DNA of 64,000 nt from Phoenix dactylifera (Eukaryota; Streptophyta; Magnoliopsida; Arecales; Arecaceae), in NCBI RefSeq assembly GCF_009389715.1, contig NC_052407.1, forward strand, positions 3,351,154 to 3,415,153, read 5' to 3'. Under the pieces are notes generated by a model that ran no database searches, was not told the DNA's origin, and saw nothing but the letters and a program-made list of their open reading frames with translations. Both the position numbers and the translations under genes were made by a program. Shown in pieces: positions 1-64,000 of the stretch; positions within the stretch are counted from its first letter, which is position 1; each line of letters begins with the position of its first letter.

Positions 1-110
1 TTACCATAAGCCGGAAGCTAGGAAGCCTATAAGCTAATAAGCTAAAAGAGTCAAGCCAGGAAGCATTATTTTGACCGTATTTACATATATATCCTATTTA
101 TTTTATTTTC

Positions 111-305
111 GGGTTGCTAACTCAACGGTAGAGTGCTCGGCTTTTAAGTGTGACTATGATCTTTTACACATTTGGATGAAGCAACAGATTCGTCCAGACT
201 AGGATGAAGCAACAGATTCGTCCAGACTATTGGTAGAGTCTATAAGACCACGACTGATCCTCAAAGGTAATGAATGGAAAAAACAGCATGTCGTAATAAA
301 ATATT
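111..305 (+). pseudogene. trnK-UUU: Nuclear copy of plastid DNA: trnK-UUU 5' exon and start of its intron
   Basis: Bases 111-147 read as the 37-nt 5' exon of the plastid lysine tRNA gene, beginning GGGTTGCTAACTCAACGGTA and ending CGGCTTTTAA. The group II intron start (GTGTGACTATGATC) follows at 148, and intron-like sequence continues to about 300, including a stretch with GACCACGACTGATCC and AATGAATGGAAAAAACAGCA. The 3' exon and matK are absent and the flanks are not plastid-like, so this is a nuclear integrant and not a working tRNA gene. Compared with the plastid sequence as I remember it, it carries point changes (GAGTGCTCGG for GAGTACTCGG) and a short internal duplication. Confidence 0.85.
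174..229 (+). repeat. 28-bp tandem duplication inside the plastid fragment
   Basis: The 28-bp unit beginning GGATGAAGCAACAGATTCG occurs at 174-201 and again, identical, at 202-229. As far as I recall, plastid trnK introns carry this segment once, so the duplication probably arose after transfer to the nucleus, though a plastid origin in this lineage cannot be excluded. Confidence 0.85.
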
Positions 306-724
306 ATAATTTTATTATTTAATTTATTATTTAATTAAATATTATTTAATTAAAGTAGAACTTTGAGTTTATCCTTACCGGATCCGTTACAATTTTTTTT
401 TTCTTTTTGTTTGGAAGTGAAAAAAGTATACTTTATTTTTTTAATTTTGATGACTAATTTATATTTAGTCCTTAAATATACACACGCATGACTATGTGCA
501 ACGCTAGTATAATTATATGTCATCAATATCCAGACGTTGGTACAGTACCAAAATTTGATGGTAGGGATCTGAGCGTAATCCTCCAATGCCGGATCTTCCA
601 CTCGTCCTATCTTTTTTATTTTTTCTTCGATAAGGTGGACATATAATATAAGCCTAATATGAATACATCTAAAAAAATTATATAAAATATTACGAAGCAC
701 GATTGAGAGCTAACATAGTGATCT
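306..724. other. AT-rich spacer, no gene seen
   Basis: AT-rich sequence with poly-T and poly-A runs. A 116-codon minus-strand reading frame (700-350) has no recognisable motif and the low-complexity composition expected by chance. Confidence 0.6.
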
Positions 725-1052
725 ATAGAAATTCTTTCAAGTGCTTCGCTACATAGGAAGCGATCCAATCTGCCGCTCCATTTGCTTCGTGGTAAATGTG
801 CCTAGCTATGAAGGATATATATACTCTCGAGCTCCTCCAAATATCATTCAAGAGGAGGTGAGAGACTGCCACGCTACCTAACCATCATGGCTAAGTCACC
901 CTCAACTGCAATGTTGTTAATCCTTAGGATCTGCTTGGCATAGGTGATGACTGTCTGGGCCGCTCTTAGTTTTGCTCCAGGGACTAAAATATCAAAGATC
1001 ATAGTTCTACCTACTGTCAACAGCCTCGAATCTCGGATCACAAAGGTGGCTT
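725..1052 (-). pseudogene. Decayed LINE RNase H domain fragment
   Basis: Read on the minus strand from about 1052, the sequence gives ATFVIRDSRLLTVGR, then VPGAKLRAAQTVITYAKQIL, then INNIAVEGDLAMM. Near 800-730 it gives pieces resembling HLPRSKWSGRLDRF in a shifted frame. This matches the order of the RNase H domain at the end of plant LINEs (AxFVIRD, GAELRAA, YARxIL, LEGDS, REANxAADWIAS), as also seen in the better-preserved copy at 2606-3070. Stops and frameshifts make it a dead fragment. Its orientation is opposite to the neighbouring LINE, so it is a separate older insertion. Confidence 0.7.
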
Positions 1053-1111
1053 TTTGGACTCGTCCACCTTTTTGACGGTGAAAAGCGCGACCCCACAGAT
1101 CAAGACTTCTA

Positions 1112-1717
1112 TCTGATGATTGTCTATTGTTGGCACGAGCGACTCGTCGAGCTGCGAGGGTGATCCAGGATATCCTGGATAATTATTGTTCTGCTTTAGG
1201 TCAGCTTGTAAACAGGGGTAAGTTTGCCATCTGTTTTAGCCCGAGGACCCCCCCACAGATCAAGACTTCTATCAGAGAGATTCTAGGCGTGGATGAGCAG
1301 GAGGGTTCCATGAGGTACCTTGGGGTTCCCATTACGGGCCAACGTCTTCGACGCAGTGACTGCTCCGAGGTTGAGTTGAGCATTCGACGCAAATTGGAGG
1401 GCTGCCAGGTGGATGCTCTATCCATGATGGGGCGCATCATCCTAGTGCGGTCAGTTCTGAGTTCAATTCCGGTGTATTTGTTGGCGAGTACACAAGTGTC
1501 GATGTCTCTATTGAGGTCTATGGAGCAGCTGTTCAGGGATTTCATGAGGGGCAGACGAGAGGAGAGGAGTGGCATTCATCTGGTGGCATGGGAGGTTGTC
1601 TGTCAGCCGCTCAGACATGGTGGGCTAGGGGTCCTGTCACTACGAGCGAGGCGTGAGGTCCTAGCTGCGTGGCGTGCTGCTAGGATTATCTTTGTGGAGC
1701 GCCCTGATGAGGGCTAA
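1112..1717 (+). pseudogene. LINE reverse transcriptase C-terminal part
   Basis: An open frame of about 200 codons begins inside the FADD-type catalytic box (here SDD, 1112-1120) and continues through QLVNRGKFAICFSP, MRYLGVPITGQR, MGRIILVRSVLSSIPVYLL and HGGLGVLSL. All are typical of the palm and thumb regions of plant LINE RTs. Everything upstream of the catalytic box is missing, so no activity is possible. The frame ends at 1717 and similarity resumes in other frames from about 1803. Confidence 0.85.
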
Positions 1718-2605
1718 GTATGGTGCTCTCCTTACCAGAGTGGAGCTTCGGGCCGAGCGTCAGTGTTCATGCATTTAGCAGGAGATCTGTTCCTCCGCCC
1801 AGGTGGTGCTACCGGCGATCAGGTGGATGGTTGATGATGGACAGTCCATTGACATTTTGGAGGATAGATGGCTGGCGGAGCTACCGCTGAGTAGGATGCC
1901 GATGATGGTTGACTCTGCGAGACTGGCGGGGCTCAGAGTTCGTGACTTGATGGCTCCCGAAGGGGGCAGGTGTGACGAGGTCTTGATCCGAGAGGCTTCG
2001 GGGTACAGCTTGCGGAGAGGGTTCTTGCCATTCCAATACCTCATGATGGACAGGATAGATAGGTGTGGGCGGCGACTGGGTCTGCTAGGGTGAGGTCGGC
2101 TGATATCCAGGTTGTGGTGAGGGGTGAGAGGGTGAGGAGTTGTGATGGGAGTTGGATCTAGAGGATGCGGGTTCACCCACGAGTGGCACTATTTATCTGG
2201 AAGGTGGTCTGGGACTGCTTATCGACGAGGAGTATGTTGGCCAGGAGAGGGGTTAGGATTCCTCCATCTGTCATGTTTTGTTTGAGTGCCCACGAGCAGC
2301 CAGGGTTTGGAGGAGGGCATCATTCCCCTTTCCGGGATCCGATTTTGTGGTAGGGGACTTTCTGCGGTAGGTGAGGTCTACGGTACAGGCACCGAGCACT
2401 GTGCGGTGGGGAATTGCTGCTGTTTATTTGGCTTATCATATTTAGTTAGATAGGAATACCAAAGTTTTTGAGGATAGGAGGGCCCCACTGAGGTCTGTTG
2501 TTAAGCGGACTCTTCATCAGGCAATGGAGGTTATTGAGTCGTTGGAGCAAGATTCACCGGTGATGGCTAGGGACATTTGGGACCCCCCCCCCCTCCGCTT
2601 CTATA

Positions 2606-3070
2606 GTGCCCAGGTTTGTTCTTATCTCTTGGGAGCCCCCACCTCATCTTAAGGTGAATTTCGATGGGAGCTTGCCCGCCACTGGTGATTGGGCAGGTGT
2701 AGCATTTGTGATCAGAGACCATAGCGCCAGGCTGATTGCTGCGGGGGGTTATTGTTCCGTTGTGGCCTCGTCATTTGGGGCAGAGCTCAAAGTTGCATGG
2801 GAGGAGCTATCCTATGCGAGACATGTATTGGAGGCTGATACGATCATTTTGGAGGGGAATTCAGCCGTCTTGATCGATCGTCTTCAAGTGGAGAGATGGG
2901 AAGGGGTGGAGCACCTACTTTTGTGCGACGTGCGACGGATGCTACGAGAGTGTCGGGCCACTCAGGTTAGGCACGTCCTTCGGAAGGCGAACCAAGCTGC
3001 TGATTGGGTCGCCTCCTTCGCTGCTCAGCATTTTGGAGAGTTTCTGTGGACCCTGCAGTCTTTAATTTTT
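2606..3070 (+). pseudogene. LINE C-terminal RNase H domain
   Basis: The translation shows the plant LINE RNase H pattern: WEPPPHLKVNFDGSLP, WAGVAFVIRD, SFGAELKVAWEELSYARHVL, ILEGNSAVLIDRL and LRKANQAADWVASFA. The conserved acidic residues are visible: D of NFDGS, E of GAEL, D or N of LEGNS (here N) and D of AADW. The third is replaced by Asn. The domain is otherwise the best-preserved part of the element. Confidence 0.85.
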
Positions 3071-3112
3071 ATTGCTTTCTGTAGTCTTCTTGATAGTGAT
3101 GCAACTGGCTGT

Positions 3113-3135
3113 GCTCAAATGAGAACATTTTGAGC
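3113..3135 (+). other. Small hairpin near the LINE 3' end
   Basis: GCTCAAATG and CATTTTGAGC form an imperfect inverted repeat around a 4-base loop, 25 bases before the A-rich LINE tail. 3'-end stem-loops in LINEs can be recognised by the element's own RT; that role here is inference. Confidence 0.45.
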
Positions 3136-3174
3136 AGCCGACCCACCAAAAATTAAAAAGAAAGCGCGATCCCA

Positions 3175-3335
3175 TCTTTATTTTTTCCATTGGAATACCA
3201 TAGGCCAGCGGAGCCAATTGCATCGAGCTGTTGTTGTTGGAGCACTCTCTGCGGCCATTTTCCTCGCTCTCACACACGCACGCACGCACGCACGCACGAA
3301 AAAACAGAGTAGGCACCCTGTCAAGAGAACGAATG
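3175..3335 (+). promoter_or_regulatory. Upstream/5' UTR region of CYTC6A with an ACGC microsatellite
   Basis: This is the interval between the LINE's 3' TSD and the chosen CYTC6A start codon. It holds a (ACGC)n run at 3275-3298. The CYTC6A frame is open upstream to 3231 but without an ATG, so I treat this as leader. The LINE therefore replaced or displaced the proximal promoter; no clear TATA box is visible. Confidence 0.45.
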
Positions 3336-4943
3336 GAGCCCCTCCGTTTGATTTCGTTAAACAAGAGTATCCACTGCTTCACCACGAAGGTAAAGCGAAT
3401 TTTGTTCCTGTATGAGCTTTCAACTGGAGCTCTTAACAGCATTATCACGCATCTGATAGTGGTGGGGTGTTCCATGGCATTTGAGCAGGGATGTCTGAGG
3501 AAGGAAGAGAACCCATGCGACCAACACCACCTCCAGAAGAGAACCGTCAGGGTTGCAGAGAGTTTGGTCTCTCCTCTGATGTCTGCTATCCTCACCTTAT
3601 CCGCTCCCAGCCTCGCTGCTCCTCCAGGTGAGGGCCGTCTCGTGTTTCCCACAATAGCCCTCTTGCTCTTGTATGTATTACAAAATTAGAATTTGATTTC
3701 TATCTGATGGATGGAGCATTGGTTTGGGGAAAAAAAAAAATCTATTTCAACAAAGGAGAGAGTCATGGGGAAAAAATCGAATAGATGGTTTGCCGGAGTT
3801 CAGCATTTGTTTTATGGGGCTATACTACATAAATTTTGTTGAACATTTTTAACAAGAGAAATAGCTAAGATTTTATTTGATGTCATTTTCAATTTTTCAC
3901 TTTTACTTTTATTGATTGTTTGTTTTATTTTTAACATCCGAAAACAAATAATGTGTTTGATGGACACAAACGTTTTCCATTCAAAAAACTTCTTGATGCA
4001 CCTGATCTCTGTCGCCCCTATTCATTCTGTGGTATTCTCATTCATCCCATGGCTGAAATTCTCATTTTTTTACCCACACATATTCCAGACTGCATTTCTT
4101 TTTTTCCTACTGAATGGCCATATGTAGTGTATGCAATTTAAAGTTTTATTCTATAATTGCAAGGTATACAAAAAGAACTCCGGAAATTCACATAAACACA
4201 ATTCAATTTACACTGTAGCTATCAAAAAAAATCAGAAAAAGCATAATAAACATCTTTTGGGGGATAGGAAGATGCACAATTTATATGTACATCATACAAT
4301 CAAAGCCTTTGCAAGCTACTTTGGGATTTCTGCAGTATCCTTCAGTCAGCCTATATCCGAGGGCAGAGCCTTGTTTCAAAAAGCCTGCATTGGCTGCCAT
4401 GACATGGGAGGGAACATATTGCAACCTGTGAGTCACTGTAACTCCATTTCAATACCACAGAATAAACAACTTATTTTGATTTTTATCTTCCTCATGAGCC
4501 CTTTCCCACCTGACTTGCTTTCCAGGGTGCCACTCTCTTCATGAAGGATCTAGAAAGGTATAGCTAGCCATTGCTCCTCTGATAACATCTTTCAAATCAG
4601 AGATAGGCTATGATTGACAGATAAAACTGGCGCAATTCCAAGCAGGAATGGTGTTGCCACGGAGGAGGGTATATACAACATCACATACTATGGGAAGGGA
4701 AGAATGCCGGCAAGTAGACCTTACTGATTCCATTATTTACAAACAAATCAAGCTGTTGATAGAAACTGCAAGTAAATAAACAGAGTCTGCTGTTGTCTTC
4801 AGGGATTTGGAGAGAAATGTACTCCAAAAGGTCAATGCACATTTGGACCCCGGCTGCAGGAGGATGAGATCAAGCTGTTGGCAGAGTTTGTGAAGTCACA
4901 AGCTGACAGAGGATGGCCAAATATCAAAAGTTATGGAGATTGA
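3336..4943 (+). CDS. CYTC6A: Cytochrome c6A, chloroplast thylakoid lumen
   Basis: Five exons joined by phase and splice sites: 3336-3627, 4336-4427, 4526-4557, 4646-4709 and 4803-4943. The product is 206 aa, or 173 aa if an internal 99-nt intron (3390-3488) is removed; the known Arabidopsis protein is about 175 aa. The mature domain shows the haem motif ACIGCH (C115, C118, H119), the distal Met in GKGRMPG (M159), and the cytochrome c6A-specific insertion FGEKCTPKGQC with its Cys pair (C166, C172). The N-terminus is a bipartite transit peptide ending in a lumen-targeting stretch, SPLMSAILTLSAPSLAA. Cytochrome c6A is a low-potential lumenal c-type cytochrome whose role is unsettled; the Cys pair suggests thiol chemistry. 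The fourth intron starts with GC. The gene is convergent with the 2OG-like gene, whose stop lies 280 bp away. Confidence 0.93.
3390..3488 (+). other. Possible in-frame optional intron in CYTC6A exon 1
   Basis: GTAAAG at 3390 follows ACGAAG, and GAGCAG ends at 3488, giving a phase-0 segment of 99 nt with no stop codon. Removing it shortens the transit peptide by 33 residues, joining HCFTTK to GCLRKEE, and gives a protein close to the usual family length. Confidence 0.5.
4710..4802 (+). other. GC-AG intron of CYTC6A
   Basis: The codons ATG CCG must join GGA TTT to give the conserved RMPGFGEKC. The intron then begins GCAAGT and ends TTCAG, a GC donor with otherwise perfect complementarity to U1 snRNA on the intron side. 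No GT donor fits the frame here. Confidence 0.8.
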
Positions 4944-5223
4944 TTCCTGCAGAAGACAAAATGTCCAAATGCAACTTCTGTTAGTAGCCAGATAAAAATG
5001 ATGCATTTAAATTCATAGGCTTGTTTGTTGACTCTGTTACACATCCAAAGCCCTGGAGATGAGTGCTAGACTGGAAATATCCATCAGTTGCATTTGAATT
5101 GTTTCTAAAACATTATTATGTACTTTTCATGAGATTGAATCAGAAGATAGTACCTAATGACAAGCAAAATGGGAGTATCAGGAGGACAGTTATCAAAAAG
5201 GACAAGCAGACATATTTGACCTT

Positions 5224-8200
5224 TCATGATGTATCCAAACAAACACCACCCCAGAATTTAGAAAGCATTTTTCTTTTTATCTTCTTTTTTTCAAGCACGG
5301 ACGAATATGCATGAATGTGAAGACTAGTGTATCTATGGATAACAAGCATGCACTCAGAAATATGAATGAGAGAGTTACAGTTGACCAACTGTTGACTGGC
5401 CTGTCCAGGTTCGATAAGACTTAACTCCATATCTTGCTGAGAGGCCGTCCAACCAGGCTCGTAAGCTTCGAGAAAGCCAAGTTTTGCCTTGTTGGGAAGG
5501 TCATGAGGATGAACAAAGGGAACCCCAGGTGGCCATCCTATCTCCATTCTTATATTCCCACATGGGCTGTCCAGCGACTGTATGTGGCCCTCACATTCCT
5601 TGAGATTACAGAATCTCAGCTTGATGCCCTTCTTGTCTGCAATTTCCTGAACCCTCTCCTTCAGGACTCTCTGCGCTTCGAGACGAAGTCTCTTCGACGG
5701 GGGCAGCGGCTTGCATCTAGCATAGTTCTTCCTCCTCTTCATCAGAGGTTTCAAAGATGCTGCATCCAATATTCCAAAGATTCAAGTCATAACAGAAACT
5801 TGAGAAAATAAACCCAGCGGAGCAACAAATGCAATAACAAAACCAGGATGGGGGTTTTACAAATGCAATCAACTGACTCAACTTAGAACATTAATTGATG
5901 GAACGAAAGTGCAATTTTTATGTCACAATTGCCAACTTAGAAAGCATGAAGTGATAGAAAATGTCAGATATTAAGTTGTCAGCAAAAACAAATGTGATAT
6001 CTCAGACAGCAGCCAGATCAAAAATAATGTGCCAGTCCAAGGGGACCATACATGGTGAGCTCTAACACAAAAGGTATATGATCTGCTTTGACTGGCTAAT
6101 AAGGACCAACAATGCAGTCCTACTACTTTCAAGGCATAAATTTCCCAATTAGGATACGAGACTTCATAGATATCTCTTGCCCTACGAGTAAAACAGGACA
6201 ATCATAAGAATTTCACCCATCAAAGAACACGTTTACCAATGTTTTTGTAACAACCCGGGACTCCACCCAAAATGGCTGGCCGGAAGGTATTATTTGGGTT
6301 CCTTGATTCTATATAAGTATCCAAGATGGACCCAGCGAATAAGCGATGTGGGACTAAACACACATCCGCACAGGTCCTCACATACTCTTCCCGTTTAAAC
6401 TCTGACGTCCTCATTAGGCTAAGAGTTCAAATCCATTAAAATCTAATCACAAGCACCACGATCGACCCGTGGTCAGCCCCAATGAATCTGTGCTGCAGTG
6501 TCCCATAGTCCATATAGGTTATCAGCTAGGTTTGCTTTGATACCATTAGTAACAACCTAAGACCTCACCCAAAAAGGCTAGCCGGAAGGTATTATTTGGG
6601 TTTCTTGATCTTATATAAGTACTCAAAATCTACCCAACAAATAACCAACGTAGAACTAGGACTAAACACACGCCCACACAGGTTCTCATCTAGTCAACCA
6701 TTGAGATGTTAAAGATCAATGAACTCTTCTTTTGCAATGACACTTCCATATTTTAAAACATAAGAAAACAAAACAAAAAGAAGATAACTTCAATATTATC
6801 TTTTTGTTTAAAAAAGAAGAGTATGTTGACAAATATTCCTTTGGACAGGAAAATGTGTGGGATATTTGCATGTGTTTTCAGAATATCTTTCCTACATAGC
6901 AACCAAAACAAATATTAAGTTGTCCGGACAGTAACGTAAACAGAAAAAGTCTGAATGAGAGAGTAGTTAAACTTTTAGAATGAGAAAAGTGTGCCAGATA
7001 GGCTAAATTTGATATTTATAATAGTGAACATGGGAATTACAATACATCCACTCAGCTACCTTATATGCAGGATTAACAAAGAATGAGTACACTCAATGGT
7101 AAAATCAAAAGCAAGTTGACACAGTTATCAAGTTCATAAAAATCCAGTCTAAATATCATCAGGCATTAACTGTCAGAAAAAAAAAAGGAATGACAAGGTA
7201 ATTTAATAATAGCATATAACTTTACAGGCAAATGCAAAATCAACTATCATTAAAGCAACGAAGGTCAGCTGATTTAGTATGCAAAAGTCTGGCACTTCCC
7301 AGGAAACTAAGGGTATGTAAGCTGTCCGGAGAAAATGCATGAACATAAAGCAAGACAAATTGCCGACAGTGGAAGAATCTTCTAAGCTACAGCAAGAAGC
7401 AAAGCAATCCACAATCACCAAATCCATATCTTCCATCAATCTCAATGAAGCATAGCCAAGGAACATCCTCTTTCAACTGCAAACACTTGATATGAAATAA
7501 CATAGTTGTAGAAGCTATTTGATGGGATAAAGTGACACGTGCATGTGCATGCACGCGCGCTTAAATATAAGACAGTATTGCCATAGATTCCAGATAAGAA
7601 AAGGATTTGGGATTATAACACACTTACTAAAACAAGGATTTAGGTCCCGTCAGAATGGGACAATACCGCTCTTGAATTGGGATATCCCAACTGTCCCTGT
7701 TGCATCCTGATGCTGGGAATGCATCAAGATGGTCGGGACAGATTGGGACGCAGACTATTTTATTTTTTCCTTTTTATTATTGTTGTTCGTAACTATTTTA
7801 GTCCATCCTGACCATATCATCCCATCCCAGTGCCTATTGTCGAAGGAGCAAATAGACATGAGGCCCAACACCGAGGTTTAAACCCTTGGATTAAAATAAG
7901 CAAGGATACGGACATATGACTATTTACTAGCACATTGCTTTTGGTGATACAATTCTGGTTGGATACGCCACTATCTACCTAGGAAATTTTAGGTTTTTGA
8001 TAATTGTCTATTAAGAACTTCTAAGATATATTTATCACAAAATTACCACAACCATAGTAATGCAGTCTCCTCCAGATTAGTGAAGGCTGACACAAAATCT
8101 TAACATTCTCGGTTCGCCTTCTTAACTTTTAAACATTCTAAAAAGAGTCAGGTCCAAGGTACACTTGATATAATTCTTATAGAGTTACACCTATATTTTG

Positions 8201-11200
8201 AATTGGACAATAGAGATCCCACATCGATGATCTAAGCCGGTGGATAAGATCTACTACCTCTAAACTGCTTACATATCAAAAATCATGTAATTTGGAGATC
8301 CCTAGCCTATGCATTAATTGGTCAAAAATTTGATAATTTAATTAATATGAAATGTTTTTTGATTACTTGATGCCTAGGTTGGGAGTCTCCAATTCACATG
8401 ATTTTTATGCGCAAGCATTTTAGAGATTGTAGATTACATTCAATGGTCAGATTGTCGATGTGGGACCCCCATCATCCAATTCAAAAAAGGTGTGACTATA
8501 TAAAAGTTACACGGAGTGTAACTTGATCCTAACCCAAAAAGGGTCAGTTCAAATTACACTTGGTGTAACTCTTCTAGACTTATGCCTTTCTGAATTGGAT
8601 GATAAAGCCCTCACATCGATGATCTAAGTCGTTAGATGTGATCTATTACCTCTAAACTCCTTACATACCAAAAAAACAAGTGATTTGGAGACCCTCATCC
8701 TATGAATCAAATGGTAAAAACTTGGACAGTTTAAATATAAAACAATATATATATTTTGACCACTTGATGCCTAGGCCGAGAGGTCTCCAAATCATATAAT
8801 ATTTGGTATGTAAGTAGTTTAGAAGTAATAGATCACACCCAGTGGCTTGGATCATCTATGTGGGACCCTTGTCATCAAATTCAAAAAAGAAGTAACTTTA
8901 TAAGAGTTAAACTTAGGGTAACTTGATCCTGACCCTCCTAAAAATGCAAAATTATAATTCTTATTGTTGTCCATGAAAGTTTCCCCTTATGTCAACATGA
9001 TAGGCATGCACTAGGAAAGGCACCTCACTGCTCTTTACCAAGTTAAAGGATATGTCCCCCACCGTCCTTTGTCTTTGTACAATTAATCCAAGATAAGAAA
9101 ACGGACTATATTGTGCTATCTCTTGGCCTTATTTTTTGACTATAGCCCTATTTTCATTCCTATTTCCATTAAGTTACTATTCAAATGTCCTTCTACCATT
9201 TCTTGATACTTAGGCCTTTATTATCCAAGGATTTTATGAGTCCAGTTTAGCATCCATCGTAATCATCTCATTGATCAAATATTATATCACTTGACAAATC
9301 CCATTGTTTATCTTCCTCATACCAACAATTTATTCGTTTAGAAATACTGTAAAGAACCAAAGACTTAGTTCCAATACTTTGGGTAGGTCCATTTGTCATG
9401 AGGAATTGACTTGTCTCGTCACAACTGCTTTTGATGCTAAACATAAACCATAGAATCAATGTATCACCTATGCAAATTTATCTTCCTTAATGTCCATTAA
9501 TTTATCTCACATGGTACACTATCAGATGCTTAATTAAAACTCAAGAGAAGCCATAAGAATAAAACATGTCTAACAAGTCTTACGAGTTAAGCATATGCTT
9601 TATAGTCAATAGGATGGTCAAATATCACGTGTGAGAGATTAAACAAGTCTAGTTTGAAAGTTTCCTACATGCACAAATAAGAATATAAAAGTCAATTTAG
9701 CATTTAATAGGAGTTATTCAGATGAAAATTTTGTTACAAGAGGTCAATATAAAATTGAGTGTATTTTACCAATAATAAGGAGTGATATTATCAGCATGAA
9801 CAAGTATAGAGACATGCAGATAAGAAACGTCCACAAAATGTGACTTGTAATATTCCCCTCTATTATGGCAGTGGGCATCACTAGCTCTTCACGTATTGTC
9901 TGCCCAAAAATGGGAGCAAGTGCAGTTGACCAATCATAGCCTATCATCATTTTACCACAACAAGCAAAACCTATTATCATTTACCATAACGAAAAAAAAT
10001 GAAAATCCTTGATTGGCTGACAATCGCACCACTCACCACTTTACATCACCAATTGTCTACCAACGTCAATAACTCCAACCTTTCCTTGCACTCTACACCA
10101 AACTTTAGTAGACCAAACAGGATCATCAACCTTTAAGGCTTCAACAGACCCGGAAACTTTGAACCATAAATTAATATAAAAATTTATCTTCTCATTGAGC
10201 ACTGTCCATCTTTTGACCATCCATACATCAGTAAGAACTTTAGTGACCTGAAGTGGGTGCGGACGTGGGTGCATGGAGCCACTTTTGCCATCTAGGTGAG
10301 AATAAGGCGAAGCTAATCATTTTAAAAGAAAAAAAATGAACAAGAAAACATTTAGGAAGCGGGTGTGAGGATGAGTTTTCAGATAGATTCTGAAGCAGGA
10401 GGGGCACGCTAAGTGGAGCTTTCCCACTACTAAGGTAAGGATCTTTAAAACATTTGCTTCTTGGCCACTAAATGGCTAGTTCTAATATAAAAGTGTTTTG
10501 GCCCTTTAACCAATGAGATGACCGCATAAAAATGATCTAATCATCACAATTTTTGGCATGTTCAAAGACCAAAGTGCCTCAATTTATTTTTAAAGTAACT
10601 AAAAACTTGACAATTGTAGGTGGGAACAAGCACCTTGCTGCTCTAGCATACATGCATGCATGAACCTATATAGGTTCCCTAATTAGAATTTAATCATTAT
10701 GTTAACAGGCTGTGTGCATTTGTTGAGGAGCCAAATGATAGTAGCAGTAAGGTGTAACAAACAGGAATACTAGAATGCTGACCTACCATCTTGGGCTGCT
10801 TGAAGCGTATAACTAGGGAAGTTGTGCTTAGTGAAGAGTTGATCAGTAGAGTGTGGCCTCTGCATAAAATCATCCACTGGTATGGGAATCTGGAACTGAG
10901 CTTCAACGCCATGGCCAGCTGCTCTCATCTCTGAACAGCTCAGACTCGCCATGGACCTCGCCATGAGCTTAAACACCAGAGAACATCGACCAAACATGTT
11001 ACCTTGCAAATTGCCTGTCTCTGTCCTGGGCTGGGCTGGGGTGACATAACCAGCAGTCGCCTGGTAAAGTGCAAGTCCAGGGTAGACAATTGCATCTTGG
11101 GGGCCAAGATCCGCATCCACCAGTATCCAACGCCCTTGGAAGTCCTTTATATGCAACCCTGCCCTATCTGACTTGACGAGAGTAATCAAACTCTTATCAA

Positions 11201-11828
11201 CCTGATTCTCTTGGTCTGGGAACATAACCAACTGCCCATCTTCCTGTGCTGTCAGATTATGGTGATGTGCTCCTTGGAAAGATGGTCTCGAGTGACAGCA
11301 CACTGAAAGAACTGATGAAGAGATTTCCCTAGTTCTTAAAGGTATATTATCAAGCACTTCAGCAAATGAAAAGCTACGTAAATTCAGAGAAAAGCTGATA
11401 GCATCCAAGATATCTCGTGCAGCTTTGCCAAGCACTGCAAATATGTCAGGCAAACCGGCAGGAGGAATCTCCATTCCAGCATCGGGCTCTGACGGAGTAA
11501 GACCAGGCCTATAGTCATATGTTTCTTGCCACAGCTGAGGATCTGCATAATAACCGGAGGTCTTGCACCACTCACGGGAGTCATTCGAATGAACCATATC
11601 GGCAGGAGGGTACGGACGCTGATGGAAAAAGAGACGAGCCGATTCAAGACCAGACCTCAAAAGAGCACCATCAGCAGGCGGCAACTGAATGATTGCGGCT
11701 GAATACTGAGCAAGGGATTGCGTGAGGGTCGAAACAGAAATCTTGTAAGAATCCGATGGAAGCCCCTCCGAGGCTATGAGATCAGTGAGCCTTATACGAC
11801 CGAGGGATGGCATAACAGATCCTGCCAT
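5224..11828 (-). CDS. 2-oxoglutarate/Fe(II)-oxygenase-like protein of unknown function
   Basis: Two exons on the minus strand: 11828-10787 and 5759-5224. The first ends in phase 1 (CAA GAT G, donor GTAGGT) and the second begins CA after ATGCAG, restoring the frame; the product is about 525 aa. Residues about 200-300 resemble the jelly-roll core of 2OG oxygenases (SLITLVKSDRAGLHIKDFQG, GRWILVDADLGPQDAIVYPG, ALYQATAGYV). The usual HxD is QVD here, and no distal His is evident, so iron binding is doubtful. The C-terminal exon encodes a basic segment (LPPSKRLRLEAQRVL) and a conserved-looking block GWPPGVPFVHPHDLPNKAKL; the last 55 or so residues look unconserved. The ATG at 11828 is preceded by a likely 5' UTR acceptor (TTGACAG). 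I infer the join from phase and coherence; extra small exons in the 5-kb intron are possible. Confidence 0.72.
5834..6220. other. Intron sequence, nothing recognised
   Basis: First part of the large intron of the 2OG-like gene (in chromosome order). AT-rich, without convincing reading frames or repeats. Confidence 0.5.
6246..6688 (-). mobile_element. Small non-coding LTR retrotransposon (TRIM) in an intron
   Basis: Two direct repeats of about 140 bp (6246-6382 and 6548-6688) share TGTAACAACC at one end, GGCCGGAAGGTATTATTTGG inside and a CCTCACA/TTCTCA end. They flank about 165 bp of internal sequence. Next to the second repeat the plus strand reads CTTTGATACCATT, whose complement TGGTATCAAAG is a primer-binding site for initiator Met-tRNA, so the element points leftward. 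It has no coding capacity. I could not see a TSD. A decayed relative lies at 33545-33953. Confidence 0.75.
6689..8144. other. Intron sequence without genes
   Basis: Contains a short alternating purine-pyrimidine run with ACGTGCATGTGCATGCAC near 7535-7560. Near 7640-7830 there are imperfect repeats around GGGACA and TCCCAACTGTCCC, possibly a decayed repeat. No coding signal. Confidence 0.5.
8145..8535. repeat. Foldback (hairpin) element, copy A
   Basis: The left arm (GGTCCAAGGTACACTTGAT, then TCCCACATCGATGATCTAAG, then ACCTCTAAACTGCTTACAT) is answered by an inverted right arm carrying GTCGATGTGGGACC and GTAACTTGATCCTAACCC. The arms are about 150 bp around a centre of about 80 bp containing ACTTGATGCCTAGG. 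No coding capacity; a MITE-like non-autonomous DNA element is likely. Confidence 0.75.
8540..8936. repeat. Foldback (hairpin) element, copy B
   Basis: Same architecture and sequence family as the copy a few bases to its left: it starts GGGTCAGTTCAAATTACACT, contains CACATCGATGATCTAAG and its inverted partner GGATCATCTATGTGGGACCC, and ends GTAACTTGATCCTGACCCT. The two copies lie head to tail, separated by about 4 bp, so four arms could pair in alternative ways. Confidence 0.75.
8937..10785. other. Intron sequence without genes
   Basis: Remaining part of the large intron of the 2OG-like gene up to its first exon. AT-rich; the short open frames have no recognisable motif. Nothing further supported. 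Confidence 0.5.
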
Positions 11829-12228
11829 TGCACAAGTCTGTCAAGATTATCAAAACTCTTTTAGCTGCACCAAACTGTTATCGAAAAAAAGAAATCAAAT
11901 ACGGGAAACTGATAGATGCTAGCAAATAAATGCAGAATTTTGATTCAAGGAACTCAATCTAGATGCGTCATTTGTAGGGAAAAAGATCCGGTTTGTTTTC
12001 CTACAGGAACAAGGGCGCAAAATTTTGTTGTTCTTAAACAATTGAAGAAGACCAGGCTCCCCTCAAACTAAGCCATCTAATCTTTCTCCTCACAAACCCT
12101 AGAATGGCAAAGAAGTGCACGGAAACGAGATAACGGCGAAACTGCCAGAAAGACCCAATGGAACCCGTCGAGATCTTAATGGAAAGGATCGGACTGGGAG
12201 AATAAAGGCAGAGATTTGAGGCCATACC

Positions 12229-12437
12229 AGGCTCGCATCGGAGAGGTTTTCGGGGAGATCGGAGCTCGAACAGCGGCGGGGAACGGGGCGGTGAGACAGC
12301 GAACGGCGAGGGACGGGAGACCAAAGGTCAGTAATGGCGTGCGAAGAAGGGCGAGGAGGAGCGCCGGCCAGCCGGTGGCGACGAGGCCGAGGATGGCATC
12401 AGAGGGAGAGGAAAAAGAGGACGAGGGAGGGATGTAA
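12229..12437 (-). promoter_or_regulatory. Probable 5' UTR exon/promoter-proximal region of the 2OG-like gene
   Basis: A GC-rich island in an AT-rich setting, rich in CTC/TCC on the minus strand as in plant 5' leaders. It ends in a plausible donor (GCGAGCCTG then GTATGG; donor at 12227). A matching acceptor lies at 11838, ten bases upstream of the start codon, so a 5' UTR intron of about 390 bp is inferred. Confidence 0.5.
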
Positions 12438-12635
12438 AAAAGACAGGAGGGGATCGATCGTCGAGTCGATTTGTAAGTGGGCCTGCGTAGGCCAAGCCTA
12501 TTTCCGTAATGGATTCCGTATAAGCCCAAAATTACATGTAACAAAATTAACAAAGTTCGAAAAGATTACGTATGTCCGTAAATTTTCATGATAATAACAT
12601 TAATTAACATAATTATAGTTGGTTTTATGATAGGT

Positions 12636-13076
12636 TATTTTTGCCTGAATATCCTCTAAATATCGAATTTTACATAAATAATCTTCCAAAATTGATATTT
12701 ATCTATATACCCTTATAAAATACTTATTTTGTTATTCTATTTTTTTTTTAATCAATATTTTTGCATATGTACCCACGCTATCTAACACCATTTAAAAATT
12801 AACAGATTTCAAATTAAAATAATTAAAATATTCTTAAAGAGTAAATACGTAATATTTATAAAACGATCATAATAGAGGATGAAAAAATAATTTTAAAATT
12901 TTAATTTATTTTTAATTAATATAAATATAGTCTTTATTAACGGTGTTAGAAGGACCGTTATATTAAGAGCATTTGTGCAAAAACAGTATTTTATGATGGT
13001 ATAAAAATAAATATAAATTTAAGATGGTATTTACATAAATTTAAATTTTTAAAAGGGTATTCCAGGGAAAAAAAAA
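12636..13076. repeat. MITE-like element with long terminal inverted repeats
   Basis: The left end (TTTTTGCCTGAATATCC, then ATACCCTTATAAAATAC) and the inverted right end (GTATTTTATGATGGTATAA, then AAAGGGTATTCCAGGGAAA) pair over roughly 85 bp. The centre is AT-rich and contains TTAACGGTGTTAG. No coding capacity; it lies between the 2OG-like and NAL1-type genes. Confidence 0.65.
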
Positions 13077-14150
13077 AAAAAAAACTCTTTGGGATACCAT
13101 CTTTAGTGGAGAAAATATGCATTAAATATGATTAGAAGTGTTTGTCTTAGGCATTACTGGATGCTAAAGCTGACAAAGAAAATAAAATAACTTAAAGCCT
13201 ATGCCCTACTGGGCCGGAGGCAATGTTTGTTTAATCTTCTCAAAGTCCCCCAAACAATCTCTATTTACTCCCCCTCCCTTCGGATCAAGAGAAATGCAGA
13301 GAGAAGGCTAAAATCTCTTGCTCCATCAAGTTAAAATTTCTTGTTTGGATAGAGAGACAAGAAGAATTTCTTCCCTAACCCATTATTTTAATCTCTCTAT
13401 AGAAGTGAGAGATTGAGAAAGAAGAGATATTCTCTCTCTCATTTTTCTCTCACGTCGAAGTTCGTTTTCTCCTCTCCCTTGTTTTCGTTTGTTCCCCTTA
13501 TCCCTGGTGTGAAACATGAATTGCATGCTTTAGAAGAAGGCTTGTTATGGTTTGTTGAGAACACTGCATTGTAACTCAACGAAGTGCAGAAATGAGCATG
13601 CATGGCATTGCTGATCTTTACACAATGACTTCCAGATTGCCGCACTGGAGTGGAAGCACACACTTTGGATCTTAGAATAAAACATAAACTTATACTCCAA
13701 AAATATGATTTGAATAATAGATCATGCTAAGGATCAGTTAAATATGTTAAAGCTCAAAATGGTGCTTGCACTGCCAAGCATTACAAGAACTATGGCCTCG
13801 ACGTGTCTTCTATGGTACATACCCTTAGTGTTAACATTTTTGAGTTGCTTTGAGAATGTAGAACTGCAGGACCAACCAAATTGTGTCAATGCCCCCTCTG
13901 CACAGAACCACTACAAGAATTCTAGCAGATGATGATTGCCCGAGATGAAATTTTCTTTGCCGGTCCAAATTTGTCACTGACTCTCCACATGCTGCTACAG
14001 TAAATGGTAAGCTTTCCATCTGTTGCTGATTTTAGGAGTTTCGATTCATCCATCCATAACCATTGCTGCAGAGTGCAAAACCAAGATATCTCGGGGACTG
14101 CTTGACAATCAAGATGAGGCAGGCAGGTCCTCAATGATGAAGACCAGTCC
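13077..14150. other. Intergenic sequence and 3' UTR of the NAL1-type gene
   Basis: The part next to 14150 should carry the NAL1-type 3' UTR (minus strand). The remainder holds CT-rich runs near 13260-13450. No other gene is supported. Confidence 0.5.
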
Positions 14151-17100
14151 TTATTTTGGCGATTCTATAGTTGAGGCTGGATCAGAGCGCTTCCTCTTAG
14201 GTTCTCGATCCCCCAAGTGCAAAGAAACACAGAGATCTTCATCTGATGAGTCCCTCAGTGGAGAAATTGTCCTTGATTCATGGCTGACTTCTTGGTTGTG
14301 ATGCATGGGGGGCACGTTGAAATTTGGAATGAACTGATACTCCTTCACATTGTTTGCAACCTCAACCATGTCTACATGGAATTCAACATTTCCAAGACGA
14401 GGTTGTTGTTGGATATTCTGACCTAGAGCCTCAGAGATCTCCTCATTCTTATCCTTTGGCAGGCTGCACTCTATAGGAGATGAGTCTCCAACGGTAGAAT
14501 CAAAACCAGCTCCAAAACCCCTCCTTTGCTTCTGTACCGCTTCTTTGTTCACAAAGAGTTTACAACCAAAGTAAAAGTCAGCAGATTGTCATATAAATTT
14601 TGGAGGGGGGGAGTCAGAGGGAAACATGAGACTGTTATGTCCAAAGTCAAGAAAAACACAAACCTTGGAGTCCTGCACTGGTTGTGATAAGATCAAGTTC
14701 CAATAAATCAAGCAGCCGACCTAGATCAACTCCACTTGTCCAGTTCTCTGGACCATGATCACTTTTGAGCTTTAATCTCCCACGATTAGCTGTCCCACCA
14801 CGTATGAACCCTATAGGCCGTGGTTTCTCATCATCCTCTCCCATCAAAATGATGAGGCTTCCACTATCACCTTCAAGATCAAAGGTTTGTTGGTTCTCAC
14901 CCACAACAAGAAGATCAGTGAAAAAGCATATTCCTTTTTCATCATTATGTTCAAGAGCATAAGCCATTATAGTCCCAGCAGTTAGACCAGAGCTTCTGCC
15001 AACCTTCACCACATGCTTCCCAATGAGGCTGTTGATTGGAGATTTCAAGTCTATAGACTTGATGTCTCCAGTCTCGCCAACTCCTTTCACTGCAGTCGTG
15101 ACATTAGATATGTCGAAGCTATCTGCAAAGGGGATAAATGCCCCATCAACCTGAACAAAAGTCTCTGCGGGTGCATCAAAAGGTAAGAGGTATGTTTGGG
15201 GATCGGAACCTCATTCAAGAATTCATTAGCAAAAGCCATTGTGACCTCTACACACACAAAAAAAAAACCCATTGTAACCTACTTTCACAGAGATGTTGCT
15301 GCCTGGTTATGAATTCCTGTTGTAATGAACTGCCAACCAACTTATTGGCACTCATCATGGGTACCACATAAATGCATTACTATTTACCAGTGCATATAGA
15401 GCACCTGGGCATGACTGAATTACATGAATATATGTCATTGTATAAGACATTCAAAATGAAATTTCTGATGACCAGGCAAACAAACTTTACAGGTCGGTGT
15501 TAAGAAACTTTATTGTCTAAAAATATGATTAGTCAAACAGTTCAAAATATTTCTTCTGGCTGCTATTAGAATTCTGAGATGAAGCACCTGGCAAATTCAG
15601 TATCCTAAATATTAAAGCACTTGCTTTCCAATGATAGAAACAAGATTTTGGGATGAATGAAGTGTTTCCACTGATGTCATAAACCTTATGGCAAGTTTGA
15701 TATGCTAAATGGATACATAATCATGTACACAGCACTAATTATGTTTAATTATATTACCTGGGTTCATTGAAGCATATGTCCCATACCAAACATCATCTGT
15801 GGTGAAAGACGTTACCCTCGCCACATAACCTAGGTACACTCCAGGTCCATGGTTGGGAGGTAAAGGATGAAACATCTTCTGGTTAGGGTAATCCAAATCA
15901 ACCGCCACATGCCAGTTTGTGAGAAAACCTACTTGTCTATTGCCTGTTTGGCTCTTCACAATTGCACCCAAAGTTCCAAATGTCTGTTGGCTTGCTACCT
16001 ATGCATCATAGCAAAATAATCAGAAGAGAAAAAGAAGCAAGCTAAAAAGGAACACAAAAGGAAAGCAAAGTAACTAAATGGAGGCTATCAGGCCATTGAT
16101 GTTAAGGATGCAAGATATGTGATTTCATCCAAGAGTTCAAAGATACTGCCATCAGGAATAAATTCATATCTGGGTTTCTACCCTGCCAAGGACTAAACAA
16201 TAGAACAAATGCTACATTCTACAAATTTTGCGGCATAAGAATCCATGTAGCTCAGCTCTTGCTCTCTTCTTTTTTTCGAAGAGAGACAAGAAGGGGGACT
16301 TACTTGCAATATAATAACCTATCCCAATACTTCAGGATGCACCACCCAAGAATCAAATTCAGAATCCGTTGGAGTTCTAACTCAGAAAAGATATTTAATT
16401 TTAAAAAAAGAAATAAACCAGCCTTATCCCCTAAATGTTAGATGGTTTAAATACTTTAAAATTTTTATCCTTTTCTTCATACGCTTCTTTTAGAAGAGTT
16501 GTGACTTTTCGAAAAAAAACGTTGGTTTTGGTTTCCGTAGGGATGCAATATTTTTGAAACATCGCGTACCTCGAAAATGCCGCACTGTATCAGTCACCGG
16601 ACAGAGTCTATAAATAGGCTTTGCGTCCAGTGTATTGGATTACTCAATCTATTCCACTCGCACATCCGATTCCTTGCTTCCCAAGAGAGATAGAAAATAC
16701 AATACTTTTCTTTTCTTTCATTCTTTCTCTATTCTTTCTTTTATATTCTTTTCTAGGCATCTGAAAGAGTCGGTCAGGTCACGCCTACCTAGCGATCGTG
16801 CTCGTTAGAGGAGGATCAAGCTGAGCGGGGTTGTCGTACCTTGAGGACAAGATTGCCACAGACCTCCACATAAGAGGCGAATCACATTCTTAGGGTGGTG
16901 TATATCACACGTCTCGATCCAGGCAAACTTTTTTCAATCTTCTGATTTTATTCTAGTAGATTGTTCCTTTATAATATTTTTACAAAATAAAGATACAACA
17001 TTTTAGGCAAAATATATTCCAGCATAATCTCTGATTGTTGTGCAGAAAGATACGATCAGGGTACGCTAAACCATCCGAAACCGGCCAGTTTGAGCTGGAT

Positions 17101-20100
17101 CAAACCAAAATGGTCAAGAACTGAGATGGTTCGGGCAATCTGGATGATTCAATCCCTTAAAATCCCCCTTGCCCTGTGACCCTCTACTCTCCCTCTCTAC
17201 TACCATGATCGAAGCTTCAAAGCTTCACCCTTCACTGCATGCACTTATCTTGCTCACTCGATCACTCATATTGCTCCTCTTCAATACTAATTAACACTGA
17301 CCGACACCCAAGTAAGCCCCTCCACTCTCTCTCCCTCCCTCCCTCTCTCCCTCCTGCCCCTCCCTCTCTCTCTCTCTTCCTCTCCTTCCTATCCCCCTCC
17401 CTCTCCCTAGTTCTGTATGCCCCAGCTCAATATAGTACCGCTATGTATCGTATCAAATCGGTCGCAGTATGAGTTCTGGGATTGATCCGACAAACCTTCA
17501 GTATGACCACTAGAGCAAGCCCCAATTCATGGGCAGCTATTGCCATTGTGCTTTTATTTCCATACTAAAATCGAAATCTAAGTATAACATTTGTTTGCAA
17601 CAATAATAAATAATAAATAGGAGCAAATGGCAGTTGTTTTCAGCAAGCATTGTTGGTGCACATTTGACTCCTCTCCTTGATGGAGCAACATGGTACTTAT
17701 GTTGTTAGGCAATATCAAACTCCTCTAGTCTGACATACCTTGTAAAAGACAAAGTCAAACCATCTGTCAATAACTCAGACAAACTTTCAGCCTTTAAGTT
17801 TTGTTGGCGAGTAAATGAGGCACTCAAATGCTTTTTCTATTTTTAATAACTCCAAATAAGTCTTTGAGGCTGCAATCACCAAAGACTAAGATGCAGACTT
17901 GCCAAAGGAGGAAGGGCGAGGTTGCTATCGAAACCTGCCCAATCCCTTGTAAAAGAATCTACAATGCCATTTGGCAGCACTTTCATTTTTTCATTTTCAA
18001 TAATAAAAAATAATTTTTTATTTTTTATTTTTTTCTAAAATTTTAGAAATAAAAACATGTTTGGTATAGTTAATTATTTTTAAAAATATAAATATGGTGA
18101 TGATGGAAGAGTTGGTGATAGTGCTAGGGCAATGGAGCTGGCACTAGTGTTGGTGGTCGAGGCAGCAATGTGGCAAAGGTGGTGGCAATGTTATAGAGGA
18201 AGTGGTAGCAATAGTGATGGTGGTGGAGGCACCGACAATATGGTAGAGACAGTGATGATGATTGTAATGGTGTGATTATGGTGAAAGAGGCAGTGACGAC
18301 AGTGTGGGCGGGGCTGGGAGGAGGGTGGAGCGGCAAGAATTTTGGAGGTGTCCTTACATGTATATTTTAGCCCATTTTAGGGTTTTTAGGATCATTGCTT
18401 TCTTTGGGAATTTTGAGAGGGAGTGAGACCGAGGCATTTTTATTAGGGTTTCTTCTCATGTTTGTACTATTCCACTGCTAGTAAAACTTTCTCTGATAGC
18501 CTCCGTCTATGGACATAGATCATACCATGTAATTTTGTTTCCCTATTTACTTGATAGACCTAGATTTAGATTCTTGTCATAACACAAAACCCCCCTCTGT
18601 GAACAAATTTTACATCTCTATTTAGTAAGATCTTTGGCACCAAAATCAAGAAAGTCCTATGCTTAATAATAGTCAAAAGTCATGCTGGGAAACAATCCCA
18701 AATTAACCCAATGTGGCAAACAAAAAGATATGCGTCAATGAATTCAAGGAGGCATTGGCCTCCATAGAAGATGTATACAAATTGCCTAGCTTATCTTGCA
18801 AAAGCACTATAAATGGGCTTTGGTCTGCTAGTTAGTACCATTTTAGTTGGAGCAAGTGCTAGGGAAAAGTTTCAGGTTTGGACCCAAAAGCGGTGTTCCA
18901 ACTATATTTCTCAAACTGGAAAACTAGAACTCTGTTTGTGTCAATATTCTTTCCTTATATTCCATGTTAAAGATTGGGGCATACTTCATCTAGGTTATAG
19001 GAAAATTATATTATTGTACTTTATATTTATATTATGAATTTTTTTAATATGTTACTTCTATTTTCCTCATTTTTCTACTTAAAATAAATATTAGTATTAA
19101 CATGATAATGTATAATAAATATAAATGAGAATATTAACTCTATAATAACAATTAATATATTTTTATAGGATTAATAATTTATAGAATTAATAAATATACT
19201 TTTATGAAATATATTAATAATTAATATATTAATGATTATATTAATAATTTACCATAATTTATTTCTATATGATTAATAAGTATATTTTCATGGAATTGAT
19301 CAAAGGTAGTTTCATTATTATATGGTTAGTAATCTTGATTTCCATGGAATATAAAATAAGTTACTCGTGGATAACTAGGGATCTTTAATCACCGGAATAC
19401 TAATCAGGGATCGGATTACATTAGGATAAGGATCACCAGTGATCTAAGATCACCTTTGTGATCCCATTTGGGTCATCAACCACCACCTAAATGTACCAAT
19501 GCAAGGTTGAATAGGGGTGAGGCATCTAGGATTTAGGAAAACAACAAGCAAATCTTTGTGTCAGTTACCATAGATATGAACTAGAACAAAATAATGCAAT
19601 TAATGAAATATTATTATAAAAAAGAACTTGTCTTAAAATGCACTCACAGGTGAGCTAATCAATCTGACAAACTATCGAAGATTCAAACCAAGGTCAGTCG
19701 TACCGATACTGGTAGGTGTATCAGTAAGTAAAATAGCATTCATAAAAAATAAGGTGTGGAGTATACCTTGTTAATAGGATCTGCAGGATCCTATTTACTC
19801 CATAGCAAATCTAATTACCTTTATTTCCACAATCTACTCATTTCCTTTGTTATTTCTATTAACTATGTATAGCTTAGTCTTCCTAATTTAGCTAGCAGAA
19901 CTAATTGGCAGATTTATTGTGTATAGCTATCTATAGCTAGTTGCCATGTATTATAGCTAATTTTCTTGTAATGTACAGCTGTCTATAGCTAACTTCTCTG
20001 CACGGTTTTTCTATTAATGAGATTCTCACAGAGATGAGAGATTATTCAGTCAATTTGACATGGTATCAGAGCCTATGTTCTGAATCTGGTCATTAACGCT

Positions 20101-23100
20101 TTCTTCTTTCGGTTTTCTCTAGTTTTAGTCCAAGGGGCTCTCGGTGTTCTAGATTTCTGAGTCTCGGTATAGCCTTATGTTTTCTAGATTCTGAATTCTT
20201 GGTAAAGTTCTCTAGTTTTCTGGTTTCTAGCTTTCTTGGAGTTCTTTTTCTGGTGTTCTTTCTTTTGGCCATAATGTCTACAGAAGCCTTTTGTGTTCGT
20301 TTCACTGGGAAGAACTACTCTACTCAGGAGTTTCGGTTCAAGATGTTTATCAAAGGCAGGGAGCTTTGGGATCATATTGATGGCTCTTCTAAAGCACCAA
20401 CTGATGCTAAGGAATTTGCTCAATGGGAGACCAAGGATGCTCGGATTATTTCTTGGATTTTGGGGTCCATTGAGCCGCATATGGTGAACAATCTGCGGTC
20501 CTTTAGCACCGCCAAGGAGATGTGGGATTATTTAAAGCGCATATACAACCAAGACAACAATGCAAGGTGGTTTCAGTTGGAGTTGGAGATTGCAAATTTC
20601 AGCCAAGGTAATCTTTCCATTCAGGAGTATTATTCTGGTTTTCTTAATCTGTGGAACGAGTATTCCGGAATCATTCATGCTAAGGTGCCAAAAGAAGCCT
20701 TGTCCGCTATTCAAGAGGTTCATGCAACCAGCAAACGTGATCAATTTTTGATGAAACTTAGGCCAGAATTTGAAGCTACTAGGGCTGCGCTATTAAACAG
20801 AGATCATGTTCCCTCTTTGGATGTGTCTTGGTGAATTGCTTCATGAGGAGCAATGGACTCTTACCCAGGCTGTTATGGCACAAGAGAAGTTGTCCTCAGA
20901 TGTTATGAATGTTGCATATGCTGCTCAAGGGAAGGGAAAGGGCAAGGACAAGGTCCAGTGCTATTGCTGCAAGGAATTCGGCCATATTGCTCGCAACTGT
21001 AACAAGAAATTCTACACTTACTATAAGCAGTCCGGGCACATCATTAAGGAGTGTCCTACGCAACCTCAGAATCGCCGAGTCAATGCTTTTCAAGCTGCGG
21101 TCAGTTCTTCTGCTTCTGTGGATCAGTCCTCAAGAATCGCATCTGCTGCAGACACATCAACAGGTCCTAACCAAGTTGTTCTTACTCCAAAGATGGTGCA
21201 ACAGATGATTATCTCGGCCTTTTCAGTATTGGGACTTCAAGGTAACGGTAAGACAATTTCTCATCCTTGGTTTGTTGATTCTGGAGCATCAAATCACATG
21301 ACTGGCTGTTCTGATTTTCTGCACAATGTTCGGTCCTATAACGGTACACAACACAATCGAATTGCTAATGGAACTAATCTTCCTATTACTGCTATTGGAG
21401 ATCTTAGTTCACCTTTCCGCAATGTGTTTGTGTCACCTGGACTCTCTACTAGTTTGATTTCAGTTGGTCAATTGGTTGATAACAACTGTGATGTGCATTT
21501 TTCTCGAAATGGTTGTCAGGTTCAGGATTAAGTGTCGGGAAAAATGATCGCGAAGAGGCCTAAAGTTGGAAGATTGTTTCCTCTGCATTTTACTCTTCCA
21601 AGTCTATTGTCTTTGGCTTGTACTGCTGCAACAAATCAGAGTGAGGTTTGGCATAAACGCCTAGGCCATCCTAACTCTCTTGTTTTGTCTCATTTAGTGA
21701 AGCATGGTTTTTTGGGCAATAAAGATCAGTTCTCTTCTTACAGCATGTCTTTTGATTGTACTGCTTGTAAACTCGGAAAAAGCAAAACTCTATCTTTTCC
21801 TAATTATGGTAGTCGAGCTGAAAAATGCTTCGATATTATTCATAGTGATGTTTGGGGCATTACTCCTGTAACTTCTCATGCCGGATATAAATATTTTGTG
21901 ACGTTCATTGATGATTATAGTAGTTTCACTTGGGTGTATTTTCTCCGCTCCAAATCCGAAGTATTTTCTATTTTTCAGACCTTTGTGGCTTATATTGAGA
22001 CTCAATTCTCAACATGTATTAAAGTATTAAGGTCTGACTCAGGCGGAGAATATATGTCTCATGACTTTCAGGCGTTCTTGCATCAAAAAGATATAATTTC
22101 TCAGCGATCTTGTCCTTATACACCTTAACAAAATGGTGTTGCTGAACGTAAGAATCGCCATCTGTTGGATGTTGTTCGCACCTTGTTGCTTGAATCCTCT
22201 ATTCCTTCTAAATTTTAGGTTGAAGCTTTGTCTACTGCAGTTTATTTGATTAATCGACTGCCTTCTCAAATTTTGGACTTTGATTCCTCTTATTATCGTC
22301 TCTATGGCAAGCATCCTGGTTACAATCAGTTTCATACTTTTGGATGTATTTGCTTTGTTCACTTACCTGCCAATGAACGTCACAAACTTGCTGCCCAGTC
22401 GGTTCAGTGTGCCTTTATGAGTTATAGTATTGCTCAAAAGGGTTTTGTGTGTTATGATGCTGCTACTAACCGACTTCGTGTCTCTAGAAATGTAGTTTTC
22501 TTTGACAATCAGTATTTCTTTCAGTCCAATGTTGCCTCATCTTCTGATCTTGCCATGCTTCCTAGCTTTGATGATATATATCATTCTATTGAGCGCTTCA
22601 AACCAAATATTGTGTATAAGAGACGTCGGCCACCTCAACCCCTTCCCGATACTGATCCACCACCTGAGCCTGCAGTCCCTGCGCCTCGGAGGTCCACCAG
22701 AGCCTCCCATCAACCAGATAGGTATGGATTCTCACATACATCACTCAATGTGACTCTGTCTACCATCACGATTCCTACTTGTTATTCCCAGGCAATTAAG
22801 CAGGAATGTTGGGTGAAGGCCATGCAAGATGAGCTTCAAGCTCTATAAGAGAATCACACTTGGGATATTGTTCCATGTCCTTCTGATGTTAAATCCATTG
22901 GCTGTAAATCGGTGTATTCTGTGAAGCTACGTCCTGATGGGACTGTGGAAAGATATAAGGCTCGGTTGGTTGCTCTTGGTAATAGACAGGAATATGGAGT
23001 AGATTATGATGAGACTTTTGCTCCGGTGGCTAAAATGACTACAATATGGACAGTTCTTGTCATTGCTGCTTCTAAAGGTTGGGCCCTACGACAAATGGAT

Positions 23101-25301
23101 GTTAAGAATGCTTTTCTGCATGGTGATCTCAAGGAGGAGATTTTTATGACACCTCCACTAGGTTTATTCACTACACCATCTTCTAATGTGTGCAAGCTGA
23201 AGCGCTCTCTCTATGGCTTGAAGCAGGCACCTTGTGCTTGGTTTGATGAGTTTCGCTCCTCATTACTTGGTTTTTCCTTTGTCCAAAGTCAATATGACTC
23301 TTCCTTATTTCTCCGCAAGACTGAGAATGAAATTGTTCCCCTTCTGGTTTATGTTGATGATATAGTTATTACAGAAACAGATTCTGTGTTGATTCAGCAG
23401 CTTCAACAACACCTACAGGCTTCATTTCATATGAAGGATCTTGGTTCTCTTCAATATTTTTTGGGCCTTGAGTTGAAGTCTGGACCTGCGGGTACTTTCT
23501 TGCACCAACATAAGTATACACAAGATTTGATTGCTTTGGCTGGACTTCAAGATGCTTCTTCTGTTGACACACCTTTGGAGGTGAATGTAAAGTATCATCG
23601 TGAGGAGGGCAAGCTTCTTTCTGATCCCTCACCGTACCGACAGTTGGTTGGAAGTCTGAACTATTTGACCATAACTCGGCTTCATATTTCCTTCGTTGTT
23701 CAGCAAGTTAGTCAGTTTATGCAGACTCCTCGACACCTTCATTTGGCTGCCGTCTGCCGTATCATTCACTATCTGAGAAGCACTCCAGATCGTGGCTTAT
23801 TCTTTCCTGCTGGTTCACCTATTCAGTTGAGGGCATACAGTGATGCTGATTGGGCTGGCTGTCCAGATACGCGTCGCTCAGTTACGGGCTGGTGTATGTT
23901 TCTTGGCAATGCACTCATTTCACGGAAGAATAAGAAACAGGACCGTGTTTCTAAGTCTTCAACGGAGTCTGAGTATTGAACCATGTCCCCTGCATGTTCT
24001 GAGATTATTTGGCTTCGTGGATTGTTGGCTGAGCTTGGGTTCCCTCAACTTGAGCCCACTTCTCTTCATGCAGATAACACTAGTGCAATTCAGATTGCAG
24101 CTAATCCTGTCTTTCATGAGCGCACCAAGCATATTGAGGTGGATTGTCACTCTATTCGTGAGGCTTATGATCGACGTGTTATCACTCTTCCTCATATCAC
24201 CACGGATTTTCAGATTGCTGATGTGTTTACCAAGGCTATGACTCGTCCACACCATAAGTTTCTAGTTGGCAAATTGATGCTTCTTGATCACCCAGCATCA
24301 ATTTGAGGGGGGATGTTAATAGGATCTGCAGGATCCTATTTACATATGGTTTCCATAGCAAATCTAATTACCTTTATTTCCACAATCTACTCATTTTCTT
24401 TGTTATTTCTATTAACTATGTATAGCTTAGTCTTCCTAATTTAGCTAGCAGAACTAATTGGCAGATTTATTGTGTATAGCTATCTATAGCTAGTTGCCAT
24501 GTATTATAGCTAATTTCCTTGTAATGTACAGCTGTCTATAGCTAACTTCTCTGCACGGTTTTTCTATTTAATGAGATTCTCACAAAGATGAGAGATTATT
24601 CAGTCAATTTGACATACCTGAGATCCAGAACCTATACATGGATCAGCCCCACGTAACAAATCCACAAGTTGTGTGTACAATTGTTCTTTAGGAGCTGGTG
24701 CTGGTGTTGGTGCATCATAATAAGAAAATTCGACAACATCCACATCACACCATATACCCCCTGGACCCTGCTCAGAAAACAAGAGGGATAGCTGATGATG
24801 CAATTGAAATACAGAATACCTTTAATTAAACAATCATCATAACAGATATAACAGAAAATGCAGAATATCTCCTACCTCAAGGGCTCTTGGCAAACACTGG
24901 ATGTGACTGAGCCACTGCCTGTGAACTTTTCGAGCAACAAAAACAAGAATAGCTGGTATGTCAGTCAGTGCTCCGTTCCTAATTCGAAATCCTACTGCTG
25001 TGCCAAGACTACAACGGCATAAAATCTTGCTATGGCATGCTCTTATAGTCATTAAGTCAAGCAATGTTGCGGCTTGCTTCCCAGTTGGCAACCTGTCAAT
25101 ATTTCCAGGCAAAACTGCCTTCTGGAGGTTTCTGAAGTAATTTGCTCGATCTTCAGCAGCACCATGCAGTTGGGTCGATGTCGGCCACGAAAAATATGCA
25201 GCATTGCTTTCAGAGTGCTGACTGCCTGATGCATAAGGTTGGAGAGATGGATAAGGCAGATTGGGATAGCTTCCTATATTTCTCTCCATATATCCCCACA
25301 T
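14151..25301 (-). CDS. NAL1: NARROW LEAF1-type trypsin-fold protease
   Basis: Five coding exons: 25301-24876, 24767-24618, 15998-15758, 15164-14664 and 14542-14151, all GT-AG and in phase, giving 569 aa (rice NAL1 is 582). The ATG at 25301 follows an in-frame TGA and lies 11 bases inside its exon. Family blocks are clear: ESNAAYFSWPTS, TDIPAILVFVARKVHRQWL, IGSGSQVASQ, NPGETFVQVDGAFIPF, VGRSSGLTAGTIMAYALEHN, FDLEGDSGSLIIL, PENWTSGVDLGRLLDLLELD, and the C-terminal LHLGDREPKRKRSD, probably a nuclear signal. By alignment with rice NAL1 the triad is H222, D279 and S373. Residue 221, beside the catalytic His, is Trp. NAL1 proteins govern leaf width, vein number and panicle size in rice. Intron 2 (24617-15999) contains an antisense Copia element. 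Family assignment is firm; orthology versus a paralogue is less certain. Confidence 0.93.
16550..17000 (+). promoter_or_regulatory. LTR-like promoter fragment with TATA box
   Basis: TATAAATAGG at 16609 is followed by sequence typical of plant LTR R/U5 or leader regions: pyrimidine-rich TTTCTTTCATTCTTTC runs, then GCCTACCTAGCGATCG, then TTGAGGACAAGATTGCC. No paired LTR, primer-binding site or coding region is visible, so this is only a probable truncated LTR inside intron 2 of the NAL1-type gene. Confidence 0.35.
17316..17412 (+). repeat. CT-rich low-complexity tract
   Basis: Runs of CTCC and CTCT with few interruptions, within intron 2 of the NAL1-type gene. On the gene's own (minus) strand this is a GA/GGAG-rich tract. 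Confidence 0.7.
17413..19763. other. Intron sequence with low-complexity patches
   Basis: Contains a GGTGGYRATG-type simple-repeat region at about 18095-18310 that produces a spurious Pro/His/Ser-rich reading frame. A very AT-rich stretch follows at 19020-19300. No gene. Confidence 0.55.
19764..19768 (+). other. Target-site duplication TACCT, left copy
   Basis: TACCT directly precedes the Copia 5' LTR and recurs directly after the 3' LTR at 24615-24619. On the minus strand it reads AGGTA, the splice donor of NAL1-type exon 2. Confidence 0.93.
19769..20060 (+). repeat. Copia 5' LTR
   Basis: 292 bp, TG...CA ends. It lacks an 8-bp segment (ATATGGTT) that the 3' LTR carries after CTATTTAC. Confidence 0.95.
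20061..20072 (+). other. Copia primer-binding site
   Basis: TGGTATCAGAGC, complementary to the 3' end of initiator Met-tRNA, directly adjoining the 5' LTR. Confidence 0.93.
20274..24306 (+). pseudogene. Copia gag-pol polyprotein, broken
   Basis: Starts at the ATG of MSTEAFCVRF (20274). A gag domain (KEMWDYLKRIY) runs to about 20830, where a frameshift moves the frame. Then follow the zinc knuckle CYCCKEFGHIARNC (20960-21001), protease VDSGASNHM (near 21272-21300), integrase HHCC zone (VWHKRLGHP, CTACKLGKS) and core (IHSDVWG, GEYMS), RT with YVDD at about 23350, and RNase H with DADWAGCPDTRRS and TKHIEVDCH. In-frame stops lie at 21529, 22126, 22216, 22846 and 23977. Four replace apparent CAA or CGA codons and one an apparent TGG, consistent with cytosine deamination. 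The element can move only in trans. Confidence 0.93.
24303..24313 (+). other. Copia polypurine tract
   Basis: TTGAGGGGGGA directly precedes the 3' LTR; the plus-strand primer site in retrotransposon replication. Confidence 0.85.
24314..24614 (+). repeat. Copia 3' LTR
   Basis: 301 bp, same ends as the 5' LTR and about 99% identical outside indels. Its last bases (TTTGACA), read on the minus strand, supply TGT to the NAL1-type splice donor, which becomes AG|GTATGT. Confidence 0.95.
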
Positions 25302-25312
25302 GCCTCAAGGAC

Positions 25313-26986
25313 CTGTCATGCTTCTGATTAATGAGGCGTAATACTTAAATTAAACTATATTTAAAATTCTTCAAGGTGCGGTATACATGTTTGAGAAAGT
25401 GAAGTATGTACATTTCACAAACCACCAGTATATTTATCATCAACTTTTTCTTTGGAAGAGGGGTGTGGTCACAAGGCTAAAATATAGTTTGCATCTTCAA
25501 GGATAACAATTACAGTAGAAGAAAAGACTAAGGTTCACCATCACAGTACCGGACCTTATACCAGTATCATCCTATTACAGTATCGGTACACAGTACGGTA
25601 TGAGACAGCGAAGTATATCAAGTGTCGGTACGATATGAGACTGCATACTAGTTTGATACCGATATGGTACAGTATGCCTGGTATGGCACGGTACCGACCA
25701 GAGCGGCAAACCTTGAAAAAGACAAATTAGAACTATTTATATCTCAATTCTAGCTGAGAATAAGCAGAACATGTAAACTATAATTGGGGCCCATTAGAAA
25801 AAGTTGAAATGTAGAGCAAGCATTGTTAATCAAAATGCCACTGAATTGGCTTTCATAACATGGCACAGCAGAACTTGAAAAACTGAAGTGATTAGACAAA
25901 GTGAAAAACAGAAGTGCCATGATCTAGACATCAAAAAGAATATCACAGTTTAGATTTCAAAGTTCTTGGACATGAGGAGGAAAAGATATAAATCACATTT
26001 AACATTTCCATTCTTGTGATACTGAAATTTCTTTTTTTTTTATAAAAAAAGTCAGCCTTGCTATAGGTAAGAAGAAAATTAGAACTGATATTCCCAGAGG
26101 AGGGACCCATGTTGGTAGCCAAAGTTGAAGCTACCCGTTGCTAATATGTGGAAAAATATACTGCCCATGTTGCCATTCACTCTTTGATGAGAGATCTCAG
26201 AACCAGCAATAACAACAAAAAATGAAAATAGAAACTGCTTGCAGGCACTAGCATGTTACTTAACATAGGTTTGGAAATGAAAATAAATCTGCAAAGACAA
26301 CAACAAGAGGGGCACATATGCAACAAAGTAATCTTGCTTCATGAAATGTAAAAGAAAACTAGCGCGAGTTTAAACATAACAGGGGGAAAATGGAAAATTG
26401 CATTGTTAGAAATATAAAACAAAATCGGGAACAAAAATATATTTTTGAGATCGGTGTGAAACACTACAAGCATTTTCCAATTACAAAGAAGAGAAATTAG
26501 CTAACGAAGAATTCAGTCAAATTTCTACAGGATATTAGCAGTAAACGCTGAATGAAACACTTGCCACATTTTCTTACTTCTGCACCATTGGCTAAAAAAA
26601 ATGTCATGAGGACCAGCAGAAAATAAGTTTCCGAGATGTATGAAGAACATAACACACTAATTGCACCATAAATTGAAATGGAAAGAAGGAAAAATCTAAA
26701 TAAGAGAATATAAGTAAATTGATCCCGGTTGTTCAATCATTTGATAACCAGAGTCATTCTTTGATAAATGCTTTTTTCTGTCGTTTAAGGTGGAAAAGCA
26801 TGGTTGAAGTGAAAGATTGCCATGCTTCATATGCTATTGAAGGTGGGATACGAGCCCATGCTCACTCAGACCAGATTACCTTCAAGTGACATATAATGAA
26901 ACGTTACAGGAGATAAAATCAAAAACCACATCGAAGCATGATTAGCCCTGAATCCATATCTCAACTTTCAATCACAGAAGTCGATG
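25313..26986. other. Part of the probable 5' UTR intron of the NAL1-type gene
   Basis: The acceptor (CATGACAG) ends at 25313 on the minus strand. The stretch is AT-rich and contains one GGTACCG-type repeat (25540-25710). No coding exon was recognised. Confidence 0.55.
25540..25710. repeat. GGTACCG-rich dispersed repeat, copy 1
   Basis: Dense in variants of GTACCGG, GGTACGGTAT and CGGTACCGACC on both strands, e.g. CAGTACCGGACC near the left end and GGCACGGTACCGACC near the right. The same word family recurs at 51070-51180, 53085-53300 and 55285-55390, so it is a dispersed repeat and not random composition. No coding or terminal structure identified. Confidence 0.55.
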
Positions 26987-28436
26987 ATTACTGTAATGTC
27001 CGGGCCCACAACCTACTAGGCCCAATAAGAAATAGGCCCAGTTAAGGGTTTGGGCCCAAATTTCACTGTGGGCAGTATTATTATAATGGTTATTATAATG
27101 GTTTAAAAAAAAAAAACGAAGGGATAAGACCGACAGGGAAGGGTTACCTCACCCCCTGCTGGCAGCCGATGCCGGCGCGCCGGAGACAGGGGGGGCGGCG
27201 GCCAGTCCCGGAGCAGGAAGGAATGGAGAGGATGGGACCTCTCAGAGGGGGGGTCTCATCCTCTAAACAAATTATTTAAGCCTCTGCCGGCAACCCCAAG
27301 TGACAGACCCCCTAGAATACTGAACGAGAGAGTGAGAGAGCCGAAGCCTTGGAGCCGAAGGCAAAGGAGCCCTGAAGCTCCAAGAGGAAGGAGGGACTAC
27401 CAGGGGAGGTACTGCCCGACTGCAACCGGCCAAGGTAAGGAGCATTAGGGTAAGAGTTTAACAGGGGTAAAGAAATTCCACTGTGGGGTGCTCTTCCCCT
27501 CTGTGTCAACAGTGAAACAGAGGGGAGGAAACCGACACAGGGGAGGGGAAAAAGGCCTACAGTCCACTGGTCAGGCCGGACTCAAAGGTCGTGCGCCCGA
27601 CGACCACCCGGGCCGAACCCAGCCGGGCTCGGCCTGCGGATGAATCGGACACCGCGGCCTCGGCCGCCGGTACCCTGGAGTTCGGGGGGCAACCCGGGCC
27701 GCCAGATTTGGCCGGGACGACAACAGAGGCGGCCACAGGGCCGCCAGCCCCGGCCGGACCACCACCTCTTCTCCGGCAAGGGGTGGTGGTTCCGGAGGGA
27801 AGGACCGAAAAAAAAAAGGAAAATGAACTCACCGGATCTTGAGGCTTCATCCCCTCCGGCCATATCTGGCCGTGGACGGAACGGGTGGAGGCCCTCGGTT
27901 AAAGCCGGATTCCGACCCATCTCCGAATCCTTCCCCTCTCCGGCATCACTTCGGAGGGAGGAAGGGCTTCCCTTCCGCCGGTGCACCGGGGGGAAACCCC
28001 CACGTCGATCGGTGGATCGGGGGGAGCCTCGCCTCCCCGGCCGCCTGCAAGAGAAGAAAAGGGAAAAGGAGAGAGGGAAAGAAGGAAGAAAGACCGAGGC
28101 CGGAGGGAGCCGAGGGCTCGACCGGAGAGTAGGGTCTCGGCAGGGTCAACAAAGAAAGAAGGAAAGAGGGAGAGAGAGAGAGGGAAAGAGAGGGAGTGAC
28201 CGAGAGGGGAAGGCCACAGATCTGGCCGAAGGAGAAGAAGGGGAGCCGGAGGAGAGGGCCGGAAGCATGGGCTTCGGTGGGAGGTTGAAGGAGAGAACGA
28301 GAGAGAGAGGAGGAAACGGAGGAGAGAGGGGAGGAAGGTAGGTGAAGAGGCGGAAGCCTCTAGAAGGGGGGAGAAAGAAAACATGGTAACGGGTTTGCGG
28401 GTCGGATCTGAACCTGCAACCCGTTAAGCTTAAATA

Positions 28437-28480
28437 AATATATATATATATATGTATATATGTGTGTATATATATATATA
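28437..28480 (+). repeat. TA/TG microsatellite
   Basis: Alternating TA with a short TGTGTG interruption, inside the solo LTR just after its GC-rich half. Confidence 0.9.
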
Positions 28481-29096
28481 ATTAGAATGGGTTAGGTGAA
28501 CCCAATAAAACCAGACCCAGTCTATTTGGATGAACCCGGATGAGGGATGGGCTAAATTTCAGGTAGAAAAGGGGATAACATATTATTATTATGACATGAT
28601 TGTAGGTGACTTAGGACTCGTCACCAGGACGCGGGAGACCTAGGAAAAAGGCAAATTACTGTAAGTAACTTGTTTTAATCTTGTTGTGAATCATGTATGT
28701 AAGTAGCCTGCCCTAATCTTTATGGATCATACATGAAATTTAACATGTTATGCATGTACTGTAGGCTAAGAACGATATGTGTATCTGACATGCTCTAGTT
28801 ACACAAGATATGATGATATATGCTTTATATTCCGTTATGCCTACAAAATACTGGGATTACATTACATGCTAAGATATGAGTTATGAAATATGAACATGGG
28901 TGGTACATGTCAGTCACATAATTCATAGTTGTGCACATATTATGTTTTCATAGCTCTTGTGATACATGCAAAATGAATTGAATTCCATATTATGATTTTT
29001 ATTAGCATGAGTGTAAAGAATGATAATGATTTGCTCTAGCGGCATATTGCTTGTAAAGGGGTACCTAAGAACTCCTATTGCTACGGGCCGAATGCA

Positions 29097-29364
29097 ACTG
29101 AGCCGGCCTTGCCAGTGGCCGATAATGACTGAGCCAGCCCCGCCAGTGGCCGACTAATAACTGAGCAGGCCCCGCCAGTGACCAATAATGAATTCGCCAT
29201 AGCATCTATGAGGTACTACCTATACGAAGCATTATTTATGAACTCTTAAGAGCTACTGACCCAATGTAACTGAGCCGGCCTTGCCAGTGGCCGAGAATGA
29301 CTGAGCCAACCCCGCCAGTGGCCGCCTAATAACTGAGCCGGTCTCGCCAGTGGCCAAGAATGAC
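29097..29364 (+). repeat. Two blocks of about 33-36 bp repeats within the solo LTR
   Basis: The unit, ACTGAGCCGGCCTTGCCAGT plus GGCCGATAATG, occurs three times at 29097-29195 and three times at 29269-29364. Each block ends in a shorter AATTCGC or ACTTCGC variant. The blocks and their surroundings (CTACGGGCC... and CTACTGACCC...) also look like a higher-order duplication of about 170 bp. Confidence 0.85.
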
Positions 29365-30303
29365 TTCGCAGTAGCATTTAAGAGCACGACCACGGCATGC
29401 CGGTGGCACGATTTTTCCTACATGTGCATATTACATGATTTCTTGACATTGTAGGATACTGTTTTATTTACTCAGCATGGATATTTTATTATGATGATTG
29501 ATTTAGTAGCATACATGTCAGCTTCTCAAACCCTGATAAGCATGGTTAGCATTTTTAGTCGATTCGACAAGATTATGCAGGATTACTTACTGAGCCGTGT
29601 AGCTCACGCCTGTTCATTTACGTTTTTTTTTTTTTTAGATCACCACCAGTGACAGCTGTCAGAAGCATTTTTCTTTTGCAACAGGGCTTCTTTATTTTTG
29701 GGGATGATATAAATAAACTTTTGTGTATATAAACTATGTAGAAGCTCTGTACTTTATATGAACCAGTGGGTTGTAATACCTTCTTTTGATATCTACAAGT
29801 TACACTGCTTTTGACTACCTGTTGACCATGTACGAGGCTGCGTGCTATTGTGGGCGGTAGTCGGCAATAGCACGGCCGTGTCACGGAGCCAGATCCGGGG
29901 CGTGACAATTACAATAAGTGAATCCATATCACAAGTTTCAATCACAGTTTTCGATGATTACGTAACAAAGAACTGCTGCAGCCAAGGAAACCCGCAACAA
30001 AGTAATGGTTCCAGATAGAGAACAATGAAGAAATAAAATATTCAGAAAATAGATATAGAATACTTAGTATAAAGAGTTAAGTAACAGGCTCTTACCAAAA
30101 CAGAAAAGAAGAAGAAAAGAAAAGAGAGTCGAGTAACAGGGGATAAAGAGGACAAGAACATGCTTAAGAAAAAAACAACAAACGTCATTATTTTTTCTCT
30201 CCTATCTTAGACTGGAACTGGGAATCCATGTTTGCAAATAACTTCAGCAAAAACAGGGGAAAAACAAGACATGGATCTCTGTAAGAAAAGAGTCAGAACA
30301 TAC

Positions 30304-30540
30304 CAGAGGCTCCCAGAAACCAACACTCTGAGAGTGAACAGAAGAGATTGCCTTGCTATGGCTCGGAGGTATATGGTGAGCGAGGATAAAAGAGATAGAA
30401 TCTTTTGAAGGAGGAGGAGAGGTGGCGGGCTCCCCTCCCACAAACAGTAGCTTTTTGAGCATGGTGGAGGATACCGGTTTGGTGGGATGGGGTTGGAATC
30501 GTACTGCTGAGTATCAGCACAGCAGCAGCCAGCTTGCAGG
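30304..30540 (-). promoter_or_regulatory. Probable first (5' UTR) exon of the NAL1-type gene
   Basis: On the minus strand this is a CT-rich leader-like sequence ending in GGGAGCCTCTG followed by GTATGTTCTG, a good plant splice donor (GT at 30303). The matching acceptor would be at 25313, eleven bases upstream of the start codon. The 5-kb intron between them contains the solo LTR. Inferred from position and splice signals only. Confidence 0.45.
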
Positions 30541-31200
30541 GGCTTGCGGCACGGGGTGAAAAAGCTGGAGTTTCTTTTGCTAATTGAAAAAAAAAAAGTG
30601 GTGCATTTGAGGTGGACAAGTGGAAGGAAATCACTGACCAGAAAATTATTTCTTGTTTCGAAGGCAATAAATGTAGATTTACATTTTTTATTTAAATTTT
30701 TTCTATCCCTTTTAAAATTAAATATTTTTTAATTTGAAATAATTTGAATAAAGGGTTAGAAATATTCATAAAAATTTTTGTAAAGGTTTAATTCATAAAT
30801 AAGAACCGGCAGTTCAAAGAGAAGTTGAAAAAAAAAATATATAAGCAAATTTAATCTTTTCTATGATCCAGTTTCAATGTTTTTTTCAAATCGGAACTGA
30901 TAGCTAGATTTTTTTACAAATTATTTTTTTTTATTTTTTACTATCTTGTTCAATAAACTAGTTGTAATATAATTTCTGTAAATCTTCCACCTTCTTTTTT
31001 GTAATTTTTTTTTGTAATCTCCAATGGCTACTTCTGCCTCCCTTCCATTGAAAAAAAAAATATCACTGATAAGAAAATTATTTTCTGAAGGGAAAACACT
31101 GTCACTGAGCGTGGGGATACGTCAAGATCCATTGGACAGGGGGACCTCTGGCAGGTAGCAGGATGGAGGTAAGAAAAAGAGAAGAAACTTTTTGCACTTG

Positions 31201-31249
<49 letters not shown>

Positions 31250-31582
31250 TTCACCTCCTCAATTTAAGTTTTTTGAGGTAGATGGCCATTTTAACATGGC
31301 CCTATATATAAAGAGAAGTATAAAAAATATCAAATATATAAATAAATTTATCTTATCCTATTAGTTTAAGTTTTATGTAAAAAAAAATTTTTGTTGGTCG
31401 ATTTGGAGCAATTTGAGATGCACTTCATTTTCCGGTCAAAATGACGCTCCTTTTCATTGTTTATTTGTTTCTGCCCATTTTTCTATTTTTTATATTTTTT
31501 GCAAATTACTTTTTTAAAAAGGTTCTTCTATTAGCATCTCAAACTCACATTTCTTTAAATTTACATACCCATCCATAACATT
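30541..31582. other. AT-rich intergenic region with a TA microsatellite
   Basis: Poly-T/poly-A-rich sequence with a (TA)n run at 31205-31246. Should include the NAL1-type promoter (leftward), but no clear TATA box position can be fixed. No other gene. Confidence 0.55.
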
Positions 31583-31587
31583 ATAAG
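31583..31587 (+). other. Target-site duplication ATAAG, left copy
   Basis: ATAAG borders the TRIM array on the left and again on the right at 32674-32678. Confidence 0.88.
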
Positions 31588-32673
31588 TGTCACGCCCCTG
31601 CCTGCGCAGGACACTTGAGGCAGCCAATGCCCATGTGGGGGCCACGTGAGGGAGGAACACGGGGCTCCCCTGCTAGATATTGTTTGATTTCAGGGCCCGC
31701 ACGCAGCGCTCAGACCCCTTCCCGTTTTTATTTTCCACTCAAAATGTGTCTGCAGGATTTAGAGACACCCGCCTCATATGCCCAGGCTATGGAGCGAGTC
31801 TTTCCGATGTGGGACTATTGGACCTCACATCCTTTCCACCATTGGACAAGAGCCGTCCTCGACTCTGATACCAAATGTCACGCCCCTGCCTGCGCGGGGC
31901 ACGTGAGGCACATAGTGCCCACATGGGGGCAACATAGAGGGAACACGGGGCTCCCCTGCCAGATATTGTCCGGTTCTGGAGCCCACACGCGCCGCTTAGT
32001 ATCCTTCCCGATTTTGTTTTCCACCCAAAATGCATCCGCAGGACTTGGAGACACCCGCCTCATATGCCCAAGCTCTAAAATGAGTCTTTCCGATGTGGGA
32101 CTATTGGGCCTCACACCAAAATGTCACGCCCCCGCCTGCGCGGGACACGTGAGGCACCCAGTGCCCATGTGGGGGCCACATGAGGGAAGAACATGGGGCT
32201 CCTCTGCCAGATATTGTCCGGTTCCGGAGCCCGCACGCGCGCCACACGCACCGCTCAGACCCCCTCCGGTTTTGTTTTCTACCCAAAACACATCTGTAGA
32301 ATTTGGAGACACCCGCCTCATATGCCCAAGCTCTGGAACGAATTTTTCCGATGGGGGACTATTAGGCCTCACACCTTTCCTACAATCGGACAAGAGCAGT
32401 CCTCGGCTCTGATACCAAATGTCGCGCCCCCGACTGTGCGGGGCACGTGAGGCAAATAGTGCCCACGTGCAGGCCACATGAGGGGAGAACATGAAGCTCC
32501 CCTGCCAGATATTGTCCGATTCCGGAGCCCGCACGTACGCACACGCACCGCTCAAACCCCTCTCTAGTTTTATTTCTCATCCAAAACGTGTCTCTGCAGG
32601 ATTTGGAGACACCCGCGTCGTATGCCCAGACTGTGGAACGAGTCTTTCCGATGTGGGACTATTGGGCCTCACA
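31588..32673 (-). mobile_element. Tandem TRIM array: four LTRs, three very short internal domains
   Basis: Four direct repeats, each beginning TGTCACGCCCC or TGTCGCGCCCC and ending GGGCCTCACA or a close variant: 31588-31829, 31876-32115, 32122-32373 and 32420-32673 (about 240-254 bp). The minus strand reads TGTGAGGCCC...GGGGCGTGACA with TG...CA ends, followed by TT and TGGTATCAGAG, the Met-tRNA primer-binding site. Two internal domains (31830-31875, 32374-32419) are only 46 bp and hold the primer-binding site plus a purine-rich stretch (GTAGGAAAGG); the third is reduced to CCAAAA. The whole array shares one 5-bp TSD, ATAAG. There is no coding capacity; the long open frame across it is a by-product of GC-rich repeats. 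Confidence 0.9.
31861..31873 (-). other. TRIM primer-binding site
   Basis: GACTCTGATACCA on the plus strand, complement TGGTATCAGAGTC, two bases from the LTR end. A second copy (GGCTCTGATACCA) lies at 32405-32417. Confidence 0.85.
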
Positions 32674-32678
32674 ATAAG

Positions 32679-33059
32679 TGCTACGGCTGGACTTGCATTC
32701 TTCTGCCTATGTATCTTAAATATGGTATGATTAAGATTTAATTAAATTATAAAATAATATAATATATATTTTAGACTGTACACATATAGAATATCAAAAT
32801 CTAGATACAAATTTAAGATCTCTTCCTCTCATTACCTTCTCATTCTACTCATAGTTTTCATCCTCCATCTCTCCGAAGTGCTCCCAAAAAAGAAATTTCA
32901 AATATTCATAATAAAAAGGGGGGCATACACTATGTGATGTTTGCTTCTAAAGATCAAAAACTTGAAATTTTGGAATTAGTTGTTGCGAAATTTCACAGTA
33001 ACCGTTTCATAAAGCTTTAGGTTTCAAAGAATGTTGAGAATTTTGCTAAAGGGATGAAG
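32679..33059. other. AT-rich spacer
   Basis: No gene or clear repeat recognised. Confidence 0.5.
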
Positions 33060-33380
33060 AGGCATGCACGACATTGCTTGCCGGCATGTGCTATAGTGTT
33101 GGAGGGCAACTCGGCGACAGTTATCAGCTGGATCTACTAGAGTGTGGGTGGTGTGGGCGAGAGCCACCTGTTACTCAGGGACATTAGGGCTATGGTATGG
33201 GGGTTGGTCGTTCAGGTTAAACATGTGTATCGAGAGACCAACGAGGCAGCCGACTGGGTAGCCTTATATGTGGCTAACCATTCTGGTGAGACGCTATAGC
33301 TGGGAGCAAAGGACCTACCCAGAGTACTTCCGGCCCTGTTATCTTTTGACTTTTTTGGGTGTATTCGAACCCACCAAGGA
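33060..33380 (+). pseudogene. LINE RNase H fragment with 3' end
   Basis: The translation gives LEGNSATVISWIY, a stop, then SVGGVGESHLLLRDIRAMVW, VKHVYRETNEAADWVALYVA and, after another stop, LPRVLPALLSFDFFGC. This is the C-terminal half of the same RNase H domain seen at 2606-3070, followed by the element's 3' region. It is a separate truncated insertion of the same or a related LINE family. Confidence 0.8.
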
Positions 33381-33544
33381 TGATGCACCCGCTCCAGCAA
33401 AAAGAGGAAGATCTTTCCAACCACAATTAACTTCGATCTATAAACATGCATATAATGTGTTATATGTTTACTAAAACCAATAGACAAATTAGAAAAATTA
33501 TGAGATTTATAAGAAAATCAAAAAGTTGTGGAAGAATAAATTAA

Positions 33545-33953
33545 CTTATAGTTGCCCTCTAACCCAAAAATCTAGCATGTATAAGTATCTATGATCTTTT
33601 CGGCATACAACTGATATGAGATCAAAACACGCCAACATAGGCTTTTACGTATTTATTTGGTTTCAGTCCTAGCATCCCCATCGGACTAAGAGTCCAAACC
33701 CAATCAAATCTAACCATAAATATTATGATTGGCTCGTAGTCAGCCCCAAATGGATCCATATTATAGTATCTTCTAGTCTACATGGTACATAAACCAGGTC
33801 TATTCTAATACCATTTGCAATGATTCAAGACTTTAACCAAAAGAAAGCTAACTGGAAGATATTACTTAGATTCCTTGACTCCATATAAGTATTCAAGATC
33901 TCTTTAATATACAATTAATATAGCATCAAACACATGCCAGCATGGGCTTTCAC
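33545..33953 (-). mobile_element. Decayed TRIM related to the element at 6246-6688
   Basis: Shares in order with the 6246-6688 element the LTR words (AAGCTAACTGGAAGATATTA, TTCCTTGACTCCATATAAGT), the internal block (AAGAGTCCAAACCCAATCAAA, CTCGTAGTCAGCCCCAAATG) and a degenerate primer-site complement TCTAATACCATT at 33804-33815. Both LTR remnants (about 33545-33645 and 33816-33953) are heavily mutated, so this is an old copy. Confidence 0.65.
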
Positions 33954-36765
33954 AATTATGCGAGACATATAACCAAAAGAATCAAACCTATCATTAAGTA
34001 AACAAATATTGACCCTAGTATATCGCGTGCGATGCATGTGATAGAATCAATCATGATTGAGATCAATTGCATATGAATGGTGCCGTTACACCCCTCTACT
34101 TGGCATCCAGATATTCTCAGTCTGATTCTTGGATGAAGTGTTTTTAAAAATTTAGACCTAAATAATTATAATGCAATTGAATATCTCTTCTTTCTCTCAA
34201 AAAATATAAGGATCATGCCCTTGTCATGTACCTAGTGAATGTGGACTGTAGATAACGCAAGCAATACTTTGTTGATAGCCAAGTGAAGCGGGATACATGT
34301 GTAATAGTGCCTAAAAATAAAATAAAAAAATGATATTTTAAGAACCATATTTGGTAAAGCTGACTAGGACTAATTGAGAGGCATCTAAATAAAAATGACC
34401 TGCACTTGATCACTTTCTACACAAGATCATATGGGCGCGCAGAGGTTTTCTATTATCATCTTTGATTATTTTTGAACCCTTGATGGATTTCTTTTTCTCC
34501 AAAAGGTTGTGACATCATTTTGTCATAATTTACATGGTGCATTTTAGGAAAATCATTCACAAGCTTGGATTAATCTTGTCTCGGCCGGTACCCCAAATTG
34601 AACCTTCCACGACATCTTTTCTTTTGTTGAGTTCTTTGTTGTGCTGGTCTAATTTTACAAATTTTTTTTCTGTCTTAAAAATTTATCTAGAAAGGCCGAT
34701 TGGAGAAAAGGAAGATTTTTCTAACTCGCCCAACTCGGATATCTTAAAAAAATAGAAAAATAGAAAACAATTGCAAAAATAGGGCTTAAATCTCCATTTT
34801 TCCTTCGTTGATGCATATGGACTATATTGTAATGGTGAGGTTCGTCCTTGCACAATTTGGATCAATTCATCTTTCTAATTCTAATAAGATTCTCTTTTCT
34901 AAAATAGACATCATTAGTAGAAATATTTTAGAAAAAGTTGAAATTATTAAGGAGGTAGATCTCGATTTATCAACTCTGTGCACTGTCTTTCGCCTGATTC
35001 TTCTTGGATAAAGAGCTACGCCCTGTCAAAATCTTTATCGAAAAGAAAGTATTTCCGTTTCAAGCTCCAAATCTCAATCTCTAGGGGTGTCGCCCCCTAA
35101 ATGGCCTCCAGAAGTTTGGCTTGCAACTCAGCTTTTCGATGTGGCTGATCTCGTTTATGAATTCTGTCCAATCCTCCTTATAATAGTCAAGATGGTCCAT
35201 ATAGATTCTGAAATTTTTTTTAGGTCAGCCTCTTTATGCCTTGTCGAGATGGGGAGCCTGAGAGGGACATGTGGGAGCATGAATGGAGCCTGAAGAGGAC
35301 CCATCAATCAAAGAAACCCAAGCAGCGGAGATGAGGGGCACGCCAAGCTAAGGTTTTTGGGGCCTAACAATTTTTGCTCCCCAAAAGCAGCCCGGTTGAC
35401 GGAAATTATTCCACTCAAATAATGATGGGAATAACTACAAGTAGAATAGGCACATGGATGTATGCAGAGAACAGATCCACCATTCACTTATATGAATGGA
35501 ACCAGATCCACCATTCACTTTTATGAAGTCATCCTCAATTGAACTTTGAACAAAAAGGGGAAAAAAAAGGAGAGTGAACATTAGTCCTGAGATCATGCTT
35601 CTATTTACAAAAATCTGGGTGTGTATTCTCACTGAATAAAAAACCTAGATTCAAGTCTCAAACCATTTTAGATAATTGTATAGATAAAAGAAATAACATG
35701 ACATTAGCGCAAGGGAGAGTTCTATATCTAGAATCAATATAAAGTCTTTGTTAGTTGTACCAAATGATCTGAGATCAAATCTAGTCTTCATCGGATATGC
35801 CGGTTTAGAGATATTTAGGGAAGAGCTACTCCTCATTGTCGACGAATTGCCTGAGGCTCTTTTTATCTAAACAAATAGTTTGTACATGTTAAATTACAAG
35901 ATTTTTATTTTTATTCCTAATTATTTAGCTATCATAAAAGAAGCAAGTCTAAATATTGGATTGAGTCATCTAGGATGGCAATTTGTTCCCCTCCTCTCTG
36001 CTGGTACCTTTTCTCATCTTCAAAGTAAATTGATTCAAGGCTACAAACTGGTGAGATGAATATATTACTCTGTTGGATTTTAGGTTTAATTAAATCTGAC
36101 TCGGTCTGATTTGTTAAGTTGATGTTTGTACATGATCCATTTGAAAAGCCTTTCAGGGCATCTATTTCCTTACTGGATCAAGCGACTAGACTTGCAAACT
36201 GGTTGGGTCTAAAACGAATAGAACAATAGATGCCTAGCTCAATTTAATTTGATCTAACTCAACCCAAAAACACATAATTTTTTAATCTTTACGTTGCATA
36301 TCGATGACATTTAATTATAGATGAAAGGCTCAGTGAAGATTGAATTACACTACTACCAATATCATTTTTAGTTTTCTCACCATGCTCTTCATTTTTAATA
36401 TCAATTCTCTCCATACATAAAAAGGTTTTTTTTTTACATTTTCCCTTTTCTTGTTTTGATTTTGTATTGGATATCAACCAGATCTCTACGTAGATGCACT
36501 TGGGCCATGCTTGTGCCCAATAGATCTGCAATACTTTGTCGATTGGCAGGACTTGAATCCATTGACCAGGGGTTGGAATCCAATCTGTGACATGTTGGAT
36601 ATGGTTTGAAGCTGGCCGGTTTGCGTGTCCAGCTCCATTCAGTAAATAAGATACGGCCCTCACGCAACAATTGCACGGGTTCGTGGTATTCCGAAGCTAG
36701 TCGGATCGAGTACGTCGCTTCTATATGGTCGAACCAAATCTCAACAACGAGAGCGGAGTTCACCA
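33954..36765. other. Intergenic region, no gene supported
   Basis: Contains a 31-bp tandem duplication (CAGATCCACCATTCACTT core) at 35472-35530. Several short frames (e.g. 34808-35011, 35087-35293) lack recognisable motifs. The last 150 bases before 36766 should hold the promoter and leader of the CX9C gene. Confidence 0.5.
35472..35530 (+). repeat. 31-bp tandem duplication
   Basis: Unit CAGATCCACCATTCACTTAT plus ATGAATGGAAC at 35472-35502, repeated with small changes from 35503. Confidence 0.85.
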
Positions 36766-37047
36766 ATGGACGGAGGACGGCGAGAAGAAGCGGCGGCGTG
36801 CGAAGCGTTGCACCGCGCGCTGTGTGAGTGCCACCGGCGGATTCGCGACCCCTGGCAGCGGAAGGCGTCTTGCCGCCACCTCAACCGATCGCTGGCTGAG
36901 TGCATGGTCTCATCGTGCTGCCCGGAGGAGTCGGAGGCCGTGCGGACCCTCTGCTCCAGCGCTGGCACCACCCTCAAGCGGACGCAGTGCCAGCAAGCCA
37001 AGGTCTCCCTCTCCATCTGCCTCTCCTCCCATCAAGAACCATCATAA
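36766..37047 (+). CDS. Small multi-CX9C (CHCH-type) protein, probably mitochondrial
   Basis: A 93-aa intronless frame with a good start context (CACCAATGG). It carries regularly spaced cysteines: C12-X9-C22, C36-X9-C46, C52-X10-C63 and C75-X9-C85. Twin CX9C proteins fold as disulfide-locked helical hairpins, are usually imported into the mitochondrial intermembrane space by the Mia40 pathway, and often help cytochrome c oxidase assembly. There is no cleavable presequence, as is usual for Mia40 substrates. Two helical hairpins in a row are suggested, but the third pair has ten residues between the cysteines. GC content is far higher than its surroundings. I cannot assign it to a named family member. 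A possible 3' UTR donor (GTAAGT) lies at about 37108. Confidence 0.75.
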   Translation: MDGGRREEAAACEALHRALCECHRRIRDPWQRKASCRHLNRSLAECMVSSCCPEESEAVRTLCSSAGTTLKRTQCQQAKVSLSICLSSHQEPS

Positions 37048-38273
37048 CTAGTACCAATTGCAACCCTAATCATCCTCATACGCCGTCTGTTCCTTAATTT
37101 AATTTTGGTAAGTATTCTTTCCTAAAGTTCGGATTTTGGAGTGTTTTAATTTGATCAGATCTGTTGAAGTTTGTTCTTCGTCGATTTTAGTTCTGACCAT
37201 AGCTCAGTTTTTAATATTTCCTTTTCTTTTAGGTTGAAGGGTATAGATGTTCGTGAATTCGATGGTGCTGTTGGATTATTTTCTAATTGGATTTTATGCT
37301 TGATCTTTCTTTCCTTTAGCAAAGTTGTGGAGAATGTATTGTTGAGATTCATTACCAAGTCCTAATCCTGTTAGGATTCTAGTTGGTCATTAATTTTAAT
37401 GACTTTAGGATTCTATTCTTAGTTTTATTCTATTTAGTTATTCATTCTAGAATAGTTATCCTTATCCTTTAGTAGTTATAAGTCTTATTTTTAGTGGGTG
37501 TTGGTTTTTGAATTTGAGTAGGAATCAAACATCCCACCCATCGATACTCTCTCTATTTAAAGGGAAAAAGAGAGAGGGAAAGAGGGAGAGTTGTTCTTCG
37601 TCACTCTGCACAGCGTGCCATTCTATATGTATGGGGTTTTTGAATTATGTTCTTAATTACCAGAGTTTTAACTTAAGTAACATTTTTGGTCCCTTGTTGG
37701 CAGGAATTGTATCACTTGTTTCTCCACTTCTTGATGGTTAAATTTCTGATTTAGTTTATAGTTTGTGAAGACTACCTTTGAAATGCTTGGTGGCAATCAA
37801 AATCTGAGTCCTTATTTTGGGCTTAGTTAGAAAGTTGAACATTTATGCATTAACAGAATAACTAATTGCACTTATAAGGAGTATCTACCCTGTGGTGGCA
37901 TAGTAGTTCTCTGCATATCTTATTGCTTAAATTTTTGGTGACTGACATGAAAGATAGTTTTAGAAGTATTACTCTCACTGGAAAATGGGAAACAACTTTA
38001 ACCATTCATGAGAGGCAGGAAAATATAGAAGAAATCTTGCACACTGATTTGAACTCGATTTTCTTGGGATTTGTCATTCATTAAAAGTGGTCCTTGAACA
38101 TCTCTTGCAAGGTTCTATTCTTAAATCACATTGACTATGTTTTGAGCTTGGATTATTCAATTAAACATGTAATTTTTAGAAATGACATTTATTCTTACAC
38201 GTATCACATGCTAAATTATTCTTGGTTTTGGGAACTAAGCTTTCGAGAGTGCCATGAAATAAGCAAAAATTTT

Positions 38274-38370
38274 CCCACTTTTGGTTCTTTCATCTAGGCT
38301 TTCTTTGTGCCCATCAACATTCCCACCTTTTGGTTCTTTTATCTAGGCTTTCTTTGTGCCCATCAACATT
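38274..38370 (+). repeat. 48-bp tandem duplication
   Basis: A unit beginning CCCACTTTTGGTTCTTT and ending GCCCATCAACATT occupies 38274-38321 and repeats with two differences at 38322-38370. Confidence 0.9.
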
Positions 38371-41074
38371 CTTTTTCTCTGTTGCTTTTCTCAGCAGCGT
38401 GTGTATCATGTTAATTATCCCTGTTGATTCTATATTTGAATCCATTTGTGGTGTATAGTGTTAATAATACCAGTTGAGTTCTCTCCTGACACAGTAACTT
38501 TTGGTATTCAAGATGCCTGTTGGTGCATCCTTTGTTGCTTTGATATCAAACAAAATGGCATATGCTGCTTCAAACTTGACATAGTAAGATGCAGTCTCTG
38601 TAGCTTGGTTCTTTTGATTCTCCTTGTAGGAGATCTGGCCAAGGATGCTTCCTCAACTTGGTCATGTGGCATAGCTCGTTTTGTTTCTGTTGTGAATCCA
38701 GTAAGCGTTAGCTAGATGACCATTCTTCTCAAATCAAAATGAGCTGTAGCTTTTCCATGGTGACTATGATTTATAAGCATTCATTTAGAAAGCAATACAA
38801 AGTTAACATGTTTCTGCTCACAGGCATAAACATTTTCAATCGCACTTTGGTTTTCCAATCATATTCTGTTTTTCCCCTTTTTTGTTCAAAAGGTTTTACT
38901 GTATTCAGTTATGTGGACTGGGATCTACCTACATCTGAAGTCAGCAGCTTCATTGTTCATTGAAATTTGAACATAATGTTTATTTTTCCATACCTAAGAT
39001 AGGACTTTGAGTTTGCTAATTGTCAGTCCTGGATATATCTAAAGAGCTATAGCATGCTCAATAGAAGTGACTCTACTCCACTTATTTTTGAGAAGCAGGA
39101 TGCTACTTTGTCAATGATGTTGTTCAAATTCATGCAAGAATACATGTAATGTTCCAATAATTGAACAGACTATAACTATGTTCATCTTTACTGTTTCAGT
39201 GGGAGGTTTCTACGACTGGATCTTACCCTTTATAGAGTTTGAATACAAGAGAGAGAGAGAGAGTTTAGAAAATTTTTAGAATTCTAATCTATAAAGTGTT
39301 CTAGAATCTTAATCACTGAATTTAGGAAATCTTTAGAGTCCCAATCTAAGAAGTGAGAGTCCCAATTCAAATTGGTTAATATACTGTAACAAATATTTTG
39401 ATAAGAATACATATAATAAAGTATAATTTTTTCGAAAGTATCATGCGTATATGATTCTGTTCAAGTGCATAGCACATACTCCATGTTATTTGAATATAAT
39501 ATCAAAGGTCGATTCTTTATGCTGATGATATAGCACCAAGATATTCTATATATACACACATATGCATTAGGCCAGGTTGGGTTAAAAGATTCCTAGTTCA
39601 AGCCTGGCCCAATTTTAATCGAGCATGAGAAACTAGGCCACGTAGCTCGGCGGGTTGAAAACCTCAACCCAGGCTTGACAAGAATGTTGCCGGGCTGGGT
39701 TGGTTTTTTTAATGTCGATTGATCCCTTCCTTGACAGACTAAGTTTTTGGGTTCAAGTGGTTAGTTAACATGGCCAAGGGATTGATGTCTTCCATCAGTT
39801 AGCAAGGCAATTTAATAGGGTTTTTGCTCTATCTTATTAGAGTGTGTTATAAAGAATAAATGGTGTGCTGTATAGAAAAATCTGGTCATGCTGGACAATA
39901 AATTCCACAAACACACCAAGCTTGTTATTGGATTGACTACCTTACTTACTAAAGCTGATTAAAACCTTCTGCACCTCTGTGTTAATGTTTATCATTTCAT
40001 CCTCTTGTTAAACCTATACTGGAATATTTTTTTATGAGCATGGCGGATGCACCCCTGGTTGAACAGTTCTGGTATTTGGAAGCCATACTTAATGCATAAG
40101 CAGTGTTTGGTGATAATTAGGGACCACTTGGGTGTACTTCTACTGGCACATACTGATAGCTTTGGTGTTGATCAAGTTAAGAGAAGTCCCCAGTATGCAC
40201 CAGAAGGTGCCACACTTAAGGATAATCATATCTTTTGTTTTGCTTCTCCATGAGTCTATCCTAGTAGAATGAATTTTATTATAACTGCAACACAGGACAG
40301 GTCTAGAAATAGTTCTTTACTTTTCATCAGTTGATTTGATATTTTTAGGACTATCTTTTGGATGTCTTAGAGAGTATGATTGGTTGCTGAATTCTTGAGG
40401 ATGATCATATTTGCTATTTAGTGTCTGCTCTGGTCGTTCCCTCTTAACATTAATTTCAATTAATTAGAACATAAGATGGAGCTAGCAATAGTTCTTTCCT
40501 TTGTATTTTGAATTTTAGGGCTAATGCTTTGGAAATCCTACAAAGTCAGTTTGGTTGCTCAATGCCCAAGTTGAAAGTCCATAGATCTATATATCTTAAA
40601 GACAGATATTCATATTCTTTTGCCCCTTTTTTTATTTTCACGTAGTGATGAGCTCCACTCTATTACTATTGCAATTAAAAATTTAAAATTTCTCTATAAA
40701 TTTTGATAGATTGATTCATAACTGTATTAGAAAAAGATATTGATTAGAATGGCCACCATTGGCACTTAAAAGGGCCAATGTTTTTGTGATTTTGAACTTC
40801 AAATATTAAATAGAATTTCTTTTATTGATGGCTTCCATGCTGTTGTCTCCTTCCTCTTGATCATTGACTCAGTCAGAATTTCTATCCTCTCTTTACCCAT
40901 TGTCTTCGTGTTATGACCAGACTTCAAATTTATCTTCATGTACATCATAATTTAGACCTGTTTTGATTGAGTGACAAGTGTTCCAGTCAATCTGACACCA
41001 TGGAGGCTTATTTCAAAACTAATGAGATGAAACTGAAGGAACTAAGATGCTGAGATTGATTGCGTCGAGAAGAA

Positions 41075-41600
41075 GATGGCCAATGTCTTTTGAGGATCAT
41101 ATTGATGTTGGCAAAACCAAAAGGCAGCCACTGATTTAGTGGACGAAAGATCTGATGAAGCTGATGTAATGGATGAAGCATCCAAAAAGCAAGATTCAAT
41201 TGTTGAAGATCCTAGTAGTGAGATTCTTGAAGAGACACAAGTGAAAAACTGAGTTCAGAAGTCCTGTAAAAATGATGAGATTCAGGAATATCAGTTATTG
41301 TGAGGCTAGACTAATGGAGTCACAAGATTGGCTATCCTGATCTCTTGTTGGCAATAAAGTAATGCATTCTTATTCTGCATTCATCATCTTGATCATCAAA
41401 TGAAAACATCAGTGACAAAGAGCAAAGGACAAGATCTGATGGTTCATTTTGTGAGCGCTCTCCATGTTAATGTAGACCTTGGAGATCCAAAAATGGAGCG
41501 TAAAACTGTTATTCTTCAGTGTGTTCTCTTGAAGGGCTATGCCTAGTTGAAAAGAATTCTGATGTAACTAAAAAATGATATGAGGTTAAAAAGTGGTTCT
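41075..41600 (+). pseudogene. Degenerate acidic coding-like segment
   Basis: One frame reads AATDLVDERSDEADVMDEAS then KKQDSIVEDPSSEILEETQ before a stop at about 41250. Downstream, pieces such as SDKEQRTRSDGSFCERSP and CSLEGLCLVEKNSDVTKK occur between stops. The amino acid composition looks protein-like, but there is no intact frame and I do not recognise the family. It may be a decayed gene or a retrocopy fragment. Confidence 0.3.
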
Positions 41601-44487
41601 TTCTTTCTTATGAAATTATTTTTAGGGCTATATTTTAGAAAGTCTAATGCATCAAATGGCTGCTGAAAGTTAAATTTAAAAGCCGCAGCTATCTTCTTCC
41701 TTTTCCCTTCCTTCTAATAAAACATTTCTTCTTTCCTTCCATTATTAAAACATTTTTCTTAGATAACCTAAGTGTATCTTTATTTATAACAGTAAAATTC
41801 ATCAAATTGGTTGGCCATGTTCCTCTAAAATGCTGTCACTTCTTGTGATTCCGAACCATAAGTATTGAATTGAAGTTCTAATTTTCTTTCTAAAAATGGT
41901 GGATTAACATATTATCTTCTTTTACTTGCTTGTGGACTTGATCAAAGCCCCTGACCCCATTATGTTCCTTTTTTTCTTAATGTGTTCTAACATCAGATTA
42001 TATCTTTATTCAAATCTCTGTATGTCTTTTTTTTTTACATATAAAATCTTTTGATCTGTTTTACAATGAGATTGTTGAGTCCAGTATCACATTGCCATGT
42101 AATTTGCAAAATATAGTTGTCCACTATCATTGTAAAGCACATTAAATATCAAGAGTTTTAAATACTACCAAGGTTACCTGTGCAAGTTACGAAAACGGCT
42201 CCACCACAGATGATTCGACATGGAGGTTTTTTTTTTCTTTTTTCCTTTCTTGATTCTGAGAAAAGGTTTCTGTGCAGTTTCAAGTAAGGCCTGGGAGGAT
42301 AAATATGCCTGATGTATTGGTGGGATCATATCAGAAAATCCACTTGTTTTGGAACTCTGTCAGGATCAGTTTGCCTGGTGCCTGTTGTCCCAATTTTAAA
42401 ATGTCTGCATGACTTAGTATCATTCTACTTCTCGAGTATGTGGGGCAAACTACATGAATAACCTCTTTTGGCTATTATTCAATTAATATCTCCAGCCTGT
42501 AACTGCATTAATTGGTGAAATTTTTTCTTTAAAATTTCTTGCTCATCTAGTTGTGCTGATGTATCATGTTGGATATGGAATCCGCTTTGTGCTGTCTAGG
42601 CAGAGTGGATGCATAATAATACTCATTGTGTTTGGTCTTCATTTTTTGACCATAGGTCCCATGATTCCAGTACCTAGAGATTTTTGATGGTGAAAGGTTG
42701 TCTCAGGAGGCTTGCCTCTTGAGCTAGAGTCCTATGAAATAATTGATTTCCTGAACTTTCAAAGTAATCTTGTCAATAATGAGTCTTTTTTGGATAAAAT
42801 TTCCAGTGCTTTATATTATGTTATTTTGCTGCATCACAACTGCTATGTTTAAACCCATCATATTTTGCTGATTAGGAACCTTGTTTCTTCCTACAGGAAA
42901 TTCTGGTGACAGCACAAGCCCCGGTATAACTTAAACACAGTATAACTATCACTCCATTTGCTATTTTTGAAATATTCATGAAGCCAATGCTCCTATTTGT
43001 TTGCCATCCCATTTCTGAGACATCCATTCGATGAGGCTGGCAACGGGTTACTCTTATTGATCAAGAAAGTTGAGAGGACAAGACGAGCAATCTGAAACTA
43101 TGATACAACAGTTGAATCTGTTGTATAAAAATGTGAAACTTCACAGAAATCATTCTGTCCTGATGCCTGTATAAGTATAAATTACGCTTTCAGCTTCTGG
43201 TGAACCACCTGGGGATTAACTTTAGGCAGAGGAAATTCATGTCTCATGGAATCAGAAAACAACAATGTACATGAAATAATGACAATGGACTTTGTGTATT
43301 GGCAGGTACAGATTACCGATGTCCTCGATCAGTTTTTAAATCATGCTCGACTAATAAGTTATCCTACTAAATATTACAAAATTAAAGCACAGGTTGGTGC
43401 ACTAATCTCAGTAGTTCTGCTTCATAACAGAGATATTTGACTGCTCGTTCCTCTTCCCCATGCTATTTAGAAGAAAGCAAGCACGGGGATAGCGTTTGGG
43501 AGGCTTTTTCAGACCAATGCTTCATGCGCTGTCCCATCCATGCAGTTGGTGGGCTGAATCATTTCTTGCGATTGTTTTCTTCTTAGTTTCCCACGTCTTG
43601 TTCAGGCCTTTGCTGCACGACTGACTCTTCTCTGCTTTATCATTCTTTTTAGTGCTTTTACTTTAATAGGGCTCAGTCGCTATTTATACAGTTCCAGTAA
43701 TTTAAATTAATCTGAAATGTATGTGTATAACAGTTCCACTGGTGGTTACATGTCATGTTGATCAGTCTACAATCATAAAGTGTCATTCTTTTTGTTGTTG
43801 CTTCAATCTTGACAGAGTTCATACAGTTCACAAAAGATCGAGACACTAGAGACTTACAGTCTTCACTCTGCCTCATTGGATTTGTAAGGTCAGTTCTCAT
43901 CTAAACCAGATGCCTGCTTTCTTGATGTGTAATGATATAATATTGAGCTCAGCTTCTGGGTGAGTTTTTCATGAAACTAACCAGACGAATCAGCTTCTAC
44001 GGGCTTAACATGAGTAGAAAAATGGGCAGTAGTTAAATGCACATGATGGTCTTCTGTATCCCATTGCTAGATTAATGTACAAGATGAAGAGGCTTTATTC
44101 TTGCACATGGTATGTTGAGACCTTGCATCACTGCGCGATTTCATGAAAGTATTGATAACAATCGCCTTTCGAGTCAAACTTCTCCTGAAGTCATGGATCA
44201 CAAAAGAACATTGCAGGAAAAAGAGAATCTTAATGAAGAACGATCACATGCTGGGATTGCTGTGTCATTCACTCACTCTTACCTTTATTCTACCACCTCT
44301 CTGGCCCTTTGGAAACTAAGAAGAATTAAAAGACGTGTAAGGTCAGGTAGCCTTCCAGACGCAGACATGGCACTTTGGTTTTGGTACGCCAGTCTTGTGA
44401 TTCCAATCCTTCACTAGACTACCGCTACTTTAATGGTGGCACCACATCCACGGGCATGGTTCTTAGTTCCTCTAGATAAAGAAGCAC

Positions 44488-44495
44488 TATATAAA
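44488..44495 (+). promoter_or_regulatory. TATA box of the EXORDIUM-like gene
   Basis: TATATAAA, 163 bases upstream of the start codon, followed by a leader without a long competing frame. Position fits a plant core promoter. Confidence 0.6.
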
Positions 44496-44658
44496 AAGCT
44501 AGTGGGGCATGGTTATCATTTAATATTAGACAAAATAATTAGAGTTGTCATGATTTCAAAATAGAGCCAAAGTCTTGATACATAGCTCTAAAAGGACTCT
44601 TATATGCAAGAGAGATCGATTGCCATCTCCTTGAAGGGAGCAACAGCACAAAGAAAAG

Positions 44659-45660
44659 ATGAACAAGTTGTGCTGTCTCTTCCTCTCCTCACTGTCTTTC
44701 TTCTCCACCATGGTCTTCTCTTGGCAGCATCGGAAGCCCTACCAACCTGGCTACTTAGAAGGCCCCTCGCAGCTGGTGAACCTGGCGTACCACATGGGCC
44801 CCGTTCTCTCCACCCCCACCAACCTCTACACCATTTGGTATGGGCGCTGGAATCCAACACAAGAGGCCATCATCAAAGATTTCCTCCTCTCCCTCTCCTC
44901 CCCTTCTCCTTCGCCTTCCGTCAGCGACTGGTGGCGCACCGTCCGCCTCTACACCGACCAAACCGGATCCAACATAACCGGGACCTTCGTGCTTGCCGGG
45001 GAGCACCGCGACGCCGATTACTCGCATGGCACGACGCTCTCCCGGCTGGCTATCCAATCCGTCATCAAGTCTGCGGTCGCTGCATATCCTCAGCCATTGC
45101 CACTGGACGCCTACAATGGTCTGTACTTAGTGCTGACGTCGCCGGACGTTGAAGTGGAGGACTTTTGCAGGGAGGTGTGTGGCTTCCACTACTTCACCTT
45201 TCCGGCGATCGTCGGAGTGACTGTCCCGTATGCATGGGTTGGTCACAGTGGGTCGCAGTGCCCGGGAATGTGTGCATACCCTTTTGCATCGCCGGGTTAC
45301 CTCGGAGGAGCGGCGAGCAACGCCAGCGGTCGCAGCATGGAAGTGTTCGCAGCACCGAACGGCGACGTCGGGGCCGACGGCATGGTGAGTGTGATTGGGC
45401 ACGAGCTGGCGGAGATGTCAAGCAACCCGCTGATCAATGCATGGTTCGCCGGCGGCGATCCGACCGCCCCGACGGAGATCGCCGACCTGTGCATTGGAGT
45501 TTATGGGACAGGAGGGGGTGGGGGGTATGTGGGGAGTGTGTATAAGAGTTCAGAGGGGGAGGCCTACAATCTGAATGGTGTGAAGGGGAGGAGGTTTTTG
45601 GTGCAGTGGATTTGGAATCCCGTCAGGAATACTTGCTTTGGGCCTAATGCAGTCAATTGA
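44659..45660 (+). CDS. EXORDIUM-like (phosphate-induced protein 1 family) secreted protein
   Basis: An intronless frame of 333 aa, typical for this family. Residues 1-21 form a hydrophobic signal peptide ([17 protein letters not shown]). Hallmarks follow: [19 protein letters not shown], the DWWRTVRLY block, [29 protein letters not shown], the [18 protein letters not shown] block, and [12 protein letters not shown] with the Gly-rich [21 protein letters not shown] and EXL proteins are apoplastic, respond to brassinosteroid or carbon status, and promote cell expansion in Arabidopsis; their biochemical activity is unknown. The coding region is GC-rich relative to its flanks, as in many monocot intronless genes. 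HELAE recalls a metal-binding HExxH but lacks the second His. Confidence 0.95.
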
Positions 45661-48600
45661 GGAGTGTATTTTGGGTAATTTCATATCTTGATCCTTCTTC
45701 AGAAAGACAGCTAAATACTCCGTTCTCGTTTTTATTACTTTTTCCATAGTATTAATTTGAGAGAACTTTGTATATTTTGGTTTGGGTCTTTCAGTACTTT
45801 GAGCAACTTCTGGGATGTATTTACGATGAATCATTAAAAGTATATATATCAAGATGTTATATGGTGTTTGCTTCCACAGCTTAACGTCATCCAATGGTTA
45901 TTTACTTATTTTAGATGGCAAAAAGCAAAAAGCAAAAATATCATGATATAAAAAAAAATATTCTGGGAAACAAAGCTTATCAGATATTTGTTTATTTCAA
46001 GAAGACTGAATAAGCTTTCCAACGGCTTCAAAATTGCAGGAATTAATTAGAGTCCTGATGGCACAGGGGATCCATTTAAAGTATCAAAATTACGACTTTG
46101 CCATTTTATCCTTACATTACGGCTTTTGTACTATAATTTTTCTTCCTAATTTGTTTAGGAGCAAAACTTCTTTGGTATTAGGCTACTCAGGCCTTAGAAT
46201 TTATAATACAATCTTTGTACTTATATCTATATCAGTTGATAAATTTGCTAGGAGTGTTTTTCTTAAAAGTGTCTCTCTTTTTAAAGAACCAGAACAAGTG
46301 GAAGTTTGGCAACTCACTGTACCAATTAATATATTATCAATTCAATAAGTTTGCACTTTCAGTTTTTTTGGAGTATTTCAATTTCTTATCGAATCAAGGT
46401 AGATATCGCGCATCCTCAACAAAGATCTAATGGATTCTAAGAAGCTAACATACAATCTTTGTAAGCATTAGTGGATTTTTTCAGAAGTAAAGTTTGCTGA
46501 TGGTTCATCATCGAGTATGATCTCAATTCTCTTTCTATTCAATATCACTAATTTTGTCAATTAACTTTAGGTTTTCCTTTCTTGACAATAGTAGCTTAAG
46601 AAAGAGGATAGGACTTGTAGGATAGAGATGAGATCAAGAGAAATTATTTTTTTCTCATAAAATATAGATTCATTTTTTTTGCCCAAGAGTCTTGTTTAAA
46701 TATAATATGGAGAGATTTTAGGTGGAGAGAGAATTGTGGGAGAGATGAGTCATCGGAACCTTAATTAATATAGATGCCAAGCAGGTTGGATTTTGCTTAA
46801 AGAAAGATTAGAAATGGCTTGAGAGAGATCCAGTTAGATTGAGATCGAGAGAAAGATATAAATGGTTAGAGATAAAAAAAAAAAAAGAGATGATATTCCT
46901 TATAAGCTAGTTGCCGAAGAGAATTGAACTTGTTGAAAGATTAGGAGATTAAATTGAATTGGGGTTTCAAATCTTCTCTAATTTAAAAAAAATCGGAGGA
47001 ACCACATGAGTTTGTTGTATTGTAAAATCAAGATAAAAAGATGACCAAATGGCCTAAATATTCTCTAAAAGAAAAAGGAAAAATCCTACATAACAAATCA
47101 TCAATGCCGACTACTTCTCTCCTTCTCTTTTGTGATAGTTGTGCTTGCCATTCAACATGTTTAAAGCAAAGCCTTAATATGATAATCTCTTGTTCCAAGC
47201 CACTGTAATTGAACTGATAGCTCAAGTATAGCTTTAGTATGTAAGGTTGTTGATAGGATAGAGTGACAAAGCAACCAATGAGGACATTGACAATGTTAGT
47301 AGCAATGGTGTGCATAAGCTTGTAGCAGTGTATTACAAGTTCTTATTAACAGCAAATAGAATGAACAAAAATAAGAAAAAGGAGAATGGTTGCTATTAAC
47401 AAGTTGTTCATTCCCTTTTTCTTTCCTATGAAATCTAGGTTATTAGACCATCCATATATATCACTTGTGCGACTTGACATATTTAATTTGACCCTTCTAT
47501 TCTTCTCCAAATTATAAAAAATCTAAACTCTTAAATTAGGGAGAGGGAGAATATCTAGATGGGCTCTCTCTGAAAAAATATAGATATACATGGGTCATGC
47601 GAGGTGAGATTTGTTGAGAAATGGGCTTTCACCTTTCTTTATGAGTGATGGTATTTTGGAGTTAAGTGGTGGATATATTGAAGAAAGGATAATAAAATGA
47701 ATAAAAGAGAATATTTAAATGTTTTGAGCTTTCCTATAGTATCACATTAATGCATAAAGAATTAAACATATAAAAAATAAAAACATTTATAATGCAAATA
47801 AATTAACATAAAACAAAATATATTAAATTTAAAAATAAAAAATATAAACAAAGTATTAGATGGAAATGAAATATAAAACTATATATGCTAAAGAATAAAC
47901 TAATATTGAAAATAAAGCATAAAAGATTCATAAGCATCAAAACAAAAAAGGAAATACATATAAACAAGGTAGAACTAAAAATATAAAAAAGAAATTCATC
48001 ATAGAACTAGGTCAAAAATTAAAAAAAAAAATCAAAGCATCCCCAACTCATCATTTGTAATCTAGTTAGGAAATATAAATCTGTACCTGACTAGTTTATT
48101 TTATATAAACCTATATCCACCCAAGTTTGAATTCATTGTTCATATGTAAGACTAAAAAGTGAAGCAAAACATAGTCTACAAAGATCACAAACAAAAAAAA
48201 ATCACATTTAAGTTTAGATATATCATCATAATCCTAATTAATTTAGAAATTCAGGATATATGACATAACCTAACTAAAAATAAAACTAACTAAAATACAC
48301 CACATCCCAAAATCTTGTTCGCCCCATGTCCGTTGCTTGCTATCATATTCTGTTTTTTTAAATAGCATACCAAACTACATCAACAAGATAGAGAATTATT
48401 AATTATACTGAATTTGGGAGCTAGTTGGTTTTTCTTGAGGTCATTGAGGTGGCTCATCGAGTTATGAGAGTAACGATCTACTTGGATGGAAACAATTTTC
48501 ATCGAGTCATTTTCTTAGATAATTTTTTTTGAGTAATTGATTTTTTTCTTAATGCTGGATTTTTTTTAGAAAAATAAACTTTAGGTTGTTTATTTGAATC

Positions 48601-50067
48601 ATTTAAAAATTAAACAGTAAGAATTATAGAGATTGGAATTGATGGGTTAAATTAGGATTATCAAGAATTGAGTCTTGTAAAGTAATTAGGTTAGGGTTAA
48701 TTGGTGATCCAAAATGATCCTATGGGTGGGTATGAGTCGAGAGGTTTTAACTTGATTTTCAGCTTGAGTTGGGTATGGATCAATATTTTCTATATTGTTG
48801 TCTTTAATTGATACTACCCAAGCCCAACAGGATTCAATCATCACCATCCCAAAAAGTAAAACTATCCCAAATCTTTTTATTGTGGGTTGGTTCATGCAAG
48901 TTGACGAGGGTGGGTTAGATTTGGTCACCCGTAAACACAATTGAAGAGAAATAGTCTTTCCTTTTTTTGGCTAATATTGTACTTACAAATTACAAGTGTT
49001 AAATTAAAATTTGTTCTAGAAAATTTTCTTTCTAAATAACTATTAGCTTTTTAAGAAAAAAATTGGTCAAATATATTTCATAACTATTTTTTTGTCAAGC
49101 AGCCCTTAGCGTACATATTTAGAATTAAATGATTTTGTGATTCATCAACAATCTAGAAACAAATAAAATTAGTTGCCAAAAAAGTGAAAGAAAAGAAGGT
49201 TTGTCAAGGAAGAATCTTTTCTCTAAAAGAGAATGATTTTAGAAAATAAAACATGAGCAGGTGATTTAAGATAATTTAATCATATTTTAACTGCCTTTTC
49301 AATAACTATCTTTACAACTTTATTAGTTTAACCAAGCATGTGAAAATACTCGATTTCTTTTTCTTTTTTTTTCCCTCGATCAATTTATATTTTTTTCTGA
49401 GCAACCAAATGGAGCCTAAATGTTTAGAAGGAGATAAAATAAGCCAAAAATAGAAGATAGATAACATCAAACAACTAGATATATTATTAATATTATATTT
49501 TATGTAAAATTTAACTTAAACATTGACAATAATCTTCAAAGTAAAATTTAGAAAATGACAATATTGGATGGAAATCAAGAAATTTTCTATTTAAGGACCT
49601 CGGCTTATTTTTTGAAATAATCATGTAAAAATTATAAATTATTTAAAATTTTCAGTTTTCTTTGAATTTTAATTTAGTACAATCTAAATCATCATATTTT
49701 TAAATTCATTTAATTCAGATTTTGGCTATAAATTTCATCTGCTGTTGCGATGGAATTGTCCTATGATGTCATATAAGGATGAAATTGTCTCGTGATATAC
49801 ACCATCCTCTTCTGCAATATAAATCGGCCATGAAGTGGCAATTCCAACGATATTCGTAGCCGGATTCAATTTAAATAAATTTTAAAATTCGATATTTTGA
49901 TTGTACTAAATTAAAATTTAAGAGAAAATTAAAAAACCTCTGATAGCGCAGTGTAATTCTGAGTGGATCTATAAAATCGCCCAGTTACGCTTTTATATTA
50001 CCGTATTCTAGACGGAGTTGGCACCCTACGCGATCCCCTTCAAGAGCCACTTGGCTAGTCGGAGAGA
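45661..50067. other. AT-rich intergenic region
   Basis: Starts with the 3' UTR of the EXORDIUM-like gene. No open frame shows family motifs. Long A- and T-rich stretches dominate (e.g. 47700-48050). Confidence 0.55.
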
Positions 50068-50273
50068 ATGGCGGAGCTAATTACTTTACTCTCCTCAACT
50101 CTTAAGGTTTCCGACCTCTCTCTCCCCTCCACCTCCGCTAATGGCTTCCTCCATTCGAAGAAAGGCCGAAGAAATCCATTCTATCAATGGCGGTGCTACC
50201 GATTCCGCGGCTCAAATTCGTCAAGAAGGCCTCGAGAACCGGTGGGAAGAGGATAGGCGGGCAACTAGGTACC
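50068..50273 (+). other. Possible first exon or leader upstream of MORC6
   Basis: An ATG (GAGAATGGCGG) opens a 62-codon frame, MAELITLLSSTLKVSDLSLP and onward, in a locally GC-richer patch after a CT-rich stretch. A possible donor is CAACTAG|GTACCC near 50270. It could be the 5' exon of the MORC6 transcript or an unrelated small gene. I do not recognise the peptide, and MORC6 has a plausible start of its own at 55717. Confidence 0.3.
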
Positions 50274-50435
50274 CTCGATATTTAATTCTGTGGAATTCCT
50301 ACTAAAGAGAATACGTATCCTCGTTATTCCTTCAAAAGATTCCTACATTTGATATTTGTCACCAAAAATATGTCTTTCTTAGATTTGAGGAAACTATTCT
50401 TGGGCCTGGATTGGGATTTGCTAACAGCGGCTGAA

Positions 50436-50493
50436 ATCTCGGGCCTCCGAATCCATCGCAGTTAATCTCGGGCCTCCGAATCCATCGCAGTTA
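50436..50493 (+). repeat. 29-bp tandem duplication
   Basis: A unit beginning ATCTCGGGCCTCCGAATCCA occurs at 50436-50464 and 50465-50493, identical, and a third partial unit follows. Confidence 0.9.
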
Positions 50494-51069
50494 ATCTCGG
50501 GATTCTTTTCCTATTCAAGATTGATCTACAGCTGTAACACTATATGGAATAGCAATGTTGTTTTTGTTTAGGACTCTTATAGGGTTGCTTCTTATATTAT
50601 GACGCAATGAGTGACTTTTCTTCAGAGGCTTTCTCTCGGGTTTTTAATTGAGGCTTGAATTGATTCTTTTTCTTCTTCTTGTGCTTGTTTTTTTTGTTTT
50701 CCCCTCTCTATCTCCTTTCAAGTTCCTGTTTCACTCTTTACTCTTTTTTTTCATGAAACAACATGAAGTCTCACTTAAGTTCAAAATTCTTAACAAAGGT
50801 AAATATTATTTAATGTTTTAGCTATTGTTCTATTATTGACATCAATTTTTTATGTTCTTAACTTCTCTTTGTAGTGTTCTAAAAGACCGCCTACTTACAT
50901 TATTTTCCTCCCTCATTTGTCCAAGTTGCTGATTTGTTCCTTCAAAAATCATTACTGTGGATTTATGTTTAATCAGTAGAGATTAAATTTGACTACCTTT
51001 TTGCTGTTTCTATTGTAAATATAAGCTCATGTATTGTTGGGAGAGGCAAAATTGAGGAAACCTTTCAGT

Positions 51070-51180
51070 GCTGGAAGTAAGGTCCACCGAACCGGTTCTG
51101 AGACCCATACCGGTCGACGGGCGAGTCGGTACAGTACCAAACCGGTACCATACTGACATACAGTAGGCTTGGATGCCCCA
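51070..51180. repeat. GGTACCG-rich dispersed repeat, copy 2
   Basis: CCACCGAACCGGTTCTGAG, then CATACCGGTCGACGGGCG, then GTACCAAACCGGTACCATAC; same word family as copy 1. Confidence 0.55.
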
Positions 51181-52948
51181 ATTTTTTCTTAAAGTTTTTC
51201 GAGTTTGATTAATTGTTAATCATATTTTTAACCTTTTTAATGATTTTAAGTATAATTTGATATTTTTTAATATTTATATGATCTCGGTTTAACCTAAATT
51301 ATGCATCTTGTTGTTTTAAAGTGATACAAAATATAAAATGATTAGTGAGATGTTGCATGCTACAATAAACAACATTAAATATCCTAATATCAACTAGTGA
51401 TGTAAAAAATATAAAATAGTATAATCGATTATATATATTTAAAATACAACATATATACCGATATCTAAAATCTCGTCGAGTGGCGATGTCTCTCGTAGAT
51501 ATTCAGATCATTAGTATATTCACGTCGCATATCAGCCCACCCCTCTAGCTAAGTAACATTGTAGTCTTTATGTTCCCCATAACGAACGCGCTCTGAGTTA
51601 TACTTTAGCTTTGAGAGGTGTCCTCTAGCTGATAATACGACTGTGGAAGGGCTTATCTGAATATGCCGGTAGCATAATCCGATCCGTAAGATGCTCCGAG
51701 CTGCATAGGATAGTAGCCATTAGAAGACGATGCCTCAGACACACCATATCCATATCCATATCTATATTAGACATGGGCTACCTGTGGCTGCAGGTAATAG
51801 GTTTCAGCATACGACTCGTAATATGATATTCTCAATGGATCCTACTCTATGTGCGAGCTTATCTGCAGCTGCATCGTGTCCTCCTGAATGACATTGAAGA
51901 GCCCATTTCTTATATGCAATAGTATCATCACAGGCTCTATCAAATCGTATACCATGGCCTTTATTTTGTATAGAATGCGTAAATTAGAACTCACCGGTGA
52001 ATCGAAGACCATTCTATGGCTATGTCTCATAAATGATGGTCTCATGTTCTCCACTTTCTTTCTGGCCAGCAGATCCATGACCACTAGAACTGTCATCATT
52101 GCAGCTCTTGGTCTCTGAATCAAAGTAAACTGGATCCTTTATACTCTTCAGGAGGGCTGCAGGTGCCTTTTTTTTTTTTGGTATGCTGAGTAACTGCCTA
52201 CTTACCCTTCATACGCCTCGTTGCTTGCTTATCCTTCGTGCCCCTCTCTGTCTGGCTATGTTGGGAGAATGTATGTCGCCCTTCTGACCGAGTCGACCGG
52301 TAGCGTAGTGGCCTCATTTAAGCATCTCTCGATCATATCTTTGAGAGGATGTCTCGGACAAGAAGTCGTGTAATGATCGGCTCTCCAGTGACTCCTATGG
52401 CCGTGGCTGATCAGCTGGAAGGATGCGTGCAATATTGCGATTTGCCTATTGCCCTGCCTCGATCCGCTTCGCTGGCTATAAAACTAGCCAGTCGTAGAGG
52501 CGATTCTTGCTTATCAAGCTCTGACTCCTGCTATTGGCCTACAAGCCATCCGATCATAGGATCATGCTCATCGTTAACGAAAGCACTATGGATCAGATCT
52601 ATATACTTTAGTTCCACTTTCTTCTGAATGCACTTCAGCCTCAACCTCAGATTGTAGTGAATATATGCAAGGTCGTTGAGACGCTTCTGTGTCAGATAAA
52701 AAAATATATTTTTTAATCCAAAAATATATTTTTAATTTTAAAAATATATATTTTAAAAATTAAAATTTTTATATCATCGCGTAGATTATTTATAAATCTA
52801 TAATATATCATAAAATTAAGCCAAAATCAAAAATTTTAGCACGATCTCTTCTTATTTTGCAAATTTTGAGGTATTTTTGGCGGAAAAAAAAAGAGAGAAA
52901 ATGAAATAGGAGAGAGGAAGCACACCTTTTTTAGGATCGGATCCTCCT
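51181..52948. other. Repeat-like region, possibly a decayed DNA transposon
   Basis: 51480-52640 is GC-richer than its flanks and, on the minus strand, reads as broken frames with DSSGHGSAGQKES-like and repeated GYGYGY-like pieces (from ATATCCATATCCATATC at about 51745). The composition suggests a decayed transposase C-terminus with low-complexity tail. I could not identify conserved transposase residues, so this is a weak call. Confidence 0.3.
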
Positions 52949-53084
52949 TCAATTGTGCTGAATCAGTATAATTTTCGTCATGGGGAAGGGAGGAACTATC
53001 CGAATGTTAGGAAGGCCAGAGAAACTTCTCGAGCTTTTCCAACAGTTCTTTAAAACAAAAGAGAGGGGGAGGAGGGCCAGCTCG

Positions 53085-53300
53085 GAACCAGCTCGACTCG
53101 GTGCGACTCCATGCCGGTTCGCACCGGTTCTGCATGGAACCGGCTGGTTCGGGTCAGTTCCGGCTGGTTCGGAACCGATTCTGGTTGGTTCGGAGCTGAT
53201 CCCTAAAAAAGAGGCAAATCGACCCAATCTCGCACCGGGTCAGCTTGGTACGGGCCGAACCGAACGGTTCGGCTCGGTTCGGCAGACCTTGGCTAGAAGC
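53085..53300. repeat. GGTACCG/GGTTCGG-rich dispersed repeat, copy 3
   Basis: Contains GGAACCGGCTGGTTCGGGTC, TCGGAACCGATTCTGG and GCCGAACCGAACGGTTCGGC. The open frame across it (52980-53459) is a result of the repeated GGTTCGG word. Confidence 0.55.
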
Positions 53301-54568
53301 GTCCTTGGTGCATATTCGGATGTCCTAAAAGCATTGGTAAATGATGGAGATCCTAAGAAACATATTTATTTAGGATATGAATGTGGATTATGTGCTAGAA
53401 GTTTCACAAATTATCATAGTAAAACTGTAAGTTCGATTATCATGTCATCTATAGAGTGATACTTTTCCTTGCTTGCTTATTGGCAAGCTTACTCCACGAA
53501 TTCGTAATGAATCACTTTAGATTATAAAGTGGTTTAACCAGGTCAAAGTAGATTCTAAGGAAGTCAAATGCCCTAGATTTGAGAAGTGCTTTAGGATTTT
53601 TGAAGTTCAAGAAGTGGTTGCTATATTATAAGGGTTTTTATTTGGACACTATGTGTTGAAATAGGGGGATTTGTATATGCTTGTATGAAATGCTTCACTA
53701 CTATCATGCCCTCTTGATAAACAATGTCTAAAGAAAAAAACAAAAGAAAAGAAGAATTATGTTGCACAATAATATGCCAAGGTTGGTTGAACTATCCAAT
53801 AAAGCTCCCTAGCCAGAGCCCAACTAGGGTCCAACACCCATTTTGATTTTCTTCAGGATCCTACACTTGTACGTGCATTCCAAGTACGTGCATTCCAAGC
53901 ACTTCTTCATTATAACTGATTTTGAGAGATTTGTTTTGATATACCTCCACCCCCAACTTATTTTGCTTGTGTTGGCTAACTTATGGACCATAAGCTGCAA
54001 AATTGATGTTATTTTGTCACAAAACTAACACATATTATTTAAATATTCTAACCTACCATTTAGTTTTTATGAAATTTCAAAGTATATATTGGTTCTTCTA
54101 GTTTTATTTCTTAGCAACTATCTTATACTTATTGTGCTACTCTAGCTTTAGAAGTTTATTTTGTGCCAGTACATGTTTTGCTATACTGCTAGCTAATTGT
54201 ACATCAGTCATAATTATTTTCTCACTATAGTTTTGGATCAACAAAATTGCATATGCTATGGTTTAATTATTTGTTGAATCTTTCTACTTTTGAAACATAA
54301 ACATTGCATTATTGAGCAAAATATCAGGCATACCAGCCCTAAGTTGTTTTATGAGAGGCCGATATGCCTTAGACTAGGCTTAACTATCCCTGTACCACTT
54401 GTATAGCCCTATGGACACTCCTTTTTCAAGGCTTCTAAAAGTGTTGACACTTTGAGAAACTTGGAAATGGCACCACGCAACTTGACATAGTTGGTTCCAC
54501 TTTAAAGTGTCCTGTTTATGTTAGCAAAAACTGTCGACACTTGGGAACTTTTCTTTTGGAGTGTCATG
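53301..54568. other. AT-rich sequence upstream of MORC6
   Basis: No gene recognised. From about 54430, copies of AAAGTGTC and its complement begin (see the nested repeat further right). Confidence 0.45.
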
Positions 54569-54576
54569 CAAGGGAC

Positions 54577-54908
54577 TAGGGGCAGCAATTTACTTTGCCC
54601 ATCAGGTACCCGACCCGACCCTAATGGGGCAAGTTTAGCCGACTTGAAGTAGACCGGGGCGGGTACAAGTAATTGTAAAGCCCACTCTGAACCCAACCCG
54701 GATATACATGCTCTTCACGAATCCTCTCCTCAAGGCAAAAAAAAATGATTTGTATGTTAAAAAATGATTTTGTAGCTTTATCTTATCCGATCCATTCAAC
54801 CTGCTCTATTTAACTCTACCCGCCTCACCCTGCCTCGCCATGAGGCAAGTATGGGGCAGGTACGGGTAATGGCTTACTTGACCTATACCTGGTCCATTGC
54901 CATCCTTA
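54577..54908. mobile_element. hAT-type MITE with 8-bp TSD
   Basis: The left end TAGGGGCAGCAAT and the inverted right end (TTGCCATCCTTA, complement TAAGGATGGCAA) are hAT-like terminal inverted repeats. They are flanked by the identical 8-bp duplication CAAGGGAC at 54569-54576 and 54909-54916. The 332-bp body has no coding capacity. Confidence 0.85.
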
Positions 54909-55004
54909 CAAGGGACTATTAATTTCAAGTGTTGGACACTTTAAGCAAAGTGTCCTTGTATTTGTAATATAAAGTTATCAAGGACACTTTTGGTTTGGTT
55001 ATCA

Positions 55005-55390
55005 AGCAAAGTGTCCCCCGCACGGGTAAGTGCATGGGGAAATGTGCAGGGAAGCACGCCTGCGCTAGGCATCGTGCGGGGAAAAGCGCTTGCATGCGTG
55101 GGGTAGCACACCTCGTGCTTTAGGCAGCGAGCCCGCGTGCGGGGAAGCGCGCCTGCCGCGTGGCATTGCACGGGGTGCGGGGAAAGTGCCCGTGCGTAGG
55201 GAAGCGTGCCCAAACACGCGGCATCGCGCGGGGAAGTGCGCGGGCGCGCTGGGAACTGCACTGGCTCGTGCCCGCACGCAAGGAACCATGTAGACCGGTT
55301 CAGTACTGGTTTGGTACGGCCCGAACCGGTACCGAACCAGTCCGGATCTCCACCGGTACACCGACCGGTACCGGTTCGCTAGGCTATGAA
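55005..55390. repeat. GC-rich imperfect repeats ending in a GGTACCG-rich copy 4
   Basis: 55005-55270 is built from variants of GCGGGGAAGCGCGCCTGC. 55285-55390 is a GGTACCG-type repeat (ACCGGTTCAGTACTGG, GGCCCGAACCGGTACCGAAC). Open frames on both strands across this block are composition artefacts. Confidence 0.6.
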
Positions 55391-55716
55391 GTACATCTAG
55401 CTAAATATATATTATTCTAGGTTAAATTTTGTTCATATGCCTTTCTCAGGCTCAGGCTTGAGACTTGAGAGTTTTGACCTTTCATTTAATAGTTGTGCCA
55501 TTTTTCTTTCCAAGACTGTTATATTGATTGTTGACTTCTTTGCTCAAATTGAAATGCTAGTCTATAAAATCTCTGAAAGGATATTGTTTTCTTAGAAATG
55601 TGCCATGTTTTGCCAAATAATATTGTCCACAGATTTTCTTCATTTCTAAATTTTGATCTTTATATTGTTTTTCCCTTTGTTTGATTTTATTGTTTTTTGG
55701 TTTCCAGACTTTGGAC

Positions 55717-58700
55717 ATGAGCTTTCCAGACATATGCAATGGTAAGGAAACTGAAGTAGCATATGCGAAAGATAATAAACCTCATTTAGCATCAACTGTT
55801 GTTCAAGAGAAAGAATACTATACTAGTGCAAATGATGAATCAACTCCTCCAAATTGTGATGTAACACAAAGATTTGATGAAAAAGGAGCCCAAGATATTG
55901 TAGTTGGAGTCCCAGATAGATCAATAATGGCAAGCGAACAGAGTTTTTCTGCTAATATTAATGGTTTCGATCCTACATCTGCTTTTAGTGGTATTTCTGC
56001 ACGACTGAGCCGGCAATTCTGGAGTGCTGGTGATTACGAAGTCAGACAAGCTCATGGACTAGCATATCAAGGTGTTTTACTTTCACTTTTCTTTTACTTT
56101 GCTGCTGTTTTCTCAGAGTCTCTTGGTTGACATTTGCTAATTATATGAATGCTTCTTCTTGTGCTTACAGATGGTCAAAATCGTTTATGTGTCCATCCCA
56201 AATTCCTCCATTCTAATGCTACTTCACACAAGTGGGCTTTTGGTGGTATGGCTATTGTGACATAGATTTTCTTGATTGATGCTTATCTTGTAGCACCAAA
56301 ATTCACTGACAAAAATTTGCATTGTTTTTTTTTAATTTCTTATTCCAGCTATAGCTGAACTTCTTGATAATGCAGTCGACGAGGTAGATATCTACTTTTA
56401 TTATTTTCACCAAAGATCTCTGACTTTTAATTACAAATTGATTTTTAGAGGTGATTCCCAGAAGATTTCATATCATAGAAAATTGAACTAAATATTGTAC
56501 TCAGTTGGCGTATGTGGTATAATCCATACCCGTCATGTGAGTGCATGTGTGTGCATGTGCACATGCGCATGTGTGAGTGCACTTGCATGTGCATGGTGGT
56601 TGCAAGTGCATGCATTTGTGCATGAGTGTGATGCACATGCATGCTTAGATGTCAGTGTGTGCTTATGCTTGTGTGATTGTGTGCATGTTTGCATGCATTA
56701 ATGCATGCCTGCATGTGCACCTTTATGCATGTGTGCACAAGTGCATGTGCGTGTGGGTGCGCGTGCATGTGCTCGTGCGCGCACGCATGTCCATGTGTGT
56801 TTTTATCGGCCTGCCCAAGGGTTGCTATTTGCTTAAGTCAGTTTAACTATTTCTTACAACTCTGTACTCCAATAATCTGCTTAAATTTCTCTTATGTTGT
56901 TTCCATGGAATAGATACAAAATGGTGCTGCCTTTGTCATTATAGATAAAATTGCAAATCCACGAAATGGAAATCCTGCTTTGCTGATTCAAGGTGCTTGT
57001 CTCTTTGCTTTGCCTTACCAAGAAAAAAAGTATATTATTTTTGTGGCTCTTGTATCTTCAATCTAAAGCTGATCATGGGCCGTGCTTAGGCACCGAAAAT
57101 ATCAAATTTTACATAGGCCTGGCCTAAAGTCTGATTAAAAAATGAATAAAGTTTAGGCCCACGGCCTAGCCTATGATCGTCTCTACTTCAATCTTATGTT
57201 TTTTAAGTGTGTTTACTGAATTTTCCACATCTAATGGGGGTTTTTCTTAAGATGATGGAGGTGGGATGGATCCAGAATCCTTGCGGCGTTGCATGAGCTT
57301 TGGTTTTTCTGATAAGCAACCATGTTCTTCCATTGGACAATGTATGGATCATTTTCCAATCATTTTACATGTTATATTTATCATTATACTAGTTTGTAGT
57401 TATACTAATTGGTCAGAATGTAGGCCAGATGGAAATGGTTTCAAGACTAGCACTATGCGACTTGGGGCAGATGTTATTGTTTTCACCCGCAGCAAGCATG
57501 AAATGTAATAATTCAGAACCTTATGGCTCATTCTACTAAATTTTATATCTGTACTATTTTTAAGGCACAAATTTGTTACTTTTCAGACAAGGGGTCTGAT
57601 ATGATATAATTATACTATTGATATATTGAGATGTTGGTACTAATATAGTTTCTAAGTAGCATATATTTAGCTTAAGAATCTCAAATTTCTACAAACCCAA
57701 TCTCAGAAAATCTAAATATTCTTTTTATAACTCTAAGAGATCACCAATTCACAATAATGTTGAGTAAGATAAAATGTGCCTGGGAGAAACTGGGAAGACA
57801 ATTTTACTTTTATGTTCATACATTGATGAATTATTTTGATGTTAAGGATCTACTTTATGTGGTTTATCTATAACACTTGTGCCTCTTTTTCAGCCATCCT
57901 TGGTGCATCTCTTTCATCCAAGATATGTCATTCAACTGTTAAGGCACAACAGATAGGCTAGCAACGTTCTAGATAGTCTTGTGAGGTTATTAGTAAGATA
58001 CAAGTGTGCAAGGCTATTTTTTGTCTCTGCTTTCCCACACACACGTCAAACTAGTTTAAAGGTACAAAGTACAAACTAATATGTCAGGTCAGGGTTTTGT
58101 ATCCTCTTTGAGAAGGTCTTCTCATAGTGCAAACAATTTTTCTAACAGTGTTGTTATCACAGAGTTTCATGTCCCTCTGCACCTTCTAAAATGGATTTTG
58201 AGATTATTTATGCTGCTGTTTTGTAAAAATATTGTCAAATGTTAGCTTATATGACAAACAATTGAGTTTATGGAGTATTCATAATAAACAGCAATCAACA
58301 TAGATATTTAGAATGATTCGTGATCCTCAAATTGCATTTATTTTTTTTTTGTTCAAAAATATGGTATATCCTTAAGATATTTCTATACAGCATCATAGAG
58401 CAGTTAAAATTGGTCCATGTTAAAAAAAGAAAGCAGTATATCTTAGCATGTAAGTTGCAATTTTTTATAAACCATTGTACCTTTTGCACCTATGTTGTTG
58501 AGTGTCAACATGATACATAATTACATGTGTAGTATGTTGCCCCTGACAGCCGTGAGCACAATATGCATTATTTTAGTCCTTGCGTTCAACAAAATGAGCT
58601 GTACAAACAAGGGATAAATTTAAGAACAAATCTAGATGTCCGGTCTCTTCCTTAAGGTAGCACTGTCTGTGTTAATCACTTTATGAGCACTGCCTTTCAG

Positions 58701-61700
58701 TCTTCTAAAGCATGTTCGAACATGGTAGACTTGCACCATACTCTTCCTCTTCTTCTTCTTCTTCTTCAAACTTCATTTCTAAATCTAATAAATCCAAGAA
58801 CAAATCTAGATGTCTGGTCTCTTCCTTAAGGTAGCACTATCTGCGTTAATCACTTTATGTGCACTGCCTTTCAGTCTTCTAAAGCATGTTCGAACATGGT
58901 AGACTTGCACCGTACTCTTCTTCAAACTTCATTTCTTAACTGACTGAACATTTTCTCTGCCTTCAGGGAATTGACTCAAAGTGTCGGACTGCTTTCCTAT
59001 ACCTTTCTAAGACGGACAGGTTGCAATGACATAGTTGTACCATTGGTAAGAGTCTAATGAAGTCCTTAATTTAATTCTTTTATTCCCGTCAGCAACTGTC
59101 TTGTAAATATTTGTAATTATGGATGATTTTAGAAAAATATTTGCTTGACAATAAAATTATTTTGCTTTTGTAGGTGGATTACAGATTTGATCCATCCAGT
59201 GATGTATTTAAAAGGTTATTCCGACATGGTCAAAAGCAATTCTCCTCCAATTTGTCTATGCTCTTAAAATGGTCCCCTTTTGCTACAGAAGATGAGCTCC
59301 TAAAGCATGTAAGCTGCATATATGTTTTCTCTTTGTTCGGTTCTAACCTGTTGAATGCATGAAACGTTGCATTTTACCATGTAGAAGCATATAAAATTGT
59401 CAAATGTTTTCTAAATTATCGACACATGGAAATATCTTGCTCGCAATGTTACACTAGTAAATGAAATATTAGAAATCGAGCAAGAACAAACAGAAGATGA
59501 CCCAGGATGTTTAAAGATAAATCTAAAAATAAGTAATAGCTGAAATGTTTAGTTATTATTGATAGGGATTCCTTCAGCTATAAACTTTACTCTTGAGAGT
59601 GTCTCAGGGGGAAAGAGATAAAAGAAAAAAAAGACAAATAGAGAAGGAGGAAGAAGGGATAATAGAGAGGAGAATGGTGTTCCACAACCACATGAAATGT
59701 GCATGACAAAAGGGCCGCATAAGGAAGGAAGAAAAACAGAGTTTGCCGTTGGTACTTCTTAATGGTGCCATAAAGATCTTGCTTCTGAATCAAATCTTTT
59801 GAAAGTGATTAGGTCTGGAATGACTGCAGTGCCTTCATCTCACTTTTATGTCACTTATAATGTGTATAAAGTATAAACAAAGCACCAATTAGGGACCATA
59901 TATCCACTGTCAGTGGTTTGTAGTGCTCTTAAACCTGAACTTTGACACATATCAAATGTCTTCATACCTGAGCCAACCACAAAAAGGGTGGCTAGTAAAG
60001 ATGCAACCTTACTAACTAGACAGCAGTTTATTCAAGGTGATGAAGGCCTTATATATTTGTATAATACTGTTTCTTCATTCTATTTCTTGTTCTCCTGATG
60101 AATTCTTTTAATTCTTCATTTGACAACTGAACTTATATCCAAGCACTCAAAATCCTACTTCTTAAGGTTCCATTATCTTCGAGAAAATTCATTTGCAGGA
60201 TTGCTAGTGATATGTACATTAGTTTCTAAATTCTTTTTTTCTTTTCCTTTTTTCTTGTCCAAACATTAATCTTGCAGTTCCTTCATATCCTGTGCAGTTC
60301 AATGACATGGGGAACCATGGTACAAAAATTATTGTGTACAATTTATGGTTCAATGATGAGGGGAAGATGGAACTTGATTTTGAATCTGATACAGAGGTCA
60401 GCAAAATGTTGTTTACCTTCTAATAAGTGGAATTTATTTTTCCTTTACATGAGTATTGCAATAATTTTTAGGATGATTATAGTTGGTTAAGCTTGTGGTT
60501 TTTATTTATGCAATGATTTATTCCAAAAGTTGCTGGAATTTTTATACACTTAATTTATTGTGAAAATGGAATTATCATGAATACAGATACCCATGCTCAC
60601 AGACACATCACACATGTGACTTGCATGCATACATGCACTTAAGCAAGTGCACATGCACATTCACACACTGTCATCGGCATTTTGACATATATATTAATAT
60701 AACAAATCTTCTGTTTTCTTGTTATTTTGCCTAAATTTGAACACAATTTCGTATCTATTATCCCAGCTGGGTTTCCGAGGGAAGTAACAATTTCTTCCTC
60801 AATTGGGTATATTAGAGTTGTTTTGTTAAAATGCCCTTCTATTTTTCGGTTGCAGGATATTATGATCAGTGGAGCACCTAAGCCTGTGCAAACTAATAGC
60901 ATTTCAAAGATGCTAACTCAAAATCATATTGCAAATCGACTCCATTTCTCCTTGCGAGTAAGTTCTAAACTTTTAAGTTTAATTTCTGGATTTTTTTCTT
61001 AAACTTTTTTTATATAATTTTCTGTTAACTTTTGCCTTTAAAATCTTACAGGCATACTCCACCATCTTATATTTACACTTGCCCAAATTTTTTAAAATTA
61101 TTCTGCGTGGGCGAGTAATTGAGCATCACCGTATAGCTAGTGATCTTAGATATTGTGAATGCATCAAGTATATGCCACAAGTTGGGGGAAGGACAGAGGT
61201 TTGCCCTGGACTTTAGCATTTCCTTAATGCCTGCACTTTTTCTTCAGTTATATTGCTTGTCTAGCTATGTCTTATATGCTTTCTGAACCCGAAAAAGGAA
61301 AAAGAAGTATCTTGAAAGTGGGTAGTAACCATCCCAGAATATCCATAGACATAATCATGCCTTTCAAAATTATTTGGAGTGGATGTACATATCTTTATCT
61401 GCCATTCTTGTTTAGTAAGGGATACTGCATCACTGTCTGTATTCTTCTCCCAGATAAAACTCTTATCTAGAATGAAGTTGAACAATCAGGACTATGATCC
61501 CATCTCAGTTACCAGGCTCATGTCCACAATGACAGAAATCATTTTAGAAATTTAGTTCTTCATATCTTCTCTTCTTTGTAATAGTGTTTGAAACCAAATG
61601 ACTGAAGTTGCAAAATCAGATAACATTTTTGTGATGATGGAAAGTAAATGGGATAAAATACACAAGACTTTATCTTATTTGTAACATTTCAGTCAATATT

Positions 61701-62557
61701 GTCTCAATTTCTTTTATCTGATACCCAATTGAAGTGCTGAGAATATGTTATCAAGGACTCAAGCATGAATGTGCAGAAGATTCTCACGTTTGTTGGTTCC
61801 ACCTTTCTGCCATTTTTTTATTTGGAGAGTGGATATTGCCGAGCTAGAAAGATTCCAAAAATTCAATTTATTGTGCTGACTTTCATATGCTCTTCAACAA
61901 TCAATAGACTTTTTTGGTAATAAAAAATTATAGGCCGTTTTAAAGCAAATAACTCCTGACATGTGCATCTGAACAAGGTTTTGGAAACATTAAGATATGG
62001 GAAAAATACATTTTTAACTAGTCCAGCAGGATAATCTGCAATTAATCTAGAACATATGAAAGGCTTACCCGCTCAACCACGACTGCAACCACCAAATCAT
62101 TGCAATAACCTCCTTAACTAGGTTAACCACAACCTCATGACTTTTCTTAGGATTCAAGGTTCTAGGCTTAGACTCATCAAGGTTATCCTGTGAATATCGG
62201 AACCATGTGTCAAAGAAAGCCTTGATTATGGATACATGATTTTGACCATTGAATCAGATAAAACCACCTTAGGTTCAACCATGGAGAATGTGTTTTTCTC
62301 TAGTATAACAATAAACATCATTTATTGGTAAAAATAAGGATGTAAAAGTACATTGCTGGTATCCTCTTGTTGCTTTATTATAATACACACACACACACAC
62401 ATAATTAAGTGCTAGGTTTCCAATTCTCAAAATTTACTCTGTTTTCTTTTCTCCTTTAATTCAGGCCGAGGTCATCACAACCATCGGATTCCTGGAGGGT
62501 GCCCCAGAAGTTAATGTTCATGGATTTAACATATACCATAGAAATCGTCTTATATTG
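55717..62557 (+). CDS. MORC6: MORC6-type GHKL ATPase, partial at the right edge
   Basis: Twelve exons join in phase: 55717-56071, 56171-56245, 56349-56383, 56914-56992, 57252-57341, 57429-57504, 58967-59045, 59174-59308, 60298-60396, 60856-60957, 61052-61198 and 62465-62557 (455 codons). The gene continues beyond 64000. ATPase motifs are intact: AIAELLDNAVDE (N151 for Mg), DDGGGMDPESLRRCM, GQYGNGFKTSTMRLGADVIV and QSVGLLSYTFLRRTG. Then comes the MORC S5-like region (GNHGTKIIVYNLWFNDEGKM, FKIILRGRVIEHHRIASDL, TTIGFLEGAPEVNVHGFNIY). FGFSDK and the VPLVDYRFDPS-type segment fit MORC6 better than MORC1/2 or MORC4/7. MORC6 acts in nuclear chromatin compaction and transposon silencing with RNA-directed DNA methylation factors. 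I use the ATG at 55717; an upstream exon is possible because the acceptor at 55707 keeps the frame open. Confidence 0.92.
56525..56800 (+). repeat. Long alternating purine-pyrimidine (TGCATG) tract in MORC6 intron
   Basis: Nearly continuous alternation of TG, CA and CG steps, with words GTGTGCATGTGCACATGCGC and TGCATGCATTAATGCATGC. Such tracts can adopt Z-DNA or cruciform forms. Located between the 56349-56383 and 56914-56992 exons; the open frames here are artefacts of the Cys/Met/His-rich repeat. Confidence 0.8.
57064..57185. mobile_element. 122-bp hAT-type MITE in MORC6 intron
   Basis: The ends TAAAGCTGATCATGGGC and (inverted) TAGAGACGATCATAGGC match at 12 or 13 of 17 positions and are flanked by the 8-bp duplication CTTCAATC (57056-57063, 57186-57193). 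Non-coding. It lies just upstream of the exon with the DDGGG motif. Confidence 0.8.
58622..58936 (+). repeat. Tandem duplication of about 174 bp with a CTT microsatellite
   Basis: A unit starting AAGAACAAATCTAGATGTC and containing GCATGTTCGAACATGGTAGA runs from 58622 to 58795 and repeats from 58796. The first copy has an expanded (CTT)n at about 58747-58767, the second a contracted one. It ends 30 bases before the MORC6 exon at 58967. Confidence 0.9.
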
Positions 62558-64000
62558 GTGAGACTTGCTCTTCCATTTTAGCTTCGTAGCAACGAATACC
62601 TTAATTTGATTGTGAGTCAAAATTACATCTGTATTTCTGAACAGAAGTTCACTTGCAATTTTATTAGCTTCTGCTAATTTATTTCGAAAGTGCTTTCAGT
62701 GTTCTTGTAACAGCTCATCAAAAATTTTCATGTAAAAGATTTGCCGCATGCACGCTTGGTTTATCGTCAAACCTACATCAGTCACTAGTTGGTTGCATTG
62801 AGTCTCAGTTACTTTTTGGGCCGCTTGAGGAGGCCATTAATGGCTTCTCTAAGTTCAGCTTTGCCTGCTTTAGAACTGATCCTCTTTAGCCATTCGCTGC
62901 ATTGATTGCTGCATGCAGATGCTTAACATCATCTGCATGTGGTTTCAATTTCACTTCATATGGTTTCAATTTCACTTCATATGTGCACTGCTTCCAATTC
63001 ACTTGATCAGACAGCAGTGTTAGTTTACTTTTTTAACCAGCTTGTTCCATTGCCAGTTAACTTTGTCAGCCAACTATGCCAGCTGGTAGCCCATGTCATA
63101 CATCTTCTCAATTTGCAGTTGACACCATCAAGATCTTCATTTCACAGTATAACTTTGTGAAGAGTGAAGGCTATCATTTCAGCATATCTATTTGCAGCTT
63201 AAGGCTCTTTTTTGGTTTAGCACTTACTTGCTAAGACATCTACATAGTCATCTTCGTTGACACGTTTGACATCTATGGCTACCACATCGGCTCCATTATG
63301 TTTTCTCATGCCATTTTATTTTTCTTGAGGACTTGCCTTATCGCCAGAATTATTCATTTGATTCATCAACTCCATTGACGTTTGTTTATGCTTATGGACC
63401 CTTCATCTTAGCTAAGTGTTCTTGTGGATTTTGTTGTTTATACTTTAGAAGCAACAGTTTTGCCTCCCCTTATATGATCCCATTTAGTCCAAATGTTGTC
63501 ACCTTCTTTATTGATGAATGAACCATACCATCATTCTTGTGGAAATCTCTTGGTATATAGTCAAACTTGAGTTTCATAAGGGTATTAGGATGCTAGGGTC
63601 AATTGAATATGTTTGTGCTCACCTCTAGTATTTAAGATTGACCTAATGCCTGCTAGGTACTTACGTGTCGTCCAAAGACTTACTTTAGCCTCTGTTTTTG
63701 TTTGTTATCTGTTGTTTGCACCATCTATCTCATTCAAATTTCTAACTTCAGCTTCTTTTTAGGGGAAAAAATATGCACCTTTATATCCCTAATCTATTTA
63801 ATTTTTCTTTGTGTTTTCTCTATGCGGTTTTGATTGTTTGACTATCCCTTTTTTATGTTTGTCACCTGTGGATGTATTCAACTTGAATAACATTTCTGAA
63901 GTCTGAACAACTTATATAACAAAACTTCTAGGTTTGATGTGAATTATGAAAGCTGAAGTCTGATCTTTAATTTACTCAGTAGGTTATTGAATTGTCATTT
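62558..64000. other. MORC6 intron running to the window edge
   Basis: The next expected exon (a segment resembling PFWQVINYSSSRGRG in the Arabidopsis protein) does not appear before 64000. A direct repeat of about 21 bp, GGTTTCAATTTCACTTCATAT, occurs near 62940-62982. Nothing else recognised. Confidence 0.6.

Follow-up and report, generated by a model that had tools for sequence, protein, structure and literature searches.

The window analysed here, a 64,000-nucleotide stretch of Phoenix dactylifera contig NC_052407.1, carries on its minus strand a NAL1-type gene made of five exons (exon 1, coding part, 24876..25289; exon 2, 24618..24767; exon 3, 15758..15998; exon 4, 14664..15164; exon 5, through the stop codon, 14151..14542) and four GT-AG introns, which upon joining yields an open frame of 565 amino acids. 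The best PDB match of this protein is 8has (Protein NARROW LEAF 1; residues 13-562, E 3.9e-248), which we take to be the rice protein, and its domain content is that of a full-length member of the NAL1 family (Pfam NAL1_N, E 1.6e-43; Nal1_C, E 9.5e-151). The FLTNxHVAVD and GDSGS stretches are retained; presumably they have a catalytic role in NAL1 protease function, a role for which a literature search found no support. According to PMC12915138, NAL1 influences the size of rice leaves and the width of maize leaves. Elsewhere in the window, both strands of a GC-rich segment (27454-28423) carry long open frames that overlap, probably as a compositional effect, and two of the open frames near 27.5-28.4 kb gave no Pfam match at E 0.001. 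Two neighbouring arrays (29097-29191 and 29269-29365) share a nearly identical 31-nt unit (ACTGAGCCGGCC...), and at 31588-32115 a 286-nt unit is repeated in tandem (1.8 copies, 82% matches).

Intron 2 of the NAL1-type gene is 8619 nt long, 4851 nt of which are accounted for by a Copia LTR retrotransposon and one copy of its target site duplication. The element (19769..24614, plus strand, 4846 bp) lies antisense to the host gene and its termini read TGTTAATAGG...CAATTTGACA. Its paired LTRs (5' LTR, 19769..20060, 292 nt, without 8 nt found in the 3' LTR; 3' LTR, 24314..24614, 301 nt) have TG...CA ends (TGTT...GACA), and TACCT stands on both sides. Although the coding frames are interrupted by stops and a frame change, the frame pieces match, in order, the Pfam families Retrotran_gag_2, zf-CCHC, Pol_BBD, gag_pre-integrs, rve, SH3_retrovirus and RVT_2, with the integrase upstream of the reverse transcriptase as in Copia elements (rve in 21535-22125, RVT_2 in 22849-23976). 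Reading further located a putative primer binding site (TGGTATCAGAGC, from 20061 after the 5' LTR), which presumably fits the initiator Met tRNA, and a purine tract (GAGGGGGGA, 24305-24313). The two LTRs differ at 3 of 291 aligned positions, all transitions (K2P 0.0104; Poisson 95% range 0.2-3.0%), and are also separated by an 8-nt and a 1-nt indel, in line with the difference of about 1% and the recent event proposed in an earlier note on this DNA. At 1.3e-8 or 6.5e-9 substitutions per site per year, the point estimates of its age are 0.4 and 0.8 million years (0.08 and 2.3 at the extremes of the Poisson range). The insertion is young, and LTR divergence gives no precise date for it.

The far copy of the TACCT duplication occupies 19764..19768 and the exon-side copy 24615..24619. 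On the minus strand the duplication reads AGGTA and consists of the last two bases of exon 2 and the first three of intron 2, such that the exon-side copy straddles the junction as AG|GTA, as the earlier note had described (its span began at 24614, where the element ends, one base before the duplication starts). Exon 2 ends in ...GGATCTCAG (TCTCAG) with its last base at 24618, and intron 2 starts with GTATGTCAA (minus strand). Joining the two flanks reconstructs the empty site CTCAG|GTATACTCC, from which the donor before insertion is read as CAG|GTATAC; the exon side now reads CAG|GTATGT (24612..24617, minus strand), the change of donor that had been claimed. The ancestral AG|GTATAC is retained by the far copy with its flank, where AAG|GTATAC constitutes a possible cryptic donor (19761..19766, minus strand, with the first intron-type base at 19766). 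The present donor had been described as rebuilt from the LTR, which holds for TGT only: insertion occurred after +3, and CAG|GTA, that is the exon and the GTA of the gene, was left untouched. Matching 5-bp duplications flanking LTRs are no chance outcome. The limits of exon 2 are supported by the joined frame, the PDB alignment and two paralogs; a mis-called exon 2 end is ruled out, as 8has and both paralogs agree on the boundary, with the 8has alignment of the joined protein being gapless at the junction (GSGSQ|VAS) and a 2-residue gap lying elsewhere in exon 2.

Strength of the donor and of its competitors

Donor strength was modelled as the energy of the duplex with the U1 5' end, in a pairing register that the program was left free to choose. 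The present GTATGT scored -8.0 kcal/mol versus -7.2 for GTATAC, and the number of Watson-Crick pairs in the usual register rose from 6/9 before the insertion to 8/9 after it, supporting the claim that the insertion left a donor at least as good. Within the same gene, the donors of exons 1, 3 and 4 scored -9.3, -8.1 and -5.7, respectively, and the far-side string -5.7. Thus, in this simple model, the GTATGT donor holds up as at least equal to GTATAC and as middling within the NAL1-type gene. The modelled gain of 0.8 kcal/mol is small and the model is crude, ignoring enhancers as well as intron length.

We also modelled insertions of either end of the window's LTR at points from -3 to +8. The GT was retained in both orientations at each of the eight points between +1 and +8, since insertion does not displace the exon-side copy of the duplication (at +1 the T is LTR-derived). 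The view that such an insertion should have destroyed splicing finds no support here. Of the four points between -3 and 0, three lost the GT, and the remaining one (-1) gained a coincidental GT without U1 pairing (0.7 kcal/mol). The best modelled energy was that of the +3 point, where a canonical LTR end, which reads TG from either side, placed after GTA always gives GTATG. Insertion at +3 into a GTAAGT donor is predicted to cause a loss (from -11.8 to -8.0), so the effect is no general donor improvement.

The earlier note had also pointed to an AG|GTATAC decoy about 4.85 kb into the intron. The string is present, but it is unremarkable, being tied 16th-18th by U1 energy among the 32 AG|GT sites of 15990-24630 (counting the true donor as well as the edge of exon 3). 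Three sites outscore the true donor, two of them inside the Copia element (22366 and 21436). The strongest of the 32 is a consensus donor, CAG|GTAAGT at 22366 on the minus strand of the antisense element, a possible start of exonisation. Unspliced read-through from exon 2 would add five codons before a stop (VCQID*), near the start of the Nal1_C region (residues 165-431).

Paralogs, selection and the odds of such an insertion

In the genome searched (773,078,369 bases in 2391 contigs), stretches matching all five exons were also found on contigs C12 and C9. In both paralogs exon 2 ends in TCTCAG at the same base and is followed by the donors GTATTT (C12) and GTATCT (C9), each with a U1 energy of -7.2. 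As the exon 2 boundary and the GTAT are common to both, the boundary and GTAT are old and intron 2 predates the element. Intron 2 measures 9479 nt in the C12 paralog and 2367 nt in the C9 paralog, and by blastn at 1e-8 neither matched intron 2 of the window, element included. Among the best candidates scored, the exon 1-2 stretch of the window had one full-length match, the window itself, and further matched these two paralogs; hence no empty allele was found in the assembly, outside of which alternative haplotigs probably lie.

In a count confined to exons 1-4, dN/dS was 0.12-0.14 between the window gene and the paralogs and 0.06-0.08 between the paralogs. In 420 gap-free columns aligned with the PDB sequence, private residue changes numbered 44 in the window copy, 32 in the PDB sequence, 1 in the C12 paralog and 2 in the C9 paralog, and in 6 of the 420 columns a change was placed on the C12/C9 stem. 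On these counts the window gene comes out as the fastest-evolving of the three paralogs, constrained overall. Some private changes fall inside otherwise conserved stretches (FLTNWHVAVD, GFIRGGTANRG). Such fast change possibly reflects a new function or slow decay, and constraint on the window gene may be easing irrespective of the donor. Because the insertion is young, the coding sequence is expected to have gathered no more than some 0.3 nonsense changes since then in the absence of selection, which makes the intact frame weak evidence for the time after the insertion; dN/dS and the open frame are averages that reach far back before it and say little about that time.

If such a genome is assumed to have about 1e5 donors and between 1e4 and 1e5 LTR insertions, random landing would place roughly 1 to 13 insertions exactly at +3 before selection. 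As selection removes insertions that break splicing, the survivors next to exons look rescued. The duplication on the junction is thus about what is expected of an LTR-rich genome, and as a single case found by reading it is no evidence of targeting. Other placements of the family were compared by same-strand rows and flanks, leaving out the distances of L003, L004, L005, L007 and L008 (other strand). The duplication was GTAAC at C1522 and at C16:7.43 Mb (read on both sides) as well as at C2160 (one side fetched), and CCTAA/CCCAA surrounded the element on C134. A preference of this Copia family for AGGT targets is unsupported by these very few independent insertions, with GTAAC and CCTAA/CCCAA elsewhere. 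The copies at C1522, C2160 and C16:7.43 Mb (L003-L005, L007 and L008) have the flanking bases examined in common (GTAACTGAC and, where the opposite side was fetched, CAGTGGTAAC). This points to a single insertion that appears in the assembly three times, for example through unmerged haplotypes.

Precedents, competing explanations and meaning

In work attributed to Giroux 1994, Dennis 1988 and Wessler 1991, maize Ds and Ds1 elements are reportedly spliced as introns. These cases resemble the one described here in that a transposon is spliced out and its effect softened, but they concern DNA transposons that lie within exons and form new introns. Within date palm, PMC6794320 describes Ibn Majid as a Copia-like element that also generated a 5-bp duplication inside a gene, VIRESCENS. 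Unlike the element in the window, Ibn Majid interrupts an exon (exon 3) and causes a premature stop, and it is larger (about 11.7 kb with 469-bp LTRs versus 4.8 kb with LTRs of about 300 bp). Introners, as presented in PMC9860276, are similar insofar as the target duplication overlaps splice-site nucleotides and element and target jointly make a splice site. They create new introns in many genes, whereas the window Copia enlarged an existing one; an introner-like origin of intron 2 is ruled out, since both paralogs already have the intron at the same base and the element therefore created no new one.

The closest parallel is Yaoer, an LTR element in SfCHS2 of Spodoptera frugiperda (PMC11249258). 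Yaoer sits between an exon and its intron, its 5-bp duplication (GAAGG) spans the junction, the GT of the donor is completed by the first base of the LTR and the original donor is restored on the far side. The window likewise has a duplication over the junction and LTR bases in the donor. The two cases differ in that Yaoer inserted after +1 and its effect was measured, while the window element inserted after +3, is antisense and is known from sequence, with the last three of the six donor bases being LTR-derived. Yaoer is thus a published near-twin with the same geometry two bases upstream, and the mechanism proposed below is not new. Yaoer reduced the normal transcript 12-fold without abolishing it, element-containing transcripts were found and a resistance phenotype ensued (PMC11249258). 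That some normal transcript persists speaks for the usability of a donor completed by an LTR base, but given the reduction a rebuilt donor is no proof of normal splicing.

The explanation that we consider probable is that the Copia element landed at +3 of intron 2, that the donor was completed by the LTR end and that the intron is still removed. The element would have integrated three bases inside intron 2 of the NAL1-type gene, with cuts staggered by 5 bp over AG|GTA, as the duplication indicates, and a copy of the junction would thus have been kept on both sides. The exon-side copy would have preserved CAG|GTA, the LTR terminus, reading TG either way, would have contributed the T at +4 and the G at +5, and the third base of the window's LTR the T at +6. 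For U1 the resulting GTATGT should be no poorer a target than GTATAC, and most likely at least some of the transcripts lose the element when the 8.6-kb intron is spliced out. This fit would be a by-product of LTR ends, target duplication and the survival of harmless insertions, requiring no special mechanism. The anatomy, the ancestral donor and the intact frame can be observed directly; from these we infer splicing at 24618 and tolerance of the insertion, to which paralog redundancy may have contributed.

The most serious competitor, although we hold it to be unlikely, is that the insertion has impaired or abolished gene function, as with Yaoer, much of the transcript reading on from exon 2 into the LTR or being spliced from another donor in spite of GTATGT. 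Such an allele might persist because two paralogs cover for it, through heterozygosity or by being restricted to some cultivars. Read-through would meet the VCQID* stop early in the Nal1_C region, and the 12-fold reduction of normal transcript reported for Yaoer (PMC11249258) came about with nearly the same geometry. The existence of two paralogs and the excess of private changes in the window copy (44 of 420 columns versus 6 on the stem of the paralogs) point in the same direction, whereas the modelled donor strength did not drop, the frame is open across five exons and dN/dS is 0.12-0.14, even if the latter two average over the time before the insertion. It is highly improbable that exon 2 is instead spliced from the far-side GTATAC, which would leave about 4.85 kb of antisense element in the transcript: AAG|GTATAC is present, and Yaoer transcripts retaining the element were seen (PMC11249258), but the far-side donor is weaker (-5.7 versus -8.0), is only tied 16th-18th of 32 and implies an exon some 5 kb long. 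Still more improbable is an assembly artefact with a misplaced element or a trimmed edge, which could appeal to the single assembled copy of the locus found but is opposed by the matching 5-bp duplications, the TG...CA ends, the non-identical LTRs, flanks whose joining restores a sensible donor and the genome-wide uniqueness, at two or fewer mismatches, of AGGTA plus the LTR end in the window (exon-side end only, one of two possible end strings; the reversed control string did not occur in the genome).

The anatomy is real, splicing at the LTR-completed donor is probably retained, and the mechanism is ordinary rather than new, combining target site duplication, a TG end and survival. The locus shows neatly, in a case from nature, that a donor string can stay usable when a 5-bp target site duplication is joined to the TG end of an LTR. 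One may speculate, doubtful as the idea is, that donors starting with GTA form a class in which +3 is a safe landing point, since TG...CA LTR ends read TG inward from both sides, and that the +4 to +6 bases of many plant donors are LTR termini, with recurrent donor turnover and growth of introns from the donor. As the insertion is young, empty alleles may still exist, and the effect on splicing of a 4.8-kb insertion at a donor whose modelled strength is unchanged would be measurable. The insertion also marks the fastest-evolving member of the NAL1 trio.
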